Shown here piece after piece: positions 1 through 47,623 of a stretch of 47,623 nucleotides of DNA (position 1 is the stretch's first letter; each line of letters begins with the position of its first letter). The DNA is taken from positions 1-47,623 of the forward strand of contig MVRN01000056.1 in NCBI GenBank assembly GCA_002067965.1, given 5' to 3'. This DNA is from Pelotomaculum sp. PtaU1.Bin035. Its GTDB lineage: Bacteria > Bacillota > Desulfotomaculia > Desulfotomaculales > Pelotomaculaceae. The position numbers and the translations under genes were made by a program. Below the pieces are notes generated by a model. It was not told where the DNA came from. It did not search any database and was given only the letters and a program-made list of their open reading frames with translations.

Positions 1-124
1 ATGCATGTGCTCAAACGACAACGGTTACTTACCGCCAGCTAGTGGATGGTTTGCTGAGCTAACTTGATACTCATGTTAAATTATATTAAGGCATATGTTT
101 CGGATCTGTATGGAGGGGTTTTGT

Positions 125-928
125 TTGTCCCGGAAAAAACAAAGGTTGGATGTCAGGCTTATTGAAGACGGCATTTTTGACAGCCGGGAAAAAGCACGTG
201 CGGCAATCATGGCCGGCCTTGTTTATGTAAATAACGAAGTGGTAGATAAACCTGGCCGGACAGTTTACTCTGAGGCTATTGTCGAGGTGCGTGGAAATGT
301 AAATCCCTATGTAAGCCGCGGAGGACTGAAACTGGAAAAAGCGATTAAAGTCTTCGGCCTTGACTTAAATGAAAAGGTTGTACTGGATGTTGGCGCCTCC
401 ACAGGCGGTTTTACCGACTGCGCGCTAAAGTATGGGGCCAGATTGGTTTATGCTGTGGACGTTGGTTATGGCCAGCTTGCCTGGTCATTACGAAGCGACC
501 CGCGGGTTGTTGTCCTTGAACGTACAAACATCCGTTATCTTATGGGGAAAGTTTTTGCCGAAGTGCCGGATTTTGTAACCGTTGACGTTTCATTTATCTC
601 ATTAAGCAAGGTTTTACCAATAATTGGTGAATTAACTCACCCAAAAGCTGCAGGAGTGGCACTGATCAAGCCTCAGTTTGAAGCTGGCCGTGAAAGAGTC
701 GGTAAAAAAGGGGTGATCCGGGATCCTGCGGTTCAAATTGAGGTCATCGAAAATATCGCCGGTTTAATAAACGAATTAGGGTGGTCAGTTGGTGGCCTTG
801 ATTTTTCACCGGTTACCGGGCCGGAAGGAAATATCGAGTATTTGATGTACTTCATAAAATCGGGAAATCAGTACTTCTGTAAACCTAGGGCCGTAGTTGA
901 ACGTGCCCATGCCGAACTATACCATTGA
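125..928 (+). CDS. tlyA: TlyA-family rRNA 2'-O-methyltransferase
   Basis: Predicted S4/FtsJ-type RNA methyltransferase; the family 2'-O-methylates cytidines in 16S and/or 23S rRNA using SAM. An N-terminal S4 RNA-binding domain (from RLDVRLIEDG, about residues 6-60) is followed by a Rossmann methyltransferase domain starting at YVSRGGLKLEKA, with the SAM loop LDVGASTGGFTD and a later KPQFE motif carrying catalytic-type K and E. I place the start at TTG 125, about 8 nt after GGAGGGG (112-118); the in-frame ATG at 95 has no ribosome site and adds a non-family tail. This gives 267 residues, the normal family length. It begins a run tlyA-nadK-mnmM-argR-recN typical of Firmicutes. Confidence 0.93.
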   Translation: MSRKKQRLDVRLIEDGIFDSREKARAAIMAGLVYVNNEVVDKPGRTVYSEAIVEVRGNVNPYVSRGGLKLEKAIKVFGLDLNEKVVLDVGASTGGFTDCALKYGARLVYAVDVGYGQLAWSLRSDPRVVVLERTNIRYLMGKVFAEVPDFVTVDVSFISLSKVLPIIGELTHPKAAGVALIKPQFEAGRERVGKKGVIRDPAVQIEVIENIAGLINELGWSVGGLDFSPVTGPEGNIEYLMYFIKSGNQYFCKPRAVVERAHAELYH

Positions 929-955
929 CGCTAAGATCCAGGGAGGTTTCCCTAA

Positions 956-1825
956 TTGAATACTTTCGGGCTAGCAATAAATTTAAATAAAAAAGGGGTA
1001 GGAAACCTTGTAAGGGAAGTTGTCCGCTGGTTTGAAGACAGAGGCTGCACAGTCTTAATCAACGAAGATACCGCTCGTCCATTGGGTCTATCCAGATTAG
1101 GAACATCGGAGAAATACCTGGTTGAGCAAGCAGAATGTGTGATCGTGTTCGGAGGGGACGGTACGCTCCTCAGGACAACCCGAAAAGTGGCAGCGGCAGG
1201 AACGCCCATCATTGGCGTAAATCTGGGACACCTGGGTTTCTTGACGGAGATAGATATTCCAGATGTTTTGCCTGCCATGGATATGCTGCTTGCCGGGAAA
1301 TATTTTGTTGAAGAGCGAATGATGCTTGAAGCAATGGTATTCAGAGCGGACAAAGTGGTGGAACATATGATAGGCTTGAATGACGCTGTGATAACAAAGG
1401 GAGCTTTTGCCAGGTTAATCCTTTTAGAAACCTATGTTAACGGCGAGTTTGTCAACACTTACCCTTCTGATGGTTTGATCATAGCAAGCCCCACAGGTTC
1501 TACAGCTTACTCTCTTTCCGCCGGAGGGCCGCTCGTAACTCCCGATCTGAATTTAATGCTCATTACCCCGATTTGCCCGCATACCCTTGGGGCCAGGCCA
1601 CAGGCTGTCGCTCCTGAAAGTGAAATCAAAGTGGTTATCCTCTCCCGCCAAGGGGAAGTGATGTTAACAATGGATGGACAGCACGGCTTCAGCCTGCTGC
1701 AATATGACCAGGTTGTGATCAGGCGCGCGCCGCATAATGCCAAGTTCTTAAGACTTAAAGGCAGGGGATTTTTTGAATTGCTCAGAAAAAAGCTTAAAGA
1801 AGATGTGGACCGGATAAGTGACTAA
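956..1825 (+). CDS. nadK: NAD kinase
   Basis: ATP- or polyphosphate-dependent NAD kinase making NADP, cytosolic. The diagnostic GGDGT motif is at residues 66-70, followed by the conserved TLLRTTRK stretch; the second signature, [15 protein letters not shown], lies near residue 180 and NDAVITKG precedes it. The 289-residue length matches Gram-positive NadK. Start is TTG 956, about 9 nt after a GGGAGG site (942-947); no better start exists. It begins 27 nt after tlyA and its last codons overlap the next gene by 8 bases, so the genes are probably cotranscribed and translationally coupled. Confidence 0.95.
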
Positions 1826-2423
1826 GGGATTGGGGAACGCCGTTCATTTAGCGCATATGTTCATTTCCGAGGTTGTAAAACGCGGTGGAACAGCGGTGGA
1901 CGCTACTGCCGGTAATGGAAACGATACTCTTTTTTTGGCCCGTTTGGTAGAGGCTGAGGGGCGGATCTACGCCTTCGATATACAAAAAAAAGCGTTAATT
2001 AAGACACGCGAACTACTTGAACGCTACGGAGCTGCCAAACAGGTAACCCTGATCAACTCAGGCCACGAGGAAATGGAAAGTCTAATCTCGGGAAATGTAG
2101 ATGCGGTTATATTCAACCTCGGTTACCTGCCGGGTGGCGACCACAGCCTGGTTACCAAGCCTGACACCTCCGTTGTGTCGCTGGAATCTGCGATAAGGTT
2201 GCTGCGCCTTGGAGGAAGAGTTGCCCTGGTCATCTACACCGGCCATCCCGGCGGCTCAGAAGAACGCGATGCGGTAGAACAATTTATTTATGGTCTGGAC
2301 CGGGCTAATTACAATGTTATCAAAATAAATATTTTAAACCGCGCTAAACACGCGCCGATGGTTATTATTGTTGAGAAAGCGGGTGCTTTAAATGAAAGCC
2401 AGGCGGCAGCGCAAAATCCTTGA
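1818..2423 (+). CDS. mnmM: tRNA (mnm5s2U34)-methyltransferase MnmM / YtqB family
   Basis: Class I SAM methyltransferase of the YtqB family. Members in Gram-positives have been assigned as MnmM, which completes the mnm5 modification of U34 in tRNA. The SAM-binding loop [11 protein letters not shown] is near residue 27-37 and the family hallmark [12 protein letters not shown] near residue 96, with YTGHPGG later; these line up closely with Bacillus YtqB as I remember it. GTG start at 1818 overlaps nadK by 8 bases. The 3' end overlaps argR by 32 bases. Older annotations call this family rRNA methylase; the tRNA role is from the literature, not the sequence. Confidence 0.85.
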
Positions 2424-2847
2424 AATTATCCGGCAGCAATCAATTGAAACCCAGGGAGATCTTGCCGCCATCCTGAGAAAAAGCGGCTTTAAAGTAACCC
2501 AGGCCACCATTTCAAGAGATATTAAGGAACTTGGTTTAATCAAAATACCTTGTGATAATCACCTTTTCAGGTACGTTTCCCCCGGTGAACAAACTGCTCC
2601 CCGTGCGGAAGACCGGTTAAAGCGCCTCTTTCGTGATTCAGTAGTCGGGCTGGCGCTGAGTGAAAACTTAATCGTTATAAAAACCCATCCCGGAGGGGCG
2701 CAAGGCGTGGCTTCGGCGTTAGATCGGGCCGGGTGGCAAGAAGTAATCGGCACGGTAGGCGGGGACGACACCATCCTGGTGGTAATTAAGCAAAAGCGCA
2801 CGGCTGAGGCCGTATTGAAAAGGCTTGAAAACCTGAATAAGGGGTAA
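2392..2847 (+). CDS. argR: Arginine repressor ArgR/AhrC
   Basis: Arginine-responsive transcriptional regulator that represses arginine biosynthesis and can activate catabolism, acting as a hexamer. The N-terminal winged helix contains TQATISRDIKELGLIK (recognition helix). The C-terminal oligomerisation and arginine-binding domain ends with GTVGGDDTILVV, where the paired Asp residues bind arginine. Length of 151 residues is standard. The ATG at 2392 lies inside the end of mnmM (32-base overlap), so translation is probably coupled. Location immediately before recN is the classic Firmicutes order (yqxC-ahrC-recN in Bacillus), although no arginine gene is nearby. Confidence 0.94.
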   Translation: MKARRQRKILEIIRQQSIETQGDLAAILRKSGFKVTQATISRDIKELGLIKIPCDNHLFRYVSPGEQTAPRAEDRLKRLFRDSVVGLALSENLIVIKTHPGGAQGVASALDRAGWQEVIGTVGGDDTILVVIKQKRTAEAVLKRLENLNKG

Positions 2848-2851
2848 TAAT

Positions 2852-4546
2852 ATGTTGCTTAATCTATTTGTCAGGAATTTTGGGCTTGTTTATTTATTAA
2901 CAATTGACTTTCAAGCCGGTTTAAATGTACTTACCGGGGAAACCGGCACCGGTAAGTCGATTATCATTGATGCCTTGCAGGTAGCCTTGGGCGGCCGGAT
3001 TGCCAGTGAACAAATCCGTACCGGTTCAGAAAAAGCATTGGTTCAGGCAACCTTTGATATCAAGAATTCTTACAATATTATCTCAATGCTTGAAGAGCAG
3101 GGGATAGACCTTCCTGATGACGGTATACTAATTTTGACCAGGGAAATTACCCATGCAGGCAAGAATATCTGCCGCTTGAACGGACATGTGGTAACCCTTG
3201 GTTTTTATAAAAACATCAGTCGTAATCTTGTCGACCTGCATGTCCAGCATGAGCAGCATTCGCTGCTTGATCAAGAGCGACACCGGCACCTGCTGGACCG
3301 GTTCGGTGGCGCCCCGGTCCTGGAGGCTCTAAGAGAGGTCAATAATATATATTTCCAGTGGAAGGAAACTCTCCTTACTTTTGAACGCCTCAGTAGTGAC
3401 GTTGGTGAAAAGCTCCGGCAGTCGGCACTGTTCCGTCACCAGATCGATGAGATCGAGGGGGTTGCTCTGAAACCCGGAGAGGATGAGGAATTATCCGTAG
3501 AAAGAAAGTTGCTCGCTAATACCGAAAAAATATGTCTTCTATCCGCAGAGTCCTATTCCTTGCTGTATGAGGGTAGTCACGGACAGGCTTCTGTTACGGA
3601 TCTGCTGTCCCGGGGGTTGGAATCAGTAAAAAACCTGACGCTTTTGGACGAACGTCTGGAATATCTGCATAAATCTCTTGAGTGTGTACTTTACCAGGTA
3701 GAGGACATAGCGCGTGAATTAGCAGGCTTTCGCGACAAGGTGGAGCATAATCCTCAGAGGCTGGAAGCTGTAGAGGAAAGACTGGAGCTTATTAATAACC
3801 TGAAAAAAAAATATCAGAAAAACATACCAGAAATATTGAGTTATCTTGATTATGCCCGAAATGAACTTGAAAATCTTGAGAGTGGAGAAGAACTGGCGGA
3901 AGCTGCGGAAAGAGAATTGAAAATGCTGGAGCAATCTTACTGGCGAGTTGCTGAAATTTTAAGCGCCTGCCGTCAAAGAGCAGCAAAGATACTTGAAGAA
4001 GCTATATCTCGTGAATTGGCCAGTTTGGAAATGGGGCGGGTGGAATTCCAGGTGGCTTTTACAAAAGTTACCGGGATGAACCAAGGAGGTGCGGAACACG
4101 TGGACTTCTTAATTTCACCAAACCCTGGAGAGCCATTAAAACCTATGGCAAGAATTGTCTCGGGAGGAGAGCTTTCGCGGATTATGCTTGCCATGAAGGC
4201 ATTGTTGGCTAATGTTGATGAAATACCAGTTCTCATTTTTGATGAAGTAGATACCGGAATCGGCGGCCGGGCGCTTCATGCCGTGGCAGAAAAGCTGGCC
4301 GGGATCAGTGAGCATAGCCAGGTTATTTGTGTAACACACGCCGCTCAGATAGCCAGCCATGCCGATGTCCACTATCGCGTGTTTAAAGAGATTGAAGGTG
4401 AGCGGACATTCACCAGGGTGGAACCGCTTGATCTAACGGGAAAGGTGGAAGAACTGGCGAGAATGATTGGCGGCCGGGAAGTTACAGATATAACCAGGCG
4501 CCACGCCAGGCAAATGCTGAGAGCCGCTATAAAAAAATTGAGGTAA
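2852..4546 (+). CDS. recN: DNA repair protein RecN
   Basis: SMC-like ATPase acting early in double-strand break repair and recombination. Walker A is GETGTGKS at residues 29-36; a long central coiled coil follows (about 150-340); the ABC signature VSGGELSR and Walker B VLIFDEVDTGIGG complete the split ATPase in the C-terminal third. The 564-residue length is typical. ATG 2852 begins 5 bases after argR stops. A weak AT-rich hairpin follows at 4658-4678. In Bacillus and many clostridia recN is followed by spoIVB and spo0A; here the next gene is on the opposite strand (see findings). Confidence 0.95.
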   Translation: MLLNLFVRNFGLVYLLTIDFQAGLNVLTGETGTGKSIIIDALQVALGGRIASEQIRTGSEKALVQATFDIKNSYNIISMLEEQGIDLPDDGILILTREITHAGKNICRLNGHVVTLGFYKNISRNLVDLHVQHEQHSLLDQERHRHLLDRFGGAPVLEALREVNNIYFQWKETLLTFERLSSDVGEKLRQSALFRHQIDEIEGVALKPGEDEELSVERKLLANTEKICLLSAESYSLLYEGSHGQASVTDLLSRGLESVKNLTLLDERLEYLHKSLECVLYQVEDIARELAGFRDKVEHNPQRLEAVEERLELINNLKKKYQKNIPEILSYLDYARNELENLESGEELAEAAERELKMLEQSYWRVAEILSACRQRAAKILEEAISRELASLEMGRVEFQVAFTKVTGMNQGGAEHVDFLISPNPGEPLKPMARIVSGGELSRIMLAMKALLANVDEIPVLIFDEVDTGIGGRALHAVAEKLAGISEHSQVICVTHAAQIASHADVHYRVFKEIEGERTFTRVEPLDLTGKVEELARMIGGREVTDITRRHARQMLRAAIKKLR

Positions 4547-4657
4547 GGCCAGGGAGTGGTACCTGTCGACAAGGCTTATTTGGATTTACTAAAAAAGTAA
4601 GCCGCTTTGTACCTTATGGGACAAGCACCGCGCTTTGCAATATCAAAAAGGGCGAGT

Positions 4658-4678
4658 ATATACATTTGTGTATATTTT
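4658..4678 (+). terminator. Weak AT-rich terminator candidate after recN
   Basis: ATATAC (4658-4663) pairs with GTATAT (4670-4675) over a six-base loop, followed by TTT. The stem is short and AT only, and it overlaps the stop codon of the convergent gene. It could end recN transcripts or be chance. Confidence 0.3.
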
Positions 4679-5156
4679 AATGAAGTGATTTCTTGGGTTC
4701 TTTTAACCGGTTGGACTCAAGGAGCTCTTTTAATTCTTTTTGCTGTTCTTCATTCAATAAGTCCTTGATAGCCAATGAGTCCTTTGCAACCTTTTCACTC
4801 AGGTATATGGGTATTTGGGTTCGAACAGCCAGGGCTATGGCGTCGCTCGGACGTGAGTCAATTATTAACTCCTTGTTGCAATGCCACATATGCAACTCAG
4901 CCAGGTATGTTCCATCGACCACGTCATTAATAACAACCATGCTAAACCGAGCTTCCAGTCTATCGCAGATTCCCTTTAGAAGATCATGAGTGAGAGGACG
5001 GTCAAGGCAGATTCCCTGAAGAGCAAGCGCAATAGCATGAGCCTCAAAGGGGCCTACCCAGATTGGCAACGCTTTCAATTCATCTTCGTCAATTAATAGT
5101 ATTACCGGGTTCATCATAATATCATATGCGATCTCTTTCACTTTTACCGGAATCAT
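4677..5156 (-). CDS. Bifunctional nuclease (BFN/DUF151) family protein
   Basis: Small acidic protein of the BFN/DUF151 family (PF02577); a plant member has combined DNase and RNase activity, but the role in bacteria is not settled. The conserved core is visible: PVILLIDEDELKALPIWVGP, then EAHAIALALQG, a central PLTHDLL segment and the signature SRPSDAIALAVRTQIPIY near residue 100. Length of 159 is usual. The minus-strand ATG at 5156 is preceded by AAGGTGAG about 6 nt upstream. It is a single gene convergent with recN and divergent from the CDF gene. No UVR domain is present. Confidence 0.85.
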   Translation of the reverse strand: MIPVKVKEIAYDIMMNPVILLIDEDELKALPIWVGPFEAHAIALALQGICLDRPLTHDLLKGICDRLEARFSMVVINDVVDGTYLAELHMWHCNKELIIDSRPSDAIALAVRTQIPIYLSEKVAKDSLAIKDLLNEEQQKELKELLESNRLKEPKKSLH

Positions 5157-5265
5157 TGTCTCACCTTCTTAGATAAAAAATATAATTCCATCAAATAGTT
5201 ATACTTTATTCTAAATGTATTGTCTTAATAATGTCAAATTAGTTTTTTTATTGCCTGGACATTGA

Positions 5266-5294
5266 TTGTTATAACAGCTGTATTATGCTATAAT
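5266..5294 (+). promoter_or_regulatory. SigA-type promoter of the CDF gene
   Basis: TTGTTA (5266-5271) and a perfect TATAAT (5289-5294) are separated by 17 bp. Transcription should begin near 5301, giving a leader of about 110 nt before the GTG start of the efflux gene. Confidence 0.75.
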
Positions 5295-5300
5295 AACCCT

Positions 5301-5396
5301 TGAGTCAGGCTGAAAAAAAAGTCGGGCCGTAAGGCAACGGTTTTGCCCGTGGGACGTCTGTGTTATAGAGATGGTTTCCGGGCAATTTATTTTTGA
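5301..5396 (+). promoter_or_regulatory. Structured 5' leader with two mutually exclusive hairpins (candidate riboswitch/attenuator)
   Basis: GGGC at 5324-5327 can pair with GCCC at 5345-5348 (inner CGT/ACG pairs support it), while GCCCG at 5345-5349 can instead pair with CGGGC at 5379-5383. The second pairing is followed by a U-rich stretch (AATTTATTTTT, 5384-5394), resembling a weak intrinsic terminator. The layout fits an attenuator responding to a ligand, plausibly a metal since the gene is a cation exporter. I could not match it to a known class with confidence. Confidence 0.45.
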
Positions 5397-5411
5397 TTGG
5401 AGTGTTGCAAA

Positions 5412-6371
5412 GTGAATGAAAAGCTCAAGGCAGCATGCCTCTCCATAACTTCTAATTTATTTCTAACCACTAGTAAACTAGCTATAGGGATAACCATGAA
5501 CTCTGTGAGTGTAATATCCGAGTCTATTCATTCTGGTCTTGATTTAATTGCAGCTCTGATCGCCTTTTTTTCAGTCAAAGAGTCCTCCAAGCCGGCTGAT
5601 GAACGACACCATTACGGACATGGAAAATATGAAAACATTGCCAGTATTGTTGAAGCGTTATTAATCATAATAGCTGCACTTATTATTATATTTAACGCTT
5701 TTCCAAAACTTTACGGACGGGCAGTAATTCACTCACTGGACCTGGGGGCCGCAGTGATGGGGATTTCTGCTATAATAAATATATTTGTATCAAGGAAATT
5801 ATTCATTGTAAGCCGTGAAACCGAATCCCCTGCGCTGGCCGCAGATGCCTGGCACCTGCGTACCGATGTTTACACATCTTTTGGCGTGTTGGCAGGAATC
5901 GCCGCGATCAAATTAACCGGGCTAACGATTATAGACCCGTTGATTGCTATCGGTGTAGCATTTCTAATCCTTAAGTCCGCAGTAGAGTTGATTAGGGATT
6001 CTATGAGCAGTATTTTGGATGCCGGCTTACCAGAGGAAGAAGAGCAAGTTATTAGAGATGTCCTTAATAAAAATTCCCTTGAGTTTGTCGAATTTCATAA
6101 ACTAAGGACCAGGAAGGCCGGCTCTCAGCGTTATGTAGATCTGCACCTGGTGGTTCCAGCACGTATGGTTATAAATAAAACACACCTTCTTTGTGATCAG
6201 ATTGAGAAAGAAATTAGCTCTAAGCTTGGTGGAATTCATGTTTTAATTCACGCGGAGCCGTGTGGCGAAAATTGCATAGGATGTTGCATGAACATAAACG
6301 GACAGTCAAAGGATATAAAATGTGGATCATCTCACAAAAAACGTGCCCAATATGAGAAAGGCCGAAAATAA
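5412..6371 (+). CDS. Cation diffusion facilitator (CDF) family metal exporter
   Basis: Membrane antiporter expelling divalent metal (Zn, Fe, Co, Ni or Mn; substrate not decidable) in exchange for protons. About six membrane segments fill residues 10-200, with HxxxD metal sites in TM2 (ESIHSGLD) and TM5 (AWHLRTD) and the family motif HHYGHGKYEN after TM2. A cytoplasmic ferredoxin-like domain follows (about 205-285). Unusual: the end carries a Cys-rich tail, CGENCIGCC, which could bind metal. I choose GTG 5412, 9 nt after TGGAG; the in-frame TTG at 5397 lies on that site. It is a monocistronic gene behind its own promoter and folded leader. Confidence 0.88.
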   Translation: MNEKLKAACLSITSNLFLTTSKLAIGITMNSVSVISESIHSGLDLIAALIAFFSVKESSKPADERHHYGHGKYENIASIVEALLIIIAALIIIFNAFPKLYGRAVIHSLDLGAAVMGISAIINIFVSRKLFIVSRETESPALAADAWHLRTDVYTSFGVLAGIAAIKLTGLTIIDPLIAIGVAFLILKSAVELIRDSMSSILDAGLPEEEEQVIRDVLNKNSLEFVEFHKLRTRKAGSQRYVDLHLVVPARMVINKTHLLCDQIEKEISSKLGGIHVLIHAEPCGENCIGCCMNINGQSKDIKCGSSHKKRAQYEKGRK

Positions 6372-6464
6372 GTTTTACCTGAGTAAGCTTTATAACCATG
6401 TTTATTTTTTAACTATGGCTTTGCGTTGCCAAACACTGCAGGGTCGATTATAATTTTAGTAATT

Positions 6465-9137
6465 ATGAAATCATTTCCTCATATGAAAAAGCAAAAAATT
6501 TGGCGTGTCAAAACTCCCGCTCCCGCTTTGCAACATATATTAGCGAGAGAGATGGGGATTTCCACAATAACGGCTCAGCTGCTAATCAACCGGGGTATCT
6601 ATACTGTTGAGCAGTGCCATGCCTTTTTCGACTGTGAGCTAGAAAGACTCCACGACCCATTCCTGTTAAGGGATATGGGGATTGCTGTTAAAAGAATTTT
6701 TCAGGCAGCGGGAGCTGGAGAAAAAATATTAATTTACGGTGATTATGACGCTGACGGTATTACTGCGGCGGTCTTGCTTGTGCAGGTTATCCGGCGTCTC
6801 GGCGCGAGAGTGGAATATTATATCCCAAACCGCATGGAGGACGGTTACGGCCTTCATTTAGATCCCTTGCAACGGTACCGGGAAAAAGGAACTAGCTTGG
6901 TTGTAACCGTTGACTGTGGAATAAGCGCTGTTGAGGAATCTGCATGGGCGGAAGAAAGTGGGCTGACCTTGATTATAACTGACCACCATGAACCTCCTCC
7001 GATGTTGCCGCGGGCATTAGCTATTATTAACCCCAAGAGACAGGACTGTAGCTATCCGTTTAAAGATTTGGCAGGAGTAGGCGTGGCGCTTAAGCTTGCC
7101 CAGGCACTTTTGGATAACGCCGGGGTAAAAGAACAGGCCTGGTTGGACTATTTGGACCTTGTTTGTCTGGGTACTATTGCTGATATTGTACCTCTCCATG
7201 GTGAAAACAGAATTCTGGTTAGACATGGGTTGCCAAGGTTGTTGAGCACCACCAGTCCGGGACTAAACGCGTTGAAAAAAGTAAGCGGGTTCAGTAAGGA
7301 CATCCTGGGAACCAACGAGGTGGGCTTTAGAATTGCACCACGGCTTAACGCGGCGGGACGTATCGGCGACCCTGACATGGCAGCCCGGCTTTTACTTGCA
7401 AATAACGTTGGAGAGGCTTGGGAATTGGCCAATGAGTTGCATCGGAATAACCAGGCCAGGCAGGAAATAGAATCAGCGGTCTTGGAAGAAGCTCTAAAAT
7501 TACTGGAGGAGCGGCCCGAATTGGCTGAAGGCAAAGTGATCGTGCTTGCTTCAGCGGGTTGGCATCCCGGGGTAATCGGCATTGTTGCATCCCGTTTAGT
7601 AGACCGTTTTTACCGGCCAGTACTTTTAATATCCCTTGACAGCAATCCAGGCAAGGGCTCAGCGAGAAGTATTCCAGATTTTAACATATACAAGGCGCTA
7701 TCATACTGCAAGGAGTATCTGATTAGTTTTGGAGGGCACGCCTTGGCAGCGGGCTTTTCTATCTCCACGGACGGGATTGAGGTTTTTTACAGAGCAATAA
7801 ACCAGTATGCCGATATTGTGATTAACAAGAATCAAATGATCCCTCGCTTAGATCTCGATGGTATAATTGATATGAGACAGGTTTCTGAGGAACTGGTTGA
7901 AGAAATTAACCTTCTGCAACCTTTCGGGCCTAATAATCCGAGTCCACTTCTCGGCTGTCAAAAAGCTTCGGTTTTGTCATGCCGGGGTGTGGGCAGGGAC
8001 TCCATCCATTTGAAAATGAGCCTTCGTTCCGAAGGAGTAACGGTTGACAGCATTGGTTATAACCTTGGCGCTTATGCCGAGGTCCTTGCAACAAACGAAG
8101 CGGTTGACCTTGCTTTTGTGCCGGGCATGAATGAATATAACGGCAGGCGTTCGGTGCAGTTAGAGGTAAAAGATTTAGCCAGACCGGCGGTGCTGGAATT
8201 TTCAGGGCAGGAAGACATAAAAGCAGCTTCCACACAAAGCTTGCCTGAAGAAAGCGGAGAACTCTTCATACCAGAGTTTATCTTAACAATACATAAGAAT
8301 ATAGAAAAAACAAAAGTGGTCCGGCCGAGTTATAATAATCTTTGCACGAAGAATGGCAGGGTTGAGTTTGTAGATCTGCGTGGCCCCGTTGAGCGGCTTG
8401 TCAGATTAGCGGAATTGATTGCTGGTGAAGAGCATACAGTGGTGATTACCGCATGTGGTTACCAGACTATAGAAATAGCTCATTACCTGCAACAAGCCTT
8501 TCCGGCCCTGAAAGGAAAAATAGCTTTCTGCCATAACCTGCTGTCAAAAGACGTTTTATCAGATTGTGTGGAAACGTTCGAGAGAGGTGAATTAATAATT
8601 CTGGTAACCACCCCGGTCCTTGCCGATTCATTAGGTATTAACGCCGGCCAGGTTGTGATTTGCCAACTTCCCTATAACCAGGAAATAATAAACTTTGCGG
8701 CAAATGCAGTTAAATCGAGTGGTAGGGCTTACCAGTTTATTGGTAAAGACGACTTTGAAAATAACTTGGCTTACTTGGAAACAATGGCGCCGGGCTGGGA
8801 GTGCTTGGCCCGTGTTTATACAATGTTGCGCCGTAAAGTTAACGGGAATGGGCAATTAACGCTTGATCCGTCAATGGCCGCACGTGCGCTGGCAAAATCG
8901 GGTCCGCCCCAAATCCGCGATTATACTGTAAGTATAGCCCTGAAGATCCTGAGCGAACTCGAATTGGTGGTTATTCGGGAGAAAGGTAAGTCAATTCAAA
9001 TAAGGCTATTACCGGCGCCCCGGGATAAAAAAGATTTGGCTAGTTCACAAACATATCTTCAGCTTCATCAGATAAAGAACGAATCAATCGCTTGGATGAC
9101 AAATATATTAACAGGAACTGTCAATGATATAATATAA
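6465..9137 (+). CDS. recJ: Single-stranded-DNA exonuclease RecJ
   Basis: 5'-3' ssDNA exonuclease of recombination and mismatch repair. The DHH phosphoesterase core shows YGDYDADGITAAVLL (motif I), VTVDCGI and ITDHHEPP (the DHH motif); GTIADIVPL and the DHHA1 motif FGGHALAAGFSI follow, then an OB fold. A long C-terminal region (about residues 570-890) is the extra RecJ_C domain of Firmicutes RecJ, explaining the near-890 length. The start is uncertain: ATG 6465 or ATG 6483, neither with a clear ribosome site; upstream TTG 6426 is less likely. relA follows 78 nt later. Confidence 0.94.
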   Translation: MKSFPHMKKQKIWRVKTPAPALQHILAREMGISTITAQLLINRGIYTVEQCHAFFDCELERLHDPFLLRDMGIAVKRIFQAAGAGEKILIYGDYDADGITAAVLLVQVIRRLGARVEYYIPNRMEDGYGLHLDPLQRYREKGTSLVVTVDCGISAVEESAWAEESGLTLIITDHHEPPPMLPRALAIINPKRQDCSYPFKDLAGVGVALKLAQALLDNAGVKEQAWLDYLDLVCLGTIADIVPLHGENRILVRHGLPRLLSTTSPGLNALKKVSGFSKDILGTNEVGFRIAPRLNAAGRIGDPDMAARLLLANNVGEAWELANELHRNNQARQEIESAVLEEALKLLEERPELAEGKVIVLASAGWHPGVIGIVASRLVDRFYRPVLLISLDSNPGKGSARSIPDFNIYKALSYCKEYLISFGGHALAAGFSISTDGIEVFYRAINQYADIVINKNQMIPRLDLDGIIDMRQVSEELVEEINLLQPFGPNNPSPLLGCQKASVLSCRGVGRDSIHLKMSLRSEGVTVDSIGYNLGAYAEVLATNEAVDLAFVPGMNEYNGRRSVQLEVKDLARPAVLEFSGQEDIKAASTQSLPEESGELFIPEFILTIHKNIEKTKVVRPSYNNLCTKNGRVEFVDLRGPVERLVRLAELIAGEEHTVVITACGYQTIEIAHYLQQAFPALKGKIAFCHNLLSKDVLSDCVETFERGELIILVTTPVLADSLGINAGQVVICQLPYNQEIINFAANAVKSSGRAYQFIGKDDFENNLAYLETMAPGWECLARVYTMLRRKVNGNGQLTLDPSMAARALAKSGPPQIRDYTVSIALKILSELELVVIREKGKSIQIRLLPAPRDKKDLASSQTYLQLHQIKNESIAWMTNILTGTVNDII

Positions 9138-9215
9138 GTTTGGGTGGCAGAGTAAAGTTGATAACTACGATAGAATAAATTAGGGCAATATTATTTTAAA
9201 GGAAATTGATCTGTT

Positions 9216-11531
9216 ATGGAAAACCCCGCCTGTATTTCTCCCATTGATGAACCAGTTTCCCAGTTAGGGCGTACAGCTGCGGAGAACGAAGCGCTTTTGG
9301 AAGAGCTTCTTCAAAAACTTGAGGAGTGCAGTTCCAAGGCTGACTTTTCTGTTATTCGCAGCGCTTTTGAATATGCCGATATAGCCCACCGGGGACAGAA
9401 AAGGTTCTCCGGCGAACCTTATATTGTCCATCCTGTGGAAGTGGCAAAAATCCTGGCAGAACTTGAACTTGATCAAGAGACTTTAGCCGCGGGGTTGTTG
9501 CATGACGTGGTGGAAGACACCGGAATCACCCTGGCCGATATTGAGGAGCGGTTTGGAAGTGAAGTTGCTCTTTTGGTAGACGGTGTTACCAAGCTTAGCA
9601 GGATCGAGTATAAATCCAAGGAGGAACAGCAGGCCGAAAACCTCCGCAAGATGTTCCTGGCTATGGCCAAAGACATCAGGGTCATCTTGATTAAACTGGC
9701 CGACCGCCTGCATAATATTCGTACACTGAAGTACCACCCGGTATCCAAACAGGTGGAAATCGCGAAGGAGACCCTGGAAATATTCGCCCCGCTGGCGCAC
9801 CGCCTGGGGATTTACAGGATAAAATGGGAACTGGAAGACTTGGCTTTTTGCTGCATTGAACCGGAAAGATATTTTGCTTTGGTGGATAAAATCGCCAAGA
9901 CCCGCGGCAAGCGCGAAGAATATATCACTTTGGCAACTTCAATATTAAAGAGCAAACTCGCGGCAATGGGTGTTGAAGCTGACATAAAGGGCCGCCCGAA
10001 GCACTTGTATAGCATCAATGAAAAAATGTTGAAACAACAGAAAGACTTGAATGAGATATTTGACGTAATGGCTGTCCGCTGTCTTGTGAGAACGGTGCGC
10101 GACTGTTATGCTACGCTAGGTATTGTTCACACCTTGTGGACACCCATCCCCGGGCGATTTAAAGATTACATCGCCATGCCCAAGTCTAATATGTACCAGT
10201 CCCTTCACACTACTGTAATTGGACCGAACGGGGAACCTCTGGAAATACAAATTCGCACCTGGGAGATGCACCGCACGGCAGACTACGGCATTGCCGCTCA
10301 CTGGCGTTATAAAGAAGGAGGAAAGGGAGATCGCGATTTTGACAAGAAGTTAGCTTGGTTGCGCCAGCTTTTGGAATGGCAGCACGACTTGCGTGACGCT
10401 AGAGAGTTTATGGAAAGCCTGAAAATAGACCTGTTTGCCGACACAGTTTTCGTTTTTTCGCCAAAAGGTGATGTGGTTGAACTTCCGGCAGGGTCGATGC
10501 CTCTTGATTTTGCCTACCGCATCCATACCGCTGTTGGACACCGTTGTAGAGGGGCAAAAGTAAACGGACGGATTGTACCGCTGGAATATAAGTTAAAAAA
10601 CGGCGATATCATTGAAATAATGACTTCGAAAAATAGCGCTCCTAAAAGAGATTGGCTTAATTTAACAAATACTTCACAGGCCAAGACGAAAATCAGGCAG
10701 TGGTTTAAAAAGGAACAGCGTGAAGAGAATATCCTTAAAGGTAAGGATAGCTTTGAGCGCGAGGCAAGGAAGCAGGGAATCGATACCGATCAGATAAAAA
10801 GTGATAAATTCCTTGATATTGGTAAACGGTTGAATATCTTAACTGTTGAGGACTTGTTTGCAGCTATCGGCGACGGTGTCATAACCGCTAATTATTTATT
10901 GTCAAAGATAAAGATGGAGGAGGCCAAGGTTGAAAAAAAAGGTCTACTGGCTGAAGAGGCGCAAGCTTTAATCAGCGAGGCCAGGCCTTCCGGCGGATGG
11001 GGCAAGCCTACTCAGGGCATCCGGGTTAAAGGTATTGATAATCTTCTAATCAGATTATCGCATTGTTGCAACCCGGTGCCCGGCGATTCGATCACCGGAT
11101 ATATCACAAGAGGGCGAGGGGTTTCGATCCACCGCACCGACTGCAGAAATATTGCATATGTTATCCGGGAAGAAAAAGAACGATTGGTGGAAGTAGCCTG
11201 GGACAGGGAGTTCGGGGAACCTTTCCAAGTAAAGCTTGAAATAATCGGCATGGACCGCGCGGGGCTTCTTAGCGACGTTATGGCCGTTCTTACAGAAATG
11301 AAAATAAGCGCCAACTGGGTTACCGCCCGGGGCAAGAAAGACCGCGGAGCGGTAATAGATATGGTGCTGGAGATGAGGGGACTGGATCAACTTGAAATTA
11401 TTATAAATAAAATCAGGCGGCTTAAGGACATTTATGATGTAGCACGAGTTAGCTTTGGTGGCCGGCCGGCCGTTGAAAACACTACTAAACAATCCCTTGA
11501 TAATAACGAAGCACTTTTTAGGAGGAGGTAG
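9216..11531 (+). CDS. relA: (p)ppGpp synthetase/hydrolase RelA/SpoT
   Basis: Long Rel protein controlling the stringent response. Order of domains: HD hydrolase (about 55-200; LLHDVVEDT and LADRLHNIRTL intact, so hydrolysis should work), synthetase (about 240-360; GRPKHLYSI, DYIAMPKSNMYQSLHT), TGS (about 405-465; FSPKGDVVELPAGS), zinc-finger/helical region with SHCCNPVPGD, and a C-terminal ACT domain (about 695-765). Both catalytic halves look intact, as in bifunctional Gram-positive Rel. ATG 9216 follows AAAGGAAA. The stop overlaps the GGAGGAGGT site of dtd; recJ-relA-dtd is a conserved Firmicutes order. Confidence 0.95.
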   Translation: MENPACISPIDEPVSQLGRTAAENEALLEELLQKLEECSSKADFSVIRSAFEYADIAHRGQKRFSGEPYIVHPVEVAKILAELELDQETLAAGLLHDVVEDTGITLADIEERFGSEVALLVDGVTKLSRIEYKSKEEQQAENLRKMFLAMAKDIRVILIKLADRLHNIRTLKYHPVSKQVEIAKETLEIFAPLAHRLGIYRIKWELEDLAFCCIEPERYFALVDKIAKTRGKREEYITLATSILKSKLAAMGVEADIKGRPKHLYSINEKMLKQQKDLNEIFDVMAVRCLVRTVRDCYATLGIVHTLWTPIPGRFKDYIAMPKSNMYQSLHTTVIGPNGEPLEIQIRTWEMHRTADYGIAAHWRYKEGGKGDRDFDKKLAWLRQLLEWQHDLRDAREFMESLKIDLFADTVFVFSPKGDVVELPAGSMPLDFAYRIHTAVGHRCRGAKVNGRIVPLEYKLKNGDIIEIMTSKNSAPKRDWLNLTNTSQAKTKIRQWFKKEQREENILKGKDSFEREARKQGIDTDQIKSDKFLDIGKRLNILTVEDLFAAIGDGVITANYLLSKIKMEEAKVEKKGLLAEEAQALISEARPSGGWGKPTQGIRVKGIDNLLIRLSHCCNPVPGDSITGYITRGRGVSIHRTDCRNIAYVIREEKERLVEVAWDREFGEPFQVKLEIIGMDRAGLLSDVMAVLTEMKISANWVTARGKKDRGAVIDMVLEMRGLDQLEIIINKIRRLKDIYDVARVSFGGRPAVENTTKQSLDNNEALFRRR

Positions 11532-11534
11532 ATA

Positions 11535-11984
11535 TTGCGGGCGGTAGTACAAAGGGTCGTCAGGGGTATGGTAACTGTAAAAGGTCATGTAGTCGGGAAA
11601 ATCGGGCATGGACTGGTGGTATTGCTGGGAGTGGGACGCAATGACACTGCTGAGGAAGCAAGGTATCTAGCCGATAAGGTTGCGAATTTGCGGGTATTTG
11701 AAGACTCGCAAGGTAAGATGAATCTTTCGGTTCGGGATGCCGGCGGGGATCTGCTTGCAGTTTCGCAGTTTACTCTGTACGGTGACTGCAGGAAAGGAAG
11801 AAGACCTGGTTTTTTCGACGCGGCCTCCCCTGAAGAGGCTCAAAGGCTTTATGAAATATTTGTCAATGAATTGGGAAAATTAGGGTTAAAGGTGGCCACC
11901 GGTTGCTTTCGTGAACACATGATTGTTGAAATTATTAATGACGGTCCGGTTACCATGCTTCTCGACAGCAAAAAGATATTTTAG
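11535..11984 (+). CDS. dtd: D-aminoacyl-tRNA deacylase
   Basis: Proofreading enzyme hydrolysing D-amino acids (and Gly from tRNA-Ala) off tRNA. N-terminal RAVVQRV, the [17 protein letters not shown] signature near residue 77-93 and the C-terminal GPVTMLLDS loop (Gly-cisPro catalytic pocket) are all present; 149 residues is standard. TTG 11535 follows a very strong GGAGGAGGT (11521-11529) lying at the end of relA, only 3 bases separating the reading frames. Cotranscribed with relA and the following hydrolase. Confidence 0.95.
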
Positions 11985-12005
11985 TAAGTGGAGGTATCCA
12001 AATTA

Positions 12006-12626
12006 ATGTTTTTAGAAGGATTTTCAGTTGGACAGATTGAATCTAACTGTTACATAGTGGGATGCGAAGAAACCAAAGAAGCGGCAGTGGTTGACCCGGG
12101 GGCGGAAGGCAAGAGGATCTTAAAAAAAATAGATTCTTTGGGATTAAATATCCGCTACATAATCCTGACCCACGGCCACATTGATCACATCGGCGCTCTG
12201 GCCGAGGTACAGCAGGCCACCGGCGCAAAAGTGCTGATTCACGCTGAAGACGCCGGTATGCTAACTGATCCGCAGAAAAACCTTTCGACTTATATAGGTT
12301 CTATTGTGACAATGAAGCCGGCTGACCAACTTCTGTGTGACGGGGACATTATCAAGATTGGAAAAGAAACACTCGAAGTAATTCACACACCTGGTCACAC
12401 CAAAGGTGGAATCAGCCTTAAATGCGGCCAAGATCTTATCACCGGGGACACGCTTTTCGCAGGCTCAATAGGGCGGTCAGATTTTCCGGGGGGCAGCCAT
12501 ACCCAGCTTATTAACTCGATAAAAAGCAGACTGTTAATATTTCCACCAGAGACCAAAGTATATCCGGGCCACGGTCCTGCGTCAAACATCGGTTGGGAAA
12601 AACGGTATAACCCTTTTCTTACTTGA
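12006..12626 (+). CDS. Metallo-beta-lactamase-fold hydrolase (glyoxalase II-like)
   Basis: Binuclear-metal hydrolase of the YcbL/glyoxalase-II-like group. The metal motif THGHIDH is at residues 55-61 and further ligands lie in HTPGHTKGG, GDTLFAGSIGRSDF and YPGHGPAS. At 206 residues it lacks the glyoxalase II C-terminal substrate domain, so the physiological thioester or other substrate is unknown. I set the start at ATG 12006, 10 nt after GGAGGT (11990-11995); an upstream in-frame GTG at 11988 sits on top of that site. It follows dtd by 21 bases, the usual position in Firmicutes. Confidence 0.88.
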   Translation: MFLEGFSVGQIESNCYIVGCEETKEAAVVDPGAEGKRILKKIDSLGLNIRYIILTHGHIDHIGALAEVQQATGAKVLIHAEDAGMLTDPQKNLSTYIGSIVTMKPADQLLCDGDIIKIGKETLEVIHTPGHTKGGISLKCGQDLITGDTLFAGSIGRSDFPGGSHTQLINSIKSRLLIFPPETKVYPGHGPASNIGWEKRYNPFLT

Positions 12627-12874
12627 GTTACGGAAGCGCAAAATATATAAAGGTTATTAGACTGTTTTTGTGTGGCGATGTTTAAAATACCGTTTTTATA
12701 ATTCTAGTTTTTGTCAAAGTTTGTTCATAAAACCGTAACAAATATCAGATATAATAAACTCATGCAAGAGAATTGATATCCGGTTTTTTTATAAAATGGG
12801 GCTGACAGTTTCTCCTATACCATTAGGAATTGAGGTCGTATTATTATAAATCCAGAAAGAGGTGTTACATAAAA

Positions 12875-14029
12875 ATGAAAAAATTCAAGCTATTACCAGG
12901 GCTAAAAATTGTTGCCCCTATTATGGTAGGTGTGCTGTTGGTGGTTGGGGTGGCTGTTGCCGGTAGTTTGCACGGCTTACCCCACCTTACCTGGGCGGAT
13001 GAGACCAACCCGGGAAATGTGACCGGTTCATTGCCAGGATTGGGCCCGGATACCATTCCTGATATTGTTTCAAAGGTAAGCCCGGCAGTAGTCAAAATCA
13101 ATACCACTGAACAAGTTGGCGGAGAAAATCTGGATCCATTTTTCAACGATCCCTTCTTTAAGCAGTTTTTCGGTAACCAGTACCGCGTTCAACCACAACC
13201 CAAGGTAAGTCAGGGGCTGGGGTCGGGCTTTATTGTATCTTCAGACGGCTATATCTTAACCAATGAGCACGTTATTGACGGCGCTGATGAAATCAGCGTG
13301 ACTCTGGCCGGCCGGGACGGTTCGTACCCTGCCAAAAAAATAGGGGCCGACCACGACCTTGACCTGGCGGTATTGAAAATTGACGCGGGCGGGGACTTGC
13401 CTACTGTGTCTCTAGGCAATTCCGACAGCATTAGGGTAGGTGACTGGGTGATAGCTATCGGTAACCCCTACGGCTTGGACCATACGGTAACTGTGGGTGT
13501 GATCAGTGCCAAAGGACGTCCGATAACTGTGCAAGATCGCCAGTACAAAAACCTGCTCCAGACCGACGCCTCAATTAACCCCGGTAACAGCGGTGGCCCC
13601 TTGCTGAACCTGAACGGCGAGGTGATTGGCATCAACACTGCCGTTAACGCGCAAGCTCAGGGAATTGGTTTTGCTATTCCCAGCGACACCGTCAGATCTG
13701 TCTTTGACGATCTGGTTAACAAGGGAGGAGTAGAGCACCCCTGGCTAGGTGTTTATCTTCAGCCGGTGACTAGTCAAATAGCACAGTATTACGGTTTGAA
13801 AAACCAGAGTGGGGCGCTGATTGCCATGGTAGTGCAAGGTAGCCCGGCTGAAAAGGCGGGGTTGCAGCGCGGCGATGTGATTACCGGTTATAATGGTAAT
13901 AGTATCAGCAACCCCAATGAACTGACCGACCTGGTGAGCGGGACCGAAGTAGGCAGTCAGGTTGAAATCAAATACATCAGGAGCGGTGGCACTAATACTG
14001 TTATAGTTACAATTGAGGCAAAAAAATAA
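12875..14029 (+). CDS. htrA: HtrA/DegP-type membrane-anchored serine protease
   Basis: Envelope quality-control protease. A single N-terminal membrane anchor (residues about 9-30) is followed by a trypsin-like domain with catalytic triad H132 (TNEHVID), D163 (DHDLDLAV) and S239 (NPGNSGGP), and one PDZ domain (about 290-380; GSPAEKAGLQRGDVI). At 384 residues it matches Gram-positive HtrA with a single PDZ. ATG 12875 follows AGAGGTG (12857-12863); an upstream in-frame TTG at 12830 has no ribosome site. It stands alone, with about 200 bases of AT-rich upstream DNA containing a TATAAT (12750-12755) but no convincing -35. Confidence 0.93.
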   Translation: MKKFKLLPGLKIVAPIMVGVLLVVGVAVAGSLHGLPHLTWADETNPGNVTGSLPGLGPDTIPDIVSKVSPAVVKINTTEQVGGENLDPFFNDPFFKQFFGNQYRVQPQPKVSQGLGSGFIVSSDGYILTNEHVIDGADEISVTLAGRDGSYPAKKIGADHDLDLAVLKIDAGGDLPTVSLGNSDSIRVGDWVIAIGNPYGLDHTVTVGVISAKGRPITVQDRQYKNLLQTDASINPGNSGGPLLNLNGEVIGINTAVNAQAQGIGFAIPSDTVRSVFDDLVNKGGVEHPWLGVYLQPVTSQIAQYYGLKNQSGALIAMVVQGSPAEKAGLQRGDVITGYNGNSISNPNELTDLVSGTEVGSQVEIKYIRSGGTNTVIVTIEAKK

Positions 14030-14099
14030 TTATATTAGATGGGTACAAATTAGTGCAATTGACAGAATACCCTGGTTCCGGGAAGATATTAAATCCAAC

Positions 14100-14128
14100 T
14101 TGACTTTAATGTTAATCTGTAGCATAAT
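14100..14128 (+). promoter_or_regulatory. Promoter of the tRNA-Pro gene
   Basis: TTGACT (14100-14105), 17 bp spacer, CATAAT (14123-14128); the predicted start lies only a few bases before the tRNA. Confidence 0.65.
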
Positions 14129-14140
14129 ATACTTTGTTAA

Positions 14141-14218
14141 CGGGATGTAGCTCAGTTTGGCTAGAGCGCACGGTTCGGGACCGTGAGGTCGCACGTTCAA
14201 ATCGTGTCATCCCGACCA
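14141..14218 (+). tRNA. tRNA-Pro (anticodon CGG)
   Basis: A full cloverleaf can be drawn. The acceptor CGGGATG (14141-14147) pairs with CATCCCG (14208-14214), with discriminator A and encoded CCA (14216-14218). The anticodon stem CACGG/CCGTG holds loop TTCGGGA with anticodon CGG at 14176-14178. The T arm has loop TTCAAAT. The C1-G72 acceptor pair is typical of bacterial tRNA-Pro. It reads CCG codons. It has its own promoter and a strong terminator, so it is a single-gene unit. Confidence 0.96.
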
Positions 14219-14223
14219 GAATA

Positions 14224-14258
14224 ACTTACCATATTGTATTATGGTGAGTTTTTTTTTT
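14224..14258 (+). terminator. Intrinsic terminator of tRNA-Pro
   Basis: ACTTACCATA (14224-14233) pairs with TATGGTGAGT (14240-14249; one G-T pair) around a six-base loop, followed by ten T (14249-14258). Confidence 0.92.
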
Positions 14259-14268
14259 GAGGAATTTT

Positions 14269-14335
14269 TAAGTCAGTTTAGCTCGGTAAACTGTTCAGGG
14301 CCGTAAAGTCGAGGATATTCAAACCCTATATTAAT
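14269..14335 (+). pseudogene. Decayed tRNA copy
   Basis: Just after the terminator, the sequence resembles the tRNA-Pro body: TCAGTTT of the D loop, then GTTCAGGGCCGTAAAGTCG, which matches 15 of 19 bases of the real anticodon/variable segment, then ATTCAAACC resembling the T loop. The acceptor stem is not intact and stems no longer pair well, so it should not make a working tRNA. Best read as a degraded duplicate. Confidence 0.5.
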
Positions 14336-14543
14336 GGTTGATAAGCCAAGATTAAGAATTTAAGACAGCGGTTAACATTGTCTTTCTAAATAATACTAAC
14401 GTTGACAACTGCAGTTATTGATAATAAACTAAGTATACAAGCATCAATGAATAGTAGTGAATGGTAGAAATTAATCAACTATGGCCGTATTTTTGATATT
14501 TGTTGACATTAGCCAAATATAGCTTTAATAGGAGGTTTTAGGC

Positions 14544-14942
14544 TTGTCGGATTATTTACTAGTCGTTGATGACAATGCAGGTGTGAGATGTCTGTTATTC
14601 GAGATATTAAGTCACGAAGGATACAATGTGGAAATGGCAGCCAATGGTCTTGAAGCGCTTCGGAAAGTTAGTATCAGAGTGCCTTCCCTTATCATTCTGG
14701 ATGCTAAAATGCCGGGGATGAGTGGTCTGGAAACGCTGGAAGAACTAAAGAAACTCGCTCCAAATGTACCGGTTATAATAATAACGGCATATACGGAACT
14801 TGATGCAGTAATTGAAGCCCAGAAATGTGGCATGGTAATGTACCATTTAAGAAAACCTTTTGATATTGATGATATACGGAATTTAGTAAGGAGTATCATG
14901 GCCAAGGAAACAAACGATGATCAAAAACCAAAAGCCAATTGA
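14544..14942 (+). CDS. Spo0F-like single-domain response regulator
   Basis: A receiver domain with no output domain, 132 residues. The acidic pocket is D9/D10 (VDDNAG), phospho-acceptor D53 (LIILDAKMPGMSG), T81 (IIITAYTELD) and K104 (RKPFDIDDIR). The stretches AYTELD and KPFDIDDIR are strikingly close to Bacillus Spo0F (from memory), so it may be the phosphate relay between sensor kinases and Spo0A. TTG 14544 lies behind GGAGG (14531-14535). No kinase is adjacent; the sporulation-type kinase at 30425 is a possible partner. A generic CheY-like role cannot be excluded. Confidence 0.8.
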   Translation: MSDYLLVVDDNAGVRCLLFEILSHEGYNVEMAANGLEALRKVSIRVPSLIILDAKMPGMSGLETLEELKKLAPNVPVIIITAYTELDAVIEAQKCGMVMYHLRKPFDIDDIRNLVRSIMAKETNDDQKPKAN

Positions 14943-15006
14943 TAAACATTATATCTTGCCCTACCTACTAATGCTGGGTGGGTTGCGAGGTGCTTGTTGA
15001 TGAAAG

Positions 15007-15846
15007 TCAACTTGAAAATGTAACTGGTTCACAATTCTGTTTTGATAAAGTTGAGGCAAGGCTGGCCAAATTGATTAAGTCATCGACAGTTGCAGAGAGA
15101 TGGGGTTCTGTACGCGCACCCTCTCTACAACCCCCCGCCACTCCGGCGGCGACGGTTACCGGCACACCATTTTTCTTTGTGGTATCAGCTATTTTTTTTA
15201 TTATTTCATTAGCCCATAATCCGGCATCATCTTTTTTTTCTGTTGTCACTACAATAAACTCGTCTCCGGCATAGCGCCCCGGAAAATAGAGCCCGTCGGG
15301 AGTATTTTCAGCAAAAATATGCCCAACTATCTTTAAGCAGCGATCTCCATACACATGTCCATAAGTTTTATTAATAATTCCAAAGCCATTAAGATCAAAA
15401 AAAATGACCGTCAGTTGATTCTTATTCGTCAGGATGCTCTCAGCTAGAGATCTTATATATGACCCTGTCCTAAGCCCGGTTAAAGGATCTGTATGTCTGC
15501 CAATTTCAACAAGAATGTCAGTCTTAGTAACAACTCCGACAAGCTTGCACTTATCTAAAACCGGCAGCCTTTCCAGTTTTTTTTCTTCGAGAATGCTTTT
15601 TGCTTCCCACAAAGGAGTATTTATATAAACATATACAACATTTTTGCACATGGCATCGGCAACGATACGATTGGGGTGGGCGCGACGCACGTCCCGAGAT
15701 GTTATAATGCCACATAGTTTTCCGTTATCCAAAACAGGCAGGCCGCCGATTTCGTATTTTTCCATTATTGTGGCGACTTTACTGACGCTGTCTAGGATTT
15801 CAACTGTGATAGCGGGGGAGGACATAACTTCGGATACATTAAGCAT
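15007..15846 (-). CDS. CBS-pair/GGDEF diguanylate cyclase
   Basis: Two CBS domains (about residues 5-58 and 62-115) fused to a GGDEF domain (about 118-270), 279 residues, no membrane segment. The cyclase has FFDLNGFGIINKTYGHVYGD and a signature AGDEF (193-197) in place of GGDEF; first-position Ala is found in active cyclases. No RxxD inhibitory site is seen five residues upstream. The CBS pair probably senses adenine nucleotides, linking c-di-GMP synthesis to energy state (inference). ATG 15846 follows GAGGTTGA and overlaps the previous stop in TAATG, so translation is coupled. Third gene of the riboswitch-led operon. Confidence 0.88.
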   Translation of the reverse strand: MLNVSEVMSSPAITVEILDSVSKVATIMEKYEIGGLPVLDNGKLCGIITSRDVRRAHPNRIVADAMCKNVVYVYINTPLWEAKSILEEKKLERLPVLDKCKLVGVVTKTDILVEIGRHTDPLTGLRTGSYIRSLAESILTNKNQLTVIFFDLNGFGIINKTYGHVYGDRCLKIVGHIFAENTPDGLYFPGRYAGDEFIVVTTEKKDDAGLWANEIIKKIADTTKKNGVPVTVAAGVAGGCREGARTEPHLSATVDDLINLASLASTLSKQNCEPVTFSS

Positions 15847-16217
15847 TATAGATCAACCTCAACATTAATATTTAATACTATATTTATTTGAGCTTTCAAA
15901 ACTGCAGTTTCGGAAGCAACTTTATGTCCTTCCTCTAAAATAATACTCAATAGCTTTTCTTGGGTAACCAATCGTGACAGTGATTTTCTAATAACCACAG
16001 ATTCAAAAGGTCCCTCATTCACATTTAAAATTTCGTATTGTTCCGGACTCAACACGTCTATCATCCGTTGAACTGCTTTGGTGCCAATGGGCGCTCTCCT
16101 GCCGATGAGCAGTACGTCCTGTATTGGAGGTATTTCAAACTCAGACAGAATAATTGAAATCTGTGCCTTTCTTCCGGTGTCATTTAAATTTCCTGATTTC
16201 AAACTTAACAACACCAT
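15846..16217 (-). CDS. Conserved-looking protein of unknown function in c-di-GMP operon
   Basis: A 123-residue soluble protein that I do not recognise. It has no membrane segment or Cys motif; the middle reads VLLIGRRAPIGTKAVQRMID, followed by alternating strand/helix and a hydrophobic beta-rich end. It is translated between an HD-GYP-type phosphodiesterase and a CBS-GGDEF cyclase: its start lies 38 bases inside the former and its stop shares bases with the start of the latter. The tight coupling suggests it works with c-di-GMP turnover, perhaps as a receptor or partner; this is inference only. Confidence 0.7.
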   Translation of the reverse strand: MVLLSLKSGNLNDTGRKAQISIILSEFEIPPIQDVLLIGRRAPIGTKAVQRMIDVLSPEQYEILNVNEGPFESVVIRKSLSRLVTQEKLLSIILEEGHKVASETAVLKAQINIVLNINVEVDL

Positions 16218-16779
16218 CCCAATCTATTATCAATATTTTGTCTGAATCTTGAATAACCTTTTCCACCAAGCAGGGATCGAACTGGGTGCCACTAAGTCTC
16301 TCTATTTCATTGATGCTTTGCTCACGGCTTTTAATTTGGGAATAGGGCCTGCGGGAATTCATAGCGTCAAAAGCGTCCGCCAGGGCCAGTATTTTTGCTC
16401 CCATGGGGATGTTTCTTCCATGGATACCGTTATATCCATTACCATCCCATCTTTCATGATGGAGATTTACCAGTTGGAGGAAAGGCTTGGCCCAGGGGTA
16501 AGATGAAAGTATATTAATACCATATTCCGTATGTTTTTTTATAATTGCAAATTCTTTGCTTGTTAGCCTTCCCGGTTTATTTAATATTATTGGATCAATT
16601 TTAATTTTACCGATATCGTGAAGCAAACCCGCATGTTTAATTAACGATACTTGTGTCTTTGATAGTTCCAGGAAATTTGCGATTCTAGCGGAAAGCATTC
16701 CTACTTTGACTGAATGTTGATAAGTTTCATAACTGTAATCGGCGATTGATTGGACTAAGTTATTCAACTCTTCAAACAT
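16180..16779 (-). CDS. HD-GYP-type c-di-GMP phosphodiesterase
   Basis: Stand-alone HD-GYP domain of 199 residues. [10 protein letters not shown] carries the HD pair (H54, D55) and HHERWDGNGYN (107-117) is the GYP motif, with N instead of P; the NIPMGAKILALADAFDAM helix follows. The metal ligands appear intact, so hydrolysis of c-di-GMP to pGpG/GMP is likely. The ATG at 16779 has an SD-like AAGGGG (minus strand, 16789-16794) nine bases upstream. It is the first gene behind a c-di-GMP-I riboswitch, so its own substrate should control it. Confidence 0.88.
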   Translation of the reverse strand: MFEELNNLVQSIADYSYETYQHSVKVGMLSARIANFLELSKTQVSLIKHAGLLHDIGKIKIDPIILNKPGRLTSKEFAIIKKHTEYGINILSSYPWAKPFLQLVNLHHERWDGNGYNGIHGRNIPMGAKILALADAFDAMNSRRPYSQIKSREQSINEIERLSGTQFDPCLVEKVIQDSDKILIIDWDGVVKFEIRKFK

Positions 16780-16788
16780 TTACCGATA

Positions 16789-16817
16789 CCCCTTTCCATC
16801 CCACCGGCATTAAGGGG
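16789..16817 (-). promoter_or_regulatory. Hairpin hiding the ribosome site of the HD-GYP gene
   Basis: On the minus-strand transcript CCCCTT (complement of 16812-16817) can pair with AAGGGG (complement of 16789-16794), which is the presumed SD nine bases before the start codon. No run of U follows, so control is more likely at translation than by termination. Confidence 0.5.
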
Positions 16818-16858
16818 CCTGTTCCAGTAAGGGCGAGTATAGCATCACCGTTTTTTTC

Positions 16859-16940
16859 TGCAGCTTGACAATCATAGCGGCTTAGCTGCCTTAGATTCAA
16901 GACTTTGCGCCCCACTCTTTCGAAATGGTCTACCACCCAA
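16859..16940 (-). promoter_or_regulatory. Cyclic-di-GMP-I (GEMM) riboswitch aptamer
   Basis: Read on the minus strand, the RNA runs GGTAGACCATTT-CGAAAG-AGTGGGGCGCAAAG, then TTGAATCTAAGGC, then GCTATGATTGTCAAGCTGC. This follows the class I pattern: GGCAAACC-like strand, P1b stem with GAAA loop, (A/G)CGCAAAG, a UCUAAGG stretch, and CUAUGAUUG before the closing strand. UUGA/UCAA provide the second helix in the correct place. The expression platform downstream appears to be the SD-masking hairpin at 16789-16817. It heads the HD-GYP/unknown/CBS-GGDEF operon. Confidence 0.88.
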
Positions 16941-16959
16941 GGAAACTAATAGTCTACTT

Positions 16960-16987
16960 TATCTAACAACTATCAACAATTATACAA
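16960..16987 (-). promoter_or_regulatory. Candidate promoter of the riboswitch operon
   Basis: On the minus strand TTGTAT (complement of 16982-16987) and TAGATA (complement of 16960-16965) are 16 bp apart, placing the start a few bases before the aptamer. Confidence 0.4.
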
Positions 16988-17100
16988 CTATATGTTTATA
17001 ATTTCAATTATTACACAGTAAAAAGTTTCCCGTTGGAATAATTATTATATTTCAGGGAATTTTATAGAATAAAACCCTTGGAGGGTGAAGGTGAAAACGC

Positions 17101-17432
17101 TTGTTTGACATATTGAAGGTTTGCGGACGAAATATTCGGCAGCGCCGCAAAAAAAAAATTTAACACAGGGCCAATTGTCACATAAATTAGGTATTACTGA
17201 CGCATATTTGGGGTATCTTGAGAGAGGCCAGAGGAATCCGTCACTATTAACTCTTGCTAAAATAGCAGCAATCTTAGATGTTTCGCCATATATGCTTCTT
17301 CGGGAGCCTAAAGGCGAATTTGATGAAGCCGTGTATGGATTAAATGACATGCTTATTGGCTTAAATGAAGTAAAACATGTTGCATTTTTACAAGAGGTGA
17401 TGGAAGCTTACTTGAAATTAAGGGATACATGA
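17101..17432 (+). CDS. XRE-family helix-turn-helix regulator, frame broken at an A10 run
   Basis: Small Cro/CI-type regulator, about 110 residues if repaired. TTG 17101, 8 nt after AGGTG, opens a frame giving the expected N-terminus (VCGRNIRQRRKKK) but this stops at 17161. From the A10 run at 17149-17158 the -1 frame continues with NLTQGQLSHKLGITDAYLGY and the rest of the HTH and a C-terminal helical tail to 17432. Either a sequencing indel, slippage-dependent expression (A-AAA-AAA is a classic slippery site), or a broken gene. The shorter frame from TTG 17121 lacks a sensible first helix. Target genes are unknown; it lies divergent from the c-di-GMP operon. Confidence 0.75.
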
Positions 17433-17494
17433 TACCGGCTACAGCATTGATATTTAGCCATGCGTCTTTAAATATAGTAAAAATCATGCTTTAG

Positions 17495-18916
17495 TTATTT
17501 ATTTGTGAAGGATTTAATAATAGTTTTTGCGCTGGAAGCGGCCATGCTGATAAATCCCTTGTGTGTGGAGAAAATATCTTCCAGTGCCTCCAATAGCGTG
17601 TCTATCTGCTTCCGGGTGACTTCCAGGGGCGGCTCCAGGCGGATAACGTTGGGATTGTTCAGGGTATAGGCGGTGATAATCCGGTATTTATTGAGCAGTT
17701 CCCCGGCGACCATGCTGCCTAGATACTCTTCTGAAATTTTATTTGCCAATCCAAAAGATACTTTTATCGCGAATCTTCCAGGCTGATTGAATTCGATCCC
17801 GGCCATCAGGCCGCGGCCCCTTACGTCTTTAATCAATGGGTAGTTTTCTTTGAGCCGCCGCAGTCCGGCCAGCAGGTAGTCACCGCTCTCGCGCGCCCGC
17901 TCCGGCAGGTTCTCTTCGTAAATCACTTCAATCGCAGCTATAGCTGCGGCGGCAGCCAGGGTGTTGCCCCCGAAGGTGGAAGTGTGCAGCAACGCTTTGT
18001 CCGTGCCGCCGTAAGCTTTTTTCCAGACTTCATCAGTAGTTATGTACGCTCCGATGGGCATGACCCCTCCGCCCAGAGATTTTGCTATGCACATAATATC
18101 CGGGGTGACGCCCTCGTGCTGGCAGGCAAACATTTCTCCCGTGCGCCCCAGTCCCGTTTGTATTTCATCGATGATGAGCAGAGTGCCGTATTTGGAACAT
18201 ATCTGCTGTGCGCCGGACAGGTAGTCAGCCGGAGGGAGGATGATCCCGCCTTCTCCCTGAACGGGCTCAACTATGAAAGCAGCGGCTGTTTTCTCTTTTA
18301 ATTTGCTTTCAAGGGCTTTCAGGTTGCCGAAGGGTATCGATACAGTACCCGGAAGGAGAGGTTGAAAAGTTTTCCGGTATTTGTCCCGCCCCGTTACCGA
18401 CAGTGCGCCCAGTGTTTTGCCGTGAAAGGAGCCGTCACAGTAAACCAGCCCCTGGCGCCCGGTGGCTGCCCGCGAGAGTTTCAGCGCGCCCTCCACTGCT
18501 TCCGCCCCGCTGTTGCAGAAGAAAGAACGCTGTAGTTTTCCCGGGGTGACAGCGGCCAGATTTTTTGCCAGCACGCCCGCTATTCCCCCCATGGATACCT
18601 GGAGCAAGTTGGGCAATCCTTTTACCTGATCAATTGCGGCCAGTACCCGCGGGTGGTTGTGGCCAAGGTTTAAAGAGCCGAAGCCGCCTAGAAAATCCAG
18701 GTATTCGTTTCCCGCGTCATCCCAAACCTTAACCCCTTCGGAATGTGTAAACTGTTTGTCAAATTTTAAAAGGCCCAACAACATAGCCAGCCCGGCGTTA
18801 AGATAGGTTTTATGGTTGTCTATAATTTGCTCCCGGCTCTGATTAACGGCTTCCGCCAAAGAGATGAAGCCTGTTGGTTTTCGGTTGAGTGTTATACTGC
18901 TTTTTTCTGCCTTCAT
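17495..18916 (-). CDS. Class III PLP aminotransferase, putrescine/ornithine type
   Basis: PLP-dependent fold-type I aminotransferase of 473 residues. Typical motifs: LNLGHNHPRV, NSGAEAVEGALKLSRAATGR, SFHGKTLGALSVTG, EPVQGEGGI, LIIDEIQTGLGRTG, and AKSLGGGVMPIGA containing the Schiff-base Lys, then HTSTFGGN. The roughly 40-residue N-terminal extension before the core resembles putrescine aminotransferase (PatA/YgjG) more than acetylornithine aminotransferase, but substrate cannot be settled from sequence. The ATG at 18916 has GAGGTG upstream. It stands alone between the regulator and the ylxM-ffh operon, on the opposite strand from both. Confidence 0.85.
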   Translation of the reverse strand: MKAEKSSITLNRKPTGFISLAEAVNQSREQIIDNHKTYLNAGLAMLLGLLKFDKQFTHSEGVKVWDDAGNEYLDFLGGFGSLNLGHNHPRVLAAIDQVKGLPNLLQVSMGGIAGVLAKNLAAVTPGKLQRSFFCNSGAEAVEGALKLSRAATGRQGLVYCDGSFHGKTLGALSVTGRDKYRKTFQPLLPGTVSIPFGNLKALESKLKEKTAAAFIVEPVQGEGGIILPPADYLSGAQQICSKYGTLLIIDEIQTGLGRTGEMFACQHEGVTPDIMCIAKSLGGGVMPIGAYITTDEVWKKAYGGTDKALLHTSTFGGNTLAAAAAIAAIEVIYEENLPERARESGDYLLAGLRRLKENYPLIKDVRGRGLMAGIEFNQPGRFAIKVSFGLANKISEEYLGSMVAGELLNKYRIITAYTLNNPNVIRLEPPLEVTRKQIDTLLEALEDIFSTHKGFISMAASSAKTIIKSFTNK

Positions 18917-19015
18917 ATTTTCACCTCATTAGTAAACATAATTGATGCTCAAATTTATATTATTTTCTCGTTTTAGTTAAAAAAACCTTCAGGTCTAAAA
19001 AAATTGTTTAATTCC

Positions 19016-19044
19016 TTGACATAACAGCTCCATTTAAGTAAAAT
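19016..19044 (+). promoter_or_regulatory. Promoter of the ylxM-ffh operon
   Basis: Perfect TTGACA (19016-19021), 17 bp spacer, TAAAAT (19039-19044). Confidence 0.8.
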
Positions 19045-19088
19045 CAATCTGTAAAGCTAAATACCTTGATAGGGCGGGTGGCGAGCCG

Positions 19089-19448
19089 GTGTTAGAAAAA
19101 GTAGCCTGGATGAACTTGCTCTATGATTTTTACGGGCAACTTTTAACAGAGCGCCAAAAAATTTTTATGGAGCTTTACTATTGTCAGGACCTGTCACTTG
19201 GTGAAATAGCCGGGGATTATGATGTTACGCGCCAGGCTGTGCATGATACCCTGAAAAGAGCCGGCCAGTTGCTGGAGGATTACGAGGAGAAGCTGGGACT
19301 GGTGACTAAATTTAAGAAGGAAAGAGATAAGCTGGCAGAAGCCGGTTACCTGCTTGATGAATACGCAGCCACCGGTCAAGACAGCAAGGTACGGCGGGCC
19401 AGGGAAATATTAAACGAGATTTTAGAGTTGACGTCGTCTCCGGACTAA
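19089..19448 (+). CDS. ylxM: YlxM/p13-family SRP-associated DNA-binding-like protein
   Basis: 119-residue protein with an N-terminal sigma-factor-like HTH (LLTERQKIFMELYYCQDLSLGEIAGDYDVTRQAVHDTLKRA) and a helical tail. The family always sits before ffh in Firmicutes and is thought to modulate the signal recognition particle. GTG 19089 follows a G-rich SD (GGGTGG). A strong promoter lies 45 bases upstream, and ffh begins 64 bases later. Confidence 0.9.
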   Translation: MLEKVAWMNLLYDFYGQLLTERQKIFMELYYCQDLSLGEIAGDYDVTRQAVHDTLKRAGQLLEDYEEKLGLVTKFKKERDKLAEAGYLLDEYAATGQDSKVRRAREILNEILELTSSPD

Positions 19449-19512
19449 GTTACGCGGATCCCAGAGATTAATTGTTTAAGTTGAATTGCCAGGCATTAAA
19501 GGAGTGATTCCG

Positions 19513-20859
19513 TTGTTTGCCAGTTTGGCCGAAAAGTTGCAGGAAACCTTTAAAAAACTGAGAGGGAAGGGACGCCTCACCGAATCCGATGTCAACGAAG
19601 CGCTGAGGGAAGTGCGGATCGCGCTGCTTGAGGCCGACGTAAACTTCAAAGTTGTCAAAGATTTTGTGGCCCGGATCAAAGAACGGGCGGCAGGACAGGA
19701 ATTGCAAGCCAGTCTTAACCCGACACAACATGTTATTAAAATTGTGCATGATGAACTGGCTTCCCTGATGGGCGGCTCGAACAGCAAGATAAATATTGCG
19801 CCGAAACCGCCTACCGTTGTGATGATGGTAGGTTTAAACGGCGCAGGTAAAACAACAACTTCCGCAAAGTTGGCCAATCTGCTTCGCAAGCAGGGCAAAC
19901 GCCCCCTCTTGGCCGCTGCTGACGTCTACCGGCCTGCCGCGATTAAGCAGCTGCAGGTGCTTGGCGGCCAGCTAAACATACCGGTCTTTACTATGGGAGA
20001 TAAGCAAGACCCGGTTGCCATCGGTCAGGCTGCCGTAAAAAGCGCGGCAGCAAGTGGGCACGACCTGGTTATTATCGATACAGCCGGCCGCCGGGAGGTA
20101 GACGAGGAACTCATGAGCGAGCTGGAATCTATGAACCGGCTTATCGGACCTTCCGAAGTCCTTCTGGTCATAGATGCAATGACCGGCCAGGTGGCTGTAA
20201 GCGTGGCCGAGGAGTTTAACAGGCGCCTCAATCTCGACGGTGTGGTGCTGACCAAGTTGGACGGAGACACCAGGGGCGGGGCCGCTCTTTCAGTGCGCGC
20301 TGTCACGGGAAAACCGATCAAGTTTGCTGGCGTCGGCGAAAAATTAGACGCTTTGGAACCCTTTCACCCGGACCGGATGTCCGAGCGGATCCTGGGTATG
20401 GGTGATATGCTTACCTTAATTGAAAAGGCACAGGAAAATTTCGACGCCGAGCAGATGGCGAAAATGCAGAAAAAAATCCGGAGCTTGGAATTTACTCTGG
20501 AAGATTTTCTGGACCAGCTATCCCAGGTTAAAAAGATGGGTCCCATCGAACAGGTTTTAGGTATGATTCCCGGCCTGGGGGGGGGCAAAAAAATAAAGGA
20601 CTTGCAGGTGGATGAGAAAGAGCTTGTTTCTATTGAGGCTATAATACAATCAATGACACCGCAGGAGCGGCAGGACCCGGAGAGGGTAATGAACGGCAAC
20701 AGAAAAAGAAGAATTGCCAGAGGGAGCGGCACAACGGTCCAGGATGTCAACCGCCTTCTAAAACAGTTTGAACAAACAAAGAAGATCATGAAGCAATTTA
20801 TGAACATGGAAAAAACCTTAAAGAAAGGCGGAAAAATGCCCAAAATACCTTTCTTTTAG
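19513..20859 (+). CDS. ffh: Signal recognition particle GTPase Ffh
   Basis: SRP54 homologue delivering membrane and secreted proteins to the translocon. N domain (1-85), G domain with GLNGAGKTTTSAKLA (G1), DVYRPAAIKQLQ, DTAGRR (G3), TKLDGDTRGGAALS (G4/G5), and a C-terminal M domain rich in Met/basic residues with GNRKRRIARGSGTT for SRP RNA binding. I start at TTG 19513, 8 nt after AAAGGAG, giving MFASLAEKLQ as in the family and 448 residues; the in-frame TTG at 19486 lacks this. No ftsY or 4.5S RNA is visible in the window. Confidence 0.95.
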   Translation: MFASLAEKLQETFKKLRGKGRLTESDVNEALREVRIALLEADVNFKVVKDFVARIKERAAGQELQASLNPTQHVIKIVHDELASLMGGSNSKINIAPKPPTVVMMVGLNGAGKTTTSAKLANLLRKQGKRPLLAAADVYRPAAIKQLQVLGGQLNIPVFTMGDKQDPVAIGQAAVKSAAASGHDLVIIDTAGRREVDEELMSELESMNRLIGPSEVLLVIDAMTGQVAVSVAEEFNRRLNLDGVVLTKLDGDTRGGAALSVRAVTGKPIKFAGVGEKLDALEPFHPDRMSERILGMGDMLTLIEKAQENFDAEQMAKMQKKIRSLEFTLEDFLDQLSQVKKMGPIEQVLGMIPGLGGGKKIKDLQVDEKELVSIEAIIQSMTPQERQDPERVMNGNRKRRIARGSGTTVQDVNRLLKQFEQTKKIMKQFMNMEKTLKKGGKMPKIPFF

Positions 20860-20890
20860 AAATACATGAACAGACAAGGAGTGAAGTTGT

Positions 20891-21154
20891 GTGGTAAAAA
20901 TTCGTTTAAAGAGGATGGGTGCCAAGAAAAAACCGTTTTACCGTATCGTGGTTGCGGATTCCCGCTCCCCAAGAGACGGCAGGTTCATTGAGGAAATTGG
21001 ATACTACGATCCACTAAAAGATCCGGCGGTAATCAGCATAAATGAAGAAAAAGCGCTGGATTGGCTGAAAAAGGGAGTCCAGCTATCCGATACCGCGAAA
21101 GCTTTATTCAACAAAGCAGGTGTGTTGAAGAACGCGTCGGGAGAGGGTCAGTAG
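20891..21154 (+). CDS. rpsP: 30S ribosomal protein S16
   Basis: 87-residue S16 with the family start [33 protein letters not shown] and the later [21 protein letters not shown] 20891 begins 31 bases after ffh, with AAGGAG 9 to 14 bases upstream. Part of the ffh-rpsP-khpA-ylqD-rimM-trmD operon that couples translation apparatus and 30S maturation. Confidence 0.97.
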
Positions 21155-21174
21155 ATTAGGGAGGCTACTAGATT

Positions 21175-21402
21175 ATGAAAGAACTGGTGGAAATTTTGGC
21201 CAAAGCCCTCGTTGACCAGCCTGAAAAAGTTAATGTGAATCTGGTTGAAAAGGAAAAATCAATTATTATTGAACTAAAAGTAGCATCGGAGGATATGGGT
21301 AAAGTAATCGGGAAGCAAGGCCGTATCGCCAGGGCTATCCGTACGGTAGTCAAGGCCGCGGCTACCAGGCATAAAAAGAAAGTAATGGTTGAGATTATTT
21401 AG
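21175..21402 (+). CDS. khpA: KH-domain RNA-binding protein KhpA
   Basis: 75-residue protein consisting of one KH domain; the GxxG loop is in GKVIGKQGRIARAI. The family (formerly YlqC) binds RNA and in streptococci pairs with KhpB to influence cell elongation. ATG 21175, 20 bases after rpsP, follows a GGGAGG site. Standard position in the operon. Confidence 0.93.
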   Translation: MKELVEILAKALVDQPEKVNVNLVEKEKSIIIELKVASEDMGKVIGKQGRIARAIRTVVKAAATRHKKKVMVEII

Positions 21403-21432
21403 GAGGCGGGTAATGTCGGGAGGTTTTCCGGG

Positions 21433-21837
21433 ATGGAAAGTCTAACCCTGATCAGGCCTGTCCTGGTCAAGGCAATAGTTACAGATAATTATAAAAAGGC
21501 CGCAGTGAAGGAACTCCAGGAAGCTATCCAACTGATCGAGGCTGATATGCAGCGCCTGGATTTTCAGGAAAAGCGGCTGGTGTCAGAGTTGGAGAAGAAA
21601 AGTCCGCAGGGGATTCCCGCGGCTAAACAGCGCCTTGATCAAGAGCGTCAGCGTATGGCAGAGAACCGGCAAAAGCTGATCTACAGGCTAAAAGAAGTGG
21701 GACAACTTACCCTGGGCTCGGAAGTGGTCTACGGAAAGATGGAAAGTCCCGTGGAGATTAAAGTCGGTGACGATTGGCGGCGGGTGCTTGGAGTAGAAAT
21801 TGTTTTGCAGGATGGTATCATCACTGCTATCAGGTAA
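21433..21837 (+). CDS. ylqD: YlqD-family protein
   Basis: 134 residues: a short N-terminal strand region ([12 protein letters not shown]), a charged coiled coil from about 25 to 90 ([20 protein letters not shown]) and a C-terminal beta barrel-like part ([22 protein letters not shown]). This is the YlqD family (PF11068), found between khpA and rimM; its function is unknown, probably linked to ribosome assembly by context. ATG 21433 has GGGAGG nine bases upstream. Confidence 0.85.
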
Positions 21838-21859
21838 GTTGGCGGGGGAAGAAATACCA

Positions 21860-22369
21860 ATGGCTGGAGAATACATCAACATAGGCAAGATCACTAACAC
21901 CCAGGGCAACCGCGGCGCTGTCCGGGTACTGCCTCTGACCGACTATCCGGAACGTTTCCGGCAGGCGGGACGGGTCAGGGTCTCAATTAAAGGTTCAATA
22001 CGTGAGTTTAATATTGAGGAAGCCTATCATCATAAGAAATTCGTTGTATTGAAGTTCAAAGAAATACAGGATATGAACGCTGCCGGGGAACTAAAGGGAG
22101 GGCTTCTCGTAGTTTCCCGTGACGATCTGATGCCGTTGCCGGCAGACAGCTTTTACATCTTTGATCTGATGGGAATAAATGTGTTTGACTTGAGCAGCGG
22201 GTGTTTGGGTAAAATAACCGACATAATCCAGACCGGTTCCAACGATGTTTATGTTGTGGAAACCGGGGGTAAGCCGGTGCTGATCCCGGCTTTGAAGCAA
22301 GTAGTCAAAGAAATTGACATTACCGGGCGGCGGATGGTGGTGGAATTGCCGGAGGGGTTGGTGGATTAG
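21860..22369 (+). CDS. rimM: 16S rRNA processing protein RimM
   Basis: Assembly factor that binds S19 and helps mature the 30S head. The N-terminal domain begins [28 protein letters not shown]; the C-terminal PRC-barrel has [21 protein letters not shown] and [17 protein letters not shown]. From ATG 21860 the protein is 169 residues, the family norm; an in-frame upstream start at 21800 would overlap ylqD and adds a non-conserved tail. It is followed by trmD, as in most bacteria. Confidence 0.94.
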
Positions 22370-22438
22370 ACAAACAGGTCCGGAGTTTACACGCTGCGGG
22401 CGGCGGTAAGAGTGTTTATTGTTGAAATGGTGGTCCCA

Positions 22439-23188
22439 ATGAAAATTGATATCTTAACCCTTTTCCCGGAGATGTTCGCCGGGCCGTTTACTTCCAGTAT
22501 TCTAAAAAGAGCGCGGGAGCGGGAGCTGATTGAGGTCAACCTGGTTAACATCCGGGATTTCTCAATTAACAAGCACCGTACTGTTGACGATACCCCATAC
22601 GGGGGCGGCGCCGGAATGGTAATATGTCCTGAGCCTGTCTTCGGAGCGGTTGAGCATGTTGCCGCGTTGCGGGGCTCCAGGCCCGGCCGCGTGGTATTGA
22701 TGTGTCCCCAGGGAAGGCCTTTTAACCAGGCATTGGCCTTGGACCTTGCAAAAGAGAAACATCTGGTCATAATTTGCGGCCATTACGAAGGTATCGACGA
22801 ACGGGTCCGGGAGAATCTGGTGACCGATGAAATATCTATCGGTGATTATGTCCTCACCGGCGGCGAATTACCGGCCATGGTTGTGGTTGACGCGGTAGCG
22901 CGGCTTATCCCCGGTGTATTGGGAGAGTTTTCTTCTACCGGTGAAGAATCTTTCTGTGAAGGTTTGTTGGAATATCCCCACTATACCCGGCCGAGAGAAT
23001 ACCTGGGCATGGCGGTGCCTGACGTTCTTTTAAGCGGACACCACGAGGAGATCAGGCACTGGCGCAGGCGGCAGTCGTTGTTGCGCACACTGGAGCGCCG
23101 CCCTGAACTGCTTGGTCAGGTGGTATTAACAGGCGAAGACAAAGAAATAATAAAAAAAGTGATTATAGATCTGCAAGAACTGATTTAA
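22439..23188 (+). CDS. trmD: tRNA (guanine-N1-)-methyltransferase TrmD
   Basis: Forms m1G37 in tRNAs reading CNN and preventing frameshifts. SPOUT knot enzyme: [13 protein letters not shown] start, [12 protein letters not shown], the deep trefoil knot with [12 protein letters not shown] and [17 protein letters not shown], and the C-terminal helical domain with [22 protein letters not shown]. Start at ATG 22439 gives 249 residues; upstream in-frame GTG 22412 and ATG 22427 are possible but add non-family residues. About 100 bases separate it from the separately promoted rplS. Confidence 0.96.
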
Positions 23189-23217
23189 GTTAACCCATTT
23201 ATTTACCAGGAAAATTC

Positions 23218-23247
23218 TTGCCGCGTTTTAATGTATTATGCTATAAT
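23218..23247 (+). promoter_or_regulatory. Promoter of rplS
   Basis: TTGCCG (23218-23223), 18 bp spacer, perfect TATAAT (23242-23247). This gives rplS its own promoter inside the ribosomal series. Confidence 0.7.
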
Positions 23248-23289
23248 TGTCTTTGTTGAGCTTAACGATGGAAGGAGGGAAGGTTTATA

Positions 23290-23640
23290 ATGAACCTAAT
23301 CCAAATGATAGAACAAGAACAGACTAAGAAAGATATTATTCAGTTCAACACTGGTGATACCGTCCGGGTACACGTCAAAGTTATTGAAGGCGGGCGGGAA
23401 AGGATCCAGGTTTTCGAAGGTGTAGTGATTAGGCGCAGGGGTGGCGGCCTTAGTGAGACCTTTACAGTTAGGCGTGTTTCCTACGGTGTGGGAGTAGAAA
23501 GGACGTTTCCGTTGCATACCCCAAAAATTGAACGCATCGAAGTCATGAGAAGGGGCCGGGTACGCCGGGCCAGGTTATATTACCTTCGCAAGCTGCGCGG
23601 CAAGGCCGCCCGTATCCAGGATAAACGGGATAGACGGTAA
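23290..23640 (+). CDS. rplS: 50S ribosomal protein L19
   Basis: 116 residues, family landmarks [53 protein letters not shown] and the basic C-terminus. It sits at the 30S-50S interface. ATG 23290 follows AAGGAGGGAAGG. Closed by a perfect terminator 5 bases after the stop codon. Confidence 0.97.
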
Positions 23641-23644
23641 TCAA

Positions 23645-23682
23645 ACAGGGACTGAGCACATACAGTCCCTGTTTTACTTTAT
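23645..23682 (+). terminator. Intrinsic terminator after rplS
   Basis: Perfect 10-bp stem ACAGGGACTG (23645-23654)/CAGTCCCTGT (23663-23672), eight-base loop, then TTTTACTTTATT. Confidence 0.9.
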
Positions 23683-23776
23683 TACCCGGTTTGGCGACGT
23701 TAATTGCCAATGCGGCAATAACAAGATCAGCGGTAAAAGCAGCATGATGTTTCTTTTTTTCGGAGGAGGCATAAAA

Positions 23777-24328
23777 GTGAAGCAGGAAAGCTGTTATGAG
23801 GTTTCTTCGGAAAACAGTAACCGCCCGTTTTTTAGGGAAATATTCGAGTCTGTAGCAATTGCGATCCTGCTGGCCGTTGTTATCAGGTTGTTTGTGCTGG
23901 AACCTTTCTATATACCTTCCGGTTCGATGGAACCTACTTTAAAGGAACATGACCGGATTATCGTGAGTAAGCTGAACTATTATTTTCAGGAACCAAAACG
24001 CGGGGATATCGTAGTCTTTAAATATCCGCTAGACCCCAAACGTAATTTTGTAAAAAGACTGATCGCGGTAGGCGGGGAAACCGTGGCGATAAAGAATAGC
24101 CGCCTTTATATCAACGGCCAGCCCGTACCGGAAAACTACCTGCCCCAGGGATTGCGGTTTGCGGATTACGGGCCGAAGGAAGTGCCCGAAGGCAGCTATT
24201 TTATGATGGGGGACAACAGGAACAACAGTGACGACAGCCGCGTCTGGGGTTTCCTGCCTAAAAATCTTATTGTGGGCAAAGCGGTGGTAATTTACTGGCC
24301 GCCGGGCCGGGCAGGCACGGTACGGTGA
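23777..24328 (+). CDS. lepB: Signal peptidase I
   Basis: Type I leader peptidase cleaving Sec/Tat signal peptides at the outer face of the membrane. One N-terminal membrane segment (about 24-41), catalytic Ser50 in PSGSMEPTL, general-base Lys93 in NFVKRLIAVGGE, and box E MGDNRNNSDDSR followed by GFLPKNLIVGKAVVIYWP. From GTG 23777, 7 nt after GGAGGAGG, it has 183 residues; the upstream ATG at 23744 lies before that site and is rejected. It overlaps none but abuts rbgA. Confidence 0.94.
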   Translation: MKQESCYEVSSENSNRPFFREIFESVAIAILLAVVIRLFVLEPFYIPSGSMEPTLKEHDRIIVSKLNYYFQEPKRGDIVVFKYPLDPKRNFVKRLIAVGGETVAIKNSRLYINGQPVPENYLPQGLRFADYGPKEVPEGSYFMMGDNRNNSDDSRVWGFLPKNLIVGKAVVIYWPPGRAGTVR

Positions 24329-24329
24329 T

Positions 24330-25178
24330 ATGGATATTCAATGGTATCCCGGCCATATGGCCAAAGCCAAAAGGATAATTAAGGAGAGCTTGAAGCTGGT
24401 CGATGTGGTGATCGAGGTACTTGACGCCAGGATCCCGGCCAGCAGCCGCAACCCTGATATCAACGAAACGTCCGGACAAAAGCCGAGGCTGGTTGTGCTC
24501 AACAAGTGCGGCCTGGCTGATCCGGATTTAACAATGCGTTGGATAGAAGTTTTTATCAAATCGGGCTTTTCCGCTATCGCGGTTGACCTGTTGAACGGCA
24601 AGGGTGTGCGGGAGGTGCCGGTTTTGGTCCGGCAACTTGCCGCGCCTAAAATGGCTTCGCTGGTATCCTCGGGCAGGCGGCCCAGGGCCGCGCGCTGCAT
24701 GGTGCTGGGTATTCCAAATGTGGGGAAGTCTTTCCTTGTAAATAAGCTTATTGGGCAGCGGGTTGCCAGGACCGGGTACAAGCCGGGCGTTACCCGGGGA
24801 CAACAGTGGATCAGGGTGGCTGATAACCTCGACCTTATGGACACCCCGGGTATCCTGTGGCCAAAGTTGGAAGACGCCGAGGCAGCCTTCCGACTTGCCG
24901 TAACCGGCGCTATTAAAGAGGAGATTTTTAATCTAAATGACGTGGCCGGGCGACTGATCAAGTGGTTGGCGGAGAACCACCCTGAAGCGGTCAAAAACCG
25001 TTATAAGCTGGAGGAGTTACCGGATGAAGCCGGGGAATTGTTAAAGGCCGTCGGGTCGAAAAGGGGTTTTATCATAGCAGGCGGCGCCGTGGATGTATTA
25101 AAAGCCTCCCGAAATGTTTTAAAAGAGTTCCGTGAGGGCAAATTCGGGCGGATTACCATGGATTATCCGGAAAATTAA
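24330..25178 (+). CDS. rbgA: Ribosome biogenesis GTPase RbgA (YlqF), with altered G4 motif
   Basis: Circularly permuted GTPase needed for a late 50S assembly step. The protein begins WYPGHMAKAKR; motif order G4-G1-G3 is as in YlqF: LNKCGLAD (58-64), GIPNVGKSF, KPGVTRGQQW, DTPGILWPK; the RNA-binding C-terminal helical domain has AVTGAIKEE and GSKRGF. Odd: G4 is NKCG where NKxD is expected, and the residue after GKS is F rather than T. These may weaken guanine specificity or reflect lineage drift. ATG 24330 is one base after lepB; 282 residues is standard. Confidence 0.92.
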   Translation: MDIQWYPGHMAKAKRIIKESLKLVDVVIEVLDARIPASSRNPDINETSGQKPRLVVLNKCGLADPDLTMRWIEVFIKSGFSAIAVDLLNGKGVREVPVLVRQLAAPKMASLVSSGRRPRAARCMVLGIPNVGKSFLVNKLIGQRVARTGYKPGVTRGQQWIRVADNLDLMDTPGILWPKLEDAEAAFRLAVTGAIKEEIFNLNDVAGRLIKWLAENHPEAVKNRYKLEELPDEAGELLKAVGSKRGFIIAGGAVDVLKASRNVLKEFREGKFGRITMDYPEN

Positions 25179-25192
25179 ATGAGTAAAATAAT

Positions 25193-25218
25193 CCAACCGG
25201 TTACAGGTTGGCTTTTTT
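25193..25218 (+). terminator. Intrinsic terminator after rbgA
   Basis: CCAACC (25193-25198)/GGTTGG (25206-25211) with a seven-base loop, followed by C and six T. Confidence 0.8.
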
Positions 25219-25329
25219 AATATTCTGGTTGATTTTCTAGTCAATGCAAAAATTTTTTAGCAGGGCAGGGATTTATAACTAGACTGCGAAATTACTCTAT
25301 GGTAATTTAAGTTATTTGGGGGTTGCGCC

Positions 25330-26127
25330 TTGGATCTTTCCGGTTTATCTATTGCGGAGATAAGGAAACTTGCTAACAGCCCTAAAGGGGCCGAGGAAGA
25401 ATTGATTCTGGCTATGGCTGGGGACCGGAGGGCCGGTGTCAGGGAGATCTACAAGAGGTTAAAAAGGGAGGAAATTGCCTTGGCCGCGGAGATGCGGCGC
25501 CTGGCAAAGATGTTCTATTATGAAGATGATTTGAGAGCCGGCGGCCATCACCCGTTGGCCGGAGTGGACGAGGCGGGCCGCGGGCCGCTGGCCGGACCTG
25601 TTGTGGCCGCGGCCGTTATTCTGCCCGGGCGGGCGCGCCTGCTCGATTTGAATGATTCAAAAAAGCTTACTCCAATGAAGCGGGAAGTCCTGGCCGGACA
25701 GATCAAAGAAGTGGCTTTGGCCTGGGCTGTCGGAGTGTCTTCAGTAGAAGAAATATATAGTGAAAATATCCATCACGCGGGCCTGACGGCCATGCGCAGG
25801 GCCGTTTTGGAGCTTAAAATAAAGCCGGCTTATGTCCTGGTGGACGGTTTTCGCATTGAGCAGCTAGAATTGCCTCAAATGGCTCTGGCCGGAGGGGACG
25901 GCTTAAGCGCTTCTATTGCCGCGGCTTCAATCCTGGCCAAAGTATACAGAGACCATCTAATGGATTCCTACCACGAGCGTTATCCTGAGTACGGTTTTGA
26001 CCGGCACAAAGGATATGCTACGCCGGAACACCTGAGCGCTCTGGCCCGCTTTGGGCCGTGCCCGGTTCACAGGGCCGGTTACCGGCCGGTGAAAGATTTG
26101 CTTGGAGGAAAGGAGTCGGTAAAATAA
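25330..26127 (+). CDS. rnhB: Ribonuclease HII
   Basis: Removes RNA from RNA-DNA hybrids, including misincorporated ribonucleotides. The N-terminal 70 residues are the extension seen in Gram-positive RNase HII (LSIAEIRKL). The catalytic core has GVDEAGRGPLAGPVVAAAV with the DE pair, DSKKLTPMKRE, VDGF, and ASILAKVYRDHLM with the later acidic residues, ending with YGFDRHKGYATPEH. TTG 25330 follows GGGGG; 265 residues. yraN follows after 5 bases. Confidence 0.95.
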   Translation: MDLSGLSIAEIRKLANSPKGAEEELILAMAGDRRAGVREIYKRLKREEIALAAEMRRLAKMFYYEDDLRAGGHHPLAGVDEAGRGPLAGPVVAAAVILPGRARLLDLNDSKKLTPMKREVLAGQIKEVALAWAVGVSSVEEIYSENIHHAGLTAMRRAVLELKIKPAYVLVDGFRIEQLELPQMALAGGDGLSASIAAASILAKVYRDHLMDSYHERYPEYGFDRHKGYATPEHLSALARFGPCPVHRAGYRPVKDLLGGKESVK

Positions 26128-26132
26128 CGGTT

Positions 26133-26495
26133 ATGACAATACAGCGAAAATTGTTGGGGCGGCAGGGCGAAGAGACTGCGGCGCAATACCTTGAAAAAAA
26201 CGGTTACAGTATATTATGCAAGAACTATCGCTGCCGGTTCGGAGAAATTGACGTGGTGGCAATGGACGGTGATATTCTTGTTTTTGTGGAGGTCCGTTCG
26301 AATAGCGGGGACCAGTTCGGCCTGGCCGAAGAAAGTATTACCGGCCGGAAACAGGGCAAACTGCGGAAATTGGCCTGGCAGTACCTGAAAAAGGCCGGGA
26401 AAACCAACTGCGAATGCCGTTTTGATGTCATTGCTATTTTGTTTGACGGCGAAAGTAAAGTTAAAAGGCTGGAACATATAGAAAACGCCTTCTAA
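26133..26495 (+). CDS. YraN/UPF0102 family putative endonuclease-fold protein
   Basis: 120 residues with a PD-(D/E)XK-like core: GEETAAQYLEKNGYSILCKNYRCRFGEIDVVAMDGDILVFVEVR, where E, D and ExR/K could bind metal. Function is unproven; members lie beside rnhB across bacteria. I start at ATG 26133, 6 bases past the rnhB stop; a longer reading overlapping rnhB is not family-like. The stop codon lies within a terminator stem. Confidence 0.88.
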   Translation: MTIQRKLLGRQGEETAAQYLEKNGYSILCKNYRCRFGEIDVVAMDGDILVFVEVRSNSGDQFGLAEESITGRKQGKLRKLAWQYLKKAGKTNCECRFDVIAILFDGESKVKRLEHIENAF

Positions 26496-26508
26496 AGAGG
26501 CGTTTTCT
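26480..26508. terminator. Bidirectional terminator between yraN and the minus-strand membrane gene
   Basis: Perfect 11-bp stem AGAAAACGCCT (26480-26490)/AGGCGTTTTCT (26498-26508), loop of seven that contains the yraN stop. The A and T runs inside the stem let it work both ways between convergent genes. Confidence 0.75.
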
Positions 26509-26565
26509 CAATTAAATTGCATAAAACATAATAATTTCCTTTGACGAGACCTAGTTTTGCCCCCG

Positions 26566-27063
26566 TTAATAATCAGCCTGGCCTTTGCTAAAAGGCAACG
26601 CAACCTTCCACGCGTTTTTATCGGGTTTTTTTAGCTTTGATATTATCACGGCAAAAAGGATCATAAGTGTATCTTGCGGCAAGCCGAGTAATTTCCATAA
26701 TAAATAATCGTTTGATATAACAGCCTGCTGATCGAGTTTTGTAACGGCAAAAAATATATAATTTATAGCCAATTCAATGGTTGCCAGGGTACAAATGCTT
26801 GCAATGGCGACAATAAGGCTTTTTGATAAAGAACTCCGGGTGGTTTTTATAATAAACAAGGCCACAAGTAACGTAGCTACGACTGTATGAAGCCCATAAG
26901 CCATCGGTAAAGACCTTATAATAAAAATAATTACAGTCATTGCCGTACCGGCGCATGTTATAATTCCCCAGCGCAGTGGAACGCGCACCAGGGCCAAGCT
27001 AAAAGCGATGATACCCATTAATTCGGGGATGCCTTGCATAAAAAATAATAGAGTCCTAACCAT
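26566..27063 (-). CDS. Small polytopic membrane protein, paralogue 1 (AgrC-sensor-like?)
   Basis: 165 residues with about five membrane segments and no soluble domain. It is a clear paralogue of the gene at 29146: by hand count about 100 of roughly 153 aligned residues are identical, including FFMQGIPE, VPLRW, RSLP-AYGLHTV, QQAVISN and LLGLPQ. From memory, this pattern resembles the N-terminal membrane sensor of clostridial AgrC/GHKL kinases, but no kinase part exists here. ATG 27063 follows GTGAGG. Its promoter region carries a Spo0A box and shares sequence with that of its paralogue. No agrB or agrD lies downstream, so this copy is an orphan. Confidence 0.8.
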   Translation of the reverse strand: MVRTLLFFMQGIPELMGIIAFSLALVRVPLRWGIITCAGTAMTVIIFIIRSLPMAYGLHTVVATLLVALFIIKTTRSSLSKSLIVAIASICTLATIELAINYIFFAVTKLDQQAVISNDYLLWKLLGLPQDTLMILFAVIISKLKKPDKNAWKVALPFSKGQADY

Positions 27064-27182
27064 ATTAATACCTCACTTCCTTATTCCTCGCTTTAATAGT
27101 TTTTAAATTACCGCTTATTTCTACAGATGTTGCTGTAACCCTTCCAAAAAATTCACAAGTTTTCTACAATAATCCAGCAATT

Positions 27183-27189
27183 TTCGACA
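27183..27189 (-). promoter_or_regulatory. Spo0A box upstream of membrane paralogue 1
   Basis: TGTCGAA on the minus strand, 120 bases before the start codon, within TTGTCGAAAA. Near-matches TGTAGAA occur at 27162-27168 and 27119-27125 in the same direction. Confidence 0.5.
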
Positions 27190-27297
27190 AATAACAATAA
27201 TTCGGCAAGCCCAGTTAGTTAAATTTTACATCAGGCAGGATTTTTAACAAAAATGATAGAAAGAAACACTAATCATACATTTTTTCGGGAGACATAT

Positions 27298-28854
27298 ATG
27301 ATCACCATTGTAAAAAGCACCGCCCTCCACGGCCTGGACGGCCAGATAGTGGAGGTGGAAGTCGATGTTTCCAGGGGGTTGCCGAGTTTCGACCTGGTCG
27401 GGCTTCCCGACACCTCCGTGCGGGAGGCGAAGGACCGGGTGCGCGCAGCCATAAAAAATTCCGGCCTTGAATTTCCAGTCAAACGGATTACAGTAAACCT
27501 GGCGCCGGCCGACCTCAAGAAAGAAGGACCTGTTTACGACCTGCCCATAGCCGTGGGGATACTGGCCGCCACCGGACAGCTGGATCCGGCGCGTTGCGGC
27601 GGGTACGTATACCTGGGCGAATTATCGTTAAACGGCTCTTTGAGGGGTGTTTCAGGTGTGCTTCCCAACGTCCTGGCAGCCAGGGAAGCACGCTTAAGTG
27701 AAGTGATCGTGCCGGTGGAAAATGCCGGAGAAGCGGCGCTGGTGGACGGGATGGACGTTTATCCCGCCAATTCCCTTGCCGAGTTGGCCGGATTCCTGCG
27801 CGGTGAAAACGATATTGTTCCTTTCAAGCAGGACGCGGAAGGGCTGGTGGATTCATTTTGCGACGATGAGCTTGACTTCGCGGACGTGAGAGGGCAGCAC
27901 GCGGCCAGGCGGGCGCTGGAAGTGGCGGCGGCGGGCGGCCACAATGTGATCATGATTGGGAGCCCCGGCTCCGGCAAGACCATGCTGGCGAGGCGGGTCC
28001 CGGGAATTCTGCCGGACCTTACCTTTCCCGAAGCCATCGAAGCGACGAAAATCCACAGCCTGGCCGGCCTGCTGCCCCAGGGCCAGCCGCTGGTTGCCAG
28101 GCGTCCTTTCCGGTGTCCTCACCATACCGCTTCTGCGGCCAGCATTATTGGCGGCGGCAGAGTACCAAAGCCCGGAGAGGTATCCCTGGCTCACCACGGG
28201 GTGCTTTTCCTCGACGAGATGCCTGAGTTCCACAAAGACGCCCTGGAAGCCCTGCGCCAGCCTCTGGAGGACGGTATTGTAACGATATCCAGGATAAACG
28301 CCAGCATTACCTACCCGGCCGGCCTGATGCTGGTAGCCGCCTGCAACCCCTGCCCCTGCGGCTACCACGGTGATCCGGCGCGGGAATGCAAATGCACCCC
28401 TTACCAGGTGGAGCGCTATATTTCCCGCCTGTCCGGACCTCTTTTAGACCGCGTCGACATCCACATCGAGGTGCCCAGGCTTCCCTATGAGGAAATCGCG
28501 GCCGGGGAAAAGCCGGAAGGTTCCGCAGCGATCAAAAAGAGAGTGGAAGCTGCCCGGGCGCGCCAGCGGGCGAGGTTTGCCACGGAAGAGCGCGGACACG
28601 TGCGGCGCGCAGCGCCGGCCTGCAACGCCCGGATGGGCCCGAAGGAGGCGCAGCGTTACTGCCGGATGACCAAAGCAGCCCGCGACCTCCTTCAAGAAGC
28701 TTTCATGCGCTTGTCTTTAAGCGCCCGCAGTTACGACCGGATTTTAAAAGTCTCCCGCACCGTCGCCGACCTGGAAGGTTGTGAGCTGATCGAAGAAATC
28801 CATGTGGCCGAAGCTGTCCAGTACCGCTCTTTGGACAGACGTCAATTATTTTAA
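27298..28854 (+). CDS. comM: ComM/YifB-family Mg-chelatase-like AAA+ helicase
   Basis: 518-residue member of the YifB family; the Gammaproteobacterial ComM is a branch-migration helicase in natural transformation. N-terminal Lon-like domain (VEVDVSRGLPSFDLVGLPD) to about 180, then the AAA+ module with GSPGSGKTMLARR (Walker A), GRVPKPGEVSLAHHGVLFLDEMPEF (Walker B), ACNPCPCGYHGD and a C-terminal domain with RLSLSARSYDRILKVSRTVADL. ATG 27298, 8 nt after GGGAG. Its higher GC compared with the flanking membrane genes stands out. It lies between the two inverted paralogues. Confidence 0.93.
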   Translation: MITIVKSTALHGLDGQIVEVEVDVSRGLPSFDLVGLPDTSVREAKDRVRAAIKNSGLEFPVKRITVNLAPADLKKEGPVYDLPIAVGILAATGQLDPARCGGYVYLGELSLNGSLRGVSGVLPNVLAAREARLSEVIVPVENAGEAALVDGMDVYPANSLAELAGFLRGENDIVPFKQDAEGLVDSFCDDELDFADVRGQHAARRALEVAAAGGHNVIMIGSPGSGKTMLARRVPGILPDLTFPEAIEATKIHSLAGLLPQGQPLVARRPFRCPHHTASAASIIGGGRVPKPGEVSLAHHGVLFLDEMPEFHKDALEALRQPLEDGIVTISRINASITYPAGLMLVAACNPCPCGYHGDPARECKCTPYQVERYISRLSGPLLDRVDIHIEVPRLPYEEIAAGEKPEGSAAIKKRVEAARARQRARFATEERGHVRRAAPACNARMGPKEAQRYCRMTKAARDLLQEAFMRLSLSARSYDRILKVSRTVADLEGCELIEEIHVAEAVQYRSLDRRQLF

Positions 28855-29031
28855 AACACCCCTCAGTCGCGTTACTTTTTTTCGTTAAACCTGCTTATAT
28901 AAAATCTCACTAAAAGGGTACCGATGGAGATCGTGTTAAGTAGCTGTCCGGCCAAAATCCCTGCTAAGTAACTTCAGATATATTCTCAAGTTATTGGGGG
29001 AATTCCATGAAAATCCAGATTGGTTATAATA

Positions 29032-29038
29032 TGTCGAA
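29032..29038 (+). promoter_or_regulatory. Spo0A box upstream of the agr-like operon
   Basis: Perfect TGTCGAA two bases after a TATAAT (29025-29030), 108 bases before the first start codon. A near-match TGTAGAA lies at 29097-29103. Placement just downstream of a -10-like element would suit repression, if that element is used. Confidence 0.5.
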
Positions 29039-29145
29039 ATATGTTGGAATATTTTTGAAATAATTTTATGCATCTTGGCAGGATTATGGCAACATTTGTA
29101 GAAATATGCCCGCAGTTAAAGAAATGTTTGATTTGGAGGCAATGT

Positions 29146-29607
29146 ATGGAAAAGACTCTGTTGTTTTTTATGCAAGGTATCCCAGAATCAATAGGTTTAA
29201 TTTCTTTTTGTTTGGCTCTGGCCGGCGTTCCGTTACGCTGGAAAATCATTATAGCAGTAGGTATGGTATTGACTACAATTGTTTTGATATTAAGGTCTTT
29301 GCCTCTTGCTTATGGTCTTCATACAGTTGCGATTACACTACTTATGGCCTTTGTTATCACAAAAATCACCCGGATTCCGGCAGCAAAAAGTCTTATTGCA
29401 GCCTTTGCGAGTATTTGTGTCTTGGCGATAATGGAATTAGCAATTAATAATTTGTTTTTTTCTATCACAAAACTCGAACAACAGGCTGTTATATCAAATA
29501 ACTTATTATGGGAATTGCTCGGTTTACCTCAGGCAATATTAATGATTATTTTTGCAGTAATTATTCCCAAGTTTAAAAAACCCATTGAAGGCGCGTGGAA
29601 GATTTGA
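29146..29607 (+). CDS. Small polytopic membrane protein, paralogue 2, first gene of agr-like operon
   Basis: 153 residues, about five membrane segments, close paralogue of the minus-strand gene at 26566-27063. I place the start at ATG 29146, 6 nt after GGAGG (29135-29139), giving MEKTLLFFMQGIPE; upstream in-frame ATG 29068 adds an unrelated hydrophilic stretch. It overlaps agrB by 13 bases, so the two are translationally coupled. Position in front of agrB-agrD-kinase suggests a role in sensing, export or processing of the peptide. A detached AgrC-type sensor domain is my best guess; an accessory transporter is the alternative. Confidence 0.82.
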   Translation: MEKTLLFFMQGIPESIGLISFCLALAGVPLRWKIIIAVGMVLTTIVLILRSLPLAYGLHTVAITLLMAFVITKITRIPAAKSLIAAFASICVLAIMELAINNLFFSITKLEQQAVISNNLLWELLGLPQAILMIIFAVIIPKFKKPIEGAWKI

Positions 29608-30218
29608 GTTACCTTGCTTTTAGTAAACGCTGGGCGAATTATTTAGCGGTCCAGACGGGGCTTTCATCAGAGAAGGTACTTATTTTGACTTACGTTATTG
29701 AGGTGTTGGCGCTTAATTTATTAAGTGTAATTATGACGCTCTTGCTTGGCTTGTTGATCGGCGTTTTGCCGGGAACGGCTGCCTGCGTCATTACGGGGTT
29801 CATCTTCAGGCATACTGCAGGCGGGGCGCATTCCAATTCCCCATGGCGTTGCGGGGTAATCACCATAACCATATATCCTCTGATTGCCCTATTGGCGGCG
29901 TCTCTTTCGGGACTAAGTCAATTGTATTTTGATATCCTGCTGGCCGTATCTATGCTATTGGGGCTGGTGGCAGTTATCCTCCTGGCGCCGGTGGACTCAC
30001 CGTCTGCGCCGATAATATCGCCCGCGAGGCGGAAAAAAATGAAATTAATATCAGTGATGATAGTGCTGATGTTAGCAATGTTGTTATTGATTTTACAGCG
30101 AAGCCAATGGGTTTATGCCCGGCAAGTACAACTCTGTGTTGCATTCAGTATAATATGGGTTAGCTTGATGCTTAGCAAACAAGGATACCAGTTAATTTCA
30201 TTAATAGATAATATTTAA
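29595..30218 (+). CDS. agrB: AgrB-type autoinducer peptide-processing membrane protease
   Basis: Membrane cysteine protease that trims the AgrD precursor and forms its thiolactone. 207 residues with about six membrane segments. The catalytic signature RHTAGGAHSNSPWRC has His79 and Cys86, seven apart as in Staphylococcus AgrB (H77, C84). GTG 29595 overlaps the preceding gene by 13 bases (SD GAAGG lies close; TTG 29604 is an alternative). agrD begins 23 bases later. No classic AgrC/AgrA pair is present; the kinase downstream is another type. Confidence 0.92.
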   Translation: MEDLSYLAFSKRWANYLAVQTGLSSEKVLILTYVIEVLALNLLSVIMTLLLGLLIGVLPGTAACVITGFIFRHTAGGAHSNSPWRCGVITITIYPLIALLAASLSGLSQLYFDILLAVSMLLGLVAVILLAPVDSPSAPIISPARRKKMKLISVMIVLMLAMLLLILQRSQWVYARQVQLCVAFSIIWVSLMLSKQGYQLISLIDNI

Positions 30219-30241
30219 AATGAAGGAGGTGAACTTGAATT

Positions 30242-30364
30242 ATGAAATACAAATTATTCGGGTTTGCGGTGACTCTGCTTTTATTACTTGCCAACATAAC
30301 GTCCGCTTCTGCTTGCTTTGCTGGACATTACCAACCTGAGGTCCCCGAATCGCTAAGGAGATAA
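30242..30364 (+). CDS. agrD: AgrD-type cyclic lactone autoinducer precursor (40 aa)
   Basis: Tiny gene: 40 codons behind a strong GGAGGTG site, 23 bases after agrB. The amphipathic hydrophobic N-terminal half (FGFAVTLLLLLANITSA) is followed by ACFAGHYQPEVPESLRR. QPEVPESL lines up with the conserved EVPKEL of staphylococcal AgrD, which sets the ring just before it: Cys25 to His29 (CFAGH), a five-residue thiolactone. Tyr30 onward would be the AgrB-cleaved tail. The exact N-terminal trimming site cannot be read from the sequence. This is a predicted secreted quorum signal. Confidence 0.88.
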   Translation: MKYKLFGFAVTLLLLLANITSASACFAGHYQPEVPESLRR

Positions 30365-30375
30365 CTGGCTAGATT

Positions 30376-30396
30376 AAGGAGGCGGTCCGCCTCCTT
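30376..30396 (+). other. Perfect intercistronic hairpin between agrD and the kinase gene
   Basis: AAGGAGGC (30376-30383) pairs with GCCTCCTT (30389-30396) around GGTCC; the whole 21 bases are palindromic around T30386. No U-run follows, so it is not a standard terminator. The 5' arm contains a full SD sequence, locked in the stem. It may lower kinase expression relative to agrD or protect the upstream message. Confidence 0.6.
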
Positions 30397-30424
30397 ATGA
30401 ATGTCCGTCAAGGAGTGGACGAAA

Positions 30425-32074
30425 TTGGAAATGGCCGATAAAATGAAAGAAAGGCAAAAGGAATTAATTGATCACTTATTAACCATGCACCTGCTTTGTA
30501 TTATCGTTACTCTGATTGGGATAATACTATATGGAAATTACATTTACAGCAATCCTCCGATTAATTTGCGTTTTTGCTTTATTATAAACTTGATAGGTTT
30601 TTTAGTCGCCTTGTTGTACCTCATCAGGAAGCGTTTGCTGCAAGGTGAGTTAAAATTATTATCGTTGTTGAATATAATCTATGTCATTTTTCCATTGCCT
30701 GTGGCGACAATAACTTTATTTTTCGCCAGGAATAATATTCTTTATGTAAAGTCAATTCTTATACTTCCCGTCTTATTCGCCGCTTCCGCCATGGGCAAGA
30801 AGGCGGGTATGGCTATGGCGACAATATGCGCTTTTTATTTGGTTGCTATTGAAATGGCTATCGAAAAAATATCAATATTGCAGGCATTTGAAGCCAATTT
30901 AATTATTACCAGCATGATGTATATAGCCGGTTGGTTTGTCGGCGTCTTGATAGATAATAACAAACAATACCAGGAGCAATTAAAGGATAATATATTATCT
31001 CTAAACCGGGAAATCGCATACAGGAAACAGGTGGAGCAGGAGAATCAAAAGCTGTCTTCCGTAGTAAAACAATCTCCAAGCATCATTATGATTGCTGACA
31101 TCAACGGCAACATTGAATATGTTAATCCAAAGTTTGTTCAAATAACCGGTTACCCGTCCGAAGCAGTCGTTGGGAAAAAAATATGTGAGTCCAGCGATCA
31201 ATCTCCTGAAGAATATAAACAATTATGGGAAGTAGTTGCTTCAGGCGGAGAGTGGCAGGGTGAATTTCTTAACAAGAAAAAAAATGGCGATTATTATTGG
31301 GAATCTGCAACCATTTCGCCTTTTAGAAACCAAGACGGTGCCATCACTCATTATCTTAAGGTTGCGGAAGATATCACCGAGCGTAAAAGGGTAGAAAAAG
31401 AAATGAAACGCCTGGACCGGCTGCACTTGGTTGGAGAAATGGCCGCCGGTATCGGCCACGAAGTCAGGAACCCGATGACTACCGTGCGGGGCCTTCTACA
31501 ACTGCTTGAAAAAAAAGAAGAGCTTTTTCAACACAAGCAATACTATAATCTCATGATCGAGGAACTGGACAGAGCCAATTCAATAATTACAGAATTCCTC
31601 TCTCTGGCAAAGAACAAAGCGGCGGATTTAAAGGTGCAGAACCTTAACCCGGTATTGGAGGCCTTGTCGCCGTTAATCATGGCCAGCGCCACGAACTCCG
31701 ATATGTTTATTCAATTGGAACTGGAGGACATTCCTGATATACCCCTGGACGAAAAGGAAATGCGCCAGCTTATTTTAAATCTTGTCCGTAACGGGATGGA
31801 AGCAATGTCACCAGGCGGGATCCTGGCTATTAGGACTTTCCTGGACGGTGAAGATGTGGTCATGGCCGTGCGCGATCAGGGCGAAGGGATTGGCCCCGAT
31901 GTGCTTGAGAAGTTGGGCACTCCTTTCTTCACTACCAAAGATAATGGGACGGGCTTGGGGCTGTCGGTGTGTTACAGTATCGCTGCCAGGCACGACGCTA
32001 CAATAAAAGTAAAAACCAGTTCCGAGGGAACTGTCTTTTCAGTTGTATTCAAGCCGGGCGGTATAGGGACGTAA
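30425..32074 (+). CDS. Membrane PAS/HisKA sporulation-type histidine kinase of the agr-like locus
   Basis: About 549 residues: five or six membrane segments (residues 15-190), a PAS domain with PAC tail (about 210-335; IADINGNIEYVNPKFVQITGY), a HisKA dimerisation domain with the phospho-His in GEMAAGIGHEVRNPMTTVRG (H345), and HATPase with N box LNLVRNGMEAM, G1 DQGEGIG and TTKDNGTGLGLS. HEVRNPMTTVRG is the Kin/NtrB type, unlike HPK10 AgrC. I favour TTG 30425, 9 nt after AAGGAG; ATG 30401 lacks a site. No cognate regulator is adjacent; Spo0F-like 14544 is a candidate partner. Confidence 0.9.
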   Translation: MEMADKMKERQKELIDHLLTMHLLCIIVTLIGIILYGNYIYSNPPINLRFCFIINLIGFLVALLYLIRKRLLQGELKLLSLLNIIYVIFPLPVATITLFFARNNILYVKSILILPVLFAASAMGKKAGMAMATICAFYLVAIEMAIEKISILQAFEANLIITSMMYIAGWFVGVLIDNNKQYQEQLKDNILSLNREIAYRKQVEQENQKLSSVVKQSPSIIMIADINGNIEYVNPKFVQITGYPSEAVVGKKICESSDQSPEEYKQLWEVVASGGEWQGEFLNKKKNGDYYWESATISPFRNQDGAITHYLKVAEDITERKRVEKEMKRLDRLHLVGEMAAGIGHEVRNPMTTVRGLLQLLEKKEELFQHKQYYNLMIEELDRANSIITEFLSLAKNKAADLKVQNLNPVLEALSPLIMASATNSDMFIQLELEDIPDIPLDEKEMRQLILNLVRNGMEAMSPGGILAIRTFLDGEDVVMAVRDQGEGIGPDVLEKLGTPFFTTKDNGTGLGLSVCYSIAARHDATIKVKTSSEGTVFSVVFKPGGIGT

Positions 32075-32356
32075 GGCGCGGGACAGCCCCTGCCTCTTTG
32101 CACAGTCAAACTCCGGCGCTCCGCGTTCTTCGATGGAAAGAACGCCTTCGGTCATATGCCCGGATAATAACCTGCCCCTTTGTGGAACTCCTAAAGGATA
32201 ACTCCAGCCGTACGTCCTATCATTTCCATCATGTCTTGTGCACAAGTAGTGACACATGTACTGGAGACGCTATGTAAATCCTCTTCCACCCCCCGGATCA
32301 AATCTGTTAAAGATACACTGTATCAATGTTTACTCAACCCCAAAGTGTGGCATGTT
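32075..32356. other. Gene-free stretch downstream of the kinase
   Basis: About 280 bases with no convincing gene. It holds one hairpin, GCGTTCTT (32123-32130)/AAGAACGC (32138-32145), without a U-run. A 63-codon open frame (32231-32422) lacks a ribosome site and overlaps the rimO promoter and start, so I do not call it. Confidence 0.5.
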
Positions 32357-32386
32357 TTGACAAACGGGCAGGGCATGGCTTATACT
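32357..32386 (+). promoter_or_regulatory. Promoter of rimO-pgsA
   Basis: Perfect TTGACA (32357-32362), 18 bp spacer, TATACT (32381-32386), 32 bases before the rimO start. Confidence 0.8.
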
Positions 32387-32418
32387 AAAGCTGTGTTTTT
32401 AAAGAGAGGATCTGTAAA

Positions 32419-33753
32419 ATGAATGTAAAAGTGGGCCTTGTAAGTTTGGGGTGTCCGAAGAACCTGGTAGATTCGGAAATCATGCTGGGGCTTTTGAAAA
32501 ATGCCGGATTTACTGTCACGAGCCGGGAACAGGAAGCTGACGCGCTGATTGTCAACACCTGTTCTTTTATTAATGACGCCAAGGAAGAATCTATAAAAAC
32601 AATCCTGGAACTGGCCCGTTTAAAAGAAGAAGGCTGCTGCAAGGCAATTTTGGTTACGGGCTGTCTGGCCCAGCGCTACCCCGGGGAGTTAATGGCTGAA
32701 ATGCCCGAAATTGACGGTTTGCTCGGGACAGGGTCGCTGCCGGAGATCGTCGGGGCGGTAAAAAGCGCGCTGGCCGGAGAAAGGGTTTCCTTGGCGGGAG
32801 CGCCCGGTTTTCTTCACTATGCAAATATGCCGCGGCTGCAGTCCACACCACAGTACACCGCGTTCTTAAAAATTGCGGAAGGATGCGATAACCGCTGTTC
32901 GTATTGTATCATACCCAAGGTTAGAGGGCCTTTTAGAAGCAGGCCAGTTGATGATGTCGTCAATGAAGCCGCAAGCCTTGCCGCCGGAGGAGTAAAGGAA
33001 CTGATTTTGGTGGCCCAGGACACCACCCGTTACGGGGTTGACCTTTACGGCAAACCGGTGCTGGCAGGTTTGCTAAAACGTCTGGTGACGCTTGACGGGC
33101 TGGTCTGGCTGAGGCTCCTTTATACATACCCGACTCTTCTTACTGACGAACTGGTCGAGTTAATGGTTTCCGAGAAAAAGTTGTGCCGTTACCTTGACCT
33201 GCCGCTCCAGCACGCCAGTAATGCTGTGCTGGCCCGGATGAACAGGCGGGGAAGCAGGGAAGGGACTGCCCGTTTGGTGGAAAAGGTACGTTCAGCTATA
33301 CCCGGGATAACTTTGCGCACGTCTTTTATTACGGGTTTTCCAGGTGAAACGGAAGCTGATTTCCTGGAACTGCTGGATTTCATGAGAGAAGTAAAGTTCG
33401 ACCGGGTCGGAATATTCACCTATTCACAGGAAAAAGACACTGCGGCTGCCGGTATGCCGGACCAGGTGCCTGAAGAAATTAAATCAGAACGGCGGGATTG
33501 TGCTATGGCTCTTCAACAAGAGATATCCCTGGAAAGGAACCGGGGAAAAACCGGCTCCGTGATCCCTGTCCTGGTAGAACGGCCCCACCCGGAAAAACCG
33601 GGTGTGTATATTGGACGTAGTGAAGGCGACGCGCCGGACATCGATGGAAATGTATATGTTTTGTCGGATATGGGGTTGCGCCCCGGTGATTTTGTAAAGG
33701 TCCGGGTGAACGGCGCTGTGGAGTACGACTTGACCGGGGAATTGGCCCAATGA
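32419..33753 (+). CDS. rimO: Ribosomal protein S12 methylthiotransferase RimO
   Basis: Radical-SAM enzyme adding methylthio to an Asp of S12. N-terminal MTTase domain with cluster Cys12, Cys48 and Cys82 (SLGCPKNLVDSE, NTCSF, GCLAQ), radical SAM motif CDNRCSYC (156-163), and a C-terminal TRAM domain (about 375-440). The opening VGLVSLGCPKNLVDSE separates RimO from MiaB. 444 residues. ATG 32419 follows AGAGGA. Its TGA overlaps the pgsA ATG (ATGA). Confidence 0.95.
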   Translation: MNVKVGLVSLGCPKNLVDSEIMLGLLKNAGFTVTSREQEADALIVNTCSFINDAKEESIKTILELARLKEEGCCKAILVTGCLAQRYPGELMAEMPEIDGLLGTGSLPEIVGAVKSALAGERVSLAGAPGFLHYANMPRLQSTPQYTAFLKIAEGCDNRCSYCIIPKVRGPFRSRPVDDVVNEAASLAAGGVKELILVAQDTTRYGVDLYGKPVLAGLLKRLVTLDGLVWLRLLYTYPTLLTDELVELMVSEKKLCRYLDLPLQHASNAVLARMNRRGSREGTARLVEKVRSAIPGITLRTSFITGFPGETEADFLELLDFMREVKFDRVGIFTYSQEKDTAAAGMPDQVPEEIKSERRDCAMALQQEISLERNRGKTGSVIPVLVERPHPEKPGVYIGRSEGDAPDIDGNVYVLSDMGLRPGDFVKVRVNGAVEYDLTGELAQ

Positions 33754-34295
33754 ACCTGCCCAACCGCCTGACCCTGGCAAGAATACTATTAATACCGTTG
33801 TTTTTACTAGTCGCTTCGCTTAAATATCCTTATGCCGATTATATCGCTGCGGTTATATTTGTTTTGGGCGCCGCAACCGACGGCCTCGACGGCTACTTTG
33901 CGCGGAAAAACAATCAGGTTACCCTGCTGGGCAAATTTATGGACCCGTTGGCCGATAAGATTCTAATCTCGGCTGCGCTAATTGCTTTGGTCGAAATGGG
34001 AAGGCTGTCCGGCTGGGTCGCTGTGGTAATCATCAGCAGGGAATTTGCCGTTACTGGTCTTAGGACCATCGCTGTCGCGGAAGGAGTGGTTATATCCGCC
34101 AGCAGCCTTGGTAAAATTAAAACGGTAACCCAGATTGTGGCCATTGTCGCGATGTTTATTAGAGATTTCCTTTCTAACCTTTTTCACCTGCCCGTCGCCG
34201 CCATAGCCATGGCCGTCGCAGTCGTTTATACGATTTGGTCCGGCCTCGATTATTTTTTAAGCACCTGGAAGATGTTGAGGAAAGACGGTTATTGA
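33750..34295 (+). CDS. pgsA: CDP-diacylglycerol-glycerol-3-phosphate 3-phosphatidyltransferase
   Basis: Commits CDP-diacylglycerol to phosphatidylglycerol. 181 residues, about five membrane helices; the CDP-alcohol phosphotransferase signature DGLDGYFARKNNQ...GKFMDPLADK has all required Asp residues (DG-x2-DG/AR-x8-G-x3-D-x3-D). The start is the ATGA overlap with rimO. rimO-pgsA-cinA-recA is a common clostridial order; here two extra genes lie between pgsA and cinA. Confidence 0.95.
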   Translation: MNLPNRLTLARILLIPLFLLVASLKYPYADYIAAVIFVLGAATDGLDGYFARKNNQVTLLGKFMDPLADKILISAALIALVEMGRLSGWVAVVIISREFAVTGLRTIAVAEGVVISASSLGKIKTVTQIVAIVAMFIRDFLSNLFHLPVAAIAMAVAVVYTIWSGLDYFLSTWKMLRKDGY

Positions 34296-34378
34296 CCAAG
34301 GATATCGATGACTTTTAATACCGGTTAATTATGTTATTCGTAACCATTTATTCACTAGGGAAACAAGAATGCCTTTTG

Positions 34379-34387
34379 TGCTATAAT
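34379..34387 (+). promoter_or_regulatory. Extended -10 promoter of the two-gene FtsH-like unit
   Basis: TGCTATAAT: TG one base before a perfect TATAAT (34382-34387), with no clear -35. Start of the message is about 40 bases before the first start codon. Confidence 0.55.
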
Positions 34388-34430
34388 AATGTACGGTATT
34401 ACATTCCGGTAATTTAGGAAGGGGAGCGCC

Positions 34431-35006
34431 ATGCAATGGCAAGGCTTAAAAATACCAATCATTATTTTCACAATGTTGGCGGGATTGGTTGTTATCTTCA
34501 GCGCGCAGTGGCTTTACCAAAAATACATTTTTCAAAATCCATTAAACGAGGTTTTATCCGGCAATAAGGCGATTGAGTCCTTCCAGATCACCACCGAGGG
34601 AAGGCTTGTTAAAGTTACTGTTTCAATAAAAAATGACGCTGATCTGATGCAGACTTATCAGGAAATACAAAATGACTTAGCGCTTAAAATGGGCCGGCGC
34701 CAGTTTTACTTGGTACTAAAAGACAACCGGGATGATGAATTGCGCCAAGTGTGGTACAATAGCCAGTTTGCTGTTTACCAGGCGATTGCCCAGGGAAGCT
34801 ACCGGGACATGGCTGACGTAATTAACCGGGAAGCCGGTGCGGCCGGTGCTGAGGCCAAAATTTATATCGATCAAAAAAATATTTATATACGCTTAAAAAA
34901 ACAAGGGTACAACCTCGACGAGGTGGTTGCCAGGGATACGGGTCAGATTTCCGGTAATATTCAGGCGTCCCTTGCCGGAGGTGGAATGAATGCTCAAGGA
35001 AATTAG
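34431..35006 (+). CDS. Unknown single-pass membrane protein paired with FtsH-like protease
   Basis: 191 residues, one N-terminal membrane helix (about 8-28) and a hydrophilic 160-residue remainder probably outside the cell, predicted mixed alpha/beta (LVKVTVSIKNDADLMQTY, AKIYIDQKNIYIRLKKQG). I do not recognise a family. ATG 34431 has GGAAGGGGAG upstream. Its last 17 bases overlap the next gene, so it is coupled to the AAA protease. FtsH normally has a periplasmic domain between two helices; this protein could supply that part in trans (hypothesis). Confidence 0.75.
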   Translation: MQWQGLKIPIIIFTMLAGLVVIFSAQWLYQKYIFQNPLNEVLSGNKAIESFQITTEGRLVKVTVSIKNDADLMQTYQEIQNDLALKMGRRQFYLVLKDNRDDELRQVWYNSQFAVYQAIAQGSYRDMADVINREAGAAGAEAKIYIDQKNIYIRLKKQGYNLDEVVARDTGQISGNIQASLAGGGMNAQGN

Positions 35007-36471
35007 CATAGGGTTGGGTCTCGCCTCAGTAATTTCCATGGCCTTGATGGGGTATGACGTCACCCCGTTTTTATTCTTTGTGGCGGCCGGCGGGGGCCTA
35101 TATTATATAGCCAGGATGCGGGGTATGGTCAACGCCAATAACTTTGAAAGTCCGGCCGGGGCGGGACGCTATGAAATTTCCTTCAGCGACATCGGCGGGC
35201 AATTCTCAGCCATCCACGAGCTGCGCGAGGCGTTGGATTTCATAAAAAACCACCAGGTCATCCAGAGCCTGGGCATTCGCCCTCTAAAGGGGATTTTGCT
35301 TACCGGGCCGCCAGGGACCGGTAAAACATTAATGGCCAAAGCAGCGGCAAATTATACCGACGCTGCCTTTATAGCCGCTTCCGGCTCGGAATTCATTGAA
35401 ATGTATGCGGGAGTCGGCGCCCAGCGTGTAAGGAAACTTTTTCAATCAGCCAGGGAAATGGCCCCCCGCCAAGGCAAGAATTATGCCCTGGTTTTTATTG
35501 ATGAAGTTGAAATTCTGGGCGGCAAGCGGGGGCAAACCACCAGTCATTTGGAATATGACCAGACCCTTAACCAGCTCCTTGTGGAAATAGACGGCATTAA
35601 AATAGATGACAGGGTACGGGTGCTGCTTGTTGCCGCCACAAACCGCGCCGATATGCTCGATCCGGCGCTATTGCGGCCGGGGCGCTTTGACCGGATTGTA
35701 AGGGTCGACTTGCCGGATAAGGAGGGAAGGCTGGAAATATTAAAAATACACACCAGGAACAAACCTCTGGCTGAAGATGTGAGGCTGGAAATAATAGCGA
35801 GAGAAACTTTCGGCTTTTCAGGCGCTCATCTCGAAAGCCTGGCAAATGAAGCGGCGATCCTGGCTATGCGGGAAAAAGCTAAGGAAATAAAGCAACATCA
35901 CTTTAACGAGTCAATTGATAAGGTAATGATGGGAGGGAAGTTGGATAAACGCCCATCCGAAGGAGAAATGAAAAGGATAGCTGTTCATGAGGTCGGCCAT
36001 GCTTTGATTAGTGAAAAAATCAGGGCGGGTTCTGTTTCCGCCCTGACCATTACTCCGCGCGGCGATGCCCTGGGATATATGCGGCAGACCCCGGAAGACG
36101 ATACTTACTTGTATACCAAGGACTACCTTGAGGACCAGATAGCTATTATATTGGCGGGCGCGGCGGCTGAGGAGACGATTTTGGGGAATTACAGCACCGG
36201 TTCCGCCAATGACTTTGAACAGGCTGTGCGTATGGCTGAGACAATGCTGCGTACCGGGATGTCGGATTTGGGCGTGGTTTGCCTTGACAGCCTGCCGCGG
36301 GATTTAAAACACAACACTCTCACCAGCATTATGCGTATGCAAGAGGAACGGGTGAAAAATCATATTTCCAGTTCACAACATATATTTGACGTAATGACGG
36401 AAATCCTGTTGGAAAATGAAAAGATTTCGGGGGAGCAGTTCCGTAAAATTCTCAGGGAGCATGTCGCTTAA
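34990..36471 (+). CDS. FtsH-like AAA+ zinc metalloprotease with very short membrane region
   Basis: 493 residues. Two N-terminal hydrophobic helices (about 5-20 and 25-41) with hardly any loop, then AAA+ with GPPGTGKT (106-113), pore-type FIEMYAG, VFIDEVE (D171, E172), SRH arginines in LLRPGRFDR, and an M41 peptidase with HEVGH (333-337) and D408 in SANDFEQA. All catalytic residues are present. It is shorter than housekeeping FtsH (about 600-650), lacking the extracytoplasmic domain and end. The start overlaps the previous gene. A specialised paralogue is likely, with the main ftsH elsewhere. Confidence 0.88.
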   Translation: MLKEISIGLGLASVISMALMGYDVTPFLFFVAAGGGLYYIARMRGMVNANNFESPAGAGRYEISFSDIGGQFSAIHELREALDFIKNHQVIQSLGIRPLKGILLTGPPGTGKTLMAKAAANYTDAAFIAASGSEFIEMYAGVGAQRVRKLFQSAREMAPRQGKNYALVFIDEVEILGGKRGQTTSHLEYDQTLNQLLVEIDGIKIDDRVRVLLVAATNRADMLDPALLRPGRFDRIVRVDLPDKEGRLEILKIHTRNKPLAEDVRLEIIARETFGFSGAHLESLANEAAILAMREKAKEIKQHHFNESIDKVMMGGKLDKRPSEGEMKRIAVHEVGHALISEKIRAGSVSALTITPRGDALGYMRQTPEDDTYLYTKDYLEDQIAIILAGAAAEETILGNYSTGSANDFEQAVRMAETMLRTGMSDLGVVCLDSLPRDLKHNTLTSIMRMQEERVKNHISSSQHIFDVMTEILLENEKISGEQFRKILREHVA

Positions 36472-36502
36472 AATAATTTTCTTAGTTATGTTATAAGTTC
36501 AG

Positions 36503-36556
36503 GGAGACGGAGCGGGCTGAATAATTTTTAAATGTAATTCAGTCCGTTCCGTCTCC
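36503..36556 (+). terminator. Long hairpin after the FtsH-like gene
   Basis: A 20-bp stem: 36503-36522 (GGAGACGGAGCGGGCTGAAT) pairs with 36537-36556, with two G-T pairs, around a 14-base loop. Only a weak T stretch follows (TTATGTTT). It probably ends or insulates transcription before the cinA promoter. Confidence 0.65.
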
Positions 36557-36562
36557 TTATGT

Positions 36563-36592
36563 TTGATAGTGCTGAAAGATTTATGCTATACT
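36563..36592 (+). promoter_or_regulatory. Promoter of cinA
   Basis: TTGATA (36563-36568), 18 bp, TATACT (36587-36592) preceded by TGC (extended -10). Confidence 0.7.
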
Positions 36593-36632
36593 TTTAATTA
36601 AGAAGTTAATATTTGGGAGGTGAAGTTTAACA

Positions 36633-37868
36633 GTGAAGGCGGTGCTGATTTTTACCGGCTCAGAACTGTTGCAGGGCCGCGTTACAAACAGCCATGCCCA
36701 ATACCTGGGGCGGCGCTTATCTCAGCTAAATATTGGGGTAACTTTACATATTACTGTGGGAGACAACATGGAAATGTTGGGCCAGGCCGTACGGCAGGCG
36801 ATGGCCAACGCCGATCTGATTTTAATAACCGGGGGGCTCGGCCCTACCAACGATGACCTTACCAAGGAAACAGTCGCCGGAGTCCTTGGTGTCCCGATGG
36901 TGCTTGATGAAAAGTCGCTGGCCGTGATAAAGGAGTTGTTTGGCAGTCATGGCATGTCAATGCCGGAAAGTAATTACAAACAGGCCTTATTCCCGAAGGG
37001 CTCTGTGATTTTGCCAAATACCCGCGGCACCGCGCCCGGTGCTCTAATGGAAAAGGACGATAAAATAATTGCTTTGCTTCCAGGTCCGCCTCATGAACTG
37101 ACTGCCATGTTCGAAGGGGAGCTGGTGCCTTTTTTGTCCAAAAAAGCCGGGGGCGGCGCAGTCACCGGATATAAAGTCTTTAAGCTTGCCGGCATCTCTG
37201 AATCGGCGGTGCAGGATATGGTTAAAGACCTGGACAGGCAAGATAACCCGGGCATCACTTATTTAGCCAACCCTGGCGAGGTGCAGGTGAGAATAAGTGC
37301 CCGGGCGCCGACTTCCGAGCAGGCGGAAAAGATGGTGGCGGAATTATCCGGAGAAATACGGTGCCGGCTTGAAGACTACATTTTTAGCGATGGAGAGGCG
37401 CTGGAGTATGTCGTAAGTAAATATCTAATAAGAACTGGCCTGTCCATAAGTGTGGCAGAGTCATGCACCGGTGGGTTGATTGCCGCCAAGCTGACCGACG
37501 TACCCGGCAGTTCAGACTACTTTACAGGCGGTGTAGTTGCCTACAGCAACGAAATTAAGCAGGCGCTCCTCGGGGTGGCGCCTGAAATACTTAACCAGTA
37601 CGGAGCCGTGAGCAAACAGACTGCTGATGCTATGGCTGAAGGGGTACGGAACCTGACTGGTACGAGCCTGGGACTCGCCGTAACGGGTATTGCCGGGCCA
37701 GGCGGGGGCACTCAGGACAAGCCGAGGGGACTGGTATATATATCTCTCTCGTCCGCTGACGGTACTTCCTGCCGGGAGTTCCATTTCCCCGGTGAACGTC
37801 CGGCGGTAAGGCGGGGCACGGTCAACGCCGCGTTAAATATGGTCAGGCGTTATCTTCTTGCCAAGTAA
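36633..37868 (+). CDS. cinA: CinA: ADP-ribose pyrophosphatase-like / NMN amidohydrolase
   Basis: 411 residues, two domains. The N-terminal MoCF-like domain has [19 protein letters not shown] and [15 protein letters not shown]; the C-terminal PncC domain deaminates nicotinamide mononucleotide in NAD recycling and shows [20 protein letters not shown] and [14 protein letters not shown] 36633 lies 10 nt after GGGAGGTG. It precedes recA, as in many Firmicutes where it is competence or DNA-damage linked; here recA has its own promoter. Confidence 0.94.
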
Positions 37869-37915
37869 ACCGCAACTGCCATCAGCGGCGGTTAGATAAT
37901 GTCAGGATTATTTAG

Positions 37916-37944
37916 TTGACATGGACTGGAAAGCACCGTATAAT
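37916..37944 (+). promoter_or_regulatory. Consensus promoter of recA
   Basis: Perfect TTGACA (37916-37921) and TATAAT (37939-37944) exactly 17 bp apart. Confidence 0.9.
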
Positions 37945-37959
37945 AAAATACAAATAACC

Positions 37960-37972
37960 CGAACATGTGTTC
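37960..37972 (+). promoter_or_regulatory. LexA/DinR SOS box at recA
   Basis: CGAACATGTGTTC, the Gram-positive SOS box CGAAC-N4-GTTC (last G replaced by A), located about 10-20 bases downstream of the predicted start, where LexA binding would block transcription. Confidence 0.88.
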
Positions 37973-38010
37973 ATTTTTAATGGGTCGGTGATTAAAGGGA
38001 GGGGATTTTT

Positions 38011-39048
38011 TTGTCGGACAGACAAAAGGCTTTGGAATTGGCGCTGATACAAATTGAACGGCAGTTTGGCAAAGGTTCAATTATGAAGCTCGGAGAAGAC
38101 TCTGCCAATATTAACCTTGAGGTGATCCCGACCGGTGCCCTTGCGCTGGACGTTGCCCTGGGTGTGGGAGGAGTGCCGCGCGGCAGGGTTATAGAAGTAT
38201 TCGGGCCGGAGTCATCAGGGAAAACCACCGTTGCTCTCCACATCATCGCTGAATCCCAGAAAATAGGGGGGACCGCGGCCTTTATCGATGCTGAACACGC
38301 CCTGGACCCCGCATATGCCAGGAACTTGGGAGTGGATATTGAAAACTTGCTGGTATCTCAGCCGGATACCGGTGAACAGGCGCTGGAAATTGCTGAGGCG
38401 CTGGTTCGCAGCGGAGCTGTTGATGTCATCGTGGTTGATTCTGTCGCCGCCTTGGTACCCCGGGCCGAGATTGAGGGCGAGATGGGCGATTCTCACGTTG
38501 GACTGCAGGCGCGGTTGATGTCCCAGGCTTTACGCAAGCTGACCGGAGCTATTAGTAAATCCCGGACCACCGTAGTCTTTATCAACCAGATCCGTGAAAA
38601 GGTCGGTGTCTTATACGGCTCGCCGGAAACTACCACCGGAGGCCGCGCCTTGAAATTTTACGCTTCGATCCGCATGGAAGTGCGTAAACAGGAGAATATC
38701 AAGCAGGGCGCCGATATTATCGGAAGCCGCACCAGGGCCAAGGTAGTGAAAAACAAGGTAGCTCCTCCTTTTAAACAAGCCGACTTCGATATCATGTACG
38801 GTACAGGGATATCCAAAGAAGGCAGTATCTTGGATATTGCCGCCGACTTGAATATTATCAACAAAAGCGGGGCCTGGTATTCTTATAATAACGAAAGGCT
38901 TGGCCAAGGCAGGGAAAACGTCAAGGAATACCTGAAAGAACATCTTGATATTTCTGCGGAGATTGAACAAAAAGTCCGGCTGGCTCTGAATGTTGGCGGG
39001 GTAAAAACCACGCCGCCCGCTTTAACGGCTGCAGAAAACAATCTTTAA
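38011..39048 (+). CDS. recA: Recombinase RecA
   Basis: Strand-exchange ATPase and LexA co-protease. 345 residues: N-terminal [24 protein letters not shown], Walker [10 protein letters not shown], Walker [12 protein letters not shown]2-region [13 protein letters not shown] and the C-terminal regulatory domain. TTG 38011 follows GGGAGGGG. LexA box and strong promoter upstream indicate damage-inducible but substantial basal expression. recX follows about 100 bases later. Confidence 0.97.
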
Positions 39049-39144
39049 TATGAAGCCGGACGGGTTGATAGTTAGGGCGTGCTTTTATTGATTAACCGGT
39101 TATCTTCAATTTTCTAAGGTGGTTGGTTGATTTGGAGGCGAAAA

Positions 39145-39609
39145 GTGAAAACCGAATTCGAAAAAGCATGGTTATTTGCCTGCCGGGTGCTGACTTTCCG
39201 GCGGCGTACGAGACACGAACTGGAGAAGCGTCTGGGGCAAAAGGGTTTTAGCGCAGGAGTTGCCGGCCATGTTTTGGATATGCTGGCAGAATACGGCTAT
39301 ATTGACGATAATATATTTGCCTGCCGGTGGGTGGAACAACGACTGGGGAAAAAAGGGATCAGGGGATTGAAGCGAGAACTGATGGAAAAAGGGATCCGCG
39401 GCGAAATTGTTAACGAGGCGCTGGGCGGCCTTGAGTGTGACGCAGAATATGGCGCCGCTTTGGAGTTGATAAAGAAGAAACTGGCGCGGCGCGACGAGGC
39501 GTATTCTTTATCACGGTTGGCAGGTCTTCTCAATCGCCGGGGTTTTTCCAGCGAAGTCATCGGCAGGGTCTGTCGAACAATGAGAGACGGCTGGGAAGAT
39601 AGGTTTTAG
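39145..39609 (+). CDS. recX: RecA regulator RecX
   Basis: 154 residues of repeated three-helix modules; starts with CRVLTFRRRTRHELEKRLGQKGF and continues LAEYGYIDDNIFACRWVEQR and GIRGLKRELMEKGI. RecX limits RecA filament growth. GTG 39145 lies 6 nt after GGAGG (39134-39138); an upstream in-frame TTG at 39127 precedes this site. Placement after recA is standard and suggests SOS coregulation by read-through. Confidence 0.92.
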   Translation: MKTEFEKAWLFACRVLTFRRRTRHELEKRLGQKGFSAGVAGHVLDMLAEYGYIDDNIFACRWVEQRLGKKGIRGLKRELMEKGIRGEIVNEALGGLECDAEYGAALELIKKKLARRDEAYSLSRLAGLLNRRGFSSEVIGRVCRTMRDGWEDRF

Positions 39610-39610
39610 C

Positions 39611-39639
39611 TTGACATTTATTTAAAAAACCTGTACAAT
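39611..39639 (+). promoter_or_regulatory. Promoter of the recX-rny intergenic RNA
   Basis: Perfect TTGACA (39611-39616), 17 bp spacer, TACAAT (39634-39639), directly after the recX stop. Confidence 0.8.
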
Positions 39640-39645
39640 AAAGCC

Positions 39646-39852
39646 TGGGAGAAAATAGAATTAGATACTACTGTGTACGGGTTTTATTTATAGATAAAAT
39701 CCCATATTTTCTTAGTCGGAGTCCGGTCTGTGTTTATGCAGAGTCGGGTTTTAGGAAGGTGCCCTTTTGAGGCTATTTTCTTTCCGTGATCTGGACAAGA
39801 ATAATAAGTAGTATCAGTTCGTTTTCTACCGAGTCCTGCTCGGTTTTTTTTT
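39646..39852 (+). ncRNA. Candidate structured RNA or leader of rny, about 205 nt
   Basis: Bounded by its own strong promoter and a strong terminator, with no open frame. Near the 5' end, AGAAAATA pairs with TATTTTCT, enclosing a second hairpin GGGTTTTAT/ATAAAATCCC (39680-39702 region). Size and lack of coding would fit a small RNA such as 6S RNA, or a transcription-attenuated leader of RNase Y mRNA. I could not identify the family. Confidence 0.55.
39828..39852 (+). terminator. Intrinsic terminator upstream of rny
   Basis: ACCGAG (39828-39833)/CTCGGT (39839-39844) with a five-base loop and nine T (39844-39852). Only about 30 bases remain before the rny ribosome site and no second promoter is apparent. 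Confidence 0.9.
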
Positions 39853-39899
39853 GTTACTGACTAAATCTTATTAATCTTAAAAGGAGGTGAAAAAAAGTA

Positions 39900-41438
39900 T
39901 TGGAATTAAATATGATTCTAATTTTTATCGGAGCTGCGCTGGCGGCTTTTGTTGTAGGATATTATTTAAGGAAATCCCTGGCTGAGGCGAAGATTGCTTC
40001 CGCCGAAAGCGAAGCCAAAAAAATCTTGGAAGAGGCTGAGAAGGATGCCGAGGCCAAGAAACGGGAGGCTATTCTAGAGTCCAAGGAAGAGGTTTTAAAA
40101 CTCCGTAATGAAGTGGAGAGGGAAAGCCGGGAGCGCAGGCAGGAACTTCTGAGGTTGGAGCGCAGGCTGGTCCAGAAGGAAGAAAACCTGGACCGTAAAA
40201 CCGATTCTATCGAAAAAAAGGAGGAAATTCTCAGCCGGAAGGAGTCGGAAATCGACGCGACTAAGGCCCAGCTTGCGGAGGTCTATAACAAACAATTAAG
40301 TGAATTGGAACGGATATCAGGGCTGACATCTGAAGATGCCAGGCAGATCCTGCTTGCTGACATTGAAAAAGAGATCCAGCATGAAATAGCCATAATGATC
40401 AAGGATATGGAAAATAAGGCCAAAGAAGAAGGGGAAAAACGCGCGAGGGACATTATTTCCTTGGCCATTCAAAGGTGTGCCGCCGACCATGTTGCCGAGG
40501 CCACGGTGGCAGTGATACCATTGCCTGGCGATGAAATGAAAGGACGTATTATTGGACGCGAGGGTAGAAATATTCGCGCTTTTGAAACGTTAACCGGGAT
40601 AGATCTAATCATTGATGATACACCGGAAGCAGTGATTTTATCCGGTTTCGATCCGATCCGCAGGGAAGTGGCGCGGGTCGCATTGGAAAAACTAATCATC
40701 GACGGAAGGATACACCCGGCACGTATTGAAGAGATGGTAGAAAAAGCCCAAAAGGAAGTTAGCAACCAAATCAGAGAAGCGGGAGAACAGGCGACTTTTG
40801 ACACGGGTGTGCATGGCATTCACCCCGAGTTGGTTATCCTTTTGGGGCGGTTAAAATACCGTACCAGCTACGGACAAAACGTTTTGAAACATTCAATCGA
40901 AGTTGCCCATCTGGCTGGTTTGATGGCCTCAGAATTGGGCATCGATATTCAAATGGCAAAGAGGGCCGGTTTGTTGCACGATATAGGCAAGTCGGTCGAC
41001 CACGAAGTGGAAGGGCCGCATGTTACCATCGGTGTTGACCTGGCCAAGAAATACAAGGAGGCGCATGACGTAATTCACGCCATCGCTGCCCACCACGGCG
41101 ACGAGGAACCAAAGACCATTATTGCAGTAATTGTACAGGCTGCTGACGCGATATCAGCCGCCCGCCCGGGCGCCCGCCGGGAGACATTGGAGTCGTACAT
41201 TAAACGGCTTACTAAACTGGAGGAAATTGCCAACTCGTTTGAGGGTGTTGAGAAATCGTACGCTATTCAGGCCGGGCGCGAAGTAAGGATTATGGTTAAA
41301 CCTGATAAAATAGACGATATGGGAGCTATTCGGTTGGTACGGGATATCACAAAAAGAATTGAGAATGAGCTGGACTACCCGGGGCAGATCAAAGTCGTAA
41401 GCATCCGGGAAACCAGAGTAGTAGAATATGCAAAATAA
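39900..41438 (+). CDS. rny: Ribonuclease Y
   Basis: Membrane-anchored endoribonuclease initiating mRNA decay. 512 residues: N-terminal helix (about 3-21), long coiled coil (about 25-190; rich in E/K/R), KH domain with [24 protein letters not shown], then HD domain with [12 protein letters not shown] and [14 protein letters not shown] 39900 is 9 nt after AAGGAGGTGA. The only promoter seen drives an RNA that ends in a terminator before the gene, suggesting read-through control. ymdB lies two genes on, as in Bacillus where YmdB and RNase Y are linked. Confidence 0.96.
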
Positions 41439-41449
41439 AAATAAGTAAA

Positions 41450-41480
41450 GCGGCGGTCCTTCTAAGGGCCGTTGTTTTAT
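41450..41480 (+). terminator. Intrinsic terminator after rny
   Basis: GCGGCGGTCC (41450-41459) pairs with GGGCCGTTGT (41466-41475) using several G-T pairs, loop TTCTAA, followed by TTTTAT. Confidence 0.7.
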
Positions 41481-41583
41481 ATGGTAAATATTTTTATGCG
41501 GAAAAGGTAAAAAAAAAGCAGGAATCCTGTGCTACAAACAGAATTTCTTTTTATTCGTCAGGTTATATAGGGAAGGTGGCTGC

Positions 41584-42105
41584 ATGGGAATTCACTATAA
41601 AGCCAACAGGAATGATGTTACCGGAAGCGTTGGCCTGTTGATTTCGATTCTGGTACGTTATCCGGAAGTGGCTACTATTAATTTCGATCCGGAGAATCAG
41701 TTGCTCAGGTTTACTTTTATGTTTTCAAAGGTACTGGACGATAATGAATTGAGCAACTTAAAAGCGAAATTAATGGACAGTATAGAAGTATACAATTTCT
41801 TGGAGGGCAAGGAGACCAGTCTGATTTCCTTGAGTGGCCAGTATTGTGACAACCTTACTATTATTGAGATCCAGCGGGATGTAGAGACCCTGGATCAGGA
41901 AGAGATAGCTCTGATTGTGGAACTATTCCGTCAATGCCTGAACAACAGCCTCGTTACTGAAGAAAACGTGCAGTGTATTGAGGAGGATCTTATTGCTCAG
42001 GAAGAAATGATCGGACATATGCTTGAAAGCATGAAAGGGTCAAGTCAGGACAAGTACCTGTTTGCCTTTCGCGAAGAGGGCAGGGTTTTGGTATTCGATA
42101 AATAA
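41584..42105 (+). CDS. Unknown soluble protein between rny and ymdB
   Basis: 173 residues, acidic, no signal, membrane segment or metal motif. It starts MGIHYKANRNDVTGSVGLLISILVR, has an alternating strand/helix middle (INFDPENQLLRFTFMFSK) and ends with a helical region. I do not recognise it. ATG 41584 has AAGGTGG upstream; ymdB follows after 15 bases so they are probably one operon. The company of RNase Y and the YmdB phosphodiesterase hints at RNA turnover or sporulation/biofilm control, without proof. Confidence 0.75.
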   Translation: MGIHYKANRNDVTGSVGLLISILVRYPEVATINFDPENQLLRFTFMFSKVLDDNELSNLKAKLMDSIEVYNFLEGKETSLISLSGQYCDNLTIIEIQRDVETLDQEEIALIVELFRQCLNNSLVTEENVQCIEEDLIAQEEMIGHMLESMKGSSQDKYLFAFREEGRVLVFDK

Positions 42106-42119
42106 TGGGGGGCAAATAA

Positions 42120-42899
42120 TTGCGCTTGTTAATGATCGGTGATATTGTAGGGCGTCCGGGCCGGTTGGCGGTAAAAGCTAATTTAAGCGGCCTGAAAAGA
42201 GAATTTAACTTGGACTTGGTAATCGCTAACGGCGAAAATGCGGCCGGTGGTAACGGCATAACCAGAGAGGTAGCCCAGGAATTGTTTTTATCGGGGGTAG
42301 ACGTCCTTACAATGGGCAACCACGTTTGGAATAAAAAAGAAGCATTGGATTACATCGATCATGAGGAGCGGATAGTCAGGCCGGCCAACTATCCGCCTGG
42401 TGCTCCCGGTTTAGGTTTTAATGTCTATAAAACCTTCCGTAAGGTTAAGGTTGCAGTCATTAATCTAGCCGGCCGGGTTTTTCTCGAAGCGCTGGACTGT
42501 CCTTTTCGTAAGGCGGATGAGTTGGTGGCACGGGTGAAAGAGCAGGCTAAGGTGATAGTAGTAGATTTTCACGCGGAGGCTACTTCAGAAAAGGTAGCCA
42601 TGGGGTGGTATCTCGCCGGGAGGGTATCAGCAGTGTGCGGCACCCATACCCACGTTCAGACAGCCGATGAACGCATATTACCAGGCGGCACAGCCTATAT
42701 CACCGATTTGGGCATGACCGGTCCATGGAATTCAGTGATTGGCGCCAAGAAGGAAATCGTTATCGATCGCTTTATAACCCAACTTCCTCTGCGTATTGAA
42801 GCCGCGACAGGCCTTTTCCAGTTCAACGGGGTTGTAATCGATATCGATGAGGAAACAGGGGAAGCCGCGGCGATTCAAAGGATCCAAAACTACGAGTAG
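42120..42899 (+). CDS. ymdB: YmdB-family metallophosphodiesterase
   Basis: 259 residues; Bacillus YmdB hydrolyses 2',3'-cyclic nucleotides and affects biofilm choice and RNase Y activity. Motifs: LLMIGDIVGRPGR (first metal Asp), NGENAAGG, TMGNHVWNK (N, H), DFHAEATSEK, and GTHTHVQTAD. TTG 42120 follows GGGGGGC (42107-42113). Two genes after rny, keeping the functional neighbourhood despite the inserted unknown gene. Confidence 0.93.
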   Translation: MRLLMIGDIVGRPGRLAVKANLSGLKREFNLDLVIANGENAAGGNGITREVAQELFLSGVDVLTMGNHVWNKKEALDYIDHEERIVRPANYPPGAPGLGFNVYKTFRKVKVAVINLAGRVFLEALDCPFRKADELVARVKEQAKVIVVDFHAEATSEKVAMGWYLAGRVSAVCGTHTHVQTADERILPGGTAYITDLGMTGPWNSVIGAKKEIVIDRFITQLPLRIEAATGLFQFNGVVIDIDEETGEAAAIQRIQNYE

Positions 42900-42936
42900 G
42901 AATAAAGGTTTAACATAAACATTTTAAAAAAACAAA

Positions 42937-42961
42937 AGGTATTTTTCAAACATTAGCGAAT
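42937..42961 (+). promoter_or_regulatory. Possible SigH-type promoter of spoVS
   Basis: AGGTATTT (42937-42944) and GAAT (42958-42961) are 13 bases apart, close to the SigH pattern AGGAnnT/GAAT. Bacillus spoVS is SigH-dependent. One mismatch in the -35. Confidence 0.4.
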
Positions 42962-43024
42962 ATACTTCTGTACAGGGAGTTCTAGGGTAACAAATCTATT
43001 AACAGTAATGAAGGAGGTAGCTAA

Positions 43025-43285
43025 ATGGATGTCTTAAAGGTTTCAGCAAAATCCAATCCAAATTCTGTGGCCGGTGCCCTGGCAGGTGTGCTCCGGGAGC
43101 GGGGGTGTGCCGAAATGCAGGCAATTGGCGCAGGCGCGCTTAATCAAGCAGTTAAAGCAGTTGCGATTGCCAGAGGATTTGTTGCGCCCAGCGGAGTAGA
43201 CTTGATTTGTATTCCTGCTTTTACAGATATAATCATCGACGGGGAAGAAAGGACTGCCATTAAATTAATTGTGGAACCAAGGTAA
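43025..43285 (+). CDS. spoVS: Stage V sporulation protein S
   Basis: 86 residues almost certainly of the Alba-like SpoVS family: VLKVSAKSNPNSVAGALAGVLRERG, IGAGALNQAVKAVAIARGFVAPSG and the end IIDGEERTAIKLIVEPR. In Bacillus it acts in coat assembly and septation; homologues also occur in non-sporulating thermophiles, so it alone does not prove sporulation. ATG 43025 follows GAAGGAGGTAG. A terminator follows. Confidence 0.95.
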   Translation: MDVLKVSAKSNPNSVAGALAGVLRERGCAEMQAIGAGALNQAVKAVAIARGFVAPSGVDLICIPAFTDIIIDGEERTAIKLIVEPR

Positions 43286-43318
43286 TTATTTACATACAAT
43301 TTAGTCAGTTGACTGGAT

Positions 43319-43353
43319 CCTGTTTATTATTAAATAGTAAACAGGGCTTTTTA
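43319..43353 (+). terminator. Intrinsic terminator after spoVS
   Basis: CCTGTTTA (43319-43326)/TAAACAGG (43338-43345) with an 11-base loop, followed by GCTTTTTATT. Confidence 0.85.
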
Positions 43354-43368
43354 TTGGAGGAAGGTATA

Positions 43369-44331
43369 TTGGCCAAGACTTTGCATTATGAAAGTATAGT
43401 AATAGATACTCACTGCGACACTCTTTCAGTTATGCTTGACGGTGGCTGGCACCTTGCCGGATTTTCCGGACAGGGCCAACTTGACCTGCCCCGCCTTAAA
43501 GAAGGAGGAGTAGATGTCCAGTTTTTTTCCGCCTTTGTAGCTCCGGAATATAAACCTGTGGCTGTCCGTCGCGTGATGGAACTGATTGATTTATTTTATC
43601 AAGAGATGGAAGAAAACAGTGATGTGATTTTACACGCGAAAGGTCTGGCAGATATCAACGAAGCCCTGGCCACAGGTAAGGTGGCAGCTTTTCTCTCCAT
43701 AGAAGGGGGAGAAGCTCTGGAGGGAAGTCTTGGGGTTTTACGCGTATTGCACAGGATGGGGGTACGAAGTATCACTTTGACTTGGAACGGGCGCAATGAA
43801 CTGGGGGACGGCGTTGGCGAAGAGAGTACCGGAGGGGGGTTGACCGGGTTCGGAATAGCAACCGTAATGGAAATGAACAGGCTGGGTATGCTGGTGGATG
43901 TATCACACCTGTCAGAGCGTGGTTTTTGGGATGTAATAAAAGTTTCACGGCAACCGGTAATTGCCTCTCACTCTAACTGCAGGGCTATTTGCGATCACCC
44001 TCGCAATTTGAAGGATGAACAGATTAAGGCGCTCGCAAGCAATGGAGGAGTAATGGGTATTGCATTTGTTCCTGACTTTCTTGGCGGTGAAAGCCCTTCT
44101 ATTGATGATGTTATTGCTCATATCGACCACGTTATAGCGGTCGCCGGACCGGATTGTGTAGGGATTGGTTCGGATTTTGACGGCACAGATATACTGCCTG
44201 CCGGTTTAGACGCTTGTTCAAGCCTGCCGGCGGTGACAAGCGGTTTGTTGAAACGGGGTTATAACGGGGAAGTCATAAAGAAAATTTTGGGCGGAAATTT
44301 TTTAAGAGTAATCGGGCAGGTTATAAAATAA
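43369..44331 (+). CDS. Membrane dipeptidase (peptidase M19) family protein
   Basis: Zn-dependent dipeptidase of the renal dipeptidase family, 320 residues. Ligands: DTHCDT (H15, D17), the bridging Glu in SIEGGEAL, HSNCRAICDHPRNL (His plus substrate-binding residues) and GIGSDFDG. The substrate in bacteria is often L,D- or L-Xaa dipeptides; not predictable here. No signal peptide, so cytosolic. TTG 43369, 6 nt after GGAGGAAGG, fits the family start; the longer frame from 43309 would run through the spoVS terminator. Confidence 0.92.
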   Translation: MAKTLHYESIVIDTHCDTLSVMLDGGWHLAGFSGQGQLDLPRLKEGGVDVQFFSAFVAPEYKPVAVRRVMELIDLFYQEMEENSDVILHAKGLADINEALATGKVAAFLSIEGGEALEGSLGVLRVLHRMGVRSITLTWNGRNELGDGVGEESTGGGLTGFGIATVMEMNRLGMLVDVSHLSERGFWDVIKVSRQPVIASHSNCRAICDHPRNLKDEQIKALASNGGVMGIAFVPDFLGGESPSIDDVIAHIDHVIAVAGPDCVGIGSDFDGTDILPAGLDACSSLPAVTSGLLKRGYNGEVIKKILGGNFLRVIGQVIK

Positions 44332-44361
44332 GAAATTAAAAGTTTAGGATGGTAAATTGAA

Positions 44362-45174
44362 ATGCCGGTGGACATGCACGTACATACCACTGCTTCTGAC
44401 GGAGTTGACAACCCTGAAGATGTTGTAGCCAGGGCCAAAGCGCTCGGACTTGATGCTTTGGCGATTACAGATCATGATACCCTTGAAGGCGTTGAGCCGG
44501 CTATGGCTGCTGCTATTATATATAAAATCGAAGTCATCCCGGGGATCGAGTTGAGCACCGAACACGGAGGTAAAGAGATACATGTACTTGGCTACCTTAT
44601 GGATCTGAATTGCCCGGAGTTTCTAGATAAGATTTCATTTTTTCGCAATTGCAGGGTAGACCGTATCGGGAAAATGGTAATAAAGCTCCAGGAATTGGGG
44701 ATCCCGGTAGATATAGAAAAGGTGATGGTCATATCGGGAGCCGGCTCGGTAGGGCGTCCACATCTGGCTGCGGCGCTGGTTGAAGCAGGAGTGGCCGCCA
44801 CAATTGCTGAAGCGTTTGATAAATATTTAGGCGCCGGATGTCCCGCATATGTCCCGCGCTTTAAAGTAGATCCGGTTGAAGCAGTACAATTAATCCGTAA
44901 TGCCGGGGGATTTCCTGTCATGGCTCACCCGGGACTCAGTAATTCCAGTAGTTTAATTCCGGATTTGGCGCAGGAGGGCCTGCTCGGATTGGAAGCCTAT
45001 CACCCGGCGCATTCCCGGGAACTTTCGTCATACTACTGCCGGTTGGCCGAAGAATACGGGCTTATCATAACGGGAGGTTCGGATTACCACGGGCCGGGAC
45101 ACAAAGAAGGTATAAGCCTTGGCGCTCAAACAGTGCCGTACACTGTGGTTCAGAATATGAAAAGCAGAGGATAG
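44362..45174 (+). CDS. PHP-domain phosphoesterase (YciV/TrpH, RNase AM type)
   Basis: 270 residues of the polymerase-and-histidinol-phosphatase fold. Metal motifs: MHVHTTASDG (H6, H8), ITDHDTLEG, GIELST, MAHPG, and the last SDYHGPGH. The arrangement matches the RNase AM/YciV group, which degrades 3',5'-bisphosphonucleotides and short RNA 5' ends. ATG 44362 follows AGGATGG. It lies 31 bases after the dipeptidase gene and may be cotranscribed. Confidence 0.9.
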   Translation: MPVDMHVHTTASDGVDNPEDVVARAKALGLDALAITDHDTLEGVEPAMAAAIIYKIEVIPGIELSTEHGGKEIHVLGYLMDLNCPEFLDKISFFRNCRVDRIGKMVIKLQELGIPVDIEKVMVISGAGSVGRPHLAAALVEAGVAATIAEAFDKYLGAGCPAYVPRFKVDPVEAVQLIRNAGGFPVMAHPGLSNSSSLIPDLAQEGLLGLEAYHPAHSRELSSYYCRLAEEYGLIITGGSDYHGPGHKEGISLGAQTVPYTVVQNMKSRG

Positions 45175-45269
45175 ATATGGGCGTTAAGGCTTGCAACGCC
45201 ATCATAGTGTCTATTTGCCCTTTCTCAGGCATATAATAGGATTGAAATGTCTGGTGAGGTGATATTGCA

Positions 45270-45539
45270 GTGGAAGAAATAGTTGATGTTTCCTATCTAA
45301 GGAGAAGAATCCGGGAGTTGGAAGAAAAAGTCGAGCAGCTCCGGCTTAGCCGGAGGGTATTAATGAATTTAATCGAAAAAATTGAAAAGGATAAAACAGG
45401 TTTTTTTAGCAGATTGGAAAAGGAAAACCACAAGCTTCATCAGGAAAACTACCGCTATGCTCAAAGGCTGCTCCGTAAAAACCGGCAAATCGTTGAACTG
45501 GAGTCAAAATTAGAGGATGTTACAACTGGTAGTACGTAA
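45270..45539 (+). CDS. Small coiled-coil protein of unknown function
   Basis: 89 residues, almost wholly predicted coiled coil with heptads in SYLRRRIRELEEKVEQLRLS and EKENHKLHQENYRYAQRLLR. Very basic and acidic, no membrane segment. GTG 45270 follows GGTGAGGTGAT. I do not recognise a family; it could be a structural or septum-related factor, but nothing here shows it. Confidence 0.7.
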   Translation: MEEIVDVSYLRRRIRELEEKVEQLRLSRRVLMNLIEKIEKDKTGFFSRLEKENHKLHQENYRYAQRLLRKNRQIVELESKLEDVTTGST

Positions 45540-45629
45540 ATAATATCCACAAAATTATACACATATTGGCATTAATTGTTAACAACAATATTATTTTACA
45601 TTTTTTCGGCTTTATTTACTGTTCAATTA

Positions 45630-45638
45630 TGGTATAAT
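45630..45638 (+). promoter_or_regulatory. Extended -10 promoter before the DUF3842 gene
   Basis: TGGTATAAT, with TG one base before a perfect TATAAT (45633-45638), 30 bases before the start codon; no clear -35. Confidence 0.45.
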
Positions 45639-45667
45639 GCTGTATGAAATCTTAGTGGCGGTGGGTT

Positions 45668-45925
45668 ATGCGAATAGCTGTGGTTGACGGGCAAGGCGGC
45701 GGTATCGGCAAGCATATTACTGAAAAACTCCGGAGAGAATTTCCCGAAGATGTAGAATTTCTGGCACTGGGAACTAATGCCCTGGCTACCTCGGTGATGC
45801 TGAGGGCCGGCGCAAACGAGGGCGTAACAGGTGAAAACGCAGTATTATATAATGCCGGGCGGGTTGACCTGATCGTTGGCCCGATTAGCATTTTATTTCC
45901 AAAAGAAATATTTGCCCGCTTTTAA
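45668..45925 (+). CDS. DUF3842-family protein, apparently truncated
   Basis: 85 residues with the family start MRIAVVDGQGGGIGKHITEKL and the hallmark ALGTNALATSVMLRAGAN and GENAVLYNAGRVDLIVGPISI. Members are usually about 130 residues and continue with a GELTP-type segment; here the frame stops shortly after VGPISILFPK. No other frame continues the family sequence clearly, so the 3' part is lost or strongly changed. Function of the family is unknown. ATG 45668 follows a GGCGGTGG site. Confidence 0.75.
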   Translation: MRIAVVDGQGGGIGKHITEKLRREFPEDVEFLALGTNALATSVMLRAGANEGVTGENAVLYNAGRVDLIVGPISILFPKEIFARF

Positions 45926-46023
45926 GTTTACGAGTAATGTTACGGGTACAGCTTTCCCCGGCCCAGGCAGGGCGGGGGTTTATTGTTGTGACTTCTGGAA
46001 CAAATTTGGGGAGGGGATACTGG

Positions 46024-46662
46024 ATGAGTTGCCGCATTTTTTTTGTACGGCACGGCGAAACGGCCTGGAACGCCCTCATGAAGTTACAAGGTCATGCTGA
46101 TGTTTCTCTATCTGACCGGGGGCGTGAACAAGTGGAGCTGCTGGCGCGGCGCCTGGCTGGTGAAAAAATTCACTGCTTTTACAGCAGTGATCTGTCAAGG
46201 GCTTGCGAAACCGCAGAAATTATTGCAAAGCCACATAGATTGAATATTAAGACAGTCCCGGCATTAAGGGAAATTAATTTTGGCGTGTGGGAAGGCTTGA
46301 CTATTCAGGAAATAAAAGAAGTATTTGCTGATGAAATAAAAATGTGGTGGGCTAACCCGTTAAGTACCCGGATTCCCGGGGGTGAGACCCTGAATGATGT
46401 GGCTGAGCGGAGCGTCGGGGCTGTAAAAAAAATCATCGGTGACCACAGCGACGAAAATATAGTAATAGTGTCCCACGGAGGGACTATTCGCAGCATTATC
46501 GGTAGTGTGCTGGGAATGAACCTGAATGAGTACTGGCGTCTACACCTGGATAATGCTTGTTTAAACTTGGTTGACTTTCCGCATTGGGATCGTGGAATAT
46601 TAAAGCTGTTTAACGACTGTACCCATCTAAGTTATCCTAATCATATCTTAACTGGTACATAA
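46024..46662 (+). CDS. Histidine phosphatase (phosphoglycerate mutase-like / alpha-ribazole phosphatase-like)
   Basis: 212 residues of the histidine phosphatase superfamily. Catalytic RHG at residues 9-11 (FFVRHGETAWN), second Arg in YSSDLSRACETAE, acidic residue in REINFGVWEGL and second catalytic His in VSHGGTIRSI. Similar in size to CobC-type alpha-ribazole phosphatases, but substrates in this family vary and no cobalamin gene is nearby. I start at ATG 46024, after GGGGAGGGG; the frame stays open upstream to 45937 but reads into non-family sequence. Confidence 0.88.
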   Translation: MSCRIFFVRHGETAWNALMKLQGHADVSLSDRGREQVELLARRLAGEKIHCFYSSDLSRACETAEIIAKPHRLNIKTVPALREINFGVWEGLTIQEIKEVFADEIKMWWANPLSTRIPGGETLNDVAERSVGAVKKIIGDHSDENIVIVSHGGTIRSIIGSVLGMNLNEYWRLHLDNACLNLVDFPHWDRGILKLFNDCTHLSYPNHILTGT

Positions 46663-46670
46663 GGAATAAT

Positions 46671-46697
46671 GATAACAACTATTTGATAATTGTTATC
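46671..46697. other. Interrupted palindrome, possible operator
   Basis: GATAACAA (46671-46678) and TTGTTATC (46690-46697) are perfect inverted repeats 11 bases apart, between the phosphatase and the small HTH gene. Confidence 0.4.
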
Positions 46698-46796
46698 CCC
46701 ATGTCTATGAATGTCAAACATATAAAAATTTTGACTTTAATTGAGTTAAACTAGCCGGGCCGGGGTAAAATACTGTAAAAACAGGGGTGATGGATT

Positions 46797-47030
46797 ATGG
46801 ATAGTGATTATACCGTTAAACAGAGCCAGGTTCCCTGGAGCAGCGAGCCAAGCCTTAAGGAAATGACATATGAAGTCGGAGTAGATTTTGACCGTTTTAT
46901 CGACGGGCTCAAAGAGGATAAGACCGATGCAGAGATGGCAAAGGAATTTGACGTTTCTGAAAAGCTGGTCTATTACTTGCGGGAACATTTTTATACCCGC
47001 GGTATTGGCTCGATCATGGGTCAGGATTAG
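46797..47030 (+). CDS. Small HTH-like protein of unknown function
   Basis: 77 residues; the C-terminal part DAEMAKEFDVSEKLVYYLRE looks like a helix-turn-helix, and the N-terminal part (PWSSEPSLKEMTYEVGVDFDRFIDG) is polar. ATG 46797 follows AGGGGTGATG. It may be a small regulator; fxsA begins 14 bases later. No recognised family. Confidence 0.7.
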   Translation: MDSDYTVKQSQVPWSSEPSLKEMTYEVGVDFDRFIDGLKEDKTDAEMAKEFDVSEKLVYYLREHFYTRGIGSIMGQD

Positions 47031-47043
47031 GCTTTTTAATAAA

Positions 47044-47430
47044 ATGCTTTATAGACTATTACTATTGCTTGTTTTAATTCCGCTGCTCGAAATGCTGATT
47101 TTAATCCAGATAGGAAGGATATTCGGTTTTTGGCATACTCTAATGCTTTTGATCATCCTCGGTCTGGTTGGGGCAGCTATGGTACGTTCACAAGGATTTT
47201 CAGTGATTTGTCGTCTTCGCCAGGAAATTGCCCGGGGACAAGTGCCGGGCTTGTCTTTATTAGATGGAATGATGGTGTTGACCGGGGGCATTTTACTAAT
47301 TACACCAGGTCTTCTTACTGATCTAGCCGGGCTCATGTTACTAATTCCGTTTATACGCCGCCGGGCGCGGGGGATGCTATTGGCATGGTTCTGGCGATTT
47401 ATGAAAAAGAGGACTGTCAGGTTATTATAA
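47044..47430 (+). CDS. fxsA: FxsA-family membrane protein
   Basis: 128 residues with about four membrane segments: LLLLLVLIPLLEMLILIQIG, TLMLLIILGLVGAAMVRSQG, and MMVLTGGILLITPGLLTDLAGLMLLIPF, the last carrying the family hallmark GGILLITPGLLTD. In E. coli FxsA eases phage exclusion by F; the general role is unknown. ATG 47044 has no strong ribosome site, suggesting coupling to the preceding small gene. Confidence 0.9.
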   Translation: MLYRLLLLLVLIPLLEMLILIQIGRIFGFWHTLMLLIILGLVGAAMVRSQGFSVICRLRQEIARGQVPGLSLLDGMMVLTGGILLITPGLLTDLAGLMLLIPFIRRRARGMLLAWFWRFMKKRTVRLL

Positions 47431-47443
47431 TAAAGCATTTTTC

Positions 47444-47472
47444 TTGACTTGGTTAGCTTGTTATGTTATAAT
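47444..47472 (+). promoter_or_regulatory. Promoter before the terminal hairpin cluster
   Basis: TTGACT (47444-47449), 17 bp, perfect TATAAT (47467-47472). Confidence 0.7.
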
Positions 47473-47503
47473 TCCATCTTTAACAGTTGACAAAAAGTCA
47501 TGA

Positions 47504-47578
47504 CCACCCCAAAATGGGGTGGCTTGCACGAGCCCTATAAGGGCTTATTACAAGCCAGCGCCTAAAGGACGCTGGCTT
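47504..47578. repeat. Cluster of three perfect hairpins, possible IS200/IS605-type end or structured RNA
   Basis: CCACCCC/GGGGTGG (47504-47510 and 47516-47522), AGCCCT/AGGGCT (47531-47536 and 47540-47545) and AAGCCAGCG/CGCTGGCTT (47552-47560 and 47570-47578, extended by CC/GG). The tandem hairpins, with TTAC before the third, are reminiscent of the subterminal ends of IS200/IS605 elements or of repeat families (REP-like). A promoter lies just upstream, so it would be transcribed. The window ends before any transposase gene can be seen. Confidence 0.45.
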
Positions 47579-47623
47579 AAACTTCGTTCAAGCCATGTGC
47601 ACTGATTACTTGGCAGGACCCTT

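What the first reader, a model, noticed from the sequence alone, without database searches (positions are those of the whole stretch)
29146..32074. Agr-like peptide quorum locus wired to a sporulation-type kinase instead of AgrC/AgrA
The sequence shows, in one direction, a five-segment membrane protein, AgrB with His79/Cys86, a 40-residue AgrD and a membrane PAS-HisKA kinase whose H-box (GHEVRNPMTTVRG) is of the KinA-E/NtrB type. Classical agr systems use an HPK10-type AgrC with an AgrA response regulator; neither is here. Genes overlap or are 23-60 bases apart, so one system is likely. With a Spo0F-like receiver at 14544 and Spo0A boxes at the locus, a peptide signal feeding a Spo0A phosphorelay is a concrete hypothesis.
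Basis: partly seen in the sequence, partly recalled or inferred. Interest (0 to 1): 0.8.

Follow-up and report, generated by a model that had tools for sequence, protein, structure and literature searches.

The report
Split-receptor Agr system with swapped outputs
This is a four-gene bacterial peptide-signalling cassette in which the usual Agr receptor appears cut in two, its sensor half a separate protein paired with a sporulation-type kinase (or, in many relatives, a c-di-GMP enzyme), suggesting a route by which a cell-density peptide could feed the decision to sporulate.

Summary
The cassette is a five-helix membrane protein (MP), AgrB (His79/Cys86), a 40-aa AgrD and a membrane PAS-HisKA kinase, all in one direction, with no AgrC-type kinase or AgrA beside it. 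It is conserved: of 81 AgrB genes in 80 loci, 75 have MP directly upstream and 72 of 77 have an effector with the same N-terminal membrane module directly downstream. One correction: AgrC is not simply missing. MP is homologous to the N-terminal sensor region of AgrC-like SPOB_a/GHKL kinases in relatives, so the receptor looks split. The effector is a HisKA kinase in 30 loci and a GGDEF-HD-GYP protein in 40. The Spo0 link is well supported but not proven. Specificity residues are TTGLQL here and TTGFQL in most relatives; TTGFQL is the set of Dtox_1918, shown to phosphorylate Spo0F. Spo0B and Spo0A are present, and the window receiver is the genome's best Spo0F match (but not at the canonical site). 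A Spo0A box is enriched upstream (15/40 loci against 35/579 controls). Which protein binds the peptide, and whether the kinase responds, remain inferred. This is a new variant of a known kind.

The parts
29032..29038 (+). Spo0A box TGTCGAA; followed by similar TGTTGGAA and TTTTTGAA repeats about 10-12 bp apart
   Evidence: Box in 15 of 40 HisKA-type loci against 35 of 579 control upstream regions, Fisher p=4.5e-8; in most box-bearing loci about 137-163 bp from the conserved Glu14 codon of MP
29078..29106 (+). sigma-H-like promoter GCAGGATTA-N11-GTAGAAATA, 46 bp downstream of the 0A box
   Evidence: Loose sigma-H pattern in 9/36 HisKA and 8/41 GGDEF loci against 26/586 controls (p=6e-5, 9e-4); strict pattern weak (3/36, p=0.03); same 45-46 bp spacing to the box in L048, L049 and the window. 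A consensus match only
29146..29607 (+). MP: five-TM protein homologous to the sensor region of AgrC-like GHKL kinases; proposed stand-alone AIP receptor subunit
   Evidence: MP profile matches the first ~150 residues of fused SPOB_a/GHKL kinases at E 8e-20 to 4e-29; model pLDDT 95.5; no Pfam/NCBIfam family
26566..27063 (-). Paralogue of MP (65% identity), inverted, on the other side of comM
29595..30218 (+). AgrB peptide-processing protease; His79 codon 29829-29831, Cys86 codon 29850-29852
   Evidence: PF04647 E=1.8e-36; H79 and C86 invariant
30242..30364 (+). AgrD peptide precursor; predicted five-residue thiolactone ring CFAGH at 30314-30328, followed by YQPEVPESLRR
   Evidence: TIGR04223 40.2 bits, cut-off 19; Cys in 74/76 AgrDs, four hypervariable ring positions, 72 distinct rings of 76, conserved flanks
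30375..30397 (+). Stem-loop between agrD and the kinase gene
   Evidence: Folding z -2.35 in window; 83% of 66 agrD-effector junctions have z<=-2 against 16% of 94 control junctions, p=3e-18
30401..32074 (+). Orphan membrane PAS-HisKA-HATPase_c kinase; phospho-acceptor His353 codon 31457-31459; specificity residues TTGLQL
   Evidence: Pfam; specificity residues; orphan: no RR gene beside it
30428..31039 (+). N-terminal six-helix membrane module of the kinase, shared with the GGDEF-HD-GYP effectors of relatives
   Evidence: Alignment A4; model pLDDT 84; best PDB match the membrane domain of diguanylate cyclase ImcA 8wcn, VIA Z 12.9 over 192 residues, then adenylyl cyclase membrane domains Z 9-11
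14544..14942 (+). Spo0F-like stand-alone receiver, proposed phospho-acceptor of the kinase
   Evidence: Best PDB sequence match Spo0F 1e-30; best Spo0F match in the genome, 47%; not at the canonical fba/pyrG site

Best explanation
An Agr-type peptide quorum system with a split receptor and an exchanged output. AgrB (shown by family and invariant active-site residues) cuts AgrD to a five-residue thiolactone (inferred: CFAGH plus a short tail), which is exported. The peptide is sensed at the membrane by MP, a free-standing version of the AgrC sensor region (homology shown, binding inferred), which acts on the six-helix membrane module of the neighbouring kinase (pairing shown by conserved gene association, contact inferred). 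The kinase then passes phosphate to the Spo0F-like receiver, on to Spo0B and Spo0A (specificity residues, genes and literature precedent shown; transfer inferred). Spo0A~P, probably with sigma-H, acts back on the operon through the upstream 0A box (enrichment shown, binding inferred). In many relatives the same MP-AgrB-AgrD input stands before a GGDEF-HD-GYP protein with the same membrane module, so the input there is proposed to control c-di-GMP.
For: Conserved unit: 75 of 81 AgrBs have MP directly upstream, 72 of 77 not cut by a contig end have a TM-module effector downstream, 30 HisKA and 40 GGDEF-HD-GYP (flanks differ). MP as receptor module: profile matches the N-terminal region of AgrC-like SPOB_a/GHKL kinases; in the window's own genome two other agr loci have separate MP-like and 2TM-GHKL genes with a LytTR regulator; MP-AgrD-kinase loci without local agrB (L037, L038, L051, L053), MP-effector pairs without agrB (L074, L075, L233), and MP kept next to the kinase when gene order changes (L073, L096, L173). 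Phylum sample: 24 of 29 MP loci have AgrB, the other five are signalling contexts. Kinase to Spo0F: PMC6136694 Table 1 gives TTGFQL for Dtox_1918, which phosphorylates Spo0F in vitro; 45 of 68 of these kinases have TTGFQL and the window has TTGLQL. Genome G047 has exactly the 4,545,624 bp of D. acetoxidans DSM 771; its two agr-linked kinases carry TTGFQF and TTGFQL in the map order expected for Dtox_3081 and Dtox_3426, two of the paper's six predicted Spo0F-directed kinases. Spo0B lies between rpmA and obgE; Spo0A_C present. 0A box enrichment. Hypervariable AIP ring.
Against: No experiment. Homology of MP to the AgrC of Staphylococcus itself was not tested; the link is to AgrC-like kinases of Clostridia. 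Pairwise-distance correlation ties MP more to AgrB (partial r 0.66) than to the effector membrane module (0.37), which would also fit a role with AgrB. The kinase has its own six-helix membrane module and a PAS domain, either of which could be the main sensor. The Spo0F-like gene is off its canonical site and differs conservatively from Spo0F at three of seven predicted specificity positions (my reading of the alignment). The window kinase has Leu where nearly all relatives have Phe or Tyr. The AgrB survey began from AgrBs of this type, so its percentages describe this clade, not all Agr systems.
Confidence: 0.6

Rival explanations
1. The kinase's own six-helix membrane module is the peptide receptor, and MP is an accessory of AgrB or a co-receptor. 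The kinase would then be a one-protein AIP receptor like the CqsS-type six-helix sensors (that comparison is from memory).
For: The module is conserved across both output types and its model best matches membrane domains of diguanylate and adenylyl cyclases; MP distances correlate more with AgrB.
Against: MP is the part homologous to the sensor region of AgrC-like kinases; MP is kept in loci that lack agrB but have effectors. A helical-bundle Z under 13 may be only a common arrangement.
Confidence: 0.22
2. MP is a partner of AgrB in peptide processing or export, and the kinase senses the peptide or something else on its own.
For: MP and AgrB overlap in most loci and co-vary best.
Against: Fused MP-GHKL kinases with LytTR regulators and no AgrB within the fetched stretch (L240, L241), MP-kinase pairs without AgrB (L074, L075, L233), and solitary AgrB in Pelotomaculum terephthalicicum whose MP genes sit beside agrD and the kinase elsewhere.
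Confidence: 0.1
3. The kinase is a true output of the system but its target is not the Spo0 phosphorelay.
For: Orphan kinase; its best NCBIfam models include AtoS, ZraS and KinD, all far under their cut-offs; the Spo0F-like gene is off-site with three specificity differences.
Against: Specificity residues match verified or predicted Spo0F kinases in PMC6136694; 0A box enrichment.
Confidence: 0.15
4. Chance neighbourhood: the kinase only happens to lie beside agrBD.
For: Orphan kinases of this type are numerous in some of these genomes.
Against: 72 of 77 AgrBs have a TM-module effector next door, with flanks that differ.
Confidence: 0.02

Closest known systems
Staphylococcal-type agr system (agrBDCA)
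   Same: AgrB protease with His/Cys, AgrD with Cys + 4 ring and a PxxP tail, hypervariable ring; MP homologous to the sensor region of AgrC-like kinases
   Different: Sensor half is a separate gene; kinase is PAS-HisKA (or a GGDEF-HD-GYP enzyme in relatives) instead of HPK10/GHKL; no LytTR AgrA at the locus
Spo0 phosphorelay with orphan PAS kinases, Desulfotomaculum acetoxidans (Davidson et al. 2018, PMC6136694)
   Same: Orphan PAS kinase, TTGFQL-type specificity, Spo0B at the rpmA-obgE site; two of that paper's predicted kinases appear to be agr-linked
   Different: The paper's main text does not mention AgrB or AgrD; the kinase assayed there (Dtox_1918) lacks this membrane module by profile
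Clostridium autoethanogenum Agr systems 1 and 2 (PMC8748961)
   Same: agrD with a receptor gene and no agrA; one system has no local agrB and a shared AgrB was proposed
   Different: Described with AgrC-type histidine kinases; no split receptor or HisKA/GGDEF effector in the passages read
Kinase-less AgrC-like membrane proteins in Paenibacillus phage agr cassettes (PMC3901668)
   Same: AgrB, AgrD and one or two membrane proteins suspected as AgrC homologues without a HATPase_c domain
   Different: Mentioned in passing for three phages, no effector gene identified

Membership tests
agr quorum-sensing system | AgrB protease, PF04647 with catalytic His/Cys | tested here: met
   E=1.8e-36; H79, C86 invariant
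agr quorum-sensing system | AgrD precursor with Cys ring and conserved PxxP tail | tested here: met
   TIGR04223 40.2 bits over cut-off 19
agr quorum-sensing system | AgrC with HPK10/GHKL kinase at the locus | tested here: not met
   Kinase is HisKA type; only the AgrC-like sensor half (MP) is present
agr quorum-sensing system | AgrA LytTR response regulator at the locus | tested here: not met
   No such ORF in the neighbourhood
agr quorum-sensing system | Secreted thiolactone activates the receptor | not testable with these tools
   needs chemistry and a reporter
Spo0F-directed orphan sporulation kinase | Orphan gene with N-terminal PAS | tested here: met
   signature from PMC6136694
Spo0F-directed orphan sporulation kinase | Specificity residues of the TxGFQx type | tested here: inconclusive
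   Window TTGLQL, one position off; 45 of 68 relatives TTGFQL
Spo0F-directed orphan sporulation kinase | Phosphotransfer to Spo0F | not testable with these tools
   shown only for Dtox_1918 and B. subtilis kinases in PMC6136694
Spo0F (gene at 14544) | Stand-alone receiver closest to Spo0F | tested here: met
Spo0F (gene at 14544) | Location immediately upstream of fbaA near CTP synthase | tested here: not met
   fba and CTP synthase genes are on contig C4; none of the genome's Spo0F-like receiver matches lies there
Spo0B | SPOB_a protein between L27 and Obg genes | tested here: met
   G000:C73; PDB Spo0B match 2.4e-5

The most novel reading that the evidence does not exclude
A widespread, undescribed class of Agr systems in Clostridia in which a free-standing AgrC-type sensor protein plugs into effectors through a shared cyclase-like six-helix membrane module, so that one peptide input is wired either to the Spo0 phosphorelay (HisKA kinases) or to c-di-GMP turnover (GGDEF-HD-GYP), with the output exchanged several times in evolution.
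Probability: 0.5. Interest if true: 0.88.

Novelty: new variant of a known kind. Interest (0 to 1): 0.78.

Why it matters
Agr peptides affect sporulation in Clostridia, but where no AgrC/AgrA partner is known the route is open; a 2024 review says the C. [quoted passage not shown] This cassette offers a concrete, testable wiring: peptide to split receptor to Spo0F-type kinase to Spo0A. If the GGDEF-HD-GYP version works in the same way, it would link a thiolactone quorum signal directly to c-di-GMP enzymes, and the two versions together would be a natural experiment in swapping outputs behind one receptor. MP has no Pfam or NCBIfam family, so these systems are probably annotated as lacking a receptor.

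Tried and rejected
Chance adjacency of the kinase: rejected by conservation. 'AgrC absent': rejected for the sensor half. Solved-structure relatives of MP: none by profile or fold; the top viral model, a 165-aa protein of phage ctOSJ35 (TM 0.62, E 0.2), comes from a phage that also has an AgrB model among the matches, suggestive only. MP and AgrB in the phage collection by tblastn: no match; one weak plasmid AgrB hit. Canonical Spo0F at fba/pyrG in this genome: not found. A second Spo0F-like receiver on contig C54 is a weaker match. The search for related loci with the full MP alignment failed, too divergent, so AgrB was used. Pairwise-distance correlation did not favour MP-effector over MP-AgrB pairing. 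Literature: no paper found in the open-access library pairing AgrB/AgrD with GGDEF/HD-GYP or PAS-HisKA effectors; most subscription papers are not held, so absence is not proof.
Full report
1. The observation. The four ORFs are present as described and their family assignments hold. AgrB His79 and Cys86 are invariant among 18 sequences. No LytTR regulator or GHKL kinase lies beside the cassette. The same genome has two other agr loci, on contigs C127 and C120; both have GHKL-type kinases and LytTR-type regulators. The window cassette is therefore a distinct, third system in a genome that also has more classical parts.

2. Conservation. Searching 60 related genomes with MP found it in 44. The regions fetched showed MP-agrB-agrD-effector again and again with different flanking genes. 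A second, AgrB-anchored survey of named genomes gave 80 loci with 81 AgrBs: 75 have MP directly upstream, 72 of 77 not cut by contig ends have an effector with the same N-terminal membrane module directly downstream, and an AgrD was read in 68. Organisms include Pelotomaculum, Desulfoscipio, Desulfotruncus, Sporotomaculum, Desulfofundulus, Syntrophaceticus and several Clostridium species. Because the AgrB query was built mostly from cassettes of this type, these percentages describe this clade of AgrB, not all of them.

3. MP is an AgrC-type sensor region. A profile of 61 stand-alone MPs matches the first ~150 residues of AgrC-like kinases (SPOB_a plus GHKL domains) at E 8e-20 to 4e-29, over most of the profile; most of these kinases sit beside AgrB and a regulator that is of LytTR type where read. 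Intermediate states exist: in the window's own C127 and C120 loci the MP-like part and a two-helix GHKL kinase are separate genes, as in L210 and L211. In a phylum sample 24 of 29 inspected MP loci have AgrB, and the rest are MP-effector, MP-GHKL or fused MP-GHKL contexts. MP has no Pfam or NCBIfam family. It models confidently as a five-helix protein with no solved relative found. That MP binds the peptide is inference.

4. Two outputs behind one module. The effector's N-terminal membrane module is followed by HisKA/HATPase (often PAS-HisKA) in 30 loci and by GGDEF-HD-GYP in 40. D. acetoxidans has a kinase and a GGDEF-HD-GYP protein in tandem behind one MP-agrB-agrD (L090). On a tree of the module the output changes at least five times by parsimony, two forced by well-supported branches; on a quick AgrB tree, eight. 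The module's best structural match is the membrane domain of the diguanylate cyclase ImcA (Z 12.9 over 192 residues), then adenylyl cyclases 9 and 8 (Z 9-11), at the limit of what helical bundles can give by chance. By sequence it is weakly DUF4118/PilS-like.

5. agrB in trans. In Pelotomaculum terephthalicicum and sp. PtaB.Bin013 the comM-rimO site that holds the window cassette carries only agrB, while two MP genes, agrD and a kinase 62-63% identical to the window's lie elsewhere. This uncouples AgrB from the sensor-kinase pair. A shared AgrB was also proposed for C. autoethanogenum (PMC8748961).

6. The Spo0 link. PMC6136694 verified a Spo0 phosphorelay in D. acetoxidans and lists kinase specificity residues. 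I mapped these to H+7, +8, +11, +12, +14 and +15 by matching the motif; of eight D. acetoxidans kinases read here, six reproduce the six listed strings in map order and two (L251, L252) are not in that table. The window kinase reads TTGLQL; 45 of 68 related membrane-module kinases read TTGFQL. Genome G047 is D. acetoxidans DSM 771 by its exact length, 4,545,624 bp. Its two agr-linked kinases (L090, L059) carry TTGFQF, unique in the list, and TTGFQL, in the map order of Dtox_3081 and Dtox_3426, both predicted Spo0F-directed kinases in that paper. I infer the identity from this; locus tags were not read directly. The paper's main text does not mention AgrB or AgrD. The window genome has Spo0B at its canonical place and three Spo0A_C proteins. 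The 14544 receiver is its best Spo0F match but is not at the fba/pyrG site, so I call it Spo0F-like.

7. Regulation. TGTCGAA occurs upstream of MP in 15 of 40 HisKA-type loci, against about 1.1 in shuffles (maximum 5) and 35 of 579 control genes (p=4.5e-8); in GGDEF-type loci 6 of 41 (p=0.045). In most of the box-bearing loci it lies at a similar distance from the MP start and is followed by similar repeats. A sigma-H-like pattern follows 45-46 bp downstream in the window, L048 and L049; its enrichment is moderate for a loose pattern and weak for a strict one. Related loci are not fully independent, so p-values are optimistic. A stem-loop between agrD and the effector is conserved in structure: 83% of 66 junctions have z at or below -2, against 16% of 94 control junctions. 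It may set the ratio of pheromone to effector (inference).

8. The peptide. Across 76 AgrDs the Cys is kept in 74, the next four residues are hypervariable (72 distinct rings), and the flanks ASA-C and YQPEVP-x-SL are conserved, as expected for species-specific thiolactones with AgrB cutting after ring position five (inferred from knowledge of the AgrD family).

9. What is shown and what is inferred. Shown: conserved cassette, homology of MP to AgrC-like sensor regions, exchange of outputs, Spo0F-type specificity residues, box enrichment. Inferred: peptide structure, peptide binding by MP, MP-kinase contact, phosphotransfer, feedback by Spo0A. Against: MP distances track AgrB more than the effector, and the kinase's own module could be the receptor.

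Noticed in passing
window 26566-29607: Two MP paralogues (65% identity) lie in inverted orientation on either side of comM; in P. terephthalicicum (L105) and sp. PtaB.Bin013 (L106) comM at this site is inverted relative to rimO, as if the segment had flipped.
   Followed up: partly
L086 4678-4797 (G000:C120): A third AgrD in the same genome reads SIGNF at the ring position (Ser instead of Cys), which would give a lactone; similar in L203, with Cys in L205.
   Followed up: no
window 15007-16779: Next to the Spo0F-like gene, on the opposite strand, are a CBS-GGDEF-like protein and an HD-GYP-like protein, so c-di-GMP genes sit beside the Spo0F-like gene too.
   Followed up: no
G000:C114, C75, C11 (L242-L244): Three proteins with a full Spo0A_C domain in one genome, where one is usual.
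   Followed up: no
L186 1465-1896 (G000:C54): A second stand-alone Spo0F-like receiver (42% to B. subtilis Spo0F).
   Followed up: partly
window 30375-30397: Stem-loop between agrD and the effector gene, structurally conserved in both output types although its sequence varies.
   Followed up: yes
L169: Clostridium yunnanense has an MP-HisKA kinase pair on the other strand beside an MP-agrB-agrD-GGDEF cassette.
   Followed up: no
G000:C110 (L102): The end of a second kinase 66% identical to the window kinase over its last 87 residues, cut near the contig start.
   Followed up: no
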